The translations under genes were made by a program, and so were the position numbers. This document shows positions 1-64,000 of a DNA stretch of 64,000 nucleotides, in pieces. This stretch comes from Psychrobacter sp. TAE2020 (GTDB taxonomy: Bacteria > Pseudomonadota > Gammaproteobacteria > Pseudomonadales > Moraxellaceae), in assembly GCF_018919485.1 (NCBI RefSeq), contig NZ_JAHLMU010000001.1, forward strand, positions 38,655 to 102,654. Reading direction: 5' to 3'. Each line of letters starts with the position of its first letter. Position 1 is the first letter of the stretch. Under the pieces are notes generated by a model. That model saw nothing but the letters and a program-made list of their open reading frames with translations. It did not search any database and had not been told where the DNA came from.

Positions 1-67
1 ATATAATTTTTTATTCTAGCAATGCCCATCAGTAGTGAAACAGTTAGCAGTGTGAGAGTAATAGACT

Positions 68-946
68 CTAAAAAACAACCAAAGTCTGTTGTTCTGCTAG
101 TATGGCTAGCTGATAGCTAGTTTTCCCTACCTCTATCTCATTGATGATTGAAGTTGAATGAGTAGCTGTTAAAGTGCTTTTTATAGGATGACTAGCAAGG
201 CCTGTAGCACTAAGCTTGCTTTTTAGAACTGGGATAATAGCACTGTAGTCTATCCCCAATCCTTGAGCCAATTTAGCATTGTGGATTTTTATCATACTTT
301 CTTTTAGCTGCCATAGATATTTGGCCGTGATATCGCGTTGTGACTGGGGCAGAGTGGCTAGTATTAGCAGCTCATTAGCGTGATAATAACGCTGAACAGT
401 CGGCCAAGCAACAAGTTGGGTTTCGATATCGATACCAATTGCACAACGCAAGCTGATAGCTACGGCAACTTTGCTTTGTAAATTATACTGAAAGCGTGGA
501 CTGCTATTCACCTGCTTTGAAAAACGTTGAGTATGATCATCGGAGTGACTAAAGCAAACATAATAGCCGCTATTACTAAGACGATAAGGGAATGCTGAGT
601 CATCTAAATGGTCGGTAATATTTAGCTTTTTAAGTAAGTCTTTTAATAAAAGACGTACGCCTTTACGCTGCTGTTGGCGCTTATGATGAGCAACTGCAAG
701 GATAGACAATGGCTGCTGTTGGCTGACCTTGTTCCAGTATAATAAGGGTATATCCCTAGTATTTGGGCAGTCAGAGCAGGGGTCTGGATAGGGTGCTAGC
801 TGGCTGCAGAGGTGACTGCGCAACTGCGGCCACAGTATAACGGGTGCCATTAAAGCAGTACTGATAGTAGCTGTAGCGCACCAGCTCGTAGCCGCTAGTG
901 GCTCATAGCGAATATTATCTAGGGTGATGGCTTCAAGGGTTAGCAT
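68..946 (-). CDS. 4'-phosphopantetheinyl transferase superfamily protein
   Basis: Predicted to move the 4'-phosphopantetheine arm from CoA onto a carrier-protein serine. The 292-residue protein has the family hallmarks: a SHS segment near residues 133-135, the Mg-binding GIDIE at 171-175, and W-x-x-K-E-S at 212-217 with K215/E216. Its length and long N-terminal part fit the Sfp/EntD-like group rather than the short AcpS type, so the target could be a secondary carrier protein or the fatty-acid ACP. No synthase gene lies nearby to name a partner. It stands alone, 200 bp beyond the lipoprotein gene on the same strand, with only a weak ribosome binding site at its ATG. The family is clear; the substrate is unknown. 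Confidence 0.82.
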   Translation of the reverse strand: MLTLEAITLDNIRYEPLAATSWCATATISTALMAPVILWPQLRSHLCSQLAPYPDPCSDCPNTRDIPLLYWNKVSQQQPLSILAVAHHKRQQQRKGVRLLLKDLLKKLNITDHLDDSAFPYRLSNSGYYVCFSHSDDHTQRFSKQVNSSPRFQYNLQSKVAVAISLRCAIGIDIETQLVAWPTVQRYYHANELLILATLPQSQRDITAKYLWQLKESMIKIHNAKLAQGLGIDYSAIIPVLKSKLSATGLASHPIKSTLTATHSTSIINEIEVGKTSYQLAILAEQQTLVVF

Positions 947-1049
947 GGTTAATGTCTATCAGTAAAGGGTAAGTAGATAGGGAATGTTGACCCCTTTATA
1001 ACTACATATTGTTAAATGCCTTAGGGTCGCTCTTTAATGAGCCAGTATT

Positions 1050-1084
1050 AAAAAAAGCCCAGTAATTATCTTACTGGACTTTTA
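1050..1084 (-). terminator. Rho-independent terminator of the Pal-like gene
   Basis: A 10-bp stem, AGCCCAGTAA (1056-1065) against TTACTGGACT (1071-1080), is followed on the reverse strand by seven T residues. It lies about 65 bp after the stop codon of the lipoprotein gene. Confidence 0.8.
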
Positions 1085-1146
1085 TTACTAGATTTTTATT
1101 GCTGCACTTTTATCAATTTTATCAATGATTGATTGACTAGTAATTA

Positions 1147-1695
1147 TTAATAAGACAGCTCAGCACGACGATTTAAGGCGTAGGCTTCTTCAGTGTTACC
1201 AGCAGCGGCAGGACGTTCTTCGCCATAGCTGATCACTCGGATATTGTTAGCAGAGACACCTTGACTAGCTAAATAAGCACTTGCTGATTGTGCACGGCGC
1301 TCACCCAACGCGATGTTATACTCGCGGCTGCCACGCTCATCAGTGTTACCAGCGATAAGGACGCTAGCCGATGGGTTTGAACTTAGTAAGTTGGCGTGTT
1401 GATTTAAGATGGCAGCAGCTTGAGGAGTAATCTCACTGCTATCAAAACCGAAATAAACTACCGCTTGTAGATTACTAGCAGCACTGATGACGGCGTCTGA
1501 GTTATTAACTAAGGCACCGTTGTTATAGCCTACTTGTCCACCTGGAATACCTAAAGGCGCAATCACAACTTCTGAAGTGGCACGTTTAGTCGCACAACCA
1601 GTAGTCAATGCTACGGCTGTTGATAATACTGCTAGAGCAGCAATTTTAGCAAAACGATTATTAGTAGTACCAGTTTGGATAGAATAAGTTGACAT
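1147..1695 (-). CDS. pal: OmpA-family peptidoglycan-associated lipoprotein (Pal-like)
   Basis: An outer-membrane lipoprotein predicted to grip peptidoglycan through a C-terminal OmpA domain. The 182-residue product has a hydrophobic signal ending in the lipobox LTTG before C34. The OmpA domain runs from about residue 78 to the end and contains TDERGSREYN (118-127) and NRRAE near 175, the residues that bind diaminopimelate in Pal. The start is firm: TAGGAGC lies just upstream of the ATG. The gene is alone, with its own terminator and no tolB or ybgF beside it, unlike the usual tol-pal cluster. It could therefore be true Pal in a split cluster or a paralogous OmpA-type lipoprotein. Confidence 0.82.
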   Translation of the reverse strand: MSTYSIQTGTTNNRFAKIAALAVLSTAVALTTGCATKRATSEVVIAPLGIPGGQVGYNNGALVNNSDAVISAASNLQAVVYFGFDSSEITPQAAAILNQHANLLSSNPSASVLIAGNTDERGSREYNIALGERRAQSASAYLASQGVSANNIRVISYGEERPAAAGNTEEAYALNRRAELSY

Positions 1696-2019
1696 GCTTA
1701 GCTCCTAAATTCTGAATTGAATTTGTTATTGTTAAAAACCGCTTATAATAAAACCTATACAATCGCTGCTCATAGTAGAGTCGATGTTACGTTATGTAAG
1801 TAGTATTACTGTAAATGCCCGCAAAGTCTACTATTAATAGCTTAGACATAGGATGAGATATTTGTAGGCCAAGGCAAGATAGTTATAGCTACTGTTACTA
1901 TTACTAATAGCAGTAGAATAATGGGATGGTATCAGAGTTTTATTCTGCGCTGTTAATTATAGATAGTTTCTAGCAAAATGGTTAATAACACTCTTTGAAA
2001 CGGTCTAGTAGCTTGTTTG
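1696..2019. other. Intergenic region upstream of the Pal-like gene
   Basis: AT-rich, 324 bp, with no open frame I can support. It must hold the promoter of the Pal-like gene on the reverse strand, but I see no convincing -35/-10 pair. Confidence 0.4.
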
Positions 2020-2643
2020 TTACCAGCGACGTTTATCCCAGTTTTCAGGATTGGCCCAATAGTCACTGTTTAACCAATTAGGTAAGCGTTTATAGTCATA
2101 GAGATTGAATTGCCAGAGGACGATATCAGAAGACGATATTTGGCTATCAGTAACTACATCCGTATCCGTAACTACATCAGCAACGATATCAAAGGGAATA
2201 AAGCCATAAGTACGTAGGTTAATACTCTGCTGTACGGCAATAATCACATGAGCGGCATACAGATCTCGGTAGCGCATTAGCAGTGGAATATAGGCTGGTA
2301 GCAACTCTGCTGTCAAGTTAGGTAGCCAAAAACAAGCCAATTGATAACGGCCGAGCATATTTTGTTTAGCCAGCAGTGGTAAGGTGGTTGCGCTGTATTC
2401 TACTAATGGCTGTTGCTGCTTACTGGGTTTAATATTGGCATCAGTCTCAAATAATGACTTAGACTCTAGCTGGCCCAAAGCAGCTTGATCTTCCACTATC
2501 CATAATAGCTCAGCGTTAGTGCTAGTATTGCTATCGTTAGCTATTGATGTAGCAGCCTCAGCCGCTAAGGTAGCGGATAGGGCGTTGACATAAGTTTTTA
2601 ATAGCGGCAGCGTAACAGTAGTTTGCATAGAGCGATTTGTCAT
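2020..2643 (-). CDS. Conserved hypothetical protein (possibly DUF6231-like)
   Basis: A 207-residue protein with no signal peptide and no membrane segment. The middle (about 95-150) reads like an alpha/beta core with a hydrophobic strand followed by a helix rich in leucine and tyrosine. The C-terminus is Trp/Tyr/Asn-rich and ends in KRRW. It resembles small uncharacterised gammaproteobacterial proteins that I recall as DUF6231, but I cannot confirm the family here. It has no operon partner. The start is uncertain, with ATGs six codons apart and no strong ribosome binding site. A 7-bp tandem repeat lies about 60-90 bp upstream, where its promoter would be expected. Confidence 0.6.
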   Translation of the reverse strand: MTNRSMQTTVTLPLLKTYVNALSATLAAEAATSIANDSNTSTNAELLWIVEDQAALGQLESKSLFETDANIKPSKQQQPLVEYSATTLPLLAKQNMLGRYQLACFWLPNLTAELLPAYIPLLMRYRDLYAAHVIIAVQQSINLRTYGFIPFDIVADVVTDTDVVTDSQISSSDIVLWQFNLYDYKRLPNWLNSDYWANPENWDKRRW

Positions 2644-3168
2644 AAGAATAGACCATTTTTTTTATGGGTTTAGAGGATAATAATAAGATAAGGTTTTGCC
2701 TGCTAAATGCTAAATGCTAAATGCTAAATGCTAAGTACTGATACAGTAAGGTATAAAACTTTATGGTGATAATTTTTCATATTTTATAATGATAAGTTTT
2801 TGAAATTTTTTTTATCGGTAATACTATTTATCGTGTCATTGTTCATAACTATTATTTTTTACCAGCGTCATTTTTTATAACTATCCTCTTTTAGTAGGAT
2901 AAATAATAGCCTAGTTACGCAGTAGTGATGAAAGTTTATATCAGTGCGCTTGAAATGAGAATGTTTAAACCAATTAAGCAATAAGACTATTATTACAAAA
3001 AGACTATTATAAAGCTCTAGTAAAGCTAAGATGTGAACTTTACCATTTTAGTCCTTATAACAGCTAGACCTTATCTACAGGCTGTATGGATTGGATATAA
3101 AATCATACTATTAATTTCGTTAACGCCATTAATACCTTATAACTATATTAACTTAAATAGGAAACACC
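2644..3168. other. AT-rich divergent region between the hypothetical gene and pepN
   Basis: 525 bp between two divergent genes. It contains the heptamer repeat at 2701-2735 and long A/T runs. No gene is supported. Promoters of both genes must lie here. Confidence 0.5.
2701..2735. repeat. Heptanucleotide tandem repeat (TGCTAAA)
   Basis: Four perfect copies of TGCTAAA (2701-2728) are followed by a fifth copy with one mismatch, TGCTAAG (2729-2735). The array is in the presumed promoter region of the reverse-strand hypothetical gene that starts at 2643. Confidence 0.9.
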
Positions 3169-5823
3169 ATGTCTACTGCTGAGAACGATGCTAACATTAT
3201 TAACGTTGAAATGCCTGATGTTCCAGCGCATGAGCCTAATGAAAGTAGTCATAAAATTAATCTAAAAGACTATCAGCCACCGAGTTTTGCCGTTGAAACT
3301 GTTGATTTAGATATCAAGATATTTGCTGATCACGCTACTGTTGATAGTAAGCTAGTAATGACACGTCAGACAGCAGGAGACTTAATATTATTCGGTGAAG
3401 ACATTGAGCTATTAGCCATTAACGTTAACGGCCAAGCGCTCGATGAAGGACAGTATCAGCAGCAGGATGGTCAACTGATCATAGCCGATGCACCTGAGCA
3501 GTTGACACTAGAGTTGCAAGTACGCCTCAGCCCACAGACTAATACGGCGCTTGAAGGCTTGTATATAGCGGGTAGTGGCAGCGAAACTATGTTTGTCACG
3601 CAGTGTGAGCCTGAGGGCTTCCGCAAGATTACTTTTTATCCTGATCGCCCTGATGTGCTAGCGATATTTACCACTCGTCTTGAGGCGGATAAGCGTTATC
3701 CCACCTTACTAGGCAATGGTAACTTGGTTGAGCAAGGTGAGGTGGCTGACACCCCTGATCGTCACTATGCAATCTGGCATGATCCTACTAATAAGCCAAG
3801 CTACTTGTTCGCTTGCGTCTTCGCTGACTTGGCCGTGCTAACTGACCATCATACGACTAGCGAAGGTCGTGAGGTTACGCTTGAGCTATTTGCCAAAGCC
3901 AGTGACATTGATAAGTGTCATGTCGGCATGCAAGCTCTAAAAGACTCAATGGTCTGGGATGAAGTCAATTATGGCCGTGCCTACGACTTAGACCGCTATA
4001 TGATCGTTGCGGTCAGCCAGTTCAACATGGGGGCTATGGAGAATAAGGGTTTAAATATCTTTAATACGGCTTGTGTATTATCCAGCCCTGAGACTACTAC
4101 TGATGCCCGCAGTTTTAACGTAAAAGCGGTTATTGCCCATGAATACTTCCATAACTGGACGGGTAACCGCATAACTTGCCGTGATTGGTTTCAACTGTGC
4201 CTAAAAGAAGGCTTTACCGTATTTCGTGATCAATCTTTTTCAGCGGATCAACAGTCCAGCGCGGTACAACGCATCGATGATGTGGCCACTCTACGTGCAC
4301 ACCAATTCGCCGAGGATGCTGGGCCATTAGCGCATCCAGTACGTCCTGAAAGCTTCGTTGAGATCAATAACTTTTATACTACTACGGTCTATGAAAAAGG
4401 CGCTGAAATCGTTCGTATGTTGGCCAATACTTTAGGGCCTGAGAACTTTCGTAAAGGCACTGACGAGTACTTCCGTCGTTATGATGGACAAGCGGTAACG
4501 GTTGAAGACTTCTTATCGGCACTTAGTATTACCGACAGCAAAGTTGAAGACTTTATCGATTGGTATCGTCAGCCTGGAACACCGATGTTGTCAGGGCATC
4601 AGCATTATGATAGCGAGACGCAAACGCTGACTATCAGCTTGAGCCAGCAGACTCGTCAGGTACCAAGCTTTGCAGCGCCAAAGCCGTTACCTATACCGGT
4701 GGCGACTGCTTTGTTTGACAGAGTGACAGGGGAGATTGTCAGTGAGCGTATGTTACTGCTTGATCAAGCAGAGCAAACCTTTAGCTTCGATAATATTAGC
4801 AGCGAACCGATAGTTTCGTTATTACGTGATTTCAGTGCGCCAGTACAGCTTAACTATGATTATCAAGACGAAGACTTAGCATTTTTATTGACTCATGAGA
4901 CTAATGGCTTCAATCGCTGGCAAGTAACGCAAATGCTAGTCAACCGTATCTTATTACAAGGCAGTAGTGCCAAGAGTAGCCCAGAAGTTTATTTGCAGGC
5001 TTTAGCAAAAACTTTACCAGTACTAGCTGCAACTGATGCGATGCTGGCCGCGCGTTTACTCGATATACCTTCAGCGCAAGAGCTAGCAGCAGCCATTAAT
5101 GCTAACTATGACCCAGTAGTAGTCAAGCAGCAACGTGAAGACTTATATCGTCAGGTGGCTGACTCGCTAAAAGATCAGTGGGTGCTATTATATGGGCAAT
5201 TACCTCTGCAACCTTATTCAGACAAGCCAGCAGATTTAGGCGCACGAGCATTACGTAATGTAGTGCTTGATATGGCCTTGACCGCACAAGTATCTGGGGC
5301 CGAGCAATGGGCGCAGCAGCAGTATGATAATGCCAGCTGTATGACTGAGCGCTTAGGGGCATTAAGGGCCATGGTCAACCATCAGCTAGCCACGGCCGAT
5401 AAGTATTTGGCCGATTTTTATCAGCGCTTTGTAGATGATGATTTAGTGATAGATCTTTGGTTCAGTGTCCAAGCCTCTAGTAGTCATGTGAGCACTGATA
5501 CCATCAACACTTTGTTGGCGCATGCTGACTTTGACTGGAACACCCCGAACCGTATACGCTCTGTAATCAGTGCTTTTACTGCGCAGCCTGCAGTATTATG
5601 GAGCGCTGAAGGCTTAGATATCTATATTGGCGTGATCAAAAAGCTTGATGATGCTAACCCAGTAATGGCTTCTAGACTATTACAAGTATTAGCCCGTTGG
5701 TATACTTTGGTAGAGCCACGTCGTCAACTAGCCCATGACAAACTCAGCGAATTGCAGCAGCAAGCGACTTCCAAACACGTATTGGAGAGCTTGGACAGCG
5801 TCCTTGGCGCCGCCGATAAATAA
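3169..5823 (+). CDS. pepN: Aminopeptidase N (M1 zinc metallopeptidase)
   Basis: Cytoplasmic aminopeptidase that removes N-terminal residues from peptides in the last steps of protein turnover. The 884-residue length matches the family. GAMEN, which binds the substrate amino terminus, is at 288-292. The zinc site is H324-E-x-x-H328 with E347 as third ligand, the spacing known from E. coli PepN. Ahead of the catalytic domain is the usual beta domain, and a helical C-terminal domain follows. A GGAAAC ribosome binding site precedes the ATG. The gene is monocistronic and ends at a strong bidirectional terminator shared with the convergent aroG-type gene. Confidence 0.97.
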   Translation: MSTAENDANIINVEMPDVPAHEPNESSHKINLKDYQPPSFAVETVDLDIKIFADHATVDSKLVMTRQTAGDLILFGEDIELLAINVNGQALDEGQYQQQDGQLIIADAPEQLTLELQVRLSPQTNTALEGLYIAGSGSETMFVTQCEPEGFRKITFYPDRPDVLAIFTTRLEADKRYPTLLGNGNLVEQGEVADTPDRHYAIWHDPTNKPSYLFACVFADLAVLTDHHTTSEGREVTLELFAKASDIDKCHVGMQALKDSMVWDEVNYGRAYDLDRYMIVAVSQFNMGAMENKGLNIFNTACVLSSPETTTDARSFNVKAVIAHEYFHNWTGNRITCRDWFQLCLKEGFTVFRDQSFSADQQSSAVQRIDDVATLRAHQFAEDAGPLAHPVRPESFVEINNFYTTTVYEKGAEIVRMLANTLGPENFRKGTDEYFRRYDGQAVTVEDFLSALSITDSKVEDFIDWYRQPGTPMLSGHQHYDSETQTLTISLSQQTRQVPSFAAPKPLPIPVATALFDRVTGEIVSERMLLLDQAEQTFSFDNISSEPIVSLLRDFSAPVQLNYDYQDEDLAFLLTHETNGFNRWQVTQMLVNRILLQGSSAKSSPEVYLQALAKTLPVLAATDAMLAARLLDIPSAQELAAAINANYDPVVVKQQREDLYRQVADSLKDQWVLLYGQLPLQPYSDKPADLGARALRNVVLDMALTAQVSGAEQWAQQQYDNASCMTERLGALRAMVNHQLATADKYLADFYQRFVDDDLVIDLWFSVQASSSHVSTDTINTLLAHADFDWNTPNRIRSVISAFTAQPAVLWSAEGLDIYIGVIKKLDDANPVMASRLLQVLARWYTLVEPRRQLAHDKLSELQQQATSKHVLESLDSVLGAADK

Positions 5824-5870
5824 TTTATTAGGCTATAAAATTTATTACGATATAAAATTCTAAACGTTAA

Positions 5871-5907
5871 AAAACCCCCTCTATTAATAATTACTAGAGG
5901 GGGTTTT
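5871..5907. terminator. Bidirectional terminator between pepN and the DAHP synthase gene
   Basis: A 13-bp perfect stem, AAAACCCCCTCTA (5871-5883) against TAGAGGGGGTTTT (5895-5907), has A and T tracts on both sides, so it can serve both convergent genes. Confidence 0.9.
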
Positions 5908-5926
5908 AGTTTAATGCTTGCTAAGT

Positions 5927-7009
5927 CTAACGGTTAGGCAATACGTCTTTTACCATATCACGTAAGTTATGTAGCGCAGTGACCGTACTTTCCCAATCGA
6001 GACAACCATCCGTAATTGAGACACCATACTCTAGTGCGTCCAAATCAGCGGTTAGTTTTTGACTGCCGCCTTTAAGATGACTCTCAATCATCATACCAAT
6101 GATTGACTGATTGCCATTTTGGATTTGTTCAGCGACATTATTGATAACCATTGGCTGCAAATACGGATCTTTGCCTGAGTTGGCATGGCTTGAGTCGATC
6201 ATAATCTTGCCGCTGGTTTTGCCTTCAGCTAAAGCGTTCTCTACTTGGGCAACAGCAGTTTCATCATAGTTAGGTTTGCCATTACCGCCACGCAACACCA
6301 CGTGTGCGTATGGGTTACCTTTAGATTTGATAATTGATACTTTACCGTCTGATGATAAGCCCAAGAAGCTATGGCCTTCTTTGACCGCTTGCATAGCATT
6401 AACGGCTACAGTCATGCCGCCATCAGTACCGTTTTTGAAACCTACTGGACAGGATAATCCTGAGCTCATCTCGCGATGGGTTTGGCTCTCAGTAGTGCGA
6501 GCACCAATCGCTGACCAGCTGATCAAGTCTTGCATGTATTGGGGGGTATTAGGATCGAGGGCTTCAGTAGCACAAGGCAGCCCTTTTTCATTTAACTCCA
6601 ATAGTAATTTACGAGCGATACGTAGACCCTTTTCGATATCGAAGCTATCATTCATGTCAGGATCGTTAATCATGCCTTTCCAGCCCACAGTGGTACGTGG
6701 CTTTTCAAAATAAACGCGCATCACTACAAAGATACTGTCTTCAATCTCTTTGGCCAATATAGCTAAGCGATCAGCATATTCGTGAGCGGCTTTGATATCA
6801 TGGATAGAGCAAGGACCAATAACCACAAACAAGCGTTTGTCTTTACCATCTAGGATATCTTGAATGGTATGGCGACCTTTCAGCACTGTTTTATAAGCAT
6901 CATTTGAAAGAGGAAGCTCAGTTTTTAGCTCAGCGGGAGTGATCAGGGGGATGAACTTTTCAATATTCACGTCATCAATATCTGCGTTATGAGTAGCTGG
7001 TGTTGTCAT
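5927..7009 (-). CDS. aroG: 3-deoxy-7-phosphoheptulonate (DAHP) synthase, class I
   Basis: First step of the shikimate pathway: condenses phosphoenolpyruvate and erythrose 4-phosphate. The 360-residue length and motifs fit the AroF/G/H type: VIGPCSIHD near residue 76, the GWKGMINDPD stretch near 118, a RGGNGKPNYD phosphate-binding motif near 240, and DSSHANSGKDP near 272. The sequence alone does not show which aromatic amino acid inhibits it, so aroG is chosen as the generic symbol and aroF or aroH is possible. A good reverse-strand promoter lies just upstream. I see no leader peptide or attenuator. aroQ, another gene of the same pathway, is 43 kb away in this window. Confidence 0.93.
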   Translation of the reverse strand: MTTPATHNADIDDVNIEKFIPLITPAELKTELPLSNDAYKTVLKGRHTIQDILDGKDKRLFVVIGPCSIHDIKAAHEYADRLAILAKEIEDSIFVVMRVYFEKPRTTVGWKGMINDPDMNDSFDIEKGLRIARKLLLELNEKGLPCATEALDPNTPQYMQDLISWSAIGARTTESQTHREMSSGLSCPVGFKNGTDGGMTVAVNAMQAVKEGHSFLGLSSDGKVSIIKSKGNPYAHVVLRGGNGKPNYDETAVAQVENALAEGKTSGKIMIDSSHANSGKDPYLQPMVINNVAEQIQNGNQSIIGMMIESHLKGGSQKLTADLDALEYGVSITDGCLDWESTVTALHNLRDMVKDVLPNR

Positions 7010-7045
7010 GATTATACGTCGTTTAACTAATTTATAGGGATATTC

Positions 7046-7074
7046 ATTATGCTTTGAAAACCTTGAGTTGACAA
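7046..7074 (-). promoter_or_regulatory. Sigma-70 promoter of the DAHP synthase gene
   Basis: On the reverse strand, TTGTCA (7074-7069) and CATAAT (7051-7046) are separated by exactly 17 bp. Transcription would start near 7039, about 30 bp before the ATG at 7009. Inferred from sequence only. Confidence 0.65.
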
Positions 7075-7189
7075 GGGCAGTCGGCGACTTTATTGACTCA
7101 TAACTGGAATGTCAAAACCAAAATTTTGTTATACTTGCCTTTTTATGGTTATACCATTCATAGTAAATCATTACTATTAAGAGTTTTTT

Positions 7190-8497
7190 ATGACTGATTC
7201 TATCTCGTATGCTAAAGACACTGAGTTGATTCACCAAGTAACTGATCAACACCTAGCAGGGCCAGTAACGGCAGCTAGGCCATTGGTGATAGGGATAGTA
7301 GCCGGTGAAGTATCCGGTGATAGCTTAGGGGCTGACTTTATGCAGCAGATGAATAATCTGCGTGAGGATATTGTCTGGGTTGGCGTCGGTGGCATTAAGA
7401 TGCAAGCACAAGGTCTGCAAAGTATCTTTCCGTTATCACGTCTAGCGGTGATGGGCTTAGTCGAAGTATTAGCCCAATTGTCTGATCTATTCAAGGCACG
7501 GCGTGAGTTACTTACTGCCTTTAAAAATGCCAACATTGATTGGTTCATCGGGATCGATGCCCCTGACTTCAATTTACGGGTCGCTAAAAAACTTAAGCCA
7601 AAAGGGGTGTTCTGTGTTCAATATGTCAGCCCTTCGATTTGGGCTTGGCGTGAGTCGCGCATTCATGGTATAAAGGCAGCGACTGACTTAGTGCTATGCT
7701 TATTCCCATTTGAGCTGCCGGTATATGAGCGGCACAATCATCCGGCTATCTGTGTTGGACATCCGTTGTTACGCACTATAGAGCATCGCCTAGAAAACAC
7801 TCCTATCACTCAATTACGTAGTGAACTAGTCTGGCATAATGATGGACTGCAACAGTTTTTTATCGAGCGCTTTGCTGCGGTTAGTCAGCTAGTTTGTGTG
7901 ATGCCAGGCTCACGGCGTGGAGAAATCACGGCCATTTTGCCGTTGATGCTTGATGGTATTCAAAAGTTAGTGCTGCTAGACCCTGATCTATGTTTTATCA
8001 TTCCGACTGTCGATCAAAACCATCAGTATATCGTACAGGAAGTGATAGATAAGTGCTCTGAGCAGCTAAGGGCAGCTATTGTAGTCGTCTATGATGAAAG
8101 CCAACCTGGCTTTAGCCAACAAGCAATGGCGGCCTCAGATATCATCATACTAGCCTCAGGTACTGCCACCCTTGAAGCGATGTTACTCGAGCGTCCTATG
8201 GTAGTAGTTTATCAGCTCAATCAGCTAACTTATCGCATCGTTAAACGTCTTGTAAAAGTATCTTATGTGGCATTGCCTAATATTTTAGCCGATCATGCCA
8301 TAGTGCCAGAGCTCATCCAAGAGCAGGCTAGTGGTGACAATATTTGCCGGACAGTGATGCAGTTGCTACAGCCGCGCGCCTATCAGGAGCAGCTAAATGC
8401 GCTGATTGATACTAAGCAAACTCTGCAACAACAAAGCAATCATGACCCAGCTAGTAGTGTGATTGAGCAATGGTACATAAACAATAATAGCCAATAA
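7190..8497 (+). CDS. lpxB: Lipid-A-disaccharide synthase
   Basis: Peripheral inner-membrane glycosyltransferase that joins UDP-2,3-diacylglucosamine and lipid X to form the lipid A disaccharide. Family signatures are present: GEVSGDSLGADFM near residue 38, SPSIWAWRESR near 150, and the donor-site segment VMPGSRRGEI near 240. At 435 residues it is longer than the typical 380. The extra length is an N-terminal extension of about 25 residues plus an insertion in the mid region. A short gap leads to rnhB on the same strand, the order often seen in the lpxA-lpxB-rnhB block, although lpxA and fabZ are not here. Confidence 0.95.
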   Translation: MTDSISYAKDTELIHQVTDQHLAGPVTAARPLVIGIVAGEVSGDSLGADFMQQMNNLREDIVWVGVGGIKMQAQGLQSIFPLSRLAVMGLVEVLAQLSDLFKARRELLTAFKNANIDWFIGIDAPDFNLRVAKKLKPKGVFCVQYVSPSIWAWRESRIHGIKAATDLVLCLFPFELPVYERHNHPAICVGHPLLRTIEHRLENTPITQLRSELVWHNDGLQQFFIERFAAVSQLVCVMPGSRRGEITAILPLMLDGIQKLVLLDPDLCFIIPTVDQNHQYIVQEVIDKCSEQLRAAIVVVYDESQPGFSQQAMAASDIIILASGTATLEAMLLERPMVVVYQLNQLTYRIVKRLVKVSYVALPNILADHAIVPELIQEQASGDNICRTVMQLLQPRAYQEQLNALIDTKQTLQQQSNHDPASSVIEQWYINNNSQ

Positions 8498-8580
8498 TGA
8501 ACAGCCTACAGTAAATAGCCAAAGTCAGAAACCAGCGTAAAAGCTATTAATACTCTTGTCTAAACAAGTATATAAACCCT

Positions 8581-9411
8581 ATGAAAATTACTATTGAGTC
8601 TATTGATATAAAAGGTCAGTACATTAATTTGGCCGCGCCTATTGAGCTGACAGGCGAGCTAAAGGTTGCTGAGTTATTAGCTGAGCGGCACAGCCATTCC
8701 CTGCAAGATCTATCATCAGTACCGTTACAGATAGGAGTCGATGAGGCAGGTCGGGGGCCGTTGCTGGGTAGTGTCAACGTAGCGGCTGCCATTTTGCCAA
8801 GTAAGTGGTCAGGTTTGATTGAGGATCAGCCCTTATTAACGACTCCTTTAGCTATCCTAACTGACTCCAAGCAGCTCAGTGAAAAGAAGCGAGATACTCT
8901 CTATCCCTTAGTCCAGCAATATGCCGTGGGCTATATTATTGCCGATATCCCAGCGGCGGTGATCGATCAGCTCAATATCCTACAGGCAACTATGCTTGGC
9001 ATGCGTCTATGTACTGAGCAGCTATTAATAGCGATATATCAGCAGCTAACCATTGATTTTGCTAACCTTTCTAGTCATGTCCAAACCCAAGTACTATATG
9101 ATGGTAATCGCTGTCCAGAATTGGACTACCCAACACTCGCTAAGTTAGGTATAGAACAAGCGACTATTGACTGCCAAGCATGGGTCAAAGGTGATGCTCG
9201 TCATACTAGTATTGCAGCCGCTAGTATTTTAGCAAAAGTTAGCCGTGATCATAGAATGTATCAATTGGATGCTCAATATCCTGACTATAGCATCGGCAAG
9301 CACAAAGGCTATCCCACTGCAGCGCATATGCAAGCTATTCTAGACTATGGGGTGCTACCTGAGCATAGACGTAGCTTCGCACCAATAAAACGAGCACTTT
9401 CAGAAAAATAG
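8581..9411 (+). CDS. rnhB: Ribonuclease HII
   Basis: Cleaves the RNA strand of RNA/DNA hybrids and starts ribonucleotide excision. The catalytic motif GVDEAGRGP is at about residues 52-60 (D54, E55). A third acidic residue follows in LTDSKQLS, and GSIA-type helix residues appear in [12 protein letters not shown]. The family normally starts close to the DEAGRG motif, so this 276-residue version carries an N-terminal extension of roughly 45 residues. A later start is possible but no internal ribosome binding site is obvious. It is 83 bp downstream of lpxB and probably co-transcribed with it. Confidence 0.94.
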
Positions 9412-9440
9412 CCTAAGTAGTATCGATTTTAATTTATAAG

Positions 9441-9482
9441 TTATTTTGATTTATGAATTATTTTGATTTATGAATTATTTTA
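9441..9482. repeat. 17-bp tandem repeat in the rnhB downstream region
   Basis: TTATTTTGATTTATGAA occurs twice in a row (9441-9457, 9458-9474) and begins a third time at 9475. It is AT-rich and noncoding. Confidence 0.85.
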
Positions 9483-9652
9483 TATAGTGATCCCGCCTCA
9501 GCGAGCACTACTTGCAGGTCTTATATTCTATTCATTAGTAGCTAGAATTTTTTATAGCAATAACTAGTTGCTATTAATAAATTAGCGCCAATAAGTTGGC
9601 ATAGTTATTGCTGAACTTCAGTTAGCTAATTTATTGCTTTATAGGATAGAAA

Positions 9653-10900
9653 ATGACTCTCAATACCTCTATAAACAGCTTAGTCCCTATCATTTTTTCG
9701 ATTATGGTTCTAAGCGCTTGTGGTGATGCAGGCGATGCAGATAGTACCTCGACAGCGAATAAAGCACCTAAATCCATAGAGTCAGAGTCAGAGTCAGAAT
9801 CTGCAAACTCTGCTACAACAGCCTCAAATCCAGTCGTTTCTAAGTCTAAGGCTAGCAATGAATAGCGAGCTGAGGATGAAGAAGTAAATAACGCTATAGC
9901 CGATGATAATGCACTAGCAGTTGTAAACGTAGATAATGAAATTAGCCTTGCCCGGTCTAGCTGTGGTCTCAGTGAGGTATCTGCTGATCCAGAACTTGCA
10001 AAAATTGCTATCCAACATGCCAATTACATTAATTATGTGTTTGCTAATAGTACCCCGACTGGCTTTAATCCGTATGTGGAAAACGAGATCAGTGATATTG
10101 CTGATGTCACAGGTAAGAGCAACTCGTTTTTTAGCGGTGATAGTTTTACTAAGCGCTTGGCTAAGGCAAATTATGCCAATGCCAACAATGGCGTGGCCGA
10201 AAACATTGCTTTGACTTTATACTTTAGCTCGTTAGGTAACTTAGTGGCACCGGATATTGCCGCGATGGCAATGACTAAATCCTTGCTTGCTGCGCCTTAT
10301 CATTTACGCGCATTGATGCTACCGAATTCAAATTTGATCGGTACAGGGATCAGTGCTTATAAGCCATTTAATAGGGAGGCAAGTAAGTATCAAGGCTATG
10401 TCCTGGTTACCCATGCCGCAGCGACGCCAGCAGCCAAAAATAATAGCGTTAAAGGTATCTTTACTTATCCTTGTCAAGATGTCAGCGCTACAGTGACCGC
10501 ACTATATAATGAATCACCGAATCCAGTTAAAGGTACGGGTCGTGATTTGCGAACAGATCCTATAGGACAACCTATCTATATCAACATGCCATCAGCTCAG
10601 ACGATCAAAGTTAGTAACGTTAAGTTCTATAATGTACAGCGCAAAACAAAGGTAGAAGTTGCTTTGCTTGATTTTTATCAAGACCCGTATAAAGGCACTA
10701 ATTATCAGCTAGCAGCCACTGAAGCTTTTATTTTACCGCTCACTGATAATCTAAAAAGCTGTGAGCAGGGTAGTAATAAGGGCGGCAACTGTGGCCTATA
10801 TGGTAATAGTAACTATCAAGTGAGCTTTGATGTATTAGTCGATAATAAGACCTTAATAACTAAAGACTTTACCTTTAGTACTGGTGAGGTAAGTTATTAG
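9653..10900 (+). pseudogene. Lipoprotein gene interrupted by one in-frame TAG
   Basis: Two open segments in the same reading frame are split by a single TAG at 9863-9865. The first (9653-9865) encodes a lipoprotein signal with lipobox LSAC followed by an acidic Ser/Glu linker built on GAGTCA repeats. From 9866 the frame stays open without another stop to 10900, giving about 415 residues if the TAG is read through. The longer part has cysteines, a stretch rich in Asn/Ala that resembles a CAP/SCP-like fold around NGVAENIALTLYFSSLGN, and a beta-rich end. I cannot name the family. The codon between the segments is GAA-TAG-CGA. Choices are a recent nonsense mutation, a sequencing error, or leaky readthrough; a GTG at 10037 would be a poor restart. 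Confidence 0.72.
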
Positions 10901-11061
10901 TGCCTACTGAACCTTCATAAGTAAACCCTGCTGCTTTGCTTGCTCTATTTTTTATTACTACATTTGGAAACTGGCAAACGATATTAATAGCCGCATTGAC
11001 GTTAACCATTAAATCAATACTGGTGTTAGTTCTGACGGCTCACATTAGCATTGAGATAAAG

Positions 11062-11712
11062 TTAAAACGACGAATTAGGTTGTTGTAAAAACTTTCTTTC
11101 TTCGACAGTAGATGGTCTATTCAAAGCTTTATTACGATGCGGATAGCGTCCAAATCGTTGGATAATATCTTGATGCCGATGCTCAAAACTCAAAGTGTTG
11201 GCATTATTGAGCTCCTCAAACAAGGGGAGATAGCGTTGATGAATAACTAAGGATTCAGAATGCATAAAAGGCATGATCATAAACTGTCGCCATTGCCAAG
11301 GGAGCTTATTAAAATGAAATTGGCGAATAGCTTCTTGGGCTAGCACTAAAGCCATAGCGTCTTGCGCAAAAGCCGCCGCCTGATTGCGGCACAAGTTACG
11401 TGAGAATTGATCTAAGACAATAATCTCAGCCAAACGTCCAGCCAGTTCAGCATTGGAGTTGTTCAAATACCTGTGTTCTTCGACATAGCGCCAGGGAGCA
11501 CATTCACCTTGTTTTGCCTGTTGCCAGAGCTTGCCAAATTTATCAGCAATCAGCTTGTCAAAGCTGCTGTCCTGTATAAACCAGTACTGTTTATTATCCT
11601 CATCGAACCAAAATTCTAATACTTCACGAGCATTGACATCGAGCTGAGGCAAATTAAGCTGGGTAAAATCAGGTGGATTTGAAGAGCGCGAATAATCGGT
11701 TGATAGTGACAT
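11062..11712 (-). CDS. DUF924 family protein
   Basis: A 216-residue soluble, mostly helical protein. It matches the DUF924 pattern: VLEFWF near residue 31, a W/Y-rich segment around 43, LAEIIVLDQFSRNL near 92-106, and WRQFMIMPFMHSE near 141. The fold is reported to be TPR-like, and no reaction is established. The ORF is convergent with the interrupted lipoprotein gene and divergent from nspC, separated from nspC by 86 bp that must hold both promoters. Confidence 0.88.
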   Translation of the reverse strand: MSLSTDYSRSSNPPDFTQLNLPQLDVNAREVLEFWFDEDNKQYWFIQDSSFDKLIADKFGKLWQQAKQGECAPWRYVEEHRYLNNSNAELAGRLAEIIVLDQFSRNLCRNQAAAFAQDAMALVLAQEAIRQFHFNKLPWQWRQFMIMPFMHSESLVIHQRYLPLFEELNNANTLSFEHRHQDIIQRFGRYPHRNKALNRPSTVEERKFLQQPNSSF

Positions 11713-11798
11713 AAGCTATTCTATTTAGTATAGGTTTAGTCTACTATAGCGAAAAATATCACTAACTACTATTATCGTATGCTATTAGGTGAATAAAC

Positions 11799-13076
11799 AT
11801 GACTACCTCACTTGCTCATCAATCTATATCCGTGCCAACCCCTTATTATTTACTCGACGAAGCGGCCATTGTTGCCAATATGCAGATTATTGCTCGACTA
11901 TGTGAGTTGTCGGGTGCTAAGGCACTATTGGCACTAAAATGCTTTGCTACTTGGGGGGTGTTTGAAGTCATGCAACCTTATTTACACGGCACAACGTCAT
12001 CGTCATTGAACGAATTGCGCTTGGGCTATGAGACTTTTGGCCATAACTCTCAACACAATAATATTGACACCACTGAAACCCTTGATGGTATTGAACCCCT
12101 TAAAAGTGCTGATAAAAAAGAGATGCATGCTTATAGCGTGGCTTATAGTGCCGATGAAATCCCTGAAGTTTTACAATATGCTGATAAGATTATATTTAAC
12201 TCTATCTCGCAATTAACTGCTTTTAAAGAGCAAGCGGCTGCTAAAAACATACCTGTAGGGCTGCGCTTAAACCCTAAAACCAGTAATTCCTCGTTTATTA
12301 TCGCTGACCCAGCTCGTCCGTTTAGTCGCCTTGGGGAGCATGATAAAGACAGTATCGTTGCGGTGCTAAAAGATATCACTGGAGTGATGATTCATAATAA
12401 CTGTGAAAATGACAGCTATCAGGCTTTTAGTGACAGTTTGGCTGATATCGAAGCTAAGTTCGGTGATATTTTCCAACAGTTAGAATGGGTAAGTTTAGGA
12501 GGCGGAATTCACTTTATCGCTCCTGATTATCCTCTTGAGCAATTGGCTCAACGTCTAAAAGGCTTTAGTGAAAAATACGGCTTACAAGTCTATTTAGAGC
12601 CAGGTGAAGCTAGTATTCATGGCGCTGGAACTTTGGTGACTAGCGTATTAGATACTATGTATAACCAAAAAAACTTAGCGATAGTAGACTCCTCTATTGA
12701 AGCGCATATGCTTGATTTGCTGATTTACCGTGAGTCAGCACCAATAGCGGCTATTAATAATCAGCTAATCCACATCGCAGCTCTCGATATTGATCCTACT
12801 GATAACGCTCAGACAATGGAGCAAGCGGCAGCTGACAACACTATCATTTATGGTCGCTCTTGTTTAGCAGGAGATATTTTTGGTGAGTATCAGCTGCCAG
12901 CTGTTTTGCAGATAGGCGATCAGTTAGCCTTTGCTAATGCTGCTGGTTATACTATGGTCAAAAAGAACTGGTTTAATGGGGTCAATATGCCAGCGATTGT
13001 GATACGTCGTCTTGATGGCACTATTGATGTGCAGCGTGAGTTTGATTATCAGGAATATAAAGCAAGTTTGTCTTAA
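11799..13076 (+). CDS. nspC: Carboxynorspermidine/carboxyspermidine decarboxylase
   Basis: PLP enzyme of the alternative polyamine pathway, decarboxylating carboxynorspermidine or carboxyspermidine. It has the alanine-racemase-like barrel fold: PLP lysine K47 in ALLALKCFATW, VHGTSSSSL-like HGTTSSSLNEL near residue 67, GGGIHF near 230, and YLEPGEA near 268. At 425 residues it is longer than the usual 370-390. The excess is an insertion of about 28 residues (roughly 84-112, rich in Asn, Thr and Asp) just before MHAYSVAYSADE. The partner carboxynorspermidine synthase follows 249 bp downstream, so the two enzymes make one pathway. Confidence 0.95.
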   Translation: MTTSLAHQSISVPTPYYLLDEAAIVANMQIIARLCELSGAKALLALKCFATWGVFEVMQPYLHGTTSSSLNELRLGYETFGHNSQHNNIDTTETLDGIEPLKSADKKEMHAYSVAYSADEIPEVLQYADKIIFNSISQLTAFKEQAAAKNIPVGLRLNPKTSNSSFIIADPARPFSRLGEHDKDSIVAVLKDITGVMIHNNCENDSYQAFSDSLADIEAKFGDIFQQLEWVSLGGGIHFIAPDYPLEQLAQRLKGFSEKYGLQVYLEPGEASIHGAGTLVTSVLDTMYNQKNLAIVDSSIEAHMLDLLIYRESAPIAAINNQLIHIAALDIDPTDNAQTMEQAAADNTIIYGRSCLAGDIFGEYQLPAVLQIGDQLAFANAAGYTMVKKNWFNGVNMPAIVIRRLDGTIDVQREFDYQEYKASLS

Positions 13077-13144
13077 TTCTTGATTGTAAGACGTTCGCAT
13101 GCCATTTATGGTTAATGGCACTGTTTTAATTTAGCTATTAATTA

Positions 13145-13202
13145 TTGCCGATAGGGTAGTAAAAATTGTTATAATCGGCTCGGGCAAAAACAGTGGTTTT
13201 TG
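13145..13202 (+). promoter_or_regulatory. Promoter and leader hairpin of the carboxynorspermidine synthase gene
   Basis: TTGCCG (13145-13150) and a perfect TATAAT (13170-13175) are 19 bp apart. Immediately after the expected start point is a 7-bp hairpin, CAAAAAC (13185-13191) with GTTTTTG (13196-13202) and a 4-base loop. The leader to the chosen start codon would be about 140 nt. The hairpin could equally be a weak terminator for nspC. Confidence 0.5.
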
Positions 13203-13324
13203 TTCATCGGGTGCGTGGGTTTTCCTCGGTCTTCCTTTTTAATTCACGCATATCATTCACTAGTTTCTGTTTCGATTGATCAATAACAATGACGACGGCA
13301 GGGACACAAAGGAGGATTGTTGCC

Positions 13325-14608
13325 TTGAACACAACTCAACATAACAAAAACACTAAGCAAGCCAAAAAAGATGTTCTTATCATCGGTGCTGGCGGCGTCG
13401 CTCAAGTAGTCGCTCATAAATGTGCGATGCATAACGATGTGCTCGGTGCGATTCATATCGCATCACGTACTTTAGATAAGTGTACTGCTATCGCCCAAAG
13501 CGTACAGGACAAAGACAGCTTTAAGCAGCCTGCAACTTTGCACACCCATCAAATCGATGCGCTTAATACCCAAGCATTAATAGCTCTGATAAAAGATATT
13601 AATATCCAAATCGTCATCAATGTCGGCTCACCATTTTTGAATATGAGCGTACTAGAAGCTTGTATTGAGACTGGCGTGGCTTATATCGATACCGCTATTC
13701 ACGAAGACCCCCGTAAGATTTGCGAGACGCCGCCTTGGTACAACAACTACGAGTGGCAGCGTAAACAGCGTTGTGCGGATAATAATATTACTGCCATCTT
13801 AGGCGCAGGTTTTGATCCCGGTATGGTCAATGCTTATGCTCGTCTTGGCTATGACATGATGGATGCAGGGTCAGTAACTGATATTGATATTATCGATATT
13901 AATGCTGGCAGCCATGGTAAATACTTCGCTACTAACTTCGATCCTGAAATCAATTTCCGGGAGTTCACTGGTACGGTTTATTCATGGCAGGATAGTAAGT
14001 GGCAGTCGAATAAGATGTTCGAAGTCAAGCGTACCGACGACCTACCGGTAGTCGGCATACAGAACAGTTACCTTAGCGGCCATGATGAGATCCATTCGTT
14101 ATCGACTAATTTAGATGTGCCAAACATTCGCTTTTGGATGGGCTTTGGTGAGCATTACATCAATGTTTTCACTGTGCTACAAAGCTTAGGCTTATTATCT
14201 GAGCAGCCAGTGACTACCGCTGAAGGCTTAGAAGTTATTCCGTTAAAAGTCGTCAAAGCGGTGCTACCAGACCCAAGCTCATTAGCTGCAAACTATACGG
14301 GTAAGACTTGTATTGGTGATAAAGTTAAGGGCAAAAAAGACGGCGTCGATAGCGAGGTATTTATCTATAATATCTCTGATCATAAACAAGCGTTTGAGGC
14401 TATGGGCAGTCAAGGCATCTCTTATACTGCTGGCGTGCCACCAGTCGCTGCGGCTATGTTGGTTGCTACTGGTGAGTGGGATGCAGGCAAGATGGTCAAC
14501 GTCGAAGAGCTCGATGCTAAGCCATTTATTAATTTGCTAAATAAAATTGGCTTGCCAACGCGTATTCAAGATGCTGATGGCGATAGAGCACTAGAGTTCG
14601 ATATCTAG
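13325..14608 (+). CDS. Carboxynorspermidine synthase (saccharopine dehydrogenase family)
   Basis: NAD(P)H-dependent enzyme that condenses aspartate semialdehyde with a diamine (diaminopropane or putrescine) to carboxynorspermidine or carboxyspermidine. The Rossmann motif GAGGVAQVVAHKC opens the protein, and the saccharopine-dehydrogenase C-domain follows. I place the start at TTG 13325 because AAAGGAGG (13308-13315) sits 9 bp before it; the ATG at 13289 lies upstream of that site and has no ribosome binding site of its own. This gives 427 residues beginning MNTTQHNKN. It follows nspC, the next enzyme, but has its own promoter. A strong terminator ends the unit. Confidence 0.93.
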   Translation: MNTTQHNKNTKQAKKDVLIIGAGGVAQVVAHKCAMHNDVLGAIHIASRTLDKCTAIAQSVQDKDSFKQPATLHTHQIDALNTQALIALIKDINIQIVINVGSPFLNMSVLEACIETGVAYIDTAIHEDPRKICETPPWYNNYEWQRKQRCADNNITAILGAGFDPGMVNAYARLGYDMMDAGSVTDIDIIDINAGSHGKYFATNFDPEINFREFTGTVYSWQDSKWQSNKMFEVKRTDDLPVVGIQNSYLSGHDEIHSLSTNLDVPNIRFWMGFGEHYINVFTVLQSLGLLSEQPVTTAEGLEVIPLKVVKAVLPDPSSLAANYTGKTCIGDKVKGKKDGVDSEVFIYNISDHKQAFEAMGSQGISYTAGVPPVAAAMLVATGEWDAGKMVNVEELDAKPFINLLNKIGLPTRIQDADGDRALEFDI

Positions 14609-14644
14609 AGCATTTTGCTGGATTTCTATTGATAAGCAAATAAC

Positions 14645-14683
14645 AGCATCCTATTAAGTTTCGGCTTGATAGGATGCTTTTTT
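14645..14683 (+). terminator. Rho-independent terminator of the polyamine synthase gene
   Basis: A 14-bp stem (14645-14658 with 14665-14678, one G-U pair, loop TTTCGG) is followed by six T residues. It is 37 bp after the stop codon. Confidence 0.93.
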
Positions 14684-15007
14684 ATGACAGGCATTATCCT
14701 AAAAATTCCAATAGCTTGATAATGATTGTAAATTCAATCAAGCGTTTCACAAAAAGCTAATGTGTCTGCAAATAACTATATCGATAAATAATTAGCCATT
14801 AATAAATAACCATGCATCGATAAATAGAGGTAAAGACTCTACTTTTATATCAGAGCTCTGCGCTATAAGCCATTCGCTATTTTTAATGGTGACCCTTTGC
14901 CAATAAATAAGGCATTTTATCCTTGTGATGATCTGACTAGTGGTTGATGCCCTTAGTCCTTATCATCAGTGCCTGACAATCAACAGCCTATTTGGAACTC
15001 CCTATCT
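14684..15007. other. Intergenic region, nothing recognised
   Basis: AT-rich stretch between the polyamine terminator and the membrane-protein gene. I find no RNA gene, repeat or convincing promoter. Confidence 0.4.
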
Positions 15008-15862
15008 ATGACAAAATCTGATAATAAAGCTGCGGATAACCGAGAAGTTAATCTGAACAGTATTAGAGACTGGCTGATTCGCACTACACAGATTTTTGCC
15101 AAATTTGCAATCATCTTGATAGCTTTGGCTTTAGCCTTGTTGTTAGCCAATGCTCTTAATCGGCCACTTTATATCAGCTATTTAATCGTTGGTATGATCG
15201 CCGCAGTACTGTTTATCATGCTAATCATGATTGCTATCGAAAACATCGTCTATCGATACCTAAAAAACAGCGTTTGTGGCCAAATTATTATCTATTTATT
15301 AGTGGCTTTGATGAGCGTATCGTCCTATTTGTGGGCAACAGGTGAGATTAACAGGATATTCCAAGTCAATCCTAGCAATTTAGCCTTGACCTCAACGCTA
15401 CTGACCGCTATCGAGTTTTTTAAATACTGTATTATCATTTTATTAAGCAGTTACTTTATCGCTATAGGCTTGTACTTTTTATACCGAGATTCTGATAACC
15501 AAGCTGCTAACAACGTAGATAATAGTGATGTTAGCAATGGCAACGCTGGTAAGAGCAATGTTGATGCTACAAGCGCTACTAATCAATCGACTAAAAAATT
15601 AACTAGCAAGTTATTATCAGGCGTACTCTTTGCGCTTACTGTGATGCTGTGTTTGTTAGCCGTAGGACGAATATCTAAGTATAGCGACGTTATGATTCAA
15701 GCCTTTGCGGTAAACATTGATTTCTACAGCTATCATACTTGCACAGGTAAGGATTTTGAAAATATCGAAGGGGTTTTGTTCTTATCGGCGAGCGATATCT
15801 TAGTAGCTAAAAAGACAGGGGCTATGACTTGGCAATTTAACAAAGTCAAATGTGAGCCCTGA
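15008..15862 (+). CDS. Hypothetical multi-pass membrane protein
   Basis: I do not recognise this family. The protein (about 284 residues) has four hydrophobic segments in the first 60%: two adjacent helices near residues 28-90, one near 100-120, one near 140-165. A hydrophilic Asn/Ser/Thr-rich linker comes next, then a fifth helix near 205, and a C-terminal domain of about 50 residues with two cysteines (HTC and KC near the end) that may pair outside the membrane. An upstream in-frame GTG at 14969 would add 13 residues; neither start has a strong ribosome binding site. It has no operon partner. Confidence 0.6.
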   Translation: MTKSDNKAADNREVNLNSIRDWLIRTTQIFAKFAIILIALALALLLANALNRPLYISYLIVGMIAAVLFIMLIMIAIENIVYRYLKNSVCGQIIIYLLVALMSVSSYLWATGEINRIFQVNPSNLALTSTLLTAIEFFKYCIIILLSSYFIAIGLYFLYRDSDNQAANNVDNSDVSNGNAGKSNVDATSATNQSTKKLTSKLLSGVLFALTVMLCLLAVGRISKYSDVMIQAFAVNIDFYSYHTCTGKDFENIEGVLFLSASDILVAKKTGAMTWQFNKVKCEP

Positions 15863-16122
15863 TGGCTGTAGTCAGTTTCTCTTAAAATAAACGCTTAATA
15901 AAAAGTATCTCTACTGCTCTAAACTCTAGCTATTACCTAACTTATTATCATTATCTTCAAGCCTTATCCATAGCGGTGCGCTGATGAGCGGCTTATCCTT
16001 GCCAAGAATGTTCGTGCGCTAGACTATGATACTATGCGCTCATCATTTTCTCCCAAAATATCCTGCCCTCTAAAACTGCACTCACTTATGCCCTATAAGT
16101 CAAGTGTAAGGAATGTACAGAC

Positions 16123-18411
16123 ATGAACAACGAAGTAAACCACGATAACTCTTCCAAAGATGACCTAGCAAACGAGCATTCACTAAACGAGCCATTACCA
16201 AATGAGCTCAGTAAAAGCGCACAAACCCCATTTGAGCGCAGTCAGTTTGGGGGCTCGCAACGTCAACCTAAAAGTCTTCATGATGAAAGACCCATCTCGC
16301 GCAGTGATTTAAAAAAAGGGGCGCAACAGTTATCCAAAAATGCGGTTGCTCATATTAACTGGAGCGTGTTAATCCTCTCTTCGCTAGTTATTGTTGCTTT
16401 CTCAATTTGGGCAATCATTATACCTGAAGGGGCACATACTACTATGCAAATAGTAGTGGATTGGATTGCAACTAACCTCGGTTGGTACTATGTGATTACT
16501 ATGGTATTAGTCACTGGCTTTGTACTTTGGGTAGCTTTATCCAAAGCCGGTAGCGTACGCCTGGGGCCTGATGATTCACGTCCACAATATAAGCTAGGGA
16601 CTTGGGTGGCTATGCTATTCGCTGCTGGGGTGGGCATTGATTTGCTGTTCTTCTCAGTAACTGGTCCTGTAGTGCAGTATTTAACGCCGCCAGCAGGGGA
16701 TAGCGCCAGCGCTGATGCTATGCAAAACGCTGTAGTTTGGACCATGTTCCATTACGGTATCGCTGGCTGGGCGGTATATGCATTACTCGGCATGGCAATG
16801 GGCTACTTTGCCTATCGCTGGGATATGCCGTTATCGATTCGAGCGGCGCTCTATCCGCTGTTTGGCAAACGTGTCAATGGCCCAATCGGTCACGGCATTA
16901 GTATTTTAGCCTTAGTCGGTACCGTGTTTGGCGTCGCCACTACTATGGGTATCGGGGTAGTCTTACTAAACGTCGGCTTCTCAAAGATCTTTGGGCTAGA
17001 GGAAGGTCTCACCTTACAGATTGCTTTAGTTATCGGGGCGGTGGTCTTGACTATCTTGGCGACTACTTCAGGCGTAGATCGTGGTATTCGCTGGATATCT
17101 GAGCTGAATCTATGGAGCGCAGTGGCGATGATGGCTTTTATTCTCATCGCTGGCCAGACCGCTTTCTTATTGAATGCGCTGGTTGAAAACTTAGGTCAAT
17201 TCTTTGTCACTTTGCCTGCTCGGATGTTTAAAACCTTTGCTTACGTGCCTGGTAGTAGCGAATGGATGGGCAGTTGGACTTTATTCTTTTGGGCGTTTTG
17301 GTTGGCTTGGGGGCCGTTTGTTGGCGTGTTTTTGGCCCGTATTTCCCGTGGCCGTACTTTACGTGAGTTCGTCATCGCTGCGATTACTGTGCCAGTATTA
17401 TGTGATTTTATTATTGTGTCCTTCTTCGGTAACTCAGCCCTTTATGAAGTATTACAAGGTAATACTGCCTTTGCCGAACTGGCTATTCAAAGCCCTGAGC
17501 GTGGCTGGTATGCCTTGCTTGAGATGTTCCCCGGCGCGAAGTTCTTAGTTATGTTAGCGACCTTTTCAGGATTGCTATTTTATATTACTAGCGCCAACTC
17601 AGGGGCAATGGTGATGTCGAATTTCTCTGCCTCTATTCCAGACCCAAGCGAAGATGGCCCGAAATGGCTGCGTATATTTTGGGCAGTACTGACAGCGGTT
17701 TTGACTATCTCAATGCTGTTAGCTGGTGGCGTTATCACTATGGAGTATGCGACGCTTATCTTTGCGCTGCCGGTGACTATCATCGTTTACCTAGTGATGT
17801 TCTCTTTCTACAAAGCGCTAAAAATAGAGCAAGCCGAGAGCGAGGGTAAGGTGTTACGCCGTCCTTCGATTGCACCTAGTGGTGGTCATATACCAGAGCG
17901 CTCATGGACGCAGCGTTTGGGGCAGATGCTGACTTATCCATCCAAACGTGAGTCGATCAAGTTTCTAGAGCGTACTGTACGCCCAGCGCTCGATGATGTC
18001 GCCAATGAGTTCCGCCGTCAAGGCTATGATGTGGAGCGTATCAATGCCGATCATGATAAGAATGCGGCAAGCGCAACGGCTTTTGTTGGTAATACTAATA
18101 TTATTGCCGCCTCGGGGCCGTTACTACGGTTATCGACGGCTGCTATGAACGACTTTTATTATCAAGTGTCTATGGTTAAGACTCCAGCGCCTACTTTTAG
18201 TGGCAAAATGGCCGCTGATAGCGATGTCTACTATCGACTTGAGGTCACCACCCAAACAGGTTCGGGCGGCTATGATTTGACCGGATTAAATAAGCAGCAA
18301 GTCATTGATGATGTGCTTGAGCAATACCAAGCTTATCTGAATTTTTTGAATGCTCCTGTGGAGAGCGATGAAGGATCGACGACGGCAACGCCTATAGTGG
18401 GTAAGGAGTAA
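16123..18411 (+). CDS. betT: BCCT-family choline/betaine transporter (BetT-like)
   Basis: Inner-membrane carrier for a quaternary amine used as osmoprotectant; the closest pattern I recall is E. coli BetT, a proton-driven choline importer. After a hydrophilic N-terminal tail of about 80 residues there are 12 hydrophobic segments. Typical BCCT elements include GVGIDLLFFSVTGPVVQYL, FHYGIAGWAVYALLGMAMGY, and the signature WTLFFWAFWLAWGPFVG with FLARISRGRTLREF after it. The C-terminal 180 residues are cytoplasmic, as in the long BetT type that senses osmotic strength. No betA, betB or betI lies next to it, so substrate choice between choline and glycine betaine is inferred. It is monocistronic. 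Confidence 0.9.
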   Translation: MNNEVNHDNSSKDDLANEHSLNEPLPNELSKSAQTPFERSQFGGSQRQPKSLHDERPISRSDLKKGAQQLSKNAVAHINWSVLILSSLVIVAFSIWAIIIPEGAHTTMQIVVDWIATNLGWYYVITMVLVTGFVLWVALSKAGSVRLGPDDSRPQYKLGTWVAMLFAAGVGIDLLFFSVTGPVVQYLTPPAGDSASADAMQNAVVWTMFHYGIAGWAVYALLGMAMGYFAYRWDMPLSIRAALYPLFGKRVNGPIGHGISILALVGTVFGVATTMGIGVVLLNVGFSKIFGLEEGLTLQIALVIGAVVLTILATTSGVDRGIRWISELNLWSAVAMMAFILIAGQTAFLLNALVENLGQFFVTLPARMFKTFAYVPGSSEWMGSWTLFFWAFWLAWGPFVGVFLARISRGRTLREFVIAAITVPVLCDFIIVSFFGNSALYEVLQGNTAFAELAIQSPERGWYALLEMFPGAKFLVMLATFSGLLFYITSANSGAMVMSNFSASIPDPSEDGPKWLRIFWAVLTAVLTISMLLAGGVITMEYATLIFALPVTIIVYLVMFSFYKALKIEQAESEGKVLRRPSIAPSGGHIPERSWTQRLGQMLTYPSKRESIKFLERTVRPALDDVANEFRRQGYDVERINADHDKNAASATAFVGNTNIIAASGPLLRLSTAAMNDFYYQVSMVKTPAPTFSGKMAADSDVYYRLEVTTQTGSGGYDLTGLNKQQVIDDVLEQYQAYLNFLNAPVESDEGSTTATPIVGKE

Positions 18412-18708
18412 TAGGGGTAACTAGATAATGAGTAAGATAGCCGCTACTGTCGGGGCTAGCAGTGACATCGCGCATTTATTGATATCTATCGTGATTGTAT
18501 TCTCATACAAAACTAAGCGAGCTATTGGTTAAAGTACATCATTTATGATTTTTACTCACCTCAAGGTTTCTATACTCATATTTAGCTCACTAAGTATCTC
18601 AAATATATGGTATTTGCTTAATAATTAGTACAATATACAATATCAAACTAAAGTTAGTATTTTGTAAATACTTAGCGATTAATTGAGATTATTATTTTAA
18701 GGAAACAT

Positions 18709-19335
18709 ATGAAAAATGTATTGATTGGTATAGCTTCAGTAGGAGTAATGAGTGCAGCCTTGTCTGGTTGTCAAACCATGCAAAAATCCGTAAATCTTAT
18801 AACAGATAATATGTATGTTGCTCAGTTACCTGAGAGCTCATCAACTAAGCTTCAGATAGTTACGGATTGGGGTGGTGAGTTTAGTGTTACACCAAACTCT
18901 AAAGAATACCGTAGCTCGAAAAAATCAGGTCCAGGCGGAGTGTTAGCAATAAATGGATCTTTAAATCCTAAAGGATTAGCAAAATTATCAGTTCTCCCTT
19001 ATACCGATAAAGAGAAATTATTTATCTATGAAAATAATTTAAATATGCCTAAGCCTACAGTCGAAGAAAAACGTCTTTATAGTCTGACTGCTAGCACTTC
19101 TCCGAATTTTACAGTGACAGAAAGGTACATTGCTCCCAATCAGCCCTTTGCTATTAGATTTAGAGGTAGAGACAGTTTTAGTACATGTAGTGTAGAGGGC
19201 ACGTTTAACCCTGAAGCGAACAGCAACTATCGTTTAACAGGTGTGTTCGGTCGAAAGTGTGTCGTTATCATTGAGAAGTTTGTCACTAATAGTCGCGGTG
19301 AAACTGTTCTTCAAAACGTCAAATTTGATAAGTGA
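18709..19335 (+). CDS. Hypothetical lipoprotein, AT-rich
   Basis: A 208-residue protein of unknown family. The N-terminus is a classic lipoprotein signal (MKNVLIGIASV...) with lipobox ALSGC, cleaved before C21. The rest is predicted beta-rich, with basic and aromatic residues and two further cysteines near residues 164 and 184 that could form a disulfide. The start is well supported by AAGGAAAC before the ATG. Codons are visibly more A/T-rich than in the neighbouring transporter gene, which hints at recent acquisition. No homologous function can be assigned by eye. Confidence 0.7.
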   Translation: MKNVLIGIASVGVMSAALSGCQTMQKSVNLITDNMYVAQLPESSSTKLQIVTDWGGEFSVTPNSKEYRSSKKSGPGGVLAINGSLNPKGLAKLSVLPYTDKEKLFIYENNLNMPKPTVEEKRLYSLTASTSPNFTVTERYIAPNQPFAIRFRGRDSFSTCSVEGTFNPEANSNYRLTGVFGRKCVVIIEKFVTNSRGETVLQNVKFDK

Positions 19336-19575
19336 TCTCACTACTATTGTAGAAGGTTAATAAGAAAAGATAGTTAATAGGCTGTGCATAATGTTCAGCC
19401 TTCCTACGCAAATCACTCAAATAAATCAAATAAAGCGCGCCAGCGAGTAGGGCGATAGCCGCCAAGCGTTTATAGTCCAGCATTACCTGCGTATTGCCAA
19501 ACCAACCAAAATGATCGACCATTAGCCCTATGATGATTTGTCCAGTGATAATAGCGATAGGCTTATAGCAAAAAC
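19319..19575 (-). pseudogene. C-terminal remnant of a DMT-type transporter (YdcZ/DUF606-like)
   Basis: On the reverse strand an open frame reads IAIITGQIIIGLMVDHFGWF and then a second hydrophobic stretch (AAIALLAGALYLIYLS). The pattern of a GQ-helix, DHFGWFG, and a last helix matches the end of YdcZ-type drug/metabolite transporters. The frame is closed upstream by a TAA near 19576, and no N-terminal part is visible, so this looks like the decayed 3' end of a lost gene. An ATG at 19522 could start a 67-residue peptide, but there is no ribosome binding site. Confidence 0.5.
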
Positions 19576-19646
19576 TTTAAGTTGCCGATTATTCTAAGCT
19601 GATACCCTTGACCGATCAGATAAGCATCAGCCCTCAAAGAACAACT

Positions 19647-19712
19647 ATGCATATCCGTAATAAATTTCAACAAGACGACGATAGAGAGCGATTAGCTTTG
19701 ATGGGTGACTAG
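19647..19712 (+). pseudogene. Possible N-terminal fragment of an FMN-binding (PaiB-like) protein
   Basis: An open stretch of 21 codons, MHIRNKFQQDDDRERLALMG and one more residue before a TAG, resembles the first residues of PaiB-type FMN-binding regulators, where F-x-x-D-D is followed by an LM helix. It then breaks off. Only a faint similarity; it lies beside the transporter remnant, as expected for a decayed locus. Confidence 0.25.
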
Positions 19713-19809
19713 CCTTGCAGGCTAAAAGATAATCTATAGGTGCTATCAAGAAAACAGTAGCATGCCATAATAGATAACTACAACAAACCAATAAACTAAG
19801 GAGCTTACA

Positions 19810-20403
19810 TTGCCAAGCGATTTAACCGCAATCACTGAATACTTACTTGAGCTGGATGCACTAAAGCTTATCAATCGCCGTACTTATATTGATGGTGGAT
19901 TGCGTGTTGAAAACTCAGCTGAGCACTCATGGCATTTAGCGATGGCTTGTTGGTCGATATCTAGAAGTTTTAAGCTTGAGGTATCAGAAGAAAAGCTCCT
20001 AAAGCTGGCACTCATCCATGATTTAGGTGAGATTGATGCGGGTGATACGTTTCTCTACGACACTAATAGAAGCATAGCTCATAATGCTGAACGAGAAGGG
20101 GTTAAACGTCTTCAGAGCCATCTAGGCAATGGGGTTGGTGATCTTTGTGAGTTATGGGAAGAGCAAGAGACTGGTGATAGCTTAGAGACTAAACTGCTAA
20201 AAGTAGTTGATAGGTTATTGCCTTTTTTACATAATATCAATAGCGAAGGCAAGACTTGGCGTGAGCAAGGGGTGAAGAAATCACAAGTACTACAAGCTCA
20301 TGCCTTTATAGCTGAGGATTTTCCTGAGATTCACTCGTGGATGTTTGCTAATATTAATTCAGCGGTGCAAGCAGGTTGGCTGCTTGATGATGAATTGGTT
20401 TAA
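19810..20403 (+). CDS. HD-domain hydrolase (YfbR-like nucleotidase)
   Basis: A metal-dependent phosphohydrolase of the HD superfamily. Metal ligands are visible: H39 in SAEHSWH, H70-D71 in LIHDLGEIDAGD, and a later D in VVDRLLPFL. The 197-residue size and layout fit the HD_3/YfbR group that removes phosphate from deoxynucleoside monophosphates, though the exact substrate is inferred. The start is TTG 19810, supported by AAGGAG ending 6 bp upstream. It begins a same-strand run with a cupin, PhzF and YnfA, but gaps of about 100 bp suggest loose coupling. Confidence 0.82.
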   Translation: MPSDLTAITEYLLELDALKLINRRTYIDGGLRVENSAEHSWHLAMACWSISRSFKLEVSEEKLLKLALIHDLGEIDAGDTFLYDTNRSIAHNAEREGVKRLQSHLGNGVGDLCELWEEQETGDSLETKLLKVVDRLLPFLHNINSEGKTWREQGVKKSQVLQAHAFIAEDFPEIHSWMFANINSAVQAGWLLDDELV

Positions 20404-20498
20404 TACAGACAGTAGCTATTGGTTAAAGATAAGGGGTGTCTAAAAACTACCCTGCTTACTAGCAAATTCATTAAATAATCAAATTAGGAGATAATGTC

Positions 20499-20828
20499 AT
20501 GGATATGAAAAACATACCTTTTGCTACTACCGATTGGACCCAAGTACCAGCTGTCGAAGTCAAAGGTGAAACAGGTGCAGGCTACTGGAAAACTCTTGAG
20601 TTTGACACTATTAATGTACATATGGTTGAGTATTCAGCCGGTTATCTTGCCGATCACTGGTGTGATAAAGGTCATATATTGTTGTGTATCGAAGGCGAGC
20701 TAAATACAGAATTAAAAGATGGTCGTACCTTTACTTTAACTACCGGCATGACTTATCAAGTGGCAGATAATACTATAGCGCATCGTTCTTCAACTAAAGA
20801 TGGCGCTAAGCTATTTATTGTTGATTAA
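20499..20828 (+). CDS. Small cupin protein (DHCW-motif type)
   Basis: A 109-residue single-domain cupin. It begins IPFATTDWTQVPA and carries HMVEYSAGYLADHWCDKGH near residues 46-64, then a second cupin strand set with ELKDGRTFTLTTGMTYQVAD. The DHW-C-x-x-GH segment is the feature that names the family; it may bind a metal, but no reaction is known. TTAGGAGA lies a few bases before the ATG, so the start is firm. It sits between the HD hydrolase and the PhzF gene. Confidence 0.85.
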   Translation: MDMKNIPFATTDWTQVPAVEVKGETGAGYWKTLEFDTINVHMVEYSAGYLADHWCDKGHILLCIEGELNTELKDGRTFTLTTGMTYQVADNTIAHRSSTKDGAKLFIVD

Positions 20829-20940
20829 TAACTATTGGAAGGTTTAAGAGTCTGCTGCTGGTTAGACAGCATTAGTTAAAATAAGCGATGTTTACTAAGC
20901 CGAAGAAAAGTACTGTATAAAAATAATGGAAATCATCAAT

Positions 20941-21768
20941 ATGCAACTCGAAATCAACGTCATTGACGCCTTCACTGATAGTGTTTTTAAAGGTAATTCT
21001 GCGGCAGTGATTATTACTAACAGTTGGCTAAGCGCTGAGCTAATGCAGTCTATAGCTATGGAGAATAACTTAGCTGAAACCGCCTTTTTAGTAGCGAGTC
21101 ATTCAGAAGATTTAAGCTCTGAAGACAGGGCTGCTTATGATATTCGCTGGTTCTCACCCCTGACTGAGGTTGATTTTTGTGGTCATGCGACCTTAGCATC
21201 AGCTTTTGTATTGTTTAGTAAACATCCTAGTTTAATCAGCATCAGTCTGTCAGCTAAAGCGGTTGGAGTGTTGACTATCGTCCAGACAGCAACTGGCAAA
21301 ATACAAATGGATTTTCCAAATACTAAACCTGAAAGGATTAGAGATGCTCCTGAGAGTTTATTAGCGGGTCTATCGATTGCTCCTGTTGAAGTCTATCGTA
21401 ACTCGCAAGCCTATTTTATTATTTACAACGCTGAGTCTGATGTATTGTCTGTAGTTCTTGATAATCAGTCCTTAAAGCAGCTCGCACCATTAAAGTTAGT
21501 TGTGACTTGTCTGGCGGACTCCAAGATTTTTGATAAATACGATTTTATCTCTAGATATTTTGTGTTATCTACGGGTAGTGAAGACCCAGTGACGGGATCA
21601 ATTCATACGGGGTTAGCCCCACTTTGGGCAGAGCGCTTAGGCAAAAACGAGCTGATGGCTTATCAAGCCTCAAGTCGAGGTGGGGTTTTAGACTGTGTAG
21701 TAGTAGGAGATAGAGTGCTTATCTCTGGTAATGCGGTTCAATATATGACTGGTATCATTAGCGTTTAA
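20941..21768 (+). CDS. PhzF-family isomerase-like protein
   Basis: Belongs to the diaminopimelate-epimerase-fold family named after the phenazine enzyme PhzF. The start LEINVIDAFTDSVFKGNSAAV, the catalytic Glu in NNLAETAFLV (near residue 43), and WFSPLTEVDFCGHATLASA near residue 70 are typical, as is GSEDPVTGS toward the end. There are no phenazine genes here, so this is one of the many stand-alone relatives of unknown substrate. I prefer ATG 20941 over 20926 because the family starts at the LEI segment and a GGAA lies 9 bp before it. The downstream ynfA starts 12 bp after its stop and is likely translated from the same message. Confidence 0.87.
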   Translation: MQLEINVIDAFTDSVFKGNSAAVIITNSWLSAELMQSIAMENNLAETAFLVASHSEDLSSEDRAAYDIRWFSPLTEVDFCGHATLASAFVLFSKHPSLISISLSAKAVGVLTIVQTATGKIQMDFPNTKPERIRDAPESLLAGLSIAPVEVYRNSQAYFIIYNAESDVLSVVLDNQSLKQLAPLKLVVTCLADSKIFDKYDFISRYFVLSTGSEDPVTGSIHTGLAPLWAERLGKNELMAYQASSRGGVLDCVVVGDRVLISGNAVQYMTGIISV

Positions 21769-21780
21769 AAGGAAGGTATA

Positions 21781-22113
21781 GTGCCTGAGTTAAAAACCCT
21801 TAGTCTTTTCTTTTTGACGGCACTAGCAGAAATTGTTGGCTGCTACTTGCCTTATCTTTGGCTGCGCGAGGGTAAAAGCATGTGGCTGCTTATTCCTGGC
21901 GTGCTAAGTTTGATGGCTTTTGTTTGGTTGCTGACTTTGCATCCAACAGCTGTTGGCAGAGTTTATGCGGCTTACGGTGGGGTATATATTGCTACAGCTA
22001 TTATGTGGTTATGGGCGGTTAATGGTATTCGACCATCGATGTGGGATATCGTTGGATCTGCTGTTGCTCTATTAGGCATGGCTATCATTATGTTTGCACC
22101 ACGTGGCTCTTAG
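21781..22113 (+). CDS. ynfA: UPF0060 membrane protein (YnfA family)
   Basis: Small integral membrane protein of 110 residues with four hydrophobic helices. The pattern [19 protein letters not shown], then [19 protein letters not shown] and [19 protein letters not shown] is diagnostic of UPF0060/YnfA, a family related to small multidrug exporters. It starts with GTG 21781, preceded by AAAGGAAGG. It overlaps the region just after phzF and probably shares its transcript. Export activity is only inferred from the family. Confidence 0.9.
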
Positions 22114-22239
22114 CTAATAGCGCTTAGCTATAAGTTATTAAAGCTAACGTTTATCACTGATAAGTGCTTTTAATGAAAACCAGTAATGACAGCTGAGTTG
22201 GGCTAAAGCAGCTAAGCTAGCGCTTTAGCACAGCTTTGA

Positions 22240-22362
22240 TTAATGTTTGCCTAGAATGCTACCGCTATCCTCTTTCTTGGCTTGCTTAGCCGCTTTTTTC
22301 TCTTTTGCAGTCAGTAACGGCTTCTTTTTGACATTCTTTTTACTGTCTTGTGTTTTACTCAT
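22240..22362 (-). CDS. Small lysine-rich protein (40 aa)
   Basis: An open frame of 40 codons from ATG 22362 to TAA 22240 on the reverse strand. AGGA lies 7 bp upstream of the ATG. The product is highly basic: 13 of 40 residues are lysine (MSKTQDSKKNVKKKPLLTAK then alternating KK/EKK/KQAKK), and it ends DSGSILGKH. It has no membrane segment. It resembles short Lys-rich conserved proteins annotated as hypothetical in Moraxellaceae. A role in nucleic-acid or ribosome binding would be a guess. GCTAAAGC (22202-22209) with GCTTTAGC (22222-22229) forms a stem just past the stop, without a T tract. Confidence 0.6.
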   Translation of the reverse strand: MSKTQDSKKNVKKKPLLTAKEKKAAKQAKKEDSGSILGKH

Positions 22363-22735
22363 GATTTAGTCCTATTGGATAAAGTTGAACGCTCAAACTA
22401 TCGGAATGGCTTGTAGCCAAGTAGCGAGGGTTTAAGCTTAATTAAGCTAGTGATAACTAGGTATTATTAAGTATTACAGTGTAGCCTTAAGGGTAAGGAT
22501 TAGATAGTTATATCTTTATCAACGGATACGGCTTTTATTAATATTTTTATTGCTAGGCCAATCATCAAGTTATCCTAAACTGACGATAGCGTAAGTAAGC
22601 GCTTACTTACGGATACCTAGCGATTTGCTATAATAGGCGCGGTAAGCCGGCTATTGGTTTCGGTGCTCACTAATGTATTGGTTGTTATCTGCACTAACCG
22701 CTAATACTTCTCACTATTTTGGTTAATTAATTATT
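22363..22735. other. Divergent intergenic region before queD
   Basis: 373 bp between the divergent small basic gene and queD. It contains the palindrome and promoter described separately. I see no RNA gene and no match to a preQ1 riboswitch. Confidence 0.45.
22591..22634 (+). promoter_or_regulatory. 20-bp palindromic operator overlapping an extended -10 promoter
   Basis: GTAAGTAAGCGCTTACTTAC (22591-22610) is a perfect inverted repeat. It overlaps where a -35 would lie for the perfect extended -10 TGCTATAAT (22626-22634). Transcription would start near 22641, about 95 bp before queD. The shape, perfect dyad and position are those of a repressor site, for example of TetR type; no matching regulator gene is in this window. 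Confidence 0.6.
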
Positions 22736-23347
22736 ATGCGTATTCGTAAACTGTTTAAATTTGAAAATGCTCATATCGTCCGTAATTGTAGCTCAGAGCG
22801 TTGTAAACATTCTATTCATGGTCACAGCTATCAGATTGAATTAATCCTTGAGGCGCAGCGTCTAGATCATGGGCAAATGGTTTATGACTTTGGCCTATTA
22901 AAGTCGTCAATCAAAGATATTATCGACAGCTTTGACCACGCTATTTGCTTTTGGAGTAAAGATGATCCTGAGTATATTGAAGCTTGTAAGAAGTTCAGCG
23001 CCCGTTGGATAAGTCTACCAGTATCCCCTTCTGCTGAGCAATTCTCCCGAGTGATATTCTTTTGGGCGCAGCAAATATTACAACAAACCCAAATGCAAAA
23101 CGGCGAAGCTGATGTCAGTGTCTATTCGGTCATTGCTCATGAAACGGCGACTGGCTATGCGCAGTGTTTCGCTGCTGATGTCGCTAACGATCAGATGGGT
23201 AAATTAGTATTGAGTGACTTTGAGTTTAGCGAGCAAGTCAGTAGTGAATGGCATGATCCACAGCTATATGCCAAGCTCATTAGCGGGGAACGCTTTATCA
23301 ACCCACAAGTCACTATGCAAGTACAGTTGGATGAGTCTGATGTCTAA
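22736..23347 (+). CDS. queD: 6-carboxytetrahydropterin synthase family protein (QueD-like)
   Basis: Member of the 6-pyruvoyl/6-carboxytetrahydropterin synthase family, which in bacteria makes the queuosine precursor from dihydroneopterin triphosphate. Zinc ligands are H13, H28 and H30 (IHGHSYQIEL), with a catalytic cysteine at C23. The later glutamate appears in SVIAHETATGYAQC. At 203 residues it is clearly longer than the 120 of E. coli QueD, mainly through an insertion around residues 75-115. The queuosine role is inferred; no other que gene is present. tsaE overlaps its 3' end, so the two genes are translationally coupled, and its promoter carries a palindrome. Confidence 0.87.
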   Translation: MRIRKLFKFENAHIVRNCSSERCKHSIHGHSYQIELILEAQRLDHGQMVYDFGLLKSSIKDIIDSFDHAICFWSKDDPEYIEACKKFSARWISLPVSPSAEQFSRVIFFWAQQILQQTQMQNGEADVSVYSVIAHETATGYAQCFAADVANDQMGKLVLSDFEFSEQVSSEWHDPQLYAKLISGERFINPQVTMQVQLDESDV

Positions 23348-23867
23348 TCCTAAGTTCACAGAGAATAAAAACTCAATATCGGTAACGTTGCATTCAGAAG
23401 CCGATACTAAAGAGTTAGCGGCGAAATTAGCTAAGTTACCTTTAGTAGGTAGCGTTTGGCTGGCTGGTGATTTAGGGGCTGGTAAAACCACTCTAACTCG
23501 TTATTGGCTACAAGCCCTAGGTCATCAAGGGCCAGTAAAAAGTCCCACTTATACTTTAGTCGAGCCTTATCATATTAGCCAAAGTGATGGGGTTATTAAG
23601 CCAGTTTATCATGCGGATCTATACCGTTTACAAGATCCAGAGGAGCTGTCTTTTATTGGCTTTGATGAGTATTTAGATGAGCCAAATGCGCTAGTCATTA
23701 TTGAGTGGGCAAGTCGTGCGGACAGTTATTTGCCAGCGCCAAGCTTGTTTATAAATATAGTACAAGGTGGCGCTACGCAGGACACTAAAGAAGCACGTCA
23801 AGTTGAGCTACGCTTATCAAAAATAGGGCAGACGCAAGGGCTGGATTTATCGCTGTTAAAGATCTAG
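23340..23867 (+). CDS. tsaE: tRNA threonylcarbamoyladenosine biosynthesis ATPase
   Basis: P-loop ATPase that works with TsaB and TsaD to install threonylcarbamoyl on A37 of tRNAs reading ANN codons. Walker A GDLGAGKTTLTR is near residues 41-52. SPTYTLVEPY follows, then the HADLYRLQDPEEL segment and VIIEWA. It starts at ATG 23340 (or 23331), overlapping the queD stop by 8 to 17 bp; longer upstream frames are only shadow sequence inside queD. The 175-residue size is usual. In E. coli tsaE is also upstream of mutL and miaA, with amiB in between, which is absent here. Confidence 0.94.
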   Translation: MSNPKFTENKNSISVTLHSEADTKELAAKLAKLPLVGSVWLAGDLGAGKTTLTRYWLQALGHQGPVKSPTYTLVEPYHISQSDGVIKPVYHADLYRLQDPEELSFIGFDEYLDEPNALVIIEWASRADSYLPAPSLFINIVQGGATQDTKEARQVELRLSKIGQTQGLDLSLLKI

Positions 23868-23896
23868 CTATTAGGTCACTACGCTATTGGATAAAT

Positions 23897-25696
23897 ATGT
23901 TAGATAATCCGTTAAATATGACTATCTCAAGTGCGCGCATCAAAAAGCTATCACCGCTGTTGATTAATCAACTATCAGCTGGTGAAGTAGTTACCCGTCC
24001 AGCGGCAGTAGTCAAAGAGCTGTTAGAGAATGCCATTGATGCGAAGGCCACTCATATTGAGGTGCGTATTACTCAAGGTGGTATGGGTATGATCGAAGTC
24101 GTGGACAACGGCGTTGGCATCCATCCTGATGATATGGTGATGGCGATCACCCGTCATGCCACTAGCAAAGTCGCTGATATTGCTAATCTGCAAGGTATTA
24201 GTACCCTTGGGTTTCGTGGCGAGGCATTGGCGGCAACAGCTGCAGTTTCGCGCTTAACCTTGATTAGTAGTCACGATGACAGCGGAGTAGGTCGCCAGTT
24301 ACAAGTCACTGGTGTATTAGCGGAAGTACCTAAGCTATTACCGGTAGTGCACAATCGCGGTACTACTATTACAGTCAAGGATCTATACTTTAACGTGCCA
24401 GCGCGGCGTGGCAATCTTAAGTCTATCGCTACTGAGTTTACCCATATCGAAACTAGCGTCCGTGAGGTGGCTTTAGCTTATGCTGATGTTACGCTCAATC
24501 TGTTTCATGACCAAAAAAAACGCTTGTCGCTATCGGCTAATACTAGTAACAATATAAGCCCTAGTCCAGTCTCTAGCTTAAGCTCCATTAGCAGTATTCA
24601 TAGCCGCCTACATTTAGCGAGGCTTGAGCAAGCGCTCGGTATAGCTTTGACTGATAATGCGTTGCAAGTTAATGTCGATTTAACCGCGCTCGTTCAACAG
24701 ACCTCAACATCTACGCAGCAGCAGTCAGCAAGTATTAGCGGTTGGTTATGGCCAATTAGCGAGAGTAATGCTCTTAATAACTCCTTGCCAAAGCTGCTGT
24801 ATATCAATGGTCGTTTAGTCAAGGAGCAGCTGATTAGTAATCAGTTGCGTCAACTAGCGCAAAGCGCTCAGTTTAATCATATTGGTTATGCGCTGTACTT
24901 TGAGCTGCCGCTGCATTGGCTCAACCTTAATGTTCATCCTACTAAACAGCGTATTAAGATTAGCTCCTTGAATAACATCATGGCGCATCTGAGTCATGCT
25001 ATAAGCCTAAGGCTCAAAGGCCTCAGTTCCAGTAATAATGACTCTATAGCTATTAATCAACTAGCTAGCAATCAACTAGCCACTAAGCAACTAGCCACTC
25101 AGTCGAAGTCTTTAACTGGCTATTTAACAAACCCCGCAGATAGAGATACTGTGGAGTATCCCGCTAAAAGTGATAGTTCGATAGGGCCGTTATTGATCCA
25201 ACAACCATCAGCCCAGCTTGTGCAAGAGCCGATAGCGCATTATCAGCACTTGGTAGCGACACCGTTATCAGCAGCGACGGTAGCTACTGATTTATCTATC
25301 ACTACCGCGGCTACTATAAGCAAGCTTGTAGAGTTACCCCAGTGCTTGGACGTAATCGATAACGTGGAGCAACAACTAGCCCTAAATGAAAAAAATAGCC
25401 TAAGTAGACAACCTTGGCTGTTATTTTATACGAAAGGTAAATTGACCTTGGTTAGTCAGCAGCAATGGCAAGCTAGTTTAGCTTTATTGTTTAACTCACA
25501 CACGCCTACAAGCTATCCTCTATTAGCGGACGCTGCTAGTGTTAATCAGCAACTAGCTCATTATATTGAGCAAATGTCGCAGGCAGATGTGCTAGCATTT
25601 AAAGTCGATATTGAGCAGATAGTTACTTTACAAGCGCTAAAATCTATAGAGCGCTCGCAATTAGTAGCATTGATGCTATCATCCCCTTCCTGTTAA
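23897..25696 (+). CDS. mutL: DNA mismatch repair protein MutL
   Basis: Links mismatch recognition by MutS to strand removal. The GHKL ATPase domain is intact: ELLENAIDA near residues 41-49, DNGVGI at 70-75, GFRGEAL at 105-111. The linker (about 380-470) is low in complexity and contains three 15-bp tandem repeats that give NQLAS, NQLAT and KQLAT. The C-terminal dimerisation domain is short, starting at about residue 500, and lacks the DQHAxxERxxYE nuclease motif, as in E. coli. An alternative ATG at 23918 would remove 7 residues. It sits between tsaE and miaA, 10 bp from miaA's first ATG. Confidence 0.96.
   Translation: MLDNPLNMTISSARIKKLSPLLINQLSAGEVVTRPAAVVKELLENAIDAKATHIEVRITQGGMGMIEVVDNGVGIHPDDMVMAITRHATSKVADIANLQGISTLGFRGEALAATAAVSRLTLISSHDDSGVGRQLQVTGVLAEVPKLLPVVHNRGTTITVKDLYFNVPARRGNLKSIATEFTHIETSVREVALAYADVTLNLFHDQKKRLSLSANTSNNISPSPVSSLSSISSIHSRLHLARLEQALGIALTDNALQVNVDLTALVQQTSTSTQQQSASISGWLWPISESNALNNSLPKLLYINGRLVKEQLISNQLRQLAQSAQFNHIGYALYFELPLHWLNLNVHPTKQRIKISSLNNIMAHLSHAISLRLKGLSSSNNDSIAINQLASNQLATKQLATQSKSLTGYLTNPADRDTVEYPAKSDSSIGPLLIQQPSAQLVQEPIAHYQHLVATPLSAATVATDLSITTAATISKLVELPQCLDVIDNVEQQLALNEKNSLSRQPWLLFYTKGKLTLVSQQQWQASLALLFNSHTPTSYPLLADAASVNQQLAHYIEQMSQADVLAFKVDIEQIVTLQALKSIERSQLVALMLSSPSC
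25055..25099 (+). repeat. 15-bp tandem repeat inside mutL
   Basis: Three consecutive 15-bp units (25055, 25070, 25085), each AANCAACTAGCYA plus two bases, encode N/K-Q-L-A-S/T. They are in frame in the linker region of MutL. Confidence 0.85.
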
Positions 25697-25726
25697 TCGA
25701 TTTCTATGACCTGCAAAGGCAAGCTT

Positions 25727-26902
25727 ATGCATCCTTTATCTGCCAATTCATCCCACACCAGTTTTAGTACAGCTGCTAATACCGCCTTGACGGCGCTGCC
25801 TCATAACAGCGTCGTTTGTTTGATGGCGCCGACGGCGAGTGGTAAGACAGCGTTGGCGTATGAACTCTATGATAGTGGGCGCTATGAACTGATTTCAGTG
25901 GACTCAGCACTAGTATATCGAGATATGAATATCGGTACCGCCAAACCTACAGTGACTGAGCTAAAGCGCTATCCGCACCACTTAGTTGATATCATTGATC
26001 CCACCCAAAGTTATAGCGTGGCTGAATTTGTCAGCGACGTCGCTAGACTCATCGATACTTGTCATCAAGCAGGGAAGATACCGTTATTGGTTGGCGGCAC
26101 TATGATGTATTACATGGCGTTACTTGAAGGATTGTCTCCTGTACCTGATAGCGACGATAAAGTACGTCAGCAAGTCGAGAAATGGCGACAGGAGGCAGGG
26201 ATTGAGGCGTTGTATGCCTACTTAGGCGAGGTAGATGCTGTGACGCACGCCCGTTTAAAGCCTAGCGATACTCAACGTATTACTCGGGCGCTTGAAGTTT
26301 ATCAACAGACTAATATACCGATTAGTGAATGGCAACAACAGCCCAAGCAAGCGTTGGCAGACAATCCCAATCAACAGTGGCAAGTACTAGCAGTGATGCC
26401 TGATCGTCCGTGGTTGCATCAACGTATTGGTCAACGCCTCGATATCATGTGGGATGACGGACTAGTCGCTGAAGTGATTGCTTTACTTGAGCGTTATCCG
26501 TTAACCCCAAGCATGCCTGCTATGCGTTGTGTTGGCTATCGGCAAGTGCTCGAATATTTGGTACGTATCGACCATCCAGTCTTGGCTCAAGCACATTTGG
26601 ATCGAAATCAGTTTTATCAGGTCTTTGAGCAAAACGAGGCAAATGAGCTATCAATAACAGCAGGTCTATTACCTGAATCTGAGACTAATACCAAGGTCTC
26701 AGAGGCTACGGCTGAGGCACTTGCTTGTCAAGAAATGCAAAATAAGGCATTATATTCCACAAGGCAATTAGCAAAACGCCAGTACACTTGGCTACGTAAA
26801 TTGACTCAGTTACGGTCAACTACTAGCGATAGTGAGCTAAAAACAAAGATACAAGTTTTTAGTAACATGGCAGAAGCTGCCGCTAGCTTGCATAAAGTGT
26901 AA
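25727..26902 (+). CDS. miaA: tRNA dimethylallyltransferase
   Basis: Adds the dimethylallyl group to A37 of tRNAs reading UNN codons. The P-loop MAPTASGKTALAYELYD, then VDSALVYRDMNIGTAKPT and the ALYSTRQLAKRQYTWLR arm are typical. Start 25727 is chosen because AAAGG lies 7-11 bp upstream; the ATG at 25706 has none. Between YLVRIDHPV and the ALYSTRQLAK arm is an insertion of roughly 50 acidic and Asn/Glu-rich residues absent from E. coli MiaA. It follows mutL closely. The usual partner hfq is next, but 760 bp away. Confidence 0.95.
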   Translation: MHPLSANSSHTSFSTAANTALTALPHNSVVCLMAPTASGKTALAYELYDSGRYELISVDSALVYRDMNIGTAKPTVTELKRYPHHLVDIIDPTQSYSVAEFVSDVARLIDTCHQAGKIPLLVGGTMMYYMALLEGLSPVPDSDDKVRQQVEKWRQEAGIEALYAYLGEVDAVTHARLKPSDTQRITRALEVYQQTNIPISEWQQQPKQALADNPNQQWQVLAVMPDRPWLHQRIGQRLDIMWDDGLVAEVIALLERYPLTPSMPAMRCVGYRQVLEYLVRIDHPVLAQAHLDRNQFYQVFEQNEANELSITAGLLPESETNTKVSEATAEALACQEMQNKALYSTRQLAKRQYTWLRKLTQLRSTTSDSELKTKIQVFSNMAEAAASLHKV

Positions 26903-27663
26903 GAGTAACGCTTGTTTATACGTTGGCGCTGATGAGGCAAGTTTTTAATAGTGATAGTAAGCGGACAAGAAGTTGCAAATAAGAGCGTTAACAGCTGTTA
27001 TAATTATCAGCGTTTAATGGCTCAATTAGCAAAATTTTGCTATCCGCTTATTATATAAGCTAATAAATACTACCAACTGCTAGAGCACAATAGCAGCTGG
27101 AAACAAGTGGTTACTTAATATCCTTACAATAGTATTATATTAACGATAGAGTAGCCTTGTTCAAGGCCTATTGAGCATTGGAAAATAAGCGTTTAGAAAT
27201 GGGTACTTAAAAATATCGGCTATTGATAGTGACTATTTTAGCAAAGCTATATTGCAGAAAAAGTGCAAATAAGCTAACGGTCTGTTTAGTATGAGTAGCT
27301 GGATTTGTTACACCGTACTTAAGAATAGGGGCGGTTAGTTTTAGTAGCTCCTCAAAATAGTCACTGCTATGATTCAAGGTTCAACAGGCTCTAAAAAGCA
27401 CTTGCTTATTTAGATACGTTTTACCTATAAAAAATATTTTGTTAGATGCCTATAACCATTATAATTACTAGTGCAGCGCTATAGAATATTCAAGATAACT
27501 GATATTTAACCCTATTTAATATTAATATTAATATCAATTATTGTTATTTAGTGATTATTCTCTAAATATGATATCAGAAGCATTGTTTAGCTTTGGCACT
27601 TAATGATTAGCATTCGAAACTGAGTATTCACAATATAATTATATAATAATTAGGAGAGATTTC
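26903..27663. other. Long intergenic region between miaA and hfq
   Basis: 761 bp with no frame over 60 codons. It holds a 16-bp perfect palindrome, TAGCAAAATTTTGCTA (27027-27042), followed by GCTTAT-3-ATAAGC (27046-27060). The end is extremely A/T-rich. The hfq promoter must lie here, and an unannotated small RNA is conceivable, but none can be shown. Confidence 0.4.
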
Positions 27664-28242
27664 ATGTCAAAAGGACAAACTTTACAAGATCCGTTCTTGA
27701 ACTCACTGCGCAAAGACCGCATTCCTGTTTCTATTTTTTTGGTTAATGGTATTAAGTTACAAGGTCAAATCGAGTCGTTTGATCAATATGTAGTTTTATT
27801 GAAGAATACGGTGAGTCAGATGGTGTATAAGCACGCTATTTCTACAGTAGTGCCAGCACGCAATCCACGTACTAGTACTTCTACTACTACCACCACAACT
27901 ACTGGCAGTGTGCCACCATCAAGCACTCCTAGTAGCTATCAAGGTAGTAATCCTAGTAGTGGTTTTGAACGTGGTAGTAGTCCTAGCACTCCTGCAAGTA
28001 GCAGCGGTAGTGGTTTTGAAGAGCGTGGCTTTGGCTCTAACCGTAGTGGCTTTAATCGCGGTGGCTTTAACCAAGGACAAGATCGCGGTTTTGAGCGTGG
28101 CGGTTTTGGGCAAGAGCGTAGTTTTGAGCGTGGCGGTTTCGGACAAGAGCGCGGTTTTGAAGGTCCTGCAGATGATTTAGGATTTGAAGATAAGCCTAAT
28201 GACAGCTCTGATAATAATTCTCAAGGATCAGATAATAGTTAG
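27664..28242 (+). CDS. hfq: RNA chaperone Hfq with long glycine-rich tail
   Basis: Hexameric Sm-like protein that pairs small RNAs with mRNAs. Residues 1-66 hold the Sm1 and Sm2 motifs: [20 protein letters not shown], then [14 protein letters not shown] and [10 protein letters not shown]. After that the protein has about 126 residues of low complexity: a Thr run, a Ser/Gly/Pro block, and repeats of GGF, GFER and GFGQER, ending in an acidic Asp/Asn tail. Ordinary Hfq is 70-100 residues; such tails are known in Moraxellaceae, for example Acinetobacter. TAGGAGAG precedes the ATG. The gene has its own terminator and no hflX after it. Confidence 0.97.
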
Positions 28243-28289
28243 TAGCTTTCAAAAATGTATAGCGGTTAAACTAATAATTGTACGCATTG

Positions 28290-28317
28290 AACCTACTATT
28301 GTAATAGTAGGTTTTTT
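28290..28317 (+). terminator. Rho-independent terminator of hfq
   Basis: AACCTACTATT (28290-28300) pairs with AATAGTAGGTT (28303-28313), closing on a tight loop, and runs into a T tract. It is about 50 bp beyond the hfq stop. Confidence 0.85.
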
Positions 28318-28447
28318 TGTGCTTTGATTAGGGCGTGTTGAACATTCACAGTATCTACATATAGTTACTCTAATATCCGTAGCTATTCATATTAGCCTGA
28401 TTATAGTAAAATACCCTATCGATCACTAATAAATATTGAGTTAATTT

Positions 28448-29440
28448 ATGAGCCATCCGAATCGATCTTTAAGCCACGAACAATATATTACTACTGCCAT
28501 TGAAGCTATCAATACTGAGCGTGCAGCGCTAACCATTTTGACTGAGCAGATAGATGAGCGTTTTGCTCAAGCCTGCGATGTCATCTTGGACTGCACTGGC
28601 CGAGTAGTAGTCACTGGTATGGGTAAATCAGGATTGATCGGTCGCAAAATAGCGGCAACCTTTGCTTCTACAGGTACCCCAGCATTTTTTATGCATCCTG
28701 GTGAAGCTGGTCATGGTGATTTAGGCATGCTAGTCAAAGGGGATGTGCTTTTAGCCATTTCTAATTCCGGTGAGTCTGATGAGATAAAAACTTTATTACC
28801 GGTGGTCAAACATTTAGGTATTCCGCTAATTAGCATTAGTCGAGATCAGCGCGGGATGTTACCTAGTGCTGCTGATATTATGCTTACTCTAGGTAATTCG
28901 CAAGAAGCCTGTCCGCTCAATTTGGCCCCGACTTCGAGTACTACGGCGACTTTGGCATTAGGTGATGCTTTGGCAGTAGCCTTAGTCCATGCTCGTGATT
29001 TTACCTCAGAGGATTTTGCCTTATCGCATCCGGCAGGAGCGCTAGGTCGTCAGCTGTTGACTAGAGTTGAAGACTTGATGCATCCTAGCTCCGAGAACTT
29101 ACCTTTAGTTAATCAGCGCGCGGTACTACAAGAGGCGTTATTTACTATGAGTAATGGTCGTTTGGGCATGACGGTAGTGACAGATGATGACAACAAGGTC
29201 GTCGGAGTATTTACTGATGGGGATCTGCGCCGTGGTCTCGAAAAAGGTATTACTCTAAATACCCCAGTGAGTACAGTGATGACTACTCAGCCACGCCAAG
29301 TCAATAAAACTATGCGTGCCTCTGATGCTTTGAGCTTAATGAATGAGAATGCTATTAGTCAGCTGCTAGTGATGGATGAGCAGAATCATTTAGAGGCGAT
29401 TATTACTGTACATGATTTGCTACAAGCGGGCGTTAAATAG
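28448..29440 (+). CDS. kdsD: Arabinose 5-phosphate isomerase (KpsF/GutQ type)
   Basis: Interconverts ribulose 5-phosphate and arabinose 5-phosphate, the first committed sugar for Kdo in lipopolysaccharide. A sugar isomerase (SIS) domain fills the first 200 residues with VVVTGMGKSGLIGRK and FFMHPGEAGHGDLGML; two CBS domains follow (about 210-330). The 330-residue size is typical. It opens the Kdo/LPS-transport block and is followed by kdsC 110 bp downstream. Confidence 0.95.
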   Translation: MSHPNRSLSHEQYITTAIEAINTERAALTILTEQIDERFAQACDVILDCTGRVVVTGMGKSGLIGRKIAATFASTGTPAFFMHPGEAGHGDLGMLVKGDVLLAISNSGESDEIKTLLPVVKHLGIPLISISRDQRGMLPSAADIMLTLGNSQEACPLNLAPTSSTTATLALGDALAVALVHARDFTSEDFALSHPAGALGRQLLTRVEDLMHPSSENLPLVNQRAVLQEALFTMSNGRLGMTVVTDDDNKVVGVFTDGDLRRGLEKGITLNTPVSTVMTTQPRQVNKTMRASDALSLMNENAISQLLVMDEQNHLEAIITVHDLLQAGVK

Positions 29441-29550
29441 GGCTCCAGTGTCTAGACAGGCATTTATGCTGGCAGCCATTAAGGTGATAGTAACTACTAC
29501 TGTTAATAGCTTATTGTGCTAACTATAATTACAATTATAAGAGACGTATT

Positions 29551-30096
29551 ATGCAGGATTTAATCAAAAAAGCTGGTCAGGTAAAGCTGTTGGTACTAGA
29601 TGTCGATGGTATACTGTCAAATGGCCAAATTATCTATGACACTAATGGTGTCGAGACTAAAGCGTTTTCAGTACAAGATGGTGTTGGCATTAAGTCGCTC
29701 GCACGCTATGGTATTTTGACTGCGATCATCACTGGACGTAATAGCCAGATGGTCGATAAACGGGCTACCGAAATAGGCATTAATTATGTGGTGCAAGGCC
29801 GTGATGATAAGCTTGTTGCGCTCACTGAATTATTAGCAAGCTTAGATCAACAGCTTAATATTAGTGCAGCCGACTGTGCTTATATGGGGGATGATTTGCC
29901 AGATATAAAAGTGATGCAAACGGTTGGTTTTGCAGCGACGGTACCTAATGCGCACTCTGAGGTGATCAATCGTAGCGATATGGTGACCACCCGCGCTGGT
30001 GGTTACGGCGCAGTACGTGAAGTCTGTGACCTAATATTAAAAGGGCATGGTCACTACCAAGACTTTATCGGTCAGTTTACCTTAGATGATCGCTAA
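29551..30096 (+). CDS. kdsC: 3-deoxy-D-manno-octulosonate 8-phosphate phosphatase
   Basis: HAD-family phosphatase that removes phosphate from Kdo 8-phosphate. The nucleophile motif LLVLDVDGILSNGQI is near residues 13-27. AIITGRNS gives the second motif, and MGDDLPDIKVM the last. The 181-residue length is usual. It lies between kdsD and lptC, the standard order, with AAGAGA before the ATG. Confidence 0.95.
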   Translation: MQDLIKKAGQVKLLVLDVDGILSNGQIIYDTNGVETKAFSVQDGVGIKSLARYGILTAIITGRNSQMVDKRATEIGINYVVQGRDDKLVALTELLASLDQQLNISAADCAYMGDDLPDIKVMQTVGFAATVPNAHSEVINRSDMVTTRAGGYGAVREVCDLILKGHGHYQDFIGQFTLDDR

Positions 30097-30275
30097 TCGT
30101 CTGTAGATAACCACGGCAACGTTATTAACAACTAATCAGTTGTGGTAGATACTACAAGGTTGTTAGTACTAGCTATTTGTACTTAACATTAGTATTAGCC
30201 GTCGCTTAATAAGATACATTTTTCAACTTGGATGGGCTACAGTATTACCCAAGCCTGCATACAGGATAAGCCGTT

Positions 30276-30860
30276 TTGAATACTCGTGTGTTAATAGTTT
30301 TAGCTCTGATCATCGCCGGTATCGCTGGTTGGTTCTTCCAACAGCAAGGCAAGATCTCACCGCCGATAAATATAGAAGCTCCAGAAGTTGACTATGAGGC
30401 TACAGATATAAAAGCGGTGCAGACTAATGAACAAGGGGAAACAGAGTATGAGCTGAAGGCTACTTCACTCACTCATAACCCCAAAACCAATGAAGATGTG
30501 ATGTCCGGAATTACTATGAACTGGAAGCCATCAGATGAGCAGCGCTATATTATCCAATCGGGTACAGCGACTATCAGTCAAGAATCTGGTGATTTGCATT
30601 TATATGATGGTTTTAGCTTAGTTAGCGAAGATAAGACTGCCGCTACTGATATCGAACCAATTAAAGTGACAGGACAAGCGCTAAAAGGCAATACTAAATC
30701 AAGACAAGTTTATAGCGATCAACCCGTGAAAGTAGAACAAGGATTGAATCGTTTTGAAGCCTCTAGTATGACCGCTAATTTAGAGACGGGCGAATACGAA
30801 TTTGGACAAGTGGCGGTGACATTCACTCCAGCTAAACGTCAAGACAAAGCGCTATTTTAA
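30276..30860 (+). CDS. lptC: LPS export ABC transporter periplasmic protein LptC
   Basis: Bitopic inner-membrane protein that accepts lipopolysaccharide from LptB2FG and passes it to LptA. One hydrophobic helix at residues 4-20 is followed by a beta-jellyroll domain in the periplasm. The 194-residue size is typical. The start is TTG, with AGGATAAG upstream. Its position between kdsC and lptA supports the call; LptC sequences diverge strongly, so sequence alone is less decisive. Confidence 0.9.
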   Translation: MNTRVLIVLALIIAGIAGWFFQQQGKISPPINIEAPEVDYEATDIKAVQTNEQGETEYELKATSLTHNPKTNEDVMSGITMNWKPSDEQRYIIQSGTATISQESGDLHLYDGFSLVSEDKTAATDIEPIKVTGQALKGNTKSRQVYSDQPVKVEQGLNRFEASSMTANLETGEYEFGQVAVTFTPAKRQDKALF

Positions 30861-30998
30861 TAGTTAATGTCCTCAAAGTAAGTAGCCCTTAGTCTAATAA
30901 AAGCTCAGCCTAAAAATAGCTATTGGCATCACCTTAGCAGACCCCATTACTAATTATAGAATCCATTACAGAATCAATTACATAAAGAGTAACCATTT

Positions 30999-31526
30999 AT
31001 GAAATCAACAATGCTGTCTGCTACACGCCCGCTGTCAATAGTCATGCTATTAACACTACCTTTGTATAGCCATGCCTTGCCTTCAGATGCTAATCAGCCC
31101 ATTAAGCTATTAGCAGACAAAGCGACTTATAGTGAGCGTACAGGTATTACTAGCTATTCAGGTACAGTGGTTATTACTCAAGGGACCTTTAAGATGACGG
31201 CGGATAATATCACCGTAAACTTATCGCAAGGGCGAAGCATCAACTCAGCAGTAGCTACGGGGCGTCCAGCGACTATGCAACAAGTCGTCACTCAAGAAAA
31301 AGGTTTGGCTAAAGGCCAAGCCAATAACATTGACTACAATGCGGTCAATGGCATTGTTACTTTGACAGGCAATGCAAAGCTAGTACAAAACGGCGCTAGC
31401 TTTGCTGGTAATGTCATTCGTTATAGTCTCAAAGCGGGTGACGTAGAAGCAACGGCTGGCGGTAATCAACGTGTTGAGTTGGTATTCCCACCTAACGCTA
31501 ATACTAGTCAGAGCAGCTTACGTTAA
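30999..31526 (+). CDS. lptA: LPS transport periplasmic protein LptA
   Basis: Periplasmic bridge protein that carries lipopolysaccharide to the outer membrane. A signal peptide (about 1-27, ending SHALPSDA) is followed by the OstA-like beta-jellyroll: IKLLADKATYSERTGITSY, then repeated strands such as ARAxGRPAT and ANNIDYNAVNGIVTLTGNA. The 175-residue length fits. It lies between lptC and lptB. Confidence 0.92.
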   Translation: MKSTMLSATRPLSIVMLLTLPLYSHALPSDANQPIKLLADKATYSERTGITSYSGTVVITQGTFKMTADNITVNLSQGRSINSAVATGRPATMQQVVTQEKGLAKGQANNIDYNAVNGIVTLTGNAKLVQNGASFAGNVIRYSLKAGDVEATAGGNQRVELVFPPNANTSQSSLR

Positions 31527-31620
31527 TCATCGTTAACTTGAAACTTGATTTTTGCTATTAGGCTATAGCCAGTAGCACTGCTAATCTTGTCCTGTTTTAC
31601 GTCCTATTATAAATACCAGT

Positions 31621-32472
31621 ATGAGTATGAGTATAAGTATGAATGATGACCACAACCTCTCTAGCCACCCTGATTCTTTAGTATCCGAACTGGGCACACA
31701 GCAATTGGATAGTAATAAGCTTTTAGCCGATGGTAATAGCGAGCCACGCATACGTTTAGTCATGCAAAACTTAGGCAAGCGCTACAGCAAGCGCTGGGTG
31801 GTCAAAGACGTTTCTTTTTCTGTGGAGCAAGGCCAAGTAGTAGGATTATTAGGGCCGAACGGTGCTGGCAAGACTACTAGCTTTTACATGGTAGTAGGCT
31901 TAGTCAATATGGATAAAGGTCGTGTCACTTTGGGCAAGATGGATTTGTCGAAATATGCTATGCATGAGCGCGCACGTGCTGGTATTGGTTACTTACCACA
32001 AGAGGCTTCTATCTTTCGTAAGCTTTCTATCGAAGATAATATTTTAGCTATACTACAGACCCGTAAAGAGCTCTCCGCTAGTGCTCAGCGTGAAGAGCTT
32101 GAAAAACTGATCAACGAGTTCAATCTACAGCATGTACGTAAATCGTTAGGGATGAGCGTATCAGGAGGCGAGCGTCGTCGTTGTGAAATTGCTCGTGCCT
32201 TAGCTGCCGATCCTAAATTTATTCTATTGGATGAGCCGTTTGCTGGGGTTGATCCTATTTCAGTAGGCGATATAAAAGATGTGATCTTAGCGCTGAAAAA
32301 CCGCGGTATCGGGGTACTTATTACTGATCATAACGTCCGTGATACTCTCGCTATTTGTGAGAAAGCTTATATAGTTTCAGAAGGAGCGATCATTGCTGAA
32401 GGTAAACCAAAAGATATCTTGGATAATGAGTTAGTAAAAAGTGTCTACTTGGGCAAAGACTTTCAGGCCTAA
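31621..32472 (+). CDS. lptB: LPS export ABC transporter ATP-binding protein LptB
   Basis: Cytoplasmic ATPase that powers extraction of lipopolysaccharide with LptFG and LptC. Walker [14 protein letters not shown], signature [18 protein letters not shown], Walker [14 protein letters not shown] and the H-loop [10 protein letters not shown] are all present. The domain starts near residue 45. The 283-residue reading therefore has an extra hydrophilic leader compared with the usual 240. The first ATG is one of three in the string ATGAGTATGAGTATAAGTATG; none has a strong ribosome binding site, so the true start may be later. It closes the Kdo/Lpt block. Confidence 0.95.
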
Positions 32473-32544
32473 ATTTATTTACTGGGTTTATTTTATTCTG
32501 CATCAAACTCTAGTTTTATGATGGTTTATTAATAGTAACCTAAA

Positions 32545-32579
32545 CGATGCTTCAGTCTGGCTATAAAGGCTGAGCATCG
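32545..32579. other. Stem-loop between lptB and radA
   Basis: CGATGCTTCAG (32545-32555) pairs with CTGAGCATCG (32570-32579), one base bulged, with no T tract. It could end the lpt message less efficiently or stabilise its 3' end. Confidence 0.4.
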
Positions 32580-32735
32580 CATAAAACTTGACTCTTCTGT
32601 TTTTATTAGCGTCATATCTTGATTGCTGCTCTCACAATACTTATTAATTATTCTATTGACTGGATAGCTTGATGGGTGGCTTTACTTAATTTTCACCTTC
32701 TTAATTTTTTATAATTTGTATAAGGCTTAACGACT

Positions 32736-34178
32736 ATGGCAAAAAACACTAGTAGCTATGTTTGCCAGCATTGCGGTGCTCATTTTGGCAAATGGGCAGG
32801 ACAGTGCTCTGATTGTGGTGAATGGAATAGCTTAGTCGAAGCACCCAATGTCAGTATGCCGCACCATAATAAAAAAACCCCCAGACCAGCAGCTCGTGCG
32901 GCGCCTCGTAATGCTGATGCCAGTAGCTCAACGACTGGCAACTATTCAGGCAATCATAGTGCGGTTATGCCTCTGAATGCGGTTAGTGTCACTTTAGATT
33001 CGCGTATGTCGACGGGTATCAGTGAGTTCGATCGAGTACTAGGCGGTGGCTTGGTCGCCGGCTCCGTAGTATTGATAGGCGGTGATCCAGGTATCGGTAA
33101 ATCAACTATCTTGCTACAAACAGCAACCAATATGGCAAAGGCTGATTCGTTGGCTGGTAGCGCCCTGTATGTCACTGGTGAGGAATCATTAGCGCAAGTA
33201 GCTATGCGTGCTAAGCGCTTGGATCTACCAGCGGACAGACTGCGAGTATTAGCAGAGACTAATGTAGAGACTATCTGTGCTGCTCTGACGCAAGAGCAAC
33301 CAGCTATCGCTATAATTGACTCCATTCAAACTATCTATACTGATGCCATCAATTCAGCGCCAGGTGGGGTGAGTCAAATTCGTGAGTCTGCAGCTATCTT
33401 AACTCGCTATGCCAAGCAAACTGGCACAGCATTATTCTTGGTAGGCCATGTGACCAAAGAAGGTACGCTGGCAGGACCTAGAGTACTTGAGCACATGGTT
33501 GATACTGTACTGTACTTTGAAGGTCAGTCTGATTCACGCTTTCGGATGATTCGGGCGGTAAAAAACCGTTTCGGTGCGGTCAATGAGCTGGGTATCTTTG
33601 GCATGACTGATATGGGTCTTAAAGAAGTCGCTAATCCTTCAGCGATATTTTTAAGCCGCTATGACAAGCCAGTTGCAGGCTCAGTGGTGATGGTCAGTCG
33701 TGAAGGCACGCGTCCACTACTAGTAGAAGTACAAGCCTTGGTTGATGACTCACAAGGACAGCCACGACGTATGGCTTTGGGGCTTGATTTTCAGCGCATG
33801 TCGATGTTGTTAGCGGTTATGCACCGTCACGGCGGTATCCATACTAGCGGGCAAGATGTCTATGTGAACGTAGTAGGTGGGGTAAAGGTTATAGAAACAG
33901 GCTCTGATTTGGCAGTGTTACTAGCTTGCGCTTCTAGCATCAAAGAGCGAGCGCTGCCTTCTTCACTAGCAGTATTCGGTGAAGTAGGGTTGTCTGGCGA
34001 GATACGGCCAGTACCTAATGGTCAAGAGCGTTTAAAAGAAGCTATGAAACATGGCTTTACTCATGCCATCGTGCCCAAATCTAATGCACCAGCTGCTAAT
34101 TCAGCCCAATTTAAAGGTATCACTATTATCGCCGTAGAGCGCTTGGATGATGCTATAGAAAAGGCCTTTGAGCTGTAG
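32736..34178 (+). CDS. radA: DNA repair protein RadA
   Basis: RecA-like helicase/ATPase that drives branch migration in recombination. An N-terminal zinc finger has C-x2-C-x10-C-x2-C (CQHCGAHF to CSDCGEW). Walker A is GGDPGIGKST near residue 108, the KNRFG motif is in the middle, and the C-terminal 150 residues are Lon-protease-like without a catalytic site. At 480 residues it is slightly longer than usual because of a Ser/Asn linker after the zinc finger. It is separated from lptB by 263 bp and converges on rlpA at a strong terminator. Confidence 0.96.
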   Translation: MAKNTSSYVCQHCGAHFGKWAGQCSDCGEWNSLVEAPNVSMPHHNKKTPRPAARAAPRNADASSSTTGNYSGNHSAVMPLNAVSVTLDSRMSTGISEFDRVLGGGLVAGSVVLIGGDPGIGKSTILLQTATNMAKADSLAGSALYVTGEESLAQVAMRAKRLDLPADRLRVLAETNVETICAALTQEQPAIAIIDSIQTIYTDAINSAPGGVSQIRESAAILTRYAKQTGTALFLVGHVTKEGTLAGPRVLEHMVDTVLYFEGQSDSRFRMIRAVKNRFGAVNELGIFGMTDMGLKEVANPSAIFLSRYDKPVAGSVVMVSREGTRPLLVEVQALVDDSQGQPRRMALGLDFQRMSMLLAVMHRHGGIHTSGQDVYVNVVGGVKVIETGSDLAVLLACASSIKERALPSSLAVFGEVGLSGEIRPVPNGQERLKEAMKHGFTHAIVPKSNAPAANSAQFKGITIIAVERLDDAIEKAFEL

Positions 34179-34265
34179 TGATTATAGTTCTACTGTTGCT
34201 AGCTTTTATAAGTAATGCTTGAATACTTGTCCGATAGCTACTACTGTTGGATAAGTCCTTAAAAC

Positions 34266-34307
34266 AGAAAAACCGCCAAACTTTTCTCTAAGCTTGGCGG
34301 TTTTTCT
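34266..34307. terminator. Bidirectional terminator between radA and rlpA
   Basis: A 12-bp or longer stem, AAAAACCGCCAA (34268-34279) against TTGGCGGTTTTT (34294-34305), has A/T tracts on both sides. Confidence 0.9.
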
Positions 34308-34376
34308 TTAAGTATTACTTTGCTATTAGGACTTATTAACAGTCTAAAAATATTAATAATATAAATAGTCTAAAGA

Positions 34377-34991
34377 CTAGGGTCCTGAAACACGCTCAAT
34401 AGAAACGTTACCAACCCCTTTACTAGTGATACCTAACTGTTTAGCAGCACCATAAGATAAATCTAACACACGGTTACCACTAAATGGACCACGGTCATTA
34501 ACTTTTACTACTACAGTCTTACCATTGGTTTTGTTAGTGACTTTGACATAACAGTTCAAAGGTAATGAACGATGCGCCGCCGTCAAACCATTCATATCAA
34601 AAGTATCACCACTGGCGGTTTTACGACCATGGAATTTACGACCATACCAAGAAGCGAGACCAGTCTGCTTAAATTTACTCACTGAATTAGACGCAACTGC
34701 TGTCAGACGTTCCAACACATCTTCATCATTGCTGAGTCCAGTAGAGTTGCTGGCCAATAACGAGCTATTGAGAGCCAAAGAGCTTGGCTGACGTGCAGAT
34801 TTTACTAAACTTGATGCATTGTCATGCTGGCGAGTAAGTTCACCGAGTACACGATCAATATGCGAGGCGTTATCTTGAGAAAAGTTGGCAAGCGTAGTTT
34901 TTGCTTCGGCGGCATTAGCGCTAGACGCTATTGTTGAGCCAGCGAACAAAAATACTGACGCGGTAAGAAGACCAGATAAACGCTTATTCAT
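34377..34991 (-). CDS. rlpA: RlpA-like septal ring lytic transglycosylase
   Basis: Secreted protein of the rare-lipoprotein-A family that cleaves stripped glycan strands. The ATG at 34991 is chosen because AGAGG lies 7 bp upstream; translation yields a signal peptide (MNKRLSGLLTASVFLFAGST to ASSANA). The double-psi beta-barrel fills the last 85 residues: GLASWYGRKFHGRKTASGD, LPLNCYVKVTN and the catalytic VNDRGPFSGNRVLDLS. There is no lipobox cysteine and no C-terminal SPOR domain, so it is a short, likely periplasmic version. It lies downstream of rodA on the same strand across a 1-kb gap. Confidence 0.9.
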   Translation of the reverse strand: MNKRLSGLLTASVFLFAGSTIASSANAAEAKTTLANFSQDNASHIDRVLGELTRQHDNASSLVKSARQPSSLALNSSLLASNSTGLSNDEDVLERLTAVASNSVSKFKQTGLASWYGRKFHGRKTASGDTFDMNGLTAAHRSLPLNCYVKVTNKTNGKTVVVKVNDRGPFSGNRVLDLSYGAAKQLGITSKGVGNVSIERVSGP

Positions 34992-35980
34992 ATATATACC
35001 TCTGTAACCTAGATTGTAAATCCTAATCAATGATCAGCTATGCCTTATTTGGTAGGACAAGTTGAGCTATTCTGCACTTTTATTTTAATCATCACTGATT
35101 AAGTTTATAGATAGATAGTACAAAATATAATTAGTTTTGACTTTTAGGTAAGTTTTATAATTCGCTCATCGATGTTGTTAAATTATCAATCGTATAAAAA
35201 CCAGTATTGCTACTTTTATTACTGTAGTTATAGGCGCTTGATTAGTTAAGCTCTTTGAAATTTCAAAAGCTAACTATACTGATGAGCTCTGACTTGAATA
35301 TAATTAATTGCTAACTTGATTAGTAAATCTGTATAGGTTCTGTAGCTGAACACTCTAACAGAGGTTAACGCAATTTTTTGTAAAAAACAAGCGCTAGAAT
35401 CTGTATGCATAAATCAATCACAAATACCAAACTGATGACTTGTAGTAGGAGTAAGTATTATCTAAAGTTTGTAATAACAAAGACTTAGCTAAAGAAATAA
35501 CCGGAAAGACACAGTGAGAAAGCGCTGACAAATCCAGTAAATATTCATACCAATAAAGGTTTAAAGAGTTTTATTAGTTATGCTGATGCGCTGACCAAGG
35601 ATCATGATACGACTAATATTAATATAAAGCTACTAAGATAATTTATCTTGCTATAGGTCAATGATTTTTATGCTTAAGTAATTGAATTTATTCAACTATA
35701 ACTCTAAACTGGTCCTAACTACAACCAAATTAATCAGAGTTTTTTTGGCAATATGTATATATATTTACAACAAAAAGCCCCTAGTATATTTAGTACTAAG
35801 GACCTGGAAAATTAATAAGAAAGCCTTTTGTTAACATTTTTTAAGGTATAAAGAGTAGTTTTAAATAGAGCTATAGTTGATTTCTCAACCTTTGAATGTT
35901 CAAAAAGTCCCTGTTTAAGTGGTAGTTTAATTACTAGGGAAAGAGTCAAAACTAGCAGCTATTTAGGGGGATGAGTATAG
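34992..35980. other. Long intergenic region between rodA and rlpA
   Basis: Nearly 1 kb of AT-rich DNA holding no start-to-stop gene I can support. A 46-codon open stretch without a start codon (35501-35641, plus strand) might be a gene remnant. A reverse-strand terminator of rodA lies at 35777-35800. Confidence 0.4.
35777..35804 (-). terminator. Probable rodA terminator
   Basis: On the reverse strand CCTTAGTA pairs with TACTAGG across a 7-base loop (one bulge), followed by GGCTTTTTG. It is about 180 bp beyond the rodA stop. Confidence 0.5.
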
Positions 35981-37123
35981 CTACTTGGGCCTATGAGTAT
36001 GGATAGACATTAACAATCCGAAGCCTGCCATTAAGGTGACAATGGCAGTACCGCCATAGCTTATGAAGGGCAGTGGAACGCCTACTACTGGTAAAATACC
36101 GCCAACCATACCAACATTTACAAACACATAAACGAAGAATGACATAGCGACAGCTCCTGCTAATAATCGGCTATAAGTATCAGGATGAGTAAAGGCGATA
36201 TATAGCGAGCGCCCTAATAAACAGGCATAAAAAAACATTAGTAATATCACACCCAATAGTCCGAATTCTTCAGAAAATGCCGCTATAATAAAGTCAGTAT
36301 GACCTTCAGGTAAAAAGTGCAAATGCGATTGAGTACCGTCCAGATAACCTTTACCAGTGAGACCTCCTGACCCTATAGCGGTTTTGGATTGGATGATATT
36401 CCAGCCAGCACCTTGAGCATCACCCTCGGGGTTAAAGAGTGTTAATACCCGAGTGCGCTGATAGTCATGTAATAAAAACTGCCAAGCGATAGTGACTATA
36501 GGTACAGACAAGGCCAAGGCACCAGCGATCATCCACCAAGATAAACCTGCCAGAAATAATACAAACAGTCCGCTTGCTGCTACTAACAGTGAAGTACCTA
36601 AATCGGGCTCTTTGGCGATTAGTAAGACTGGTATGACAATAAGTACTAGAACAATCCCCACACTTGAAAATGTTGGTGGTAGATCGCGTTTGGATAAAAA
36701 CCAAGCACACATCATTGGCATACCCAGTTTCATAAACTCTGAAGGCTGAACACTGCCGAATCCTGGCAAGTTTATCCATCGCTGCGCGCCCATGCGAACT
36801 TCACCGATGATATCTACGAGTACTAGCAGTAGTAAACCCAAAACATAAAAGATAGGGGTTAAAGTACGATAGACGCTAGGTGGAATTTGTGCCATAACAA
36901 ACATAACTATGAAGGCTACACCATAACTAACGATCTGGCGCAAGACCATAGCGTTGTCTTGAATAGAGGCGCTATATAAAATCGTCAAACCAATACAGCA
37001 GATGGACAACAACAATAACGTCAACCAAGGATCTATGTGAATCCTTTGCCACAAAGTCGGCTCCGAATGTTGACCAAGATGGTGGCTTTGACGAGAAAAT
37101 CTGTATTGCAGGTTAGAAGACAT
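35981..37123 (-). CDS. rodA: Rod shape-determining protein RodA (SEDS glycosyltransferase)
   Basis: Peptidoglycan polymerase of the elongasome, working with PBP2. About ten membrane helices are visible, with the SEDS motifs: RWINLPGFGSVQPSEFMKLG, KEPDLGTSLL and the C-terminal PFISYGGTAIVTLMAGFG. The 380-residue length is normal. A TTG two codons earlier (37129) is possible; ATG 37123 is preferred, although neither has a strong ribosome binding site. PBP2 (mrdA) is absent, so the usual mrdA-rodA pair is split here. Confidence 0.95.
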   Translation of the reverse strand: MSSNLQYRFSRQSHHLGQHSEPTLWQRIHIDPWLTLLLLSICCIGLTILYSASIQDNAMVLRQIVSYGVAFIVMFVMAQIPPSVYRTLTPIFYVLGLLLLVLVDIIGEVRMGAQRWINLPGFGSVQPSEFMKLGMPMMCAWFLSKRDLPPTFSSVGIVLVLIVIPVLLIAKEPDLGTSLLVAASGLFVLFLAGLSWWMIAGALALSVPIVTIAWQFLLHDYQRTRVLTLFNPEGDAQGAGWNIIQSKTAIGSGGLTGKGYLDGTQSHLHFLPEGHTDFIIAAFSEEFGLLGVILLMFFYACLLGRSLYIAFTHPDTYSRLLAGAVAMSFFVYVFVNVGMVGGILPVVGVPLPFISYGGTAIVTLMAGFGLLMSIHTHRPK

Positions 37124-37429
37124 AGGCAAAATTTAGCTTAAAATATGGTTATAAAAAAAGTAAAGTCAATAGAACGAGCCTATTAACCAAAATGTAGTCA
37201 ATTAAGAGCATAACAGTAAAATAAGGTAAACCGTAAAAAAAGCTATCTACAGTTGCGCTTAAATCCTCCTAAAAAGTAACTTTAGCGTAATAAAGTAACG
37301 TCATTATAAAAACTATTAGCATTAGTGTTAATAACAAACCCTCTAAGGCTAATTGGCAGGCGATAGTTTCGCTTGCCTGTGAAAAATTTGATAATATCGA
37401 TTAGATGTTTTTAGTGGTAGTTACCGTCA
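37124..37429. other. Divergent region between rodA and the M15 peptidase gene
   Basis: 306 bp carrying promoters in both directions. CAGGC (37357) and GCCTG (37375) form an imperfect inverted repeat just upstream of GATAAT (37390), so a small operator is possible. No gene is seen. Confidence 0.35.
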
Positions 37430-38380
37430 ATGAAAAATGTAAAAAGTGGTGTTAATGTATCGGTGGTTTGGCAAGTGCCAACAGGATTAGCTGCGCGTGC
37501 TGCGTTAGCATTTTTAGTCTGTACCACCAGCATCAGTAGTTATGCAGCGGTCTTGAGTGTCGATAACGAACGCCGGATACAAGTTCGTCAGGGTAATAAT
37601 GATAATAGCAATGCCTATATAACCCCTGCACCATATCGCCAGCAGATAACTGGTGATAATATGCAAGGCCTTATCGAACAAAAACAGCGCCAATATGAAT
37701 TCGATGCCAAGGTATCAATAGAAGAAAGTAAGCGGGTAAATATTAAGCCGCGTACCCCTAGTTACAACACTAGCTATAGTACTAGTAATAATAGTTATAA
37801 TACGAGCTATAACAACTATGACGACTTTAGTAGCATGGATTTCAATAGCTGGCTAAATAGCAACCGCTGGCGTGCTCAACAAGTAGCCAGCTATAAAAGT
37901 TATCTCACCTCAAGACTTGGAGCGCAGAATGTTCCGCCACTTGAGCAGCTATTAACAACAGCTCGTAGCTGGGACAAATGTGGCTATGAGCCTTATCAGC
38001 TACCACCGCAAGAGTTGTGGTCAAACATAGTACCGACGTTACGGCTGTATAGTGACCTAAAAGCTCAAGGTATCTTACCAGCTAGCACTGAAATACGTTC
38101 GGTATATCGTAGTCCAAGCCTTAATGCTTGTGCTGGTGGTGCTGACGGCAGCAAACACATGACCGCAGGTGCCATGGATATTTGGGTGCCTGAGTATGAG
38201 AGTAGTCCATGGCGTGTTAGTAATATGCAGGACAGTTTGTGTCAGTTTTGGCAGTATCAAGGCAGCGCTTATAACTTTGGTTTAGGATTATATTCAACAG
38301 GGGCTATTCATTTAGATACTGAAGGCTATCGAAAGTGGGGTTTTCAGCATGCCAACAGCGCTTCAGCCTGTCGTTACTAA
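37430..38380 (+). CDS. M15-family D-Ala-D-Ala carboxypeptidase-like protein
   Basis: Exported zinc peptidase expected to cut peptidoglycan stems. A signal sequence ends near residue 40 (SISSYAAVLS). Residues 110-140 are a low-complexity Asn/Ser/Tyr/Thr linker, and the M15 domain is at 170-310. Zinc ligands fit the family: H243 and D250 in SKHMTAGAMDI, and H294 with D296 in GAIHLDTEGY. Four cysteines lie in or beside the domain. Next to rodA and rlpA, a role in wall remodelling is likely; the exact bond cut is unknown. It is monocistronic, with a terminator 280 bp downstream. Confidence 0.85.
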   Translation: MKNVKSGVNVSVVWQVPTGLAARAALAFLVCTTSISSYAAVLSVDNERRIQVRQGNNDNSNAYITPAPYRQQITGDNMQGLIEQKQRQYEFDAKVSIEESKRVNIKPRTPSYNTSYSTSNNSYNTSYNNYDDFSSMDFNSWLNSNRWRAQQVASYKSYLTSRLGAQNVPPLEQLLTTARSWDKCGYEPYQLPPQELWSNIVPTLRLYSDLKAQGILPASTEIRSVYRSPSLNACAGGADGSKHMTAGAMDIWVPEYESSPWRVSNMQDSLCQFWQYQGSAYNFGLGLYSTGAIHLDTEGYRKWGFQHANSASACRY

Positions 38381-38790
38381 TTAGTAAGAGCGACTAACTG
38401 TAGTCATGGCTATAGGATAGTAGCTGTCTATTTGAGTACCGCTATTCGGATACCGATATTACTAAGATAAACAATATAAATCATAGACTTAAGTTGGTTT
38501 GTTAATTTAAAAGTATTAGCTATTTATTAATCAATATTCAGTGCTAAGCAGTCTGTATTGACTATTATTACCTCATATCAAGAAGTCGTTTTCTATATGA
38601 TTAGAGGGTCACATTGACGTATAAGTCATATATAACTATAAATATTTCAAACAAATGTGTTTAAATAGCCCATAATAATGGGCTATTTTTTTAAGTTTTA
38701 TTTATAACTATAGTTTTGCAATAAGTACTTTTTCTCAATAGAGTTGTTGAACTCACAGTAACTTGATTACAATTATAATAAGTGATATCC
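38381..38790. other. Intergenic region with a distal terminator
   Basis: 410 bp with no gene. A clear terminator sits at 38664-38692. The rest is AT-rich. Confidence 0.5.
38664..38692 (+). terminator. Rho-independent terminator after the M15 peptidase gene
   Basis: AATAGCCCAT (38664-38673), loop AATA, ATGGGCTATT (38678-38687), then T tract. It lies about 280 bp from the stop codon of the M15 gene. Confidence 0.9.
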
Positions 38791-39354
38791 ATGAATGTAT
38801 TAAGCTTAGGGCTGGCTGATAAGACCGTGCATCAGCAACAAAACTATTATCTATTAAAGGCCAAAGCACTGCGTTTAAGTTTACAGCTTATTATAGTATC
38901 AGCGCTAGTGGCAACTTCTGGTTGTTTACCAAAGGATAGTGACAAAGTTGTCGATAATGAAGCTGCACTCGGACAACAAAGAAAGCAAAATATGGAGGAG
39001 ATAAAAAACAGCATTAATAACTCTTATGCACTTTTAGCTGCTAGAAGTGCTGATATCTGCCCCAAATTGCTGCAAAAGGATATTGATACCAATGTCATAG
39101 AGCGAGTGCAGGAAGTCATGGTAGATGACTACTGTGAATATTATCTATATCCAAAAATCGATCAACGTATAACTGTCAAGCTTAGCGATGATAAAATCGA
39201 AGCTTTATTGGTAGTACCAAAATTATATAATTTCGCTGATGGCGATTACAAAGTACTCTCTTATGATAAGCATGTGATCCGTTTAGCCTATAACGGAGCT
39301 ACCTATAAGCCTGAGCGTTTTATTTATGACGTAGTGATTGAGCTTATAGACTAA
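38791..39354 (+). CDS. Hypothetical lipoprotein
   Basis: A 187-residue protein of no family I recognise. Counting from ATG 38791 it has an unusually long hydrophilic N-region of about 27 residues, a hydrophobic stretch (LSLQLIIVSALVA) and the lipobox TSGC. After the cysteine is a charged segment (KDSDKVVDNEAALGQQRKQN), then a mixed alpha/beta domain with two cysteines about 23 residues apart. An in-frame GTG at 38782 would add three residues. The ribosome binding site is weak. It converges on the M16 pair with only 30 bp between stops. Confidence 0.6.
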   Translation: MNVLSLGLADKTVHQQQNYYLLKAKALRLSLQLIIVSALVATSGCLPKDSDKVVDNEAALGQQRKQNMEEIKNSINNSYALLAARSADICPKLLQKDIDTNVIERVQEVMVDDYCEYYLYPKIDQRITVKLSDDKIEALLVVPKLYNFADGDYKVLSYDKHVIRLAYNGATYKPERFIYDVVIELID

Positions 39355-39384
39355 ATGACTACTCAACCTTACAGCGTTAAACCC

Positions 39385-40887
39385 CTATTGATGTTTAGCG
39401 CTAGTCTTGTTCCAAGGATTGTCTTGTCCTACGGTGACGATTAAGAAGTTATTAGGATCTAAAGTATCACGCAAGGTCTTATTCACTTCAGCGAGCTGTA
39501 CATTATTGATCCGACTCACATAGTTGGTTAAATAATCATCAGGCAGCTTATAGAAGTTCATTGTCCCTAGCAAACCATTGATACCGCTATTACTAGCAAA
39601 GCTCATCGGAAAGCTATTCTTTAAATTGTCTGTGGTCAGCTGCATCTCACTAGCCGTTATACCTTGCGCTAAAGTCTCATTAATCACCTTCAAACTAGCA
39701 TCTATAGCCATACGAGCTTTATCATTACGTGTCGAAAAGCTTATTTGATAAGGTCCACGAGTGAGCATAGGGTTCATCGAGCCAGATATCCCATAAGTAT
39801 AGCCAAGGTTCTGTCTAATTTCAGTCATCAATCGAGCATTGAAATCACCCCCTGCTAGTACTTCATTACCGACGGCAAAGTTAGTTTGTTGCTGTTGTTC
39901 TTTAGGATCAGTAGCGCGCTTACTGCCTAGCTGTCCCATTAGGACGGTAGTTTGACTACTAGGAAAGTCAATATGAATATGCTGACCTTTAGTCAAAGCC
40001 CTAGGTTCAGCTAACACGCTGGCTGCTTGGCCTTTAGATAAGTTTGCGGTAATATCTTCAGCGAGCTTTTTGGCTTGATTTACGCTCAAATTACCAGTTA
40101 TGGCCAATGAAGCATTAGCGGCTACTAAATAACGATCTTTAAAAGCGATTAAGTCTTGTTGTTCGATACTAGGTACACTGGCAAGGGTGCCAGAGGAGGG
40201 GTGAGCATAAGGGTGATTACCATATAATGCCTCGTTAAAAGCTAAGCTGGCAAGACTGCCGGGATCTTGTTTTTGTTGCTGAAGGCCGACTAACAGTCGC
40301 GCTTTATTACGCGCTAAAGTAGCTTTATCAAAGCTAGGCTCAGTGAGCATCTGAGTCATCAAATCAACAGCTGGCAATAAATGTTCATCATCAGAGAGAC
40401 TGCGAAGGGAGATAATAAACATATCTTTATAAGCGCTACTGTTTAGATCGATACCTAAAGTCTCGACCGCCCGAGTAAAGTCATTTTCAGCTAACTTTTT
40501 GGAGCCTTGCGTCAACATAGTAGCGGTCATACTAGCAATACCAAAACCATCTATACGTAGACTACCATCCCGCGCACTACCTGCATTAAAACGTAAATCA
40601 ATATCGACAATCGGTAGAGCAGCTGCCCGTACGAAAGAGACGGGAACGCCAGATTGGGTGTTGAAGTGCACAATACTTGGTACAGTAACTTTTAGCGGTT
40701 TGGCATTATTGATGCTAGTGAGCGTAGATAAGGCCGCAATAGGCGCACTGTTATCAATCATAGCTGGCGCTCGATAGTCTGTAGCCTCTTCTGCTTGCGC
40801 TGGCGTGGCCAAAGTTGTAAGTCCTACTAGCACTGCCATACTAACAGTGGATGCTGTGGTCATTTTTTTATTTTTCATTACTGTCAT
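39385..40887 (-). CDS. M16-family peptidase-like protein, inactive subunit
   Basis: Periplasmic partner subunit of the downstream member of a two-gene M16 pair. It lacks the zinc motif HxxEH in the place where it should be (after NAGSARDG, DGFGIASMTATML). It keeps the R/Y pair in LMTEIRQNLGYTYGISGS that in M16 heterodimers completes the active site of the partner. A signal peptide ends at PAQA-EEA. Start choice is open: 40887 with GAGG 11 bp upstream is used; 40878 and a longer frame to 40956 are also open. The gap to the catalytic gene contains a 9-bp tandem repeat. Confidence 0.88.
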   Translation of the reverse strand: MTVMKNKKMTTASTVSMAVLVGLTTLATPAQAEEATDYRAPAMIDNSAPIAALSTLTSINNAKPLKVTVPSIVHFNTQSGVPVSFVRAAALPIVDIDLRFNAGSARDGSLRIDGFGIASMTATMLTQGSKKLAENDFTRAVETLGIDLNSSAYKDMFIISLRSLSDDEHLLPAVDLMTQMLTEPSFDKATLARNKARLLVGLQQQKQDPGSLASLAFNEALYGNHPYAHPSSGTLASVPSIEQQDLIAFKDRYLVAANASLAITGNLSVNQAKKLAEDITANLSKGQAASVLAEPRALTKGQHIHIDFPSSQTTVLMGQLGSKRATDPKEQQQQTNFAVGNEVLAGGDFNARLMTEIRQNLGYTYGISGSMNPMLTRGPYQISFSTRNDKARMAIDASLKVINETLAQGITASEMQLTTDNLKNSFPMSFASNSGINGLLGTMNFYKLPDDYLTNYVSRINNVQLAEVNKTLRDTLDPNNFLIVTVGQDNPWNKTSAKHQ

Positions 40888-40968
40888 TATATGGGTCGCC
40901 TCATAGCTTTTAACGAGCATAAGCTTTGCTTTGGTTTCTACATTAAAGTAAAGCAAAATGTTATTTAG

Positions 40969-41004
40969 TTTACCTAGTTTACCTAGTTTACCTAGTTTGG
41001 TTAG
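40969..41004. repeat. 9-bp tandem repeat between the two M16 genes
   Basis: TTTACCTAG occurs three times exactly (40969-40995) with a degenerate fourth copy TTTGGTTAG after it. It overlaps the stop of the upstream gene. Confidence 0.9.
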
Positions 41005-42470
41005 TTATTAGTATTATCCGCCAAGCCCGCTTTATCAGCGGCTTTTTTGGGGGGTATAATATACATAACCGTCAAGTTATTCTTGACTAGATATTGTTTG
41101 CTCACTGCTTTAATATCGGTAACCGATACGCTATCAAGTTTAGCAGGCAAACTTGCCAGTAATCGATCATCTAAGCCAATAGTTTGCAGCGAGCCTATCA
41201 TCCGTGCTTGTCCTTCCATGCTATCTTGGGCATAAACTAAGCTAGTAACCGTATTAGTCTTGGCACGGCTAATTTCGTCAGGGGCTATTGGGTCTGTGGC
41301 TAGTTTGTCAATTTCAGCAGTGATAGCTTGTTGTGCTTGATCCAAACTGACTCCTTCGCGCGGTGTCGCTTGGATCAAGAACAGTCCATCACCGCGATCT
41401 AGTAAGTCATAAGAAGTACCAATAGAAGTTAATAAGCCTTGCTCACGTATTAGTCGACTCTCTAGTCGCGCAGACAGACCACCATCTAACACGTCTTGTG
41501 CCAATGATAGGGCGTAGGCTTGCTTTTCATTAGCCGCTCCAACAGTTAATAAGCTTGGTACATTATAGCCCATCAATAATACTGGTACTTGCACCGCTTG
41601 CTCTGACTCTACCTGCTGGTAACCACGAAAGCCTTTTTGACGGACTGCTGGGCGCTGCGGTAACTTACTGGCTTTAAGCTCACCAAAGTAGCGTTTTGCT
41701 TGAGCCAAGACTTCCGTTGGTTCGACATCGCCAACGATTACTAAAGTGGCATTATTAGGCGTATACCAAGTCTTATACCAGTCTTTTAACTCATCAAGCT
41801 TAATAGATTGCAGCTCGTTCATCGGCCCAATCACAGACTCCCCTTTTGGGCTATCAGGTAAGGCTAGCAGGCGAAATGATTCGTAAGCTTTGGCTAGCGG
41901 ATTGTCATCAGTACGTTGACGACGTTCTTCCATAACCACTTGATGCTCTTTGGTAAAAGCGTCCTCATCAAAACGCAAATTCAGCATCCGATCGGCTTCT
42001 AATTCTAGCGCTAATGGCAAACGATTAGCCGGAAATAGCTCATAATAGCCAGTATAATCGTAGCTAGTAAAAGCATTATTCACCCCACCAAATTTTGCGA
42101 TCAGGCGTTCATAGTCATCGCTTGAAACCTTAGCTGTGCCTTTAAACATCATGTGTTCAAGTAAGTGTGAGATGCCGCCTTTATTTAACGGCTCATCAGT
42201 AGAGCCCACCTTGTACCAGATCTGAGTCATAACTACGGGCGCACGGTGATCTTCTTTTACAATGATTTTTAGACCATTATCCAGCTGATATTCGTGGCGT
42301 CCTGATAAGTCTATAGCTAAGGCAGATGACCCAACATCTGGTGGTGCTACTTTTTGCTGAATAGTTTGATAGTCGGGATGATTTGCATTAAGTTGACTGG
42401 TTTGGCAAGCCGCAAGACTAGTAGCAAGCGCTAGAGCACAAGCAATACGTAAAGTTAGAGAAGATGACAT
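41001..42470 (-). CDS. M16-family zinc peptidase, catalytic subunit
   Basis: Pitrilysin/insulinase-type metalloprotease, likely periplasmic. The inverted zinc motif is HLLEHMMFKGT (H-x-x-E-H), with the third ligand further on in KEHQVVMEERRQ. An N-terminal signal with lipobox LAAC (residue 22) suggests a lipoprotein. The second gene of the pair has the R/Y motif instead, so the two products should form one active heterodimer that digests peptides. It follows two tiny lipoprotein genes on the same strand. Confidence 0.92.
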   Translation of the reverse strand: MSSSLTLRIACALALATSLAACQTSQLNANHPDYQTIQQKVAPPDVGSSALAIDLSGRHEYQLDNGLKIIVKEDHRAPVVMTQIWYKVGSTDEPLNKGGISHLLEHMMFKGTAKVSSDDYERLIAKFGGVNNAFTSYDYTGYYELFPANRLPLALELEADRMLNLRFDEDAFTKEHQVVMEERRQRTDDNPLAKAYESFRLLALPDSPKGESVIGPMNELQSIKLDELKDWYKTWYTPNNATLVIVGDVEPTEVLAQAKRYFGELKASKLPQRPAVRQKGFRGYQQVESEQAVQVPVLLMGYNVPSLLTVGAANEKQAYALSLAQDVLDGGLSARLESRLIREQGLLTSIGTSYDLLDRGDGLFLIQATPREGVSLDQAQQAITAEIDKLATDPIAPDEISRAKTNTVTSLVYAQDSMEGQARMIGSLQTIGLDDRLLASLPAKLDSVSVTDIKAVSKQYLVKNNLTVMYIIPPKKAADKAGLADNTNN

Positions 42471-42540
42471 AGTATTTTCTACTTATAAAATGACGATTAA
42501 AATAAATCTAGCTAAGTACGACGATCAGCTCAATACAATA

Positions 42541-42771
42541 TCATAGAGAGTTTTTGATGTCAGAAATCAAAATAGCTGTTGGTTCAAGCGCTTGCAGAGT
42601 GTTACAACCTACAGTTAAAGCAGACAAAGCTACAATAATAAAGCTGGATATTAGCTTACTAGATTTGCTGTACTGAGTTTGGTCATGCCTGGTTAGTTGC
42701 CGCCTAAATACTTTATCACTAGCATAGTTTGACTGGGGCCTTAATAAAGAGCGTTGTGGCGTAAATGACAT
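42541..42771 (-). CDS. Small lipoprotein 2
   Basis: A 76-residue product with a long basic N-region (about 38 residues), a hydrophobic stretch (LISSFIIVALSALTV) and lipobox TVGC. The mature part is only 21 residues. AGGATTGG before ATG 42771 gives a good ribosome binding site, so the long N-region appears real. Its mature part aligns without gaps to the next upstream gene product: C, T3, P-T-A at 9-11, and S-L at the end are shared (7 of 21 identical). Function unknown; the M16 pair follows on the same strand. Confidence 0.6.
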   Translation of the reverse strand: MSFTPQRSLLRPQSNYASDKVFRRQLTRHDQTQYSKSSKLISSFIIVALSALTVGCNTLQALEPTAILISDIKNSL

Positions 42772-42845
42772 GACCAATCCTGTTTATATAAAATAGTGTT
42801 TTAAAGCGCTAAAGGTAGACTCTGTAACTAAGTTTATAAGGCAGC

Positions 42846-42998
42846 TTATAACGACTTATGTGCGCCGACCATGACACTAGCAGTTGGCTTAAATTCATGA
42901 GTAGTACTACAGCCCGTGGCGGATAGGACGGTTGCTGTTAGCAAAAACGCCAAACCTAGATAATTAAGTTTTTTATAAAAATTAGCAGTCAATAACAT
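42846..42998 (-). CDS. Small lipoprotein 1
   Basis: A 50-residue product: basic N-region MLLTANFYKKLN, hydrophobic YLGLAFLLTATVLSA, lipobox ATGC, and a 21-residue mature tail containing KPTASVMVG and ending KSL. It has the same layout and length of mature tail as small lipoprotein 2, 74 bp downstream. The start has a weak GAGA ribosome binding site. It would be the first gene of a reverse-strand run with lipoprotein 2 and both M16 genes. Function unknown. Confidence 0.6.
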   Translation of the reverse strand: MLLTANFYKKLNYLGLAFLLTATVLSATGCSTTHEFKPTASVMVGAHKSL

Positions 42999-43356
42999 AA
43001 GTTTTCTCAATAGAATAAGGGCTTAACTAGCATAGGCGAAGTTTAGCACGTTCAAGGTCTTAGTTTTGTGTCTGAATCTTAAGAGAAACTATCTTGATTA
43101 CCCAGCGCATACTCAATAGTTAGCTAATTAGCTGGCTGCGGTTTACTCACTGGTCAGCAAACCAAGCTAAGGTCAATAATATAGCTAAGAATGCGAAATG
43201 CAGCTTATAAAATACCTATGAGATTAGCATTGTCAAAAATGAGCGCCAACTGAATTATGCTAAACTAGGCAAAATTATTAGCTATAGATCCGATAGCTTA
43301 GAAAATCACTTTAGAATAAACCCATTAATAATAATGCTAACTTGTAGGGCAAATTT
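42999..43356. other. Divergent region between small lipoprotein 1 and ftsY
   Basis: 358 bp expected to hold promoters for both directions. I see weak TTGTCA/AATTAT (plus) and TTGAAC/TATGCT (minus) pairs only. No gene. Confidence 0.35.
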
Positions 43357-44856
43357 ATGAATAATCCGAACAACAGCAATCGTGTGGTCATCAATCTCGA
43401 TGGTAGTCTTGATGATTTAGATGACGATGACATCACCTTACCCAGTTTGCCCACTCAATCAGTAGCTATTGTCGATGAAGCGCTGAGTGAACCGGACTTA
43501 CCATCTGTATCAGACACTAGTGTTACTAGCACCGCTGCTATTGATACAGGCCTTAGTGATAGCAAGCCTACTGACAATCAAGCACTTGTTGATAGAGGGC
43601 TATCTAGTGCTACGGCGGTAGGTAACATAGCTTTAGGCGCGCCACTAATAGCTCCTGAATTCGATAGTAAGCCTGAAGATACAGCGATTAGCGATCATAA
43701 TGTTGTACAGTCGGCTGTTGCACAAGCGGCTATACCGAAGATGCCTCTGCAAGCGCAGCTAGGTGACAATCTTAGTAGCAGTAGCAGTAGCAGTAGCAGT
43801 AGCAGTAGCAGTACTATTAACAGCGTTACTGATAGCATTACTGACAGTAATAGCGCTATAAGCTCAACCACAGCACCAGAAACGCAGAGTGAGGCAGCAC
43901 AGAGCGATGAACCCCAAGGTCGACAAAAAGGCAGCTGGTTCAATCGCATGAAGTCGGGACTGTCCAAATCACGTAAAAACTTAGCCGGTGGGATGGTCAA
44001 TATACTTATCGGTGGTAAAGAAATCGATGATGAGCTGTTAGAAGAAGTCGAAGATCAGTTATTGGTTGCTGATATTGGGGTCAATGCGACTAATCGTATT
44101 ATTAAAAATTTGACTGAACAAACCAATCGTGGTGATTTGATCTATGCCCACTCATTATATAAAGCGTTACAAAATGAGCTAGTTGATATTCTCACTCCTA
44201 AAGTAGCTCCGCTAGTGATAGACAGCAGCAAACAGCCTTTTGTTATTTTGGTAGTTGGAGTCAATGGGGTAGGTAAAACGACTACTATCGGTAAGCTTGC
44301 CAAACGTCTGCAAGGTGAGGGCAAGTCAGTGATGCTAGCCGCTGGTGATACTTTCCGAGCCGCTGCTACTGAGCAGTTACAGATTTGGGGAGATCGCAAT
44401 AATATTCCGGTGGTGGCACAAGGTCACGGCTCTGATAGTGCCTCAGTTATTTTTGATGCTATGCAATCAGCCAAAGCAAAAAATATCGATGTGTTGATTG
44501 CTGATACTGCTGGGCGTTTGCAGAATAAAACTTATCTTATGAATGAATTAGAAAAAGTAGTGCGTGTCATGCGTAAAGCTGATCCTACTGCGCCACACGA
44601 AGGCATGATCGTCCTCGATGCAGGCACTGGTCAAAACGCTATTAATCAAGTGGAGCTGTTTAATAAAGTGGTTCCTCTAACAGGGATTACTATTACTAAA
44701 TTAGATGGGACGGCTAAAGGAGGCGTAGTATTCAATATCGCTGAAACCACGGATGTGCCTATTCGTTATATCGGGGTTGGTGAGTCAATCGATGATCTAC
44801 GCGCCTTTAGTCCTAAACAGTTTGTGGCTGCGTTGTTTGAAACTGATGATGTCTAA
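43357..44856 (+). CDS. ftsY: Signal recognition particle receptor FtsY
   Basis: GTPase that docks signal recognition particle and ribosome to the inner membrane. The acidic N-domain (about 1-190) is low in complexity and includes a run of about 13 serines coded by alternating AGT/AGC. A membrane-binding amphipathic segment is near SWFNRMKSGLSKSRKNL. The NG domain has GVNGVGKTTTIGKLAKRL, DTAGRLQNK and TKLDGTAKGG. At 499 residues it is typical for a long-A-domain FtsY. It is single and followed by ogt 52 bp later. Confidence 0.97.
   Translation: MNNPNNSNRVVINLDGSLDDLDDDDITLPSLPTQSVAIVDEALSEPDLPSVSDTSVTSTAAIDTGLSDSKPTDNQALVDRGLSSATAVGNIALGAPLIAPEFDSKPEDTAISDHNVVQSAVAQAAIPKMPLQAQLGDNLSSSSSSSSSSSSSTINSVTDSITDSNSAISSTTAPETQSEAAQSDEPQGRQKGSWFNRMKSGLSKSRKNLAGGMVNILIGGKEIDDELLEEVEDQLLVADIGVNATNRIIKNLTEQTNRGDLIYAHSLYKALQNELVDILTPKVAPLVIDSSKQPFVILVVGVNGVGKTTTIGKLAKRLQGEGKSVMLAAGDTFRAAATEQLQIWGDRNNIPVVAQGHGSDSASVIFDAMQSAKAKNIDVLIADTAGRLQNKTYLMNELEKVVRVMRKADPTAPHEGMIVLDAGTGQNAINQVELFNKVVPLTGITITKLDGTAKGGVVFNIAETTDVPIRYIGVGESIDDLRAFSPKQFVAALFETDDV
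43774..43812 (+). repeat. Hexanucleotide repeat coding for serines in ftsY
   Basis: AGTAGC is repeated six and a half times in frame. A change of one unit would add or remove two serines without shifting the frame. Confidence 0.9.
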
Positions 44857-44908
44857 TTTTAGTAGCCTAGTCAACGTTTAACAAGCTGTTCATTTATCAT
44901 CAATAGGG

Positions 44909-45517
44909 ATGAAGATTATGATCATAACCAGCATAGTGTTAGCGGGCAAAGGTCAAGCTCAAGTAGCTTTCCCTCAGTCTTCTTTATTGATGGCCAGTCA
45001 TACAATAGACGGTACGGCAAAGCTTATCTGCTGTACTTGGCTACTAGCAGATGAGAGCTGGCAGGACAGTATAAAATTGAGTACTTTGACAAAGCGCTAT
45101 AATCTCGCTGGCTTGAAGGTTGAATTTATATCGGTGCAACAGTTAGATCCTAGTAATCTAGAGCAGCAATTATTGTTGACGGCTATTGCTCAAATGCAGC
45201 AGTATTTACAAGGAGAGCGTCAAGCCTTTGATTTGCCGCTTGATACTAGCCTAGGTACTCCATTCCAACAAAAAGTTTGGCAAGCTTTGCTTGATATCAA
45301 GTATGGCGAAACCATTAGTTATGCCATGCTTGCACAAAATGTCGATAATCCTAAAGGGTTTCGGGCGGTTGCTAATGCTAATGGCAAAAATCCGCTAAGC
45401 ATTATCATTCCTTGTCACCGAGTTATCGCCAGTGACGGTAAGCTTGGTGGCTATACCGGTGGCTTAGATAAAAAACAGTATTTGCTAGCTCTGGAAGGGG
45501 TTAGTTGTAGGCTGTAA
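44909..45517 (+). CDS. ogt: Methylated-DNA-protein cysteine methyltransferase
   Basis: Suicide repair protein that takes the methyl from O6-methylguanine in DNA. The acceptor cysteine is in IIPCHRVIAS near residue 170; the arginine-finger region FRAVANANGKNPL and GGYTGGLDKK follow and precede as in the family. A poorly conserved N-terminal domain of about 100 residues precedes it. The 202-residue size agrees. It is divided from yebC by a bidirectional terminator. Confidence 0.93.
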   Translation: MKIMIITSIVLAGKGQAQVAFPQSSLLMASHTIDGTAKLICCTWLLADESWQDSIKLSTLTKRYNLAGLKVEFISVQQLDPSNLEQQLLLTAIAQMQQYLQGERQAFDLPLDTSLGTPFQQKVWQALLDIKYGETISYAMLAQNVDNPKGFRAVANANGKNPLSIIIPCHRVIASDGKLGGYTGGLDKKQYLLALEGVSCRL

Positions 45518-45543
45518 AATGACTATTGACTAAAGATGATTAT

Positions 45544-45581
45544 AAAAAAAGCCAAACGTTTATAGACGTTTGGCTTTTTTT
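45544..45581. terminator. Bidirectional terminator between ogt and yebC
   Basis: AAAAAAAGCCAAACGT (45544-45559) pairs with ACGTTTGGCTTTTTTT (45566-45581); loop of six. Confidence 0.93.
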
Positions 45582-45596
45582 GTTGCAGGGCAACGA

Positions 45597-46346
45597 TTAC
45601 TCTTCAAGCTCTGCCATGATAGCATCAGAGAAATTCACATTAGTATAGACGTTTTGCACGTCATCAATGTCCTCTAACATATCAATCATTTTCATCACTT
45701 TTTCGGCATCATCAAGGTTATCAATCTCCGCAGTAGTTGCTGGTGACATAGTTACTTCAGCATTATTAGAGATAAGACCCGCTGCATTGAGGGCATCTTT
45801 TACTGAGCCAAAGCTCTCTACTTCAGTAATAACCAACAGACTTTCACCATCGTTCTCAATATCTACTGCACCAGCATCGAGAGCCACTAGCATGACTTCA
45901 TCCTCTAAGCTAACGTCATCAAAGCTAATCTCGCCGCGCTTGTTAAACAAGTAAGCCACTGAGCCTGAAGTCCCTAGATTGCCGTCATGCTTAGTAAAAG
46001 CATGGCGTATTTCACTAACAGTGCGATTGAGATTATCGGTCAAGGTTTCCACTAATACGGCCACGCCACCGATTCCGTAGCCTTCATAGTTAACTTCTTC
46101 CATATTTTCATTGTCACCACCACCCGTACCACGATCAACTGCTCGATTGATGGTATCTCTAGTCATGTTGACTGACAGCGCTTTTTCGATGACCGCTCGC
46201 AGACGTGGGTTTTTATCAGGATCAGGGTCGCCTTGCTTAGCTGCTGAGACGATTTCACGTATAATCTTAGTAAACACTTTACCTTTTACCGCGTCCTGAC
46301 GGGCTTTACGGTGCTTAATGTTTGCCCATTTTGAATGACCTGCCAT
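45597..46346 (-). CDS. yebC: YebC/PmpR-family protein
   Basis: The start [18 protein letters not shown] and length (249 residues) are diagnostic of YebC/TACO1. The family was first read as transcription regulators and more recently linked to relief of ribosome stalling. Domain 1 is helical (1-80); domains 2 and 3 are alpha/beta with acidic C-terminus. It normally sits next to ruvC; here the upstream neighbour is the channel gene, so that link is lost. Confidence 0.95.
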
Positions 46347-46832
46347 ACGATATCCTTACTTTATTTAGAAGACGTCTGCCTTACTCAATGCGAGGTCAGG
46401 AGAGGCGACTAATTCATTTGCGATAATAGTTAATTATAAAAGCTCAACAGTATCGAGGTTTTATATTTATAGTGACGTTTATATTTATACTTATAAAAAT
46501 ACTTATACAAATAATAATAGACGCTTAGATAGCCTTATAAGTGTTGAGGCATTAGTTATATTTTTAATCTAAGGGCAATGGTGGTGCTTATTGCTTTCAC
46601 AAGCTTACGCTTGAGTTAACGATTTGTATATTGTTGCAAGCGGTTTTTTGTTACACTGTGGCAAATGAGCTCACAATACAATTGCCGTTATCAATAAAAG
46701 TGCTCAATATTATAAACCACTTTTGGGTGTTTTGACCACTATGACCTATTGAAATGGGTCATGACTATCGATGACCACTCACATCATTCAATATCATCAA
46801 GACTCTGATATTATGAGATTACTGACTATTCT
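46347..46832. other. Divergent region between yebC and the channel gene
   Basis: 486 bp, AT-rich. An inverted repeat ATGACC (46741-46746) / GGTCAT (46757-46762) lies 71 bp before the channel gene. No gene seen. Confidence 0.4.
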
Positions 46833-47663
46833 ATGAAGCAGCCGACTACTGAAGCCATCACCCATTTGCGCAATCGCATTCATATTACTATTGAAGGAAC
46901 TGATACTCATTCGGGTAAGTTTTTCGATATTGTATTATTAATTGCCATTTTAGCTAGTGTGTCGGTGGTAATGCTTGACAGCGTATTATATATGCGCTTG
47001 CAATTCGGCACTATATTCTTTTATGCAGAATGGTTCTTTACTATTCTATTTACTATTGAATATGGGTTGAGACTATTTTCTGCCCCCAATCGTTTTCGTT
47101 ATATGTTTAGCTTCTTTGGGGTAGTGGATTTACTATCAGTATTACCGAGCTATTTAAGTCTGCTATTCGTAGGCGTACAGTATCTATTAGTCATTCGAAT
47201 ATTGCGCATTCTACGGGTATTTCGAGTACTTAAGCTTAAAGCCTACATGCAACAAGCCGGATTTTTGGCCTCTGCACTGAAAACTAGCCAACAAAAAATC
47301 ACCGTGTTTTTCTTATCTTTGGTCCTGTTAGTGACTATTTTTGGTTCTATTATCTATGTAGTAGAAGGGCCGGAAAATGGCTTTACTAGTATACCTGTAT
47401 CTATTTACTGGGCAGTAGTGACAGTAACTACCACCGGCTATGGTGATATGTCACCTAAAACCCCAATCGGGCAAGCGATTGCATCTATGGTAATGATAAC
47501 GGGTTATTCAATCATTGCCGTACCGACAGGTATTTTTACTGCTGAGCTGGCACGTAATATGCGCCCACAGCTAAATCCTATTGCTTGTCCTAACTGTGGT
47601 AAATTTGGTCATGCAATAAATGCCGAGTTTTGTGATCGCTGTGGTCATGCGTTGCATATATAG
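46833..47663 (+). CDS. Voltage-gated potassium channel with C-terminal zinc ribbon
   Basis: Six-helix ion channel of the KvAP/Kch type. S1-S3 fill residues 30-110; S4 carries regularly spaced arginines (IRILRILRVFRVLKL, about 121-135); S5, a pore helix and the selectivity filter TTTGYGD (199-205) follow, then S6. The last 25 residues are a zinc ribbon with C252-x2-C255 and C267-x2-C270. Potassium selectivity follows from TxGYGD. The ribbon is not part of the usual channel and may bind zinc or sense redox. The gene is alone. Confidence 0.9.
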   Translation: MKQPTTEAITHLRNRIHITIEGTDTHSGKFFDIVLLIAILASVSVVMLDSVLYMRLQFGTIFFYAEWFFTILFTIEYGLRLFSAPNRFRYMFSFFGVVDLLSVLPSYLSLLFVGVQYLLVIRILRILRVFRVLKLKAYMQQAGFLASALKTSQQKITVFFLSLVLLVTIFGSIIYVVEGPENGFTSIPVSIYWAVVTVTTTGYGDMSPKTPIGQAIASMVMITGYSIIAVPTGIFTAELARNMRPQLNPIACPNCGKFGHAINAEFCDRCGHALHI

Positions 47664-47821
47664 GCCATTATCAACAATTATAGATAATAGTCATGCTAGT
47701 TATTAATGCTTATTAATGTTTTTTATCACATCAATAAAGCATCACTAATAGAACGATACTCTCATCACTATAGAGTTGTGGCTAGCTCAGTTGCGATGAT
47801 TATCATCGATACATAGGGTTA

Positions 47822-49126
47822 TCAAGGGTTATCAAGATATTCGACAACCAATGATGACAGATCAATCTCTACTCCTAAGTTGACTAAATTCCAATACTGT
47901 CCTGATACCGTGCGATCGAGCATCATAGTAGTCGCTGAAGGCTGGAACTGACCGAAGTACTTTAATGAGCTGCGCATTTGGGTAATAGCTTCATGGTGTA
48001 CTTGGCTATGAGCGAAGTCAAACGGCCCTTCTTGGTAAGGGGGGACAGATAACGGTTTAAGGCCGATACTTAACCAAGTCTGGTAAAACTCACCGGGAAC
48101 GTCTTTGTCGTCATCACGGCGAACACCAAGTGCGATTAAGTCTTGCTCAAGAGCCGTAACATCGCTCGACACAGCATGTTGAGCAAAGCGGCGAAATAGC
48201 TTTACTTCACTGTCGCTATAGCTACGAATACCGCCAAAATCATAAGCAATCACACTACCATCCTCTCGAAAAGCAAAGTTGCCAGGATGCGGATCACAGT
48301 GCATTCGATATAAGCCAAACAACTGACCGGCGCTAAAATGAAATAAGCGTGTGGCAATTTTTTGCTTGATATTATTATCCCAAGTTGCCGCTACGCTAAG
48401 AGATTCGCCCATTTCTTCAGTCAAAGTTAGCACGCGTCTAGCTGAATGGCTATCGATCACTTTAGGAATAATAAGACCATCATCATTGGCATGAAAAGCC
48501 CCAAATACTTGTAGGTTATGAGCTTCTTTAGTGTAGTCAAGCTCATCATGTAGACTTTGTCGAATTTCATTGAACAGCTTATCTTGTAATTCACGACTCA
48601 TATTAAGGACGCCGGCTATCTTTAACGCCATACGTACTTGTTTTAGATCACTATCACAGTTTTCATCGACATCAGGGTATTGAACCTTTACGACTACCTT
48701 TTGACCAGAAGGTAAGGTGGCTTTATGCACTTGGCCAATGGAAGCTGCGGCAAAAGGCTGCTGTTCAAAATTGATAAATAGATCACTGATAGGTGCTTTT
48801 AGCTCACGCTCAACTTGTGCTTTGATCTGTGAATAAGGCATAGGGGGCGCATCTTTTTGCAGTTTTTCCAGTGCTGTTGCCACTTCAGGTGGAAACACAT
48901 CTTTATACTGCGATGCGATTTGACCCACTTTCATTACCGCACCTTTCATCTCGCCGAGGGTTTCAGCGATCTGAATACCTACATCCTGCATCAATTCTGA
49001 GCGTGCTTGCAAGCGCTTCTCTTCGTCACTAGAGAGGTGCTTTAATGAGTTTTTCGCCGCTTTACCTGCGATACTTGCAGTCATACCAGCGAGTTTCATA
49101 AAGCGTTTTCCAGACGACTTTGCCAT
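47822..49126 (-). CDS. ABC1/UbiB-family atypical kinase
   Basis: ATPase/kinase-like protein of the COQ8/UbiB group, usually tied to ubiquinone-related lipid work. Motifs appear in order: the invariant KxGQ segment GAVMKVGQIASQY (about residue 60), the A-rich loop AAASIGQVHKA, the catalytic MHCDPHPGNFAF, and YDFGGIR for metal binding. At 434 residues it is shorter than E. coli UbiB (about 545) and closer to the MDR/COQ8A-type subfamily. It is alone, away from ubiE and ubiJ, so I leave out the gene symbol. Confidence 0.88.
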   Translation of the reverse strand: MAKSSGKRFMKLAGMTASIAGKAAKNSLKHLSSDEEKRLQARSELMQDVGIQIAETLGEMKGAVMKVGQIASQYKDVFPPEVATALEKLQKDAPPMPYSQIKAQVERELKAPISDLFINFEQQPFAAASIGQVHKATLPSGQKVVVKVQYPDVDENCDSDLKQVRMALKIAGVLNMSRELQDKLFNEIRQSLHDELDYTKEAHNLQVFGAFHANDDGLIIPKVIDSHSARRVLTLTEEMGESLSVAATWDNNIKQKIATRLFHFSAGQLFGLYRMHCDPHPGNFAFREDGSVIAYDFGGIRSYSDSEVKLFRRFAQHAVSSDVTALEQDLIALGVRRDDDKDVPGEFYQTWLSIGLKPLSVPPYQEGPFDFAHSQVHHEAITQMRSSLKYFGQFQPSATTMMLDRTVSGQYWNLVNLGVEIDLSSLVVEYLDNP

Positions 49127-49453
49127 TCATATCACCATATAGAGGTTTGTTAATTATAGAGTTGCTAGCTTGCAGCATACCGTTTATTTAGTAGCGCTAA
49201 ACTCATTGCAATACCTAGGTTTGATAGAGCTAATTTTAAGCCATTGGTTTTAAGGGTTGCGCTTTATATAAGTGCAGACCTAGCAAGATCATTGCAAGGA
49301 CAAACTAAGATATTTTTTAGTTAGCCATTATTCAATTGCTCAGCTAGTTTAGTCAGCCTTTAGCCAATTGACTAGTAGAGTTCAGTGCAAGTTCACTGCG
49401 GAACTAGTACAGGACCAATGCAGCATCAGTACAGTAGTAAGTTATCAAGTTAA
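49127..49453. other. Intergenic region between the ABC1 gene and aroQ
   Basis: 327 bp. It must contain the promoter of the reverse-strand kinase gene. I see no repeats or genes. Confidence 0.4.
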
Positions 49454-49936
49454 TTAGGGCTTTAAGTTTAGCTGGTATAAGTTAGTTAGCCAGTACTCTA
49501 AGGCCATCTGATAACCTAGTGAGCCGAGACCGCTGATAACTCCCACAGCCACATCACTCAAATAAGAATGTTGGCGAAAACTCTCACGAGCATGGACGTT
49601 AGATAAGTGCACTTCAATAAATGGCTTCTGAGTTGCCAATAACGCATCTCGTATAGCAACTGAAGTATGAGTAAAGGCAGCAGGATTGATAATAATGGCA
49701 TCCACTTGCATCTTAGCACCAGTAAGTAAGCCATAATTCTGGATATCATCGACTAGCTTGCCTTCATGATTAGACTGAATACAAATCAGCTCAATATTAT
49801 GCTCCGCGGCAAGAGTCGTTAAACCGGTCTCAATCTGCGTCAAAGTAGTATGACCATAAATTTCAGGCTCACGTTTGCCCAATAGGTTGAGGTTGACGCC
49901 GTTGATTAACAGTAATTTTTGGTTTAGTTTGGGCAT
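49454..49936 (-). CDS. aroQ: 3-dehydroquinate dehydratase, type II
   Basis: Third step of the shikimate pathway, dehydrating 3-dehydroquinate. Type II signatures are complete: [20 protein letters not shown] with catalytic Tyr, [29 protein letters not shown], and [20 protein letters not shown]. Start 49936 gives 160 residues; another in-frame ATG at 49948 would add four. It is single here, although in many relatives it precedes accB-accC. Confidence 0.95.
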
Positions 49937-49948
49937 ATCAGTATCCAT

Positions 49949-50539
49949 ACAGTGCTATCGAGTGGGTTATAAGTAAGTTTGCTATTTGAAAGCGTCTATT
50001 AATGCTTCAGTTGCGTTAAAGACGATCATTAGAGTCTCAAAACAGAGCAGTAAGGGATAATTGTTATTATTATCAGTCATTAAATAAATAAACGGGCCAG
50101 AGAGCAGTGTAAGGGCCATTTGCCTTTGTGACTGCTTATGATAACAGCTCAATTAGCCAAGCATAAAAAAATTACAGGAAAATTTACTAACTCATCTTAA
50201 ATCATGTTAAAAGGCTTTATGTTACTAAAAACCCGTGCTATGATATTTTTTATGCGATAAATATTGCAAGTTTGTTACTGACAAGATGTGGGCCAGTATT
50301 TAAAGGGCCAAGCGGTCAATAATAAATGCGGTAGGACATATCGTCTCATTATTGAGAAGCTGTTTATATTAATTTATTAATGATAAAAGCAGATGTCACT
50401 ATAACTTTTGAGGTGTTTATTTAAAGTCAGTTATTTTTAAGTAAGCATTACTAAGTTTTTATTTTATGATCTTGGACCCCGTTTATATGCAATGTTGCAA
50501 AGGAATTTGGGGCTAAGCACTGTTTTAGGAAGTAATATT
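49949..50539. other. Region between aroQ and the cold-shock gene, including a long leader
   Basis: The first half is AT-rich and divergent. From about 50251 to 50539 a transcript leader of roughly 290 nt would precede the cold-shock gene, as is usual for csp mRNAs. An in-frame ATG at 50492 lies in it but is unlikely to be used. Confidence 0.5.
50216..50244 (+). promoter_or_regulatory. Probable promoter of the cold-shock gene
   Basis: An extended -10, TGCTATGAT (50236-50244), has TTATGT 17 bp upstream as a weak -35. Predicted start near 50251. Confidence 0.5.
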
Positions 50540-50755
50540 ATGTCAGATCGCGAACAAGGTATCGTCAAGTGGTTTAATGATTCAAAAGGTTTTGGTTTCA
50601 TTCAGCGCAATAGCGGTGAAGATATCTTTGTCCATTTCCGCGCTATTCAAGGTGATGGTTATCGCTCTTTAAAAGATGGCGAAAAAGTTGAGTTCAATGT
50701 AGTCGAAGGTCAAAAAGGCTTACAAGCTGAAGAAGTTAGAAAAGTAGAAGAATAA
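50540..50755 (+). CDS. Cold-shock protein (CspA family)
   Basis: A 71-residue nucleic-acid-binding beta-barrel. RNP-1 KGFGFIQ (about 16-22) and RNP-2 DIFVHF (28-33) are intact, and the opening [11 protein letters not shown] is standard. Start ATG 50540 has AGGAAG 7 bp upstream; a longer frame from 50492 lacks support. It has a long leader and a tandem terminator, and sits next to rhlB, another RNA-remodelling gene, which fits a role in cold mRNA handling. Confidence 0.96.
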
Positions 50756-50817
50756 TCTATTTAGTGGTTATAGCCGTTTTGCCCTAATATTGGCCTAAAC
50801 TACTGCTATACTACTGT

Positions 50818-50898
50818 GTCGAGCCTGTCTTAGTTTAGAAAGGTAGCAATGATTGCTGCCTTTTTAATGATCTACAGACAGTTGGGCTCGGCTTTTTT
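50818..50898 (+). terminator. Nested terminator after the cold-shock gene
   Basis: An inner hairpin AAGGTAGCAA (50840-50849) with TTGCTGCCTT (50853-50862) and a T tract sits inside an outer stem, CGAGCC plus TGTC near 50820 pairing with GACA and GGCTCG near 50880, itself followed by TTTTTTT. Confidence 0.8.
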
Positions 50899-50973
50899 TG
50901 GTTTTAAGTAAGCGCTACGTTAGATAAGTGCTACGAGGGCTTAACGAGCCTATTGAATAAATAAGGAAAACTT

Positions 50974-52128
50974 TTGAGTAATTTTACCACATTCACCGAT
51001 TTGCCACTCTCAAATGCAACATTACGTGCTGTTAGTGATTTGGGCTTTACTGAACTGACGTCTATTCAAGCGCAAATATTGCCACACACACTGGCTCATC
51101 AAGATGCCATTGGACAAGCGCAAACAGGTACTGGTAAGACAGCCACGTTCTTGATTACTATCATGGAAGCGCTGCTTAATCGCCCATTTACTAGTGATGA
51201 GCAACGCTATCTAGGCGAGCCGCGTGCTGTAGTTATGGCTCCTACGCGTGAGCTGGCTCAGCAAATCTTTGATGACTGTGTGCAGCTAACCAAATATACC
51301 TCTCTACACAGTGTTTGTATTATGGGTGGCACTAACTATGAGACTCAACAGCACGAGCTAGAGCGTCACTATGTTGATATCTTAATCGCCACTCCTGGAC
51401 GCCTAATTGATCTTATGAATAAAGGTATGGTCTACCTTGATCGAGTCGAAGTTCTAGTGCTTGATGAAGCAGATCGTATGCTCGATATGGGCTTTATTCC
51501 TGATATCAAGCGTTTAGTAGGGCGTATGCCTGCCAATACTGAGCGTCAAAGCTTATTGTTTTCTGCCACTTTTAATCAAGATGTTATGAACTTGGCTTAT
51601 CGCTGGTTACACGAACCCCAGTTCGTGGAGATTGAGCCTGAGCATAAGACTAGCGAGCTAGTCGATCAGCGCTTTTATTTACTAACAGAGAGTCAGAAAT
51701 TGGCCGCCTTGGAACGTATTATTAATGACAAGGATGTAGAAAAAGTAATCGTTTTTGCCAATCGTAAGGATCAAGTTAAGCGCTTATATCACAAGCTACG
51801 TCAAGCGTATAATATAGTCATGTTATCAGGGGATGTGATCCAACAAAAACGTGAAAAATATTTACAGCGTTTTAAGGATGGTCACGCCACAGTCTTAGTA
51901 GCTACCGACGTAGCTGGACGTGGTATCCACGTTGATGATGTTAGTCATGTAGTGAACTATACTTTACCTGATCAGCCAGACGATTATGTCCATCGTATTG
52001 GTCGTACTGGTCGAGCTGGGCAGACAGGTATTAGTATTAGTTTCGTTAGTGAGGATGATGCCTTTAATATACCAGCCCTTGAGAAGCACTTGGATACTAA
52101 GTTCACTCTTGAGCAGTGGCAAGAATAG
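50974..52128 (+). CDS. rhlB: DEAD-box ATP-dependent RNA helicase RhlB
   Basis: RNA helicase, in relatives part of the RNA degradosome. Motifs I AQTGTGKTA, II VLDEADRM, III SAT and VI YVHRIGRTGRAG are present. The order and lengths follow E. coli RhlB, but at 384 residues it lacks the C-terminal tail (about 40 residues) used for RNase E contact. It starts with TTG 50974, backed by AAGGAAAA. It is directly after the cold-shock gene. Confidence 0.93.
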   Translation: MSNFTTFTDLPLSNATLRAVSDLGFTELTSIQAQILPHTLAHQDAIGQAQTGTGKTATFLITIMEALLNRPFTSDEQRYLGEPRAVVMAPTRELAQQIFDDCVQLTKYTSLHSVCIMGGTNYETQQHELERHYVDILIATPGRLIDLMNKGMVYLDRVEVLVLDEADRMLDMGFIPDIKRLVGRMPANTERQSLLFSATFNQDVMNLAYRWLHEPQFVEIEPEHKTSELVDQRFYLLTESQKLAALERIINDKDVEKVIVFANRKDQVKRLYHKLRQAYNIVMLSGDVIQQKREKYLQRFKDGHATVLVATDVAGRGIHVDDVSHVVNYTLPDQPDDYVHRIGRTGRAGQTGISISFVSEDDAFNIPALEKHLDTKFTLEQWQE

Positions 52129-52171
52129 TAATCTATGGGTATTGAAAACTAAATCCAGTCGCTAACCTAAT

Positions 52172-52211
52172 AAAAAGCCCTCAACGTTGCTGATGACGTT
52201 GAGGGCTTTTT
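52172..52211. terminator. Bidirectional terminator between rhlB and the TauE/SafE gene
   Basis: AAAAAGCCCTCAACGT (52172-52187) pairs with ACGTTGAGGGCTTTTT (52196-52211). Confidence 0.93.
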
Positions 52212-52296
52212 AAAATTATTTTTTAAATTTGTTGTTTTGCGAGATATTACTTTTTGCAGCTATTGTTTATGAGAGGAGTAATAGAAGTTAAAGTAT

Positions 52297-53178
52297 TTAT
52301 TTTTCATTATTTATATGGTCTTTAGTCATACTGCCATCAGTCATATCGTGCATGCTGTGATCCATATTCGGGTCCATATCTTGCTTAGCATCAGCAGCGG
52401 CTGGCATATTATGGTTACTATGATCCATAGTTGCATCCATGCCCTGATGCATAGGCATATCTGCCATTTGTGAGTCAGACATAGAAGACATATCATGGCC
52501 TCCATGCATAGTAGTCATAGCCAAAGGTACGACGACGACTGCCAATCCTGATATTACCATGATAGCACCATTCAACTGACGCAAGCGCAAACGACCAATT
52601 TGGTTGCGCATCCAGCCTACAGTTTTGTGAGTAGCCACCAACATAGGGACGGTACCTAAACCAAAGACAAACATCAATACAGCACCAGTCAAGGGATCAT
52701 GACCGACAACCGCGATGAGTAGGGCACCATATACTAAACCACAAGGTAAGAACCCCCACAATAGACCAGCAGTCAAAGCTCGTGGGAAAGTAGTCAGAGG
52801 GAAGACCTTTTTGCGTAGAGGGGCTAGCGCCTGCCAAAAGCGCATGCCAAAGCGTTCAAGCTTAGTCAAGAAGGGCAAGCCAAGCATAGTCATGCCAACG
52901 AAAACTAAGACTAACCCTAGTAGAATCCGTGGAATATTATTACCTACCATTAACGGCGCTAATACGGCAGTACCTAGAAGACCAGCAATCAATCCTAAAG
53001 AGGCATAACTGAGCAGACGACCAATATGATAAGTGGCAATCAAAGCTCGGCGCTTGGCAGGGCTGACGTCTTTCATGGATAAACTAAAAGCAGCTACTAG
53101 TCCGCCGCACATACCTAAACAATGGGGCGAACCAAAAAACCCCATAAATAATGCCGCGATCAGTAAAGCAGTAGTCAT
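52297..53178 (-). CDS. TauE/SafE-like membrane protein with Met/His-rich tail
   Basis: Integral membrane protein of the sulfite exporter/UreH-like family (COG2836 type). It starts FMGFFGSPHCLGMCGGLV, a cysteine- and histidine-bearing segment typical of the group beside cbb3 oxidase genes. Six or seven helices follow to about residue 222. The last 70 residues are hydrophilic, with 14 methionines and 8 histidines in patterns like MHGGHDM, MPMHQGM and HSMHDMT; such spacing is known from copper-binding tails. ccoS is just upstream on the same strand, which points to copper delivery to cytochrome oxidase. Confidence 0.85.
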   Translation of the reverse strand: MTTALLIAALFMGFFGSPHCLGMCGGLVAAFSLSMKDVSPAKRRALIATYHIGRLLSYASLGLIAGLLGTAVLAPLMVGNNIPRILLGLVLVFVGMTMLGLPFLTKLERFGMRFWQALAPLRKKVFPLTTFPRALTAGLLWGFLPCGLVYGALLIAVVGHDPLTGAVLMFVFGLGTVPMLVATHKTVGWMRNQIGRLRLRQLNGAIMVISGLAVVVVPLAMTTMHGGHDMSSMSDSQMADMPMHQGMDATMDHSNHNMPAAADAKQDMDPNMDHSMHDMTDGSMTKDHINNEK

Positions 53179-53226
53179 AGAGCATATCTCTTATCATAAA
53201 CTAGTGTGGTAGGAGCAATATTGCAG

Positions 53227-53493
53227 CTAATCGTTATCAGTATCAGCTTTTTTTGGCTGAATAGCGTTGTTTTGCAAAGTGGATTGTTGAGTATTAGAGT
53301 CAACATCTTTATCAGTAGCTGCTGTATGCATTTGCATAGTCTGGCGACGCTCTTGGCGATCATCTAGGATAATACGCTGCGAGGCATTGTCTAAATCCTC
53401 GAACTGATTGGATTTGACCGCATAGCGCACCGCCCAAATAGCCACTACAAATAGCATCAAGCTCAAAGGTATTAACAAGAATATACTGAGCAT
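53227..53493 (-). CDS. ccoS: cbb3-type cytochrome oxidase assembly protein CcoS
   Basis: Short bitopic membrane protein needed to insert cofactors in cbb3 oxidase. One hydrophobic helix (about 2-22, IFLLIPLSLMLFVVAIWAV) is followed by YAVKSNQFEDLDNASQRIIL, the family's signature of a small hydrophobic helix and D/N pair. The tail of 40 residues is hydrophilic and of low complexity. It sits just before the TauE-like gene. The remaining cco genes are not in the window. Confidence 0.88.
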   Translation of the reverse strand: MLSIFLLIPLSLMLFVVAIWAVRYAVKSNQFEDLDNASQRIILDDRQERRQTMQMHTAATDKDVDSNTQQSTLQNNAIQPKKADTDND

Positions 53494-53595
53494 AGTAGTC
53501 CTTTTGGATAGCCGTTCAGCTATAAGTGATAATCTGTATTATACGCCTATTATCTACTGATTGATGAAATGAGCTAAGTAAAAGAAGTCTCTTGC

Positions 53596-54378
53596 CTAGA
53601 GTAGAGTTTCAGACAGAGGTTTGGCAGCCTTGCCTCTAGGGGTTAGTAGCTGCTGAATACTGACTTCTTCAGCGCTACGGCAGTTAGACTGTGGACGTAA
53701 TACATCACGTAAATAAGCGGCAATTTCATAAACAGCACGTCTTGAATGACTTAAGTTCTGTGCCGGTTGCATCCAATCACGAGGCAAAGGTAGGGGCGCA
53801 TTGATCGGCGTGCTATTTATATTGTTGAGCGCAAACTGACGTCGTGCACGTGCCATATGATAGCTATCGGTGATCAAATAAATATGATGTAGCGGGATGC
53901 GTTTGGCGGTAAATCGGGCATTTTCGCAAGTATTCATACTAGCATTTTCACTGATTAAACCATCTATACCATGTTCCATAAGCCACTGTCCCATCCAAGG
54001 TGATTCAGCACCACTAAGCACCACAGGCAGAGGCAAGTCATGATAAGCGCTAGCTAATGTACGTACCCGACTAAGACTATAACGATTCAATATAATGTCG
54101 TTATCAGCATCGTTGGTCAGGCCACCACCAAGTATTACATAGGCAGTCGGAGGTGAGCTCATCGCTGCCCCCCTCATAGTAGGCAGCGGCAAATGCTGCA
54201 ATAGATAAACCACTGCTCTTGAGAACAAAGGAGTAAATAAGCTGATTAGGACAATGATAATAATAGTAGAGCCGAGCACAAAGGTAATATTAATAATACG
54301 AAATATCTTGATGGTACGCTCAGCTGAACGCAGATAATAGCGCCATAAACGCAGCGACCAAAGGGATTTAGACTTCAT
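53596..54378 (-). CDS. YdcF/ElyC-family protein (DUF218)
   Basis: Membrane-anchored protein: one or two hydrophobic segments in residues 20-60, then a DUF218 domain. Motifs: YVILGGGL near residue 80, PVVLSGAES, a SENASMNTCENA (typically E-x-S-x-N-T-x-E-N) and LITDSYHMARA. Related ElyC and SanA affect envelope integrity. Start: ATG 54378 overlaps the murB stop by 11 bp; longer frames up to 54426 are open. Coupling to murB suggests a wall role, not proven. Confidence 0.85.
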   Translation of the reverse strand: MKSKSLWSLRLWRYYLRSAERTIKIFRIINITFVLGSTIIIIVLISLFTPLFSRAVVYLLQHLPLPTMRGAAMSSPPTAYVILGGGLTNDADNDIILNRYSLSRVRTLASAYHDLPLPVVLSGAESPWMGQWLMEHGIDGLISENASMNTCENARFTAKRIPLHHIYLITDSYHMARARRQFALNNINSTPINAPLPLPRDWMQPAQNLSHSRRAVYEIAAYLRDVLRPQSNCRSAEEVSIQQLLTPRGKAAKPLSETLL

Positions 54379-55483
54379 GGTCGCTGGATCCAATTGACCC
54401 ATCGGCATCAACCCATACAGGCTCACGCGCTAAAGTTATGGCAAATTTCTGATAAATAGAGTCGGCAATATAGGCCTGAGCTCGAGCTACCTCAGTTTGA
54501 GTAGCTAGATAGGGGCGGTGATTGGTTAGCACTAAGGCTTGCTTCTGATGAGTAAGGATAGGCTCGATACCGCCACCTTTCAGTCCTGCTTGCTCAATCA
54601 ACCAACCGGCAGCTACTTTAACTTTGTTATCAGGTAATAAGTAGCCGATGATAGTAGGATAGCTAGCTTTTAGCTCAGTAAATTGTGCTTGCCCAATGAC
54701 TGGATTCTGAAAAAAGCTACCACAATTGGGTAGCTGTTTAGGGTCTGGAAGTTTTAACTGACGAATATCAATGATAGCCTTCATAACATCTAGTGGCGAA
54801 GGATGCAGGCGTCCTTGCTGCTGAGCATAATCTTGTGCGACGGTTTTTACATCGCCATAGCTAGCAGAAACCTTAGTGGCATCAGTATGCAGTCGAAAGC
54901 TTACCCGACTGATAAGCCAAGTGTTGGGAGTGCGTTTAAATATGCTGTCGCGATAGCCAAACTGGCAGTCAGCCGCTGACAAGTCATGCCAAGTGTGAGT
55001 GGGTAGATGATACGCGCGTACAGACAGCATACAGTCTTCTAGCTGTACGCCATAAGCGCCAATATTCTGTACTGGGGCTGCACCAGTTAAGCCTGGTATT
55101 AAGGCTAAATTCTCCAGTCCATACCAGCCTTTATTGACAGTATAAACGACTAAGTCATGCCAGTTCTCACCAGCCATTACTTCGATATCGACATATTCTG
55201 CGCTACTATGTAGTACAGTAATACCAGTCATTAAAGGCCGTAATACAATAGCTTTTAGTCGATCAGGCAACAGCACGTTGCTGCCACCAGACAACACTAA
55301 TAACGACTGCGCCGCCTGGTTACCTATAGCATAGCTGGCCATAAATTCGTCGAGTTGAGTTTCAGTATGGAGAAGCACTGCAGTATCAGCCACACAAGCT
55401 AATGCCATAGTATTGAGCTGTGACAAATCAGCATCAGTGCTGATGTTTTGAGCAGTAGAGTCAGAGCACAAAGCAGTGATCAT
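54368..55483 (-). CDS. murB: UDP-N-acetylenolpyruvoylglucosamine reductase
   Basis: Second step of muramic acid synthesis: FAD-dependent reduction to UDP-MurNAc. FAD domain motifs LSGGSNVLL and GAYGVQLED, plus IPGLTGAAPVQNIG, are standard. The E. coli-type C-terminal signature KLPDPKQLPNCGSFFQNP contains the catalytic serine (GSFF). Start: ATG 55483 (AGG 7 bp upstream) gives 371 residues; the longer 397-codon frame is not supported. The downstream YdcF gene overlaps. Confidence 0.95.
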   Translation of the reverse strand: MITALCSDSTAQNISTDADLSQLNTMALACVADTAVLLHTETQLDEFMASYAIGNQAAQSLLVLSGGSNVLLPDRLKAIVLRPLMTGITVLHSSAEYVDIEVMAGENWHDLVVYTVNKGWYGLENLALIPGLTGAAPVQNIGAYGVQLEDCMLSVRAYHLPTHTWHDLSAADCQFGYRDSIFKRTPNTWLISRVSFRLHTDATKVSASYGDVKTVAQDYAQQQGRLHPSPLDVMKAIIDIRQLKLPDPKQLPNCGSFFQNPVIGQAQFTELKASYPTIIGYLLPDNKVKVAAGWLIEQAGLKGGGIEPILTHQKQALVLTNHRPYLATQTEVARAQAYIADSIYQKFAITLAREPVWVDADGSIGSSDHEV

Positions 55484-55726
55484 AAGGCGACCTGTTCGAT
55501 AAGTAAAAATGCTAACGTCGATTGTTATATAGACGGTGTAAAATAAAATAGCGCCCTTCATAACTCTGCGCTATCGAGGTGAGTTTTGCAGCTTATTGTG
55601 GCGTATATACCCTGCAAAAAATAGAGCGCTGATAGAACAACTATAGCACTCTAGTATTAAATGCAGTGATGACAATAAGCGCTGACTCAGTAAGGATCAA
55701 TGCAGAAGTGCTGAACAGGATTGAAT

Positions 55727-56236
55727 TTAACTGGTTTTCCAACTCTCAATCCAAGCTTGAGAACTCGACTCAATACGTCTGATAACTTCTTCAAAGTCAT
55801 CGGCGTTACCTTGATAGGGATCTGGGACATCATCGCCACTATAAGTAGGGTCTTCTTCACTGAATAAGGCTAGCCGTGCCAGTGGTTTTTTTAATGCGCC
55901 ATTACTGGCTTCAATGCTATCTTTTATCAGCTGCAAATCTGTTAAGTTTTGCGCATCCATAGCTAAGATAAGATCAAAGTTAGTAAAGTCATCATTAGTC
56001 ACTTGACGTGCTATTAGCTTGCTAATGTTATAGCCATTAGACTTAGCATGACGCTGCGCACGTATGTCAGGTGAGTGACCTATATGCCAATCGCCTGTAC
56101 CAGCAGAATCAACTTTCATATCCAGTCCAGCAATCGCCGTCTGCTGACGAAATATCTCTTCGGCGGTAGGCGAGCGGCAAATGTTCCCTAAACAAACCAA
56201 TAGTACAGAAGAGGGGGCAGAAGCTTTAATCAGCAT
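55727..56236 (-). CDS. Low-molecular-weight protein-tyrosine phosphatase
   Basis: The phosphate loop CLGNICRS (C-x5-R-S, about residues 15-22) and the DPY motif in VPDPYQGNADDFEEV (about 138) with its general acid aspartate show the family. 169 residues is typical. Some relatives regulate capsule or exopolysaccharide kinases (Wzb type), but no such genes are here. It is a stand-alone cytoplasmic enzyme. Confidence 0.93.
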   Translation of the reverse strand: MLIKASAPSSVLLVCLGNICRSPTAEEIFRQQTAIAGLDMKVDSAGTGDWHIGHSPDIRAQRHAKSNGYNISKLIARQVTNDDFTNFDLILAMDAQNLTDLQLIKDSIEASNGALKKPLARLALFSEEDPTYSGDDVPDPYQGNADDFEEVIRRIESSSQAWIESWKTS

Positions 56237-56613
56237 AAAGTAACCTATTGAGACTTAGGCATGTTTAACAAGCCCTAATCATTATAAAAAATAGACGGCA
56301 AATAACCGAGTTCTATAAGGCGGCTTGCCAGCCTAAAATTGAATGCCTAGCGTAACGGTTAATACTAACAATGGCAAGGATAGCTAGCAATCAATTGCGT
56401 CACTTATAGCGCTTGTTGAGAGCGCAAAATTACCGGTTTAATAGTCCATAGTATTGAATGATGAACGGCCTAAACTACTTAGATAGTTAATATTGTTAAT
56501 TAAAAAAGTCTATCGGTTAAAAAATGATGTCCATTAAAACAGTTGGTTCTAATAGACAGGGTATTAAAAATATAGAGGATTAACTAGACAAATTGCCAAT
56601 AACAGACATTAAG
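56237..56613. other. Intergenic region, nothing recognised
   Basis: 377 bp, AT-rich, between two reverse-strand genes. It must contain the phosphatase promoter. I find no gene or repeat. Confidence 0.4.
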
Positions 56614-57057
56614 CTAGTCTTGATCATTTCTGAAGCGCTGCAAATCACGACGTTGCTTTTTGTTGGGCTTATTGTCAGGGCGAGCAAGGTTAGCAAGCTT
56701 ACGCTGTTCGGCATAGTAGGCTCGGCGTTCTTCACTCTCTTCAGTTTCTGAATATAACACTTGCGCCGCAGTTGCATTGCCACGTTGCACAGTTAAGGCT
56801 TCGACTATTATCGTCTTCTCAGTCATAGCTGTCGCAGAGCCTTGACGAATCTGCAGCTCATCACCAACAGCAATCTCTTTACTGGTTTTGACTCGGCTGC
56901 CTGCATAATGTACGCGCCCGCTTTCGATAGCTTCTTTAGCAAGGTTACGAGTACGATAAAAACGCGCTGCCCATAGCCACTTATCGATACGCATGCGTAC
57001 TTCATTAGGTTGACTATGACTAGGCTGATCATGATTTTTATTATGTTTTTTCATCAA
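56614..57057 (-). CDS. hslR: Heat-shock protein 15 (S4-domain RNA-binding protein)
   Basis: Binds stalled 50S subunits with peptidyl-tRNA. Residues 21-70 are an S4 domain with MRIDKWLWAARFYRTRNLA; the C-terminus is basic (NKPNKKQRRDLQRFRND). 147 residues is near the family's usual 130. A Lys/His-rich N-terminal extension of about 20 residues may be real or the start may be MRIDKW (no clear ribosome binding site). Confidence 0.92.
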   Translation of the reverse strand: MMKKHNKNHDQPSHSQPNEVRMRIDKWLWAARFYRTRNLAKEAIESGRVHYAGSRVKTSKEIAVGDELQIRQGSATAMTEKTIIVEALTVQRGNATAAQVLYSETEESEERRAYYAEQRKLANLARPDNKPNKKQRRDLQRFRNDQD

Positions 57058-57282
57058 AACCTCACTGATATCAATAAACTATATTCATAATGGTGTTTTA
57101 TTTAGCAATTAAAAGAGGGGCTGCTTTTCAAAAATCCATTTTATTAAAAATAATGATGAATTATTACTAATCTAAACTCTTAGCATTAATAACTTAAAAA
57201 TAAGCCTAGCGAATTTATAAAAATTATATCCACTAGACTTATTCAAACCTAAAATATTTATATAAATAGCTGTTTTCAAAGA

Positions 57283-58836
57283 CTATTTCAAGAATAATCG
57301 ATAGCCAATGTTATCATTAAGTAAAGTACAGTCATAGCCGATATCAAGAAGGGCATCTTGTAGCTGGCGTGAGTTACTCTCTGAAGCTTGCAAGCCTACT
57401 AACACTCGACCTTCGGCAGCCCCATGATTGCGATAGTGGAATAAAGTAATATTAAAATCATTGCCCAGCTTTTCTAAAAAGCTAAGCAAAGCGCCCGGAC
57501 GCTCAGGGAAAGAAATCTTTAATAGTTGTTCATTCTCTACATGAGCATGGCCACCAATCAGATGGCGAATATGAGATTTAGCGATATCATCATCGGTTAA
57601 GTCATGAGCGGTATAGCCATCTTCCAATAATTGCGCTCTGATAATTTGCTGCTCTTTTTCGCCTTCTTTTAAAGCGATGCCGACGAAGATTGCTGCAGGG
57701 TCCATTGAATCTGGTGACTGTCTGTTATCAGCACGGTAATTGAATTCAGTGATGTTACGACCATGCAAGCTACGGCAGAAATCTAAAAATGCCCCTGTTT
57801 TTTCGGGAATAGTGACCGCAAAGATAGCTTCTTTTTTCTCACCAATTTCAGTACGCTCAGCAATATAGCGCAAGCGATCGAAATTCATATTAGCGCCGCA
57901 GATAATGCCTACGCAGTTTTTATGTTGTAGGTCATGAGCTTTGATATATTTCTTCATGCCAGCAACAGATAATGCGCCAGCTGGCTCGACGATACTGCGG
58001 TTTTCTTCAAATACATCTTTGATAGCCGCGCAGACTTCATCATTAGTACAAGTAATCACTTCAGGCTCTACTACTGGCCCTGAGTTATCGCTCTTTTGCA
58101 TACGCACAACATCAAAAGGCAGTTCACCGATTTGAGCAACTGCTACTCCATCGACGAATAAGCCGACTTGTTCGAGTTTTACTCTGCTACCAGCTTCCAA
58201 AGCAGCTTTTAGACAAGCGGATTGCTCAGCTTCTACAGCAATAACTTTGACGTGTGGCGCTACTTCGCCCAAAAAGGCAGCAATACCTGAGATAAGACCG
58301 CCACCACCTACTGCTACGAAGACATAATCCATATTACGCCATTGTTGAGTCAGCTCAAGGCCAATAGTACCTTGTCCGGCGATCACTAGCTCGTCATCGT
58401 ATGGCGGTACAAAGGTTAGTCCCTCCCTCTCAGCACGGCCAATGGCATAGCGGTTAGCTTCATCAAAGCTGTCGCCATATAAGTCAACATTACCGCCAAG
58501 TGCTTTAACGGCATCGACTTTAATATCAGGAGTAGTCGTTGGCATCACAATAATATTTTTTAAATTAAGCTTGCGAGCAGAGTAGGCGACGCCTTGAGCA
58601 TGGTTACCGGCTGAAGCACAAATAACGCCGCGCGCTTTTTGTTGTTCACTCAACTGACTGATACGGTTATAAGCACCCCGTAATTTGAAGGAAAAAACCG
58701 GCTGCAAGTCTTCACGCTTTAGGCGAATGTCATTGTTATAGCGCTGGGTAAGCTTAGGTGCAGCCTCAAGTGGGGTTTGGATGGCAACATCATAAACAGT
58801 GGCTTGTAAAATAGCTCGTACCCAATGTGACAGCAT
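57283..58836 (-). CDS. ilvA: Threonine ammonia-lyase, biosynthetic
   Basis: First step of isoleucine synthesis: threonine to 2-oxobutanoate, PLP-dependent. SFKLRGAYNRI carries the PLP lysine (about residue 49); SAGNHAQGVAYSA and GGGGLISG bind the phosphate. Two C-terminal ACT-like domains (about 335-410 and 430-517) sense isoleucine and valine, as in the biosynthetic, not the short catabolic (TdcB) type. 517 residues matches. It is monocistronic and divergent from rpiA, as in many gammaproteobacteria. Confidence 0.96.
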   Translation of the reverse strand: MLSHWVRAILQATVYDVAIQTPLEAAPKLTQRYNNDIRLKREDLQPVFSFKLRGAYNRISQLSEQQKARGVICASAGNHAQGVAYSARKLNLKNIIVMPTTTPDIKVDAVKALGGNVDLYGDSFDEANRYAIGRAEREGLTFVPPYDDELVIAGQGTIGLELTQQWRNMDYVFVAVGGGGLISGIAAFLGEVAPHVKVIAVEAEQSACLKAALEAGSRVKLEQVGLFVDGVAVAQIGELPFDVVRMQKSDNSGPVVEPEVITCTNDEVCAAIKDVFEENRSIVEPAGALSVAGMKKYIKAHDLQHKNCVGIICGANMNFDRLRYIAERTEIGEKKEAIFAVTIPEKTGAFLDFCRSLHGRNITEFNYRADNRQSPDSMDPAAIFVGIALKEGEKEQQIIRAQLLEDGYTAHDLTDDDIAKSHIRHLIGGHAHVENEQLLKISFPERPGALLSFLEKLGNDFNITLFHYRNHGAAEGRVLVGLQASESNSRQLQDALLDIGYDCTLLNDNIGYRLFLK

Positions 58837-59075
58837 AGTGGTTCCTAATCTCAGTGATGAATTAACAGGCGATAAGTTAGTATAAAAAATAAATAGATTA
58901 GATTATGCTGATTCCTATCATGTTGCAAGGTTTGCGCACAAAATTATTTATCATAGTGGGTTCGTTAGAAGATTGAGCTGACATCAAGCGTAGCCATCGT
59001 TTATCGCTATCAGTTATAATAGCCAGGAATTCGCCAACAGCATTCATCCCACTTCTATTCCGCCAAGGACCTATC

Positions 59076-59735
59076 ATGAGTGATCAGCACGCACAAAAGC
59101 AAGCCGCTGCCAAAGCCGCACTACAATACATAGAAGAAGATATGATATTGGGTGTAGGGACAGGTAGTACGGTCAATTGTCTGATTGAATTATTACCTAC
59201 AATCAGGCTAGCCGGTGCGGTTGCCAGCTCGCAAGTGACCGAAGACAAGCTGCGTGCGCTTGGCATTGATATTATCGACTTAAACTTTGCTGGTACTCTA
59301 GATGTCTATATCGATGGTGCCGATGAAGTTAATGCCAATTTACAACTGATTAAAGGCGGTGGTGGCGCATTGACTCGTGAAAAAATAGTCGCCGCCGCCT
59401 CAAAAAAATTCATTTGTATGGTTGATGACAGTAAGAGCGTCGAGATATTAGGGCGCGAGTTCCCGGTCCCTATCGAAGTATTGCCACAAGCACGATCTTA
59501 TGTGGCTAGGCAGTTAGCACAGATGGGTGCAGAACCAGTATATCGTGAAGACTTTATTACCGATTATGGTAATGTTATATTGGATACTTATGACTTAGAT
59601 GTTAGTGATCCAAGCGCACTGGAACAGCAACTAAACAATATCGTTGGAGTAGTCTGCAACGGTATCTTTGCGGCCAATCAAGCCGATGTTTTATTAAAGG
59701 CAAGTAGCAATGGGGTACAAACCTTAATGCGTTAA
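59076..59735 (+). CDS. rpiA: Ribose-5-phosphate isomerase A
   Basis: Interconverts ribose 5-phosphate and ribulose 5-phosphate. Diagnostic motifs: [22 protein letters not shown], and [14 protein letters not shown]. 219 residues is typical. It is divergent from ilvA, 239 bp apart, a gene pair found in E. coli neighbours too. A terminator follows. Confidence 0.96.
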
Positions 59736-59818
59736 GGCTGTATATTCTAAGGCTACAAGGCGTTAAAGTGATAAGAATTTTATAAAACCAAACGTTTTAT
59801 ATAAGATATTTAAACCAT

Positions 59819-59852
59819 AAAAAGGCAGACTACAGCAACAGTCTGCCTTTTT
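59819..59852. terminator. Bidirectional terminator between rpiA and argF
   Basis: AAAAAGGCAGACT (59819-59831) pairs with AGTCTGCCTTTTT (59840-59852). Confidence 0.93.
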
Positions 59853-59947
59853 ATTTATGGTACTGGGTTACTAGATTGTGTTATTGTCTTAGAGATTTTA
59901 TAGATTGCCAATATTATTTTATATGCTGTCAGTATTAGGGAATCACT

Positions 59948-60871
59948 TTATACAGACAACTTAATTTTATCTTTTAATAAAAATTCCATCAAAGCCTTTT
60001 GGGCATGTAGACGGTTTTCAGCCTCATCCCAGACTACTGAGCGTGGATCATCGAGCATATCATGAGAAATCTCTTCGCCACGATGTGCAGGCAAGCAATG
60101 CATAAACAAAACCTCAGGATCGGCTTTATCTAATAATGATGGCGTAACTTGGTAAGGGGCGAATCTACGGGCGCGAGTATTCTGTTCTGACTCTTGACCC
60201 ATACTGGCCCAGACATCCGTCACAATTAAATTAGAATCTTTTGCCGCATCTTGTACGTTCTCGACTAAGCTGACGCAATGTGAAAAGCGTTTCATAAGGA
60301 CAGCATCTGGTTCAAAACCATAAGGCGCTGCTATTCTTAGCTCAAAACCAAATTGATGGGCAGCTTGCATAAATGAGGCACACATATTATTGCCATCACC
60401 AACCCAAGTGACGATTTTATTTTCAATACTACCGCGATGCTCATAATAAGTCTGCATATCAGCAAGCAACTGGCAAGGATGAAACTCATCGGTCAAAGCA
60501 TTGATAATAGGCACACTTGAGTATTCAGCAAAGGTTTCAACCTTTTCATGGCCAAAGGTACGAATCATAATAATATCGACCATACTAGAGATGACTCGAG
60601 CTGAGTCCTCAAGCGGCTCGCCACGGCCCAACTGAGTATCATTGGGTGATAAAAATATCGCACTACCACCGAATTGACCCATCCCAGTCTCAAATGAGAT
60701 ACGAGTACGAGTAGAGGATTTCTCAAAGATCATACCTAGAGTACGACCAACGAAAGGTTGATAAATCTCACCAGCATGCTGCATTTTGCGCAGTTCGCTG
60801 GCACGTTTGATTAGATTTTCTAGTTCTTGTTTACTCAAATCAGATAAGGTCAAAAAATGGCGCAAGCTCAT
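59948..60871 (-). CDS. argF: Ornithine carbamoyltransferase
   Basis: Makes citrulline from ornithine and carbamoyl phosphate in arginine synthesis. The carbamoyl-phosphate motif [10 protein letters not shown] (about 53), HPCQLLAD (about 133), and [11 protein letters not shown] (about 267) are intact. 307 residues is standard for the anabolic enzyme. Single gene; no ARG box could be placed by eye. Confidence 0.96.
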
Positions 60872-61063
60872 AGCAATCCTAGCAGTCGATCACGATCAGT
60901 GAAATAAAACGTTATCAGTAGTCAATAATTACTGCAGCTGTCAGCCTGTAACCAAAGCATTTTGCAGGTAAGTGGCCATAGAATATACAGCCGGACTATA
61001 ACGATAACAAACTTTTAGTATAGCGGAATTACTTTTAATGTAAACGCCCAATTTAAATCCAAT

Positions 61064-62185
61064 TTATAAGCTCGAGCAGACCCGTCGTTCCGGACGTAAA
61101 CTAAGCCTACATAGTAGCTCGTAGCCAATAGTGCCAGCGTATGCTGCTACTTCATCGACATGAGGAGCGTCACCCCAAAGTACTACTTGACTGTCCAAAG
61201 CGATGTTCTCAGGAATAGCACTGATATCGATGGTGATCATATCCATAGCTACTCGCCCCCGTATAGCACAGCGATAGCTTTTTCCGCTGCTGGAATCTAT
61301 TACGCAGACCTCAGCACAGTCAGCCACTACGCGCGGATAGCCGTCGCCATAGCCAATGCTGACTAGCGCCGTCTTAGTATCTTGCTCGGCGAGCCAGTGG
61401 CTACCATAGCCGATAGCGGTGCCAGCTTTGACAGTTTGTATCGCCATAATCCTTGCGCTAAAATTCATAGCTGGTTGCAAGTTAAGCTTATCAGCCCGTT
61501 TGTCAACTACGGGTGAGCTACCATATAACATGATGCCCGGACGTACCCAATCATAATGATGCTCAGGAAAGTTTACTATCCCAGCTGAGTTACATAATGA
61601 GGCTTTAATATCAGCGCTGACAGTCTGCTTTAGCACTCCTAATACTGCTGAAAAACACTGTATTTGCTTAGCATTTAGCGGATGCTCGCCGTTGTCAGCA
61701 TTGGCAAAGTGAGTAGTCAAAATGAGCTGGTAGCCTACACGATGCAGCTGTTTTGCGACCTCAACGATAATATCGTCAGCGAAGCCTAAGCGATTCATCC
61801 CAGTATTGTATTTCAACCATACTGTGCGCGTAGGACTATCGGTATCAGGCACATTATCTAGTGCCCACTGAAGCTGAGGCAGATGATGTATCACGCAACT
61901 AAAGTCATTATCAATAGCCTGCTGCCATTCATCGGCGCTAAACACTCCTTCGATTAAGCCTACAGTCTTATGCCAACCTAACTGTCTGGCCTCTAATGCT
62001 TCAGTAAAGCTAGCAAGACCGATACCGTCTGCCTGCTGTAATGCGGGCAGCGCCACCGCAATACCATGGCCATAAGCATTAGCTTTTACCATCGCTAACA
62101 CTTTAGATTTTGGCGCTAGTTTCTTCACTTGCATTAGGTTGTGGGTTAGGGCATCAGGCTTGATCATTACGGTAGCAGTACGCAT
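61064..62185 (-). CDS. alr: Alanine racemase
   Basis: PLP enzyme that makes D-alanine for peptidoglycan. The PLP lysine is K34 in MVKANAYGHG; the catalytic tyrosine region is GYGDGYPR or GIMLYGSSP; RVAMDMITIDIS is also standard. 373 residues fits. It lies downstream of dnaB on the same strand with 190 bp between, an order found in many gammaproteobacteria. Confidence 0.96.
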   Translation of the reverse strand: MRTATVMIKPDALTHNLMQVKKLAPKSKVLAMVKANAYGHGIAVALPALQQADGIGLASFTEALEARQLGWHKTVGLIEGVFSADEWQQAIDNDFSCVIHHLPQLQWALDNVPDTDSPTRTVWLKYNTGMNRLGFADDIIVEVAKQLHRVGYQLILTTHFANADNGEHPLNAKQIQCFSAVLGVLKQTVSADIKASLCNSAGIVNFPEHHYDWVRPGIMLYGSSPVVDKRADKLNLQPAMNFSARIMAIQTVKAGTAIGYGSHWLAEQDTKTALVSIGYGDGYPRVVADCAEVCVIDSSSGKSYRCAIRGRVAMDMITIDISAIPENIALDSQVVLWGDAPHVDEVAAYAGTIGYELLCRLSLRPERRVCSSL

Positions 62186-62377
62186 AGTAGACTTCTTGTA
62201 TTGCAGTATTTTAACCTAGCGGGTAGTCAAAGCTGTTCTCGTTGACAGCGATTTACTTTCGATAGCAACTGCTGGTGGTAGACGGAGATTATAAACGGAG
62301 TATCGCTAAAGCTAGCTCTATCATCATGGTTGTTTATTTTGACCATAACCTATCATCAAAACTATTTATTTTAATGA

Positions 62378-63778
62378 TTATTCGTCGTCGAAAGTAACCC
62401 CCTGATAGTACTCGGGAGTAAGGTTAGTAAAGCGTGTATATTGACCTTCAAAGGCTAAGCGTAGAGTACCGATAGGACCATTACGTTGCTTACCGATAAT
62501 GACTTCAGCGACGCCTTTATGATCTGTGTTTTCGTTATAGACTTCATCGCGATAAATAAACATAATCAAATCGGCATCCTGCTCAATAGCACCAGACTCA
62601 CGCAAATCTGACATGATTGGCCGTTTGTTTGGACGATTTTCCAGACTACGGTTAAGCTGCGATAAGGCGATAACTGGACATTCAAGCTCACGTGCTAAGG
62701 CTTTAAGACTGCGTGAGATCTCCGAGATTTCTCCTACACGGTTACCGTCTAGATTAGGGACTTTCATTAATTGTAAATAATCGACAATGATGGCGCCTAA
62801 CTTGCCATCATGGTTTTTGGCGATACGGCGACAGCGTGAGCGTAGTTCCGAAGGAGGGAGCGCTGTACTGTCATCGATGTATAAGTGTTTGGATTGTAGA
62901 TGTTGAATAGCATTCATCATCTTTGCCCATTCGTCCTCGTTCATCTGTCCTGAGCGCAAATGAGTCTGATTGATCGCACCCCACGAGGACAGTAAACGCA
63001 TGACGATAGACTCGGCAGGCATCTCCATCGAGAACACTACTACGGGTAGATTCTCGTTAAATAGTACCCCTTCGGCTAAGTTCATTGCAAAAGTAGTCTT
63101 ACCCATAGATGGGCGGGCGGCAACAATCACTAAGTCACCGGCCTGCAAGCCTTGAGTCTTATTATTGAGCTCAGTAAACGGGGTCTGTAAGCCAATCATG
63201 CCATCAGGATTGGACTTAAGCTCTTGAATCTTATCAATAACGTTTGTCAATACGGCGGTGATACCGACTGGTCCTCGCTGTTCTGCGCGTTTATTATGTT
63301 GCTCGTTAATACTAAAGATAGTCGCTTCGACGCTATCCAAAATATCACTAACCGATTGGTCTTTTGGATTATACGCTAGGCTAAGCATCTCATTACCAGT
63401 GGTTATCAGCTGGCGCAAAGTAGATAGCTCACGAACTCGCTGGGCATAGGCGGTCAAGTTAAATAGGGTCGCTGGGCTTTGACTCAATATATCGGCCAAA
63501 TAGCTATCTCCACCGGCGCTTTTGAGTAGCTTTTGTGCCTCTAACCAGTCATGCACCATCACTGTGTCATAAGGCTCGTTTACCGCTGCTAAGTGAGCAA
63601 TAGCCGCAAAAATGTGCTGATGGCGGCCAGCATAGAAGTCGTCTTTGGTGACGATATCTGCAATCTTGTCATAAGCCTCTTCAATACTCATCAGTGAGGC
63701 TAACAACGCCTTTTCGATATCAATATTGTGTGGCGGTTGTTGATTGAGCAAGTCGTCGGTTTTATCAGTGTCTGCCAT
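62378..63778 (-). CDS. dnaB: Replicative DNA helicase
   Basis: Hexameric helicase that unwinds DNA at the replication fork. Walker A ARPSMGKTTFAMNLA, Walker B-like GAIIVDYLQLM, and the SRSLKALARELECPVIALSQLNR segment are complete. The N-terminal primase-contact domain is at 15-115. 466 residues is typical. The upstream end is close to the window edge (about 220 bp); rpsR-rplI is the expected neighbour but not seen. Confidence 0.97.
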   Translation of the reverse strand: MADTDKTDDLLNQQPPHNIDIEKALLASLMSIEEAYDKIADIVTKDDFYAGRHQHIFAAIAHLAAVNEPYDTVMVHDWLEAQKLLKSAGGDSYLADILSQSPATLFNLTAYAQRVRELSTLRQLITTGNEMLSLAYNPKDQSVSDILDSVEATIFSINEQHNKRAEQRGPVGITAVLTNVIDKIQELKSNPDGMIGLQTPFTELNNKTQGLQAGDLVIVAARPSMGKTTFAMNLAEGVLFNENLPVVVFSMEMPAESIVMRLLSSWGAINQTHLRSGQMNEDEWAKMMNAIQHLQSKHLYIDDSTALPPSELRSRCRRIAKNHDGKLGAIIVDYLQLMKVPNLDGNRVGEISEISRSLKALARELECPVIALSQLNRSLENRPNKRPIMSDLRESGAIEQDADLIMFIYRDEVYNENTDHKGVAEVIIGKQRNGPIGTLRLAFEGQYTRFTNLTPEYYQGVTFDDE

Positions 63779-64000
63779 GAGTACCCAGTTGTTAGAGTCA
63801 GTTTTAGACTCGATTTTTAAATTCAGTTTTTATAGTTGGTTTTTAAAGTCGTTTGCAACATTATTAGCGCTGAAGTACGGCTAGAGCTATAGAAAATAAA
63901 TAGTACGTTACTATAAAAAAACCAATAATAGCTGTACCAAAACAGCGCTTAGCATACTGTTAATAGATGATACAATCAAAAGCGAAAGCTTAACACATTA

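Follow-up and report, generated by a model that had tools for sequence, protein, structure and literature searches.

A family of very small predicted lipoproteins in Moraxellaceae, encoded in front of an M16 protease pair in Psychrobacter and Moraxella and elsewhere in Acinetobacter

We analyzed a stretch of 64,000 nucleotides (hereafter, the window) that is part of the 3.3 Mb genome of Psychrobacter sp. TAE2020. Four genes follow one another on its reverse strand: two encoding very small predicted lipoproteins (LP1 and LP2), one encoding a catalytic M16 protease subunit (M16a), whose nearest named relatives are from Psychrobacter species, and one encoding an inactive partner subunit (M16b). 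Open reading frames and coordinates confirmed this succession, which a sequence-only reading of the window had proposed. The features are as follows.

43027..43066, reverse strand: promoter-like block AAACTAAGACCTTGAACGTGCTAAACTTCGCCTATGCTAG, conserved upstream of LP1, a putative promoter
42846..42998, reverse strand: LP1 gene, 50-residue preprotein, identified from its open reading frame, its orthologues and a Shine-Dalgarno-like (SD-like) site
42541..42771, reverse strand: LP2 gene, 76-residue preprotein, identified from its open reading frame and orthologue tails
41001..42470, reverse strand: M16a, catalytic M16B subunit with HLLEH at residue 102 (PF00675/PF05193; PDB 4nnz, 3amj)
39385..40887, reverse strand: M16b, inactive M16B partner with an inferred start, the longest open reading frame running from 40956 (Pfam; PDB 3gwb, 3amj_B)

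The division of the protease pair into a catalytic and an inactive subunit, claimed in the same reading, was borne out by both motif and structure matches. M16a carries the HXXEH motif as HLLEH, exceeds the cut-offs of both PF00675 and PF05193, and matches 4nnz and the 3amj_C 'active subunit' in the structure database. The motif is absent from M16b; its matches among solved structures are 'inactive subunit' chains (3gwb, E = 1.8e-78; 3amj_B, E = 3.7e-61), and its signal peptide is an ordinary one. The earlier reading overlooked a lipobox in M16a (LAAC followed by Q, with the cysteine at Cys22), which makes M16a a predicted lipoprotein as well. This lipobox is conserved across Psychrobacter and in the majority of Moraxella, and part of a further genus, g28, has it too, while M16a of Acinetobacter and the outgroups has an ordinary signal peptide. 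M16a is present in 104 of 105 Psychrobacter genomes.

Orthologues of LP1 were detected in 92 of the 105 Psychrobacter genomes (E <= 1e-5). In 91 of these, the gene shares the strand of M16a and precedes the M16a match by 89-567 nt; in the other one, the locus is interrupted by a contig break. Cleavage at the predicted Cys30 of LP1 would leave a mature tail of 21 residues, CSTTHEFKPTASVMVGAHKSL (codons 42911-42849). Two scans of upstream regions, one without a fixed tail length and one permitting 15-30 residues, returned LP1 and LP2 tails of 21 residues in every Psychrobacter orthologue read, whereas the part preceding the cysteine is highly variable and ranges from about 22 to 65 residues. The LP1 tail core in this genus is [KR]PTASVMVG. 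A set of 48 distinct LP1 tail DNAs showed a mean diversity of 0.08 at the first codon position, 0.12 at the second and 0.57 at the third. The ratio of summed dN to summed dS was 0.07, a value biased low because the tails were picked by their peptide motif; the concentration of variation at third positions is still plain. An SD-like ribosome-binding site, TTAGGAA, is conserved before the ATG in most LP1 relatives, and the promoter-like block is recognizable upstream of LP1 in most of 25 aligned Psychrobacter loci. Between LP1 and M16a, a terminator-like site was missing in 22 of 25 species examined, so the two genes may share a transcript. LP1 and LP2 are thus real conserved coding sequences that are easily missed, as the sequence-only reading had suspected from the window.

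The twelve Psychrobacter genomes that keep M16a but have no LP1 all carry an M16a with at most 69% identity to that of TAE2020, and no peptide candidate was present in the M16a upstream regions read from these genomes. A lack of conservation of the two small frames beside the M16 pair, which would have refuted the earlier reading, was not seen for LP1: it is conserved there, with these twelve genomes as exceptions. LP2 occurs in just 21 Psychrobacter genomes, which are those with two family members.

Neither peptide has a typical lipobox. The residues preceding the cysteine are SATG in LP1 and LTVG in LP2, with alanine and threonine, respectively, in place of L, V or I at position -3, and a strict scan of the window that required L, V or I at this position listed nothing, LP1 and LP2 included. 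Because the lipoboxes are atypical, the prediction that the peptides are lipidated rests on the cysteine, which is invariant in all aligned members, follows a hydrophobic stretch and is usually preceded by G or A. The residue after it is S, N, T, A, Q or similar and, in the members read, never D, a pattern suggesting that the peptides are probably sorted to the outer membrane.

For LP2, the predicted Cys56 gives the mature tail CNTLQALEPTAILISDIKNSL (21 residues, codons 42606-42544). The claim that both tails are exactly 21 residues long with common C, T, PTA and SL positions proved correct, the common residues being C1, T3, P9, T10, A11, S20 and L21. Thirteen distinct LP2 tails, all of 21 residues, have the consensus C.TLQALEPTAILISDIK..L and a dN/dS of 0.10, which selection by motif biases low. 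In a few genomes the gene order is LP2 before LP1. A tail-only profile comparison of LP1 with LP2 (hhalign) returned a probability of 83%, and none of the LP2 tails beat the best of 20000 shuffles; taken on sequence alone, homology of the two peptides is only suggestive. Their equal length, adjacency, common PTA and terminal L or I suggest that LP2 is probably a diverged tandem duplicate of LP1.

We next consider relatives outside Psychrobacter. In most Moraxella loci with M16a, the corresponding position is occupied by the gene of a tiny lipoprotein with a tail of 18-24 residues (e.g., CQSPNTIAIKPTASVMVGTNL and CTSVSPTASVMIGGTTTL). The peptide is thus conserved beside M16a in these loci as well as in 91 of 104 Psychrobacter genomes. 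A profile built without any Acinetobacter sequence (A1) matched frames of 35-56 residues in Acinetobacter, with E values down to 5e-7. Nearly all Acinetobacter tails have 18 residues (e.g., CSSMQVRPTASVSVGAGL and CSSMQVKPTVGVTMGTRI), and all of these genes are located directly downstream of a BLH-phosphatase gene (PF04273), not beside M16. The same peptide-after-PF04273 arrangement was found in two genomes of a related genus, g30. We infer that the relatives belong to Moraxella and Acinetobacter, and the latter assignment draws support from four A. baumannii records, in each of which the same 34-residue protein is encoded (74% identity). The A. baumannii records matched in the plasmid set are mostly chromosome-sized. 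A phage or plasmid origin was rejected, given no plasmid DNA match and no meaningful phage match.

Tail-only comparisons gave probabilities of 97% for Psychrobacter with Moraxella and 96% for Psychrobacter with Acinetobacter, and 13 of 17 Psychrobacter tails scored against the Acinetobacter profile beat the best of 20000 shuffles. With a broader profile (A2), clear short-frame matches among 149 family genomes were confined to Psychrobacter, Moraxella, Acinetobacter and g30. In searches of 293 genomes of the order and 369 of the class, the matches beyond the Moraxellaceae were weak, with E values of 5e-5 or more and in frames of at least 91 residues; these fall mainly on the signal-peptide part of the profile. 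LP1 has the 18-24-residue tail and the core [KRS]PT[AVG][ST]VxVG that also characterize the Psychrobacter, Moraxella and Acinetobacter members, and at the level of sequence these results show its family to extend across the three genera. The gene neighborhood in Psychrobacter and Moraxella is different from that in Acinetobacter. One subclade of Psychrobacter lacks the family, as do some Moraxella and many Acinetobacter, and this patchy occurrence indicates that it is dispensable at the species level. No Pfam or NCBIfam model covering the peptides was found, and our literature search returned no published description of the family.

The sequence-only reading had proposed that the peptides serve the M16 heterodimer as substrates, anchors or signals, and this proposal went unsupported. 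Among the Acinetobacter members of the sample of 149 family genomes, 16 have the peptide without M16a, eight have both, two have M16a alone and 14 have neither (M16a being called by a match at 1e-60 and the groups being read by eye from two tables), and the association between peptide and M16a in this genus is not significant (Fisher p = 0.26). Genus g28 has M16a without the peptide. Co-occurrence with the M16 pair is thus not obligatory: the peptide occurs without M16a in the 16 Acinetobacter genomes, and M16a occurs without the peptide in 12 Psychrobacter genomes and g28, so that the two are separable both ways. This separability marks M16 as a positional neighbor and not an obligatory partner. 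In the few sampled Moraxella without M16a, the peptide is absent as well. The BLH phosphatase was rejected as the true partner, since it is not a constant neighbor either: PF04273 genes are found in most Moraxellaceae genera, and those of Psychrobacter and Moraxella are located apart from the peptide gene. BlhA of A. baumannii is a divisome protein (PMC7481262, PMC11975115); its identity with the PF04273 gene beside the peptide could not be shown and was not used.

The explanation we favor, to which we give an even chance, is that each family member acts autonomously as a lipopeptide, probably in the outer membrane, and that a short segment resembling a beta-strand lets it dock on a partner in the envelope. 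The variable signal peptide would export each peptide, cleavage and lipidation would take place at the invariant cysteine, and the lipidated product would be sorted, probably to the outer membrane. The mature molecule would then consist of the lipid, a short spacer, the core [KRS]PT[AVG][ST]VMVG, whose residues alternate as in a beta-strand, and a short C-terminus usually ending in L or I. The anchored strand (the PTASVMVG segment) may dock by backbone pairing on an envelope protein, a step proposed from just the residue alternation and the constant length. That the length is nearly fixed suggests selection on the mature molecule as a whole, as would suit a short, anchored docking strand better than an enzyme or ordinary spacer. 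The peptide would act independently of the M16 pair, its gene merely standing in front of M16 in Psychrobacter and Moraxella. Because the family can exist without the M16 protease, it probably has a job of its own in the cell envelope. In Psychrobacter and Moraxella the neighbor is nearly always M16a, which is a predicted lipoprotein there, an observation that speaks against autonomy and would fit a working link. A bolder version, which we regard as quite improbable, would make the peptide a membrane-tethered strand ligand of about 20 residues that switches or scaffolds a Moraxellaceae-specific envelope machine and that in Psychrobacter and Moraxella became the resident ligand of the adjoining lipoprotein M16.

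In the main rival, the adjoining heterodimer has LP1 and LP2 as its substrates, its inhibitors or ligands that control its activity: the anchored peptide would enter the protease chamber as a beta-strand and there either be cut or keep the enzyme at the membrane. Short peptides are bound by M16 proteases, extended as strands (PMC12731061), which keeps this rival alive. Its case is strengthened by the position of LP1 directly upstream of M16a on the same strand in most Psychrobacter genomes, by the presence of the peptide in most Moraxella with M16a and its absence from those sampled without, and by the lack of a terminator-like site between the genes in most species examined. Moreover, it is in the Psychrobacter/Moraxella clade that M16a is a predicted lipoprotein, so that peptide and protease would share membrane anchoring, while Acinetobacter M16a has an ordinary signal peptide. 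The same rival has to accommodate family members that sit behind the BLH-phosphatase gene in Acinetobacter and g30, the 16 Acinetobacter genomes without M16a and the non-significant association there, as well as the Psychrobacter genomes and genus g28 that keep M16a without the peptide; nor would a consumed substrate need a fixed length. We consider it rather unlikely, at about one chance in four.

Two further readings were considered. Membership of the peptides in the entericidin or lysis-protein type of small membrane-active lipoprotein, with a part in stress-triggered lysis or as its antidote, appears improbable: size and lipoprotein layout are alike, mature starts such as CNTTQGF look entericidin-like and one member weakly matches entericidin A (NF007319, E = 0.017), but 24 members gave no Pfam entericidin match up to E = 1, the invariant proline and strand-like core do not resemble an amphipathic helix, and one Moraxella genome encodes a separate entericidin-like protein. 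It is very improbable that the frames serve the M16 operon as a leader or as regulatory sequence instead of encoding functional proteins. Their shortness, their position ahead of a longer operon and the conserved block upstream would suit such a role, but variation is concentrated at third codon positions, the conserved part is the amino acids of the mature tail, and the Acinetobacter members have a location of their own apart from M16. Our preferred reading is still that of an autonomous lipopeptide with a docking strand.

Overall, the original observation is confirmed and enlarged, and the proposed dependence on M16 is weakened. The family of very small lipoproteins, which has no Pfam or NCBIfam model, is itself well supported. 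Its members are among the smallest lipoproteins and are present in Psychrobacter, in Moraxella and in over half of the Acinetobacter sampled, A. baumannii among them. The conserved full length of a mature protein of 18-21 residues makes the smallest functional lipoprotein unit directly testable, and the partner could be an envelope component restricted to Moraxellaceae.

Several known systems resemble this locus in part. Entericidins A and B are likewise tiny lipoproteins, their mature parts comprising some 20-30 residues. The LP family is similar in size and in its CNT start, but it has a proline-centered, strand-like core where entericidins have a glycine/acid-rich helix, and identity with entericidins was rejected for the 24 members that left the Pfam model unmatched. 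Small lipoproteins of the NCBIfam models NF038215 ('acineto_lipo_PV') and YgdI/YgdR match a few family members weakly, far below the curated cut-offs and mainly over the signal peptide. The active and inactive subunits of the M16B heterodimers SPH2681/SPH2682 (PDB 3amj) and TTHA1264/1265 are matched by M16a and M16b; unlike those heterodimers, the pair in Psychrobacter and most Moraxella has a catalytic subunit that is a predicted lipoprotein and a tiny lipoprotein encoded upstream. LptM (YifL) is a small outer-membrane lipoprotein that acts on the LPS translocon LptDE (PMC10567701). The LP family was rejected as LptM, which has a conserved segment of its own, PF13627, unmatched in 24 members, and which is encoded separately in the TAE2020 genome and in relatives. 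LptM nevertheless shows that a small lipoprotein can act on a complex in the envelope, a precedent for how the LP peptides could work.

The catalytic M16B peptidase subunit M16a (41001-42470, minus strand) carries a lipobox, LAAC|Q, and is a predicted lipoprotein in Psychrobacter and most Moraxella, while its orthologues in Acinetobacter and in outgroups have ordinary signal peptides. Membrane anchoring of M16a is thus predicted, from these N-terminal sequences, to have changed within the family.

Upstream of the tiny lipoprotein gene LP1 lies a block conserved throughout the genus:

43027-43066, minus strand, AAA.T..GAC.T...AAACTTCGCCTA..C.TA

This block resembles an extended -10 promoter. 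Elsewhere in the window, 6.7 perfect copies of the hexanucleotide AGTAGC (43774-43813, plus strand) lie in ftsY and encode a poly-serine run in the variable N-terminal region of FtsY.

Two further genes were recorded:

38782-39354, plus strand, predicted lipoprotein of 190 aa, convergent with M16b (the inactive partner subunit)
37430-38380, plus strand, 316 aa protein with a Peptidase_M15_3 domain at its C-terminal end

The former gave no convincing match in a Pfam search and is conserved in the same position in two Psychrobacter relatives (~50% identity); in the latter, the middle region is long and of low complexity, with many Ser, Asn and Tyr residues.

In some Acinetobacter species, a second BLH-phosphatase copy bearing a signal peptide adjoins the cytosolic copy and immediately precedes the tiny lipoprotein (local coordinates of three Acinetobacter loci):

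L240, 3068-3490
L243, 2601-3035
L247, 2566-2988
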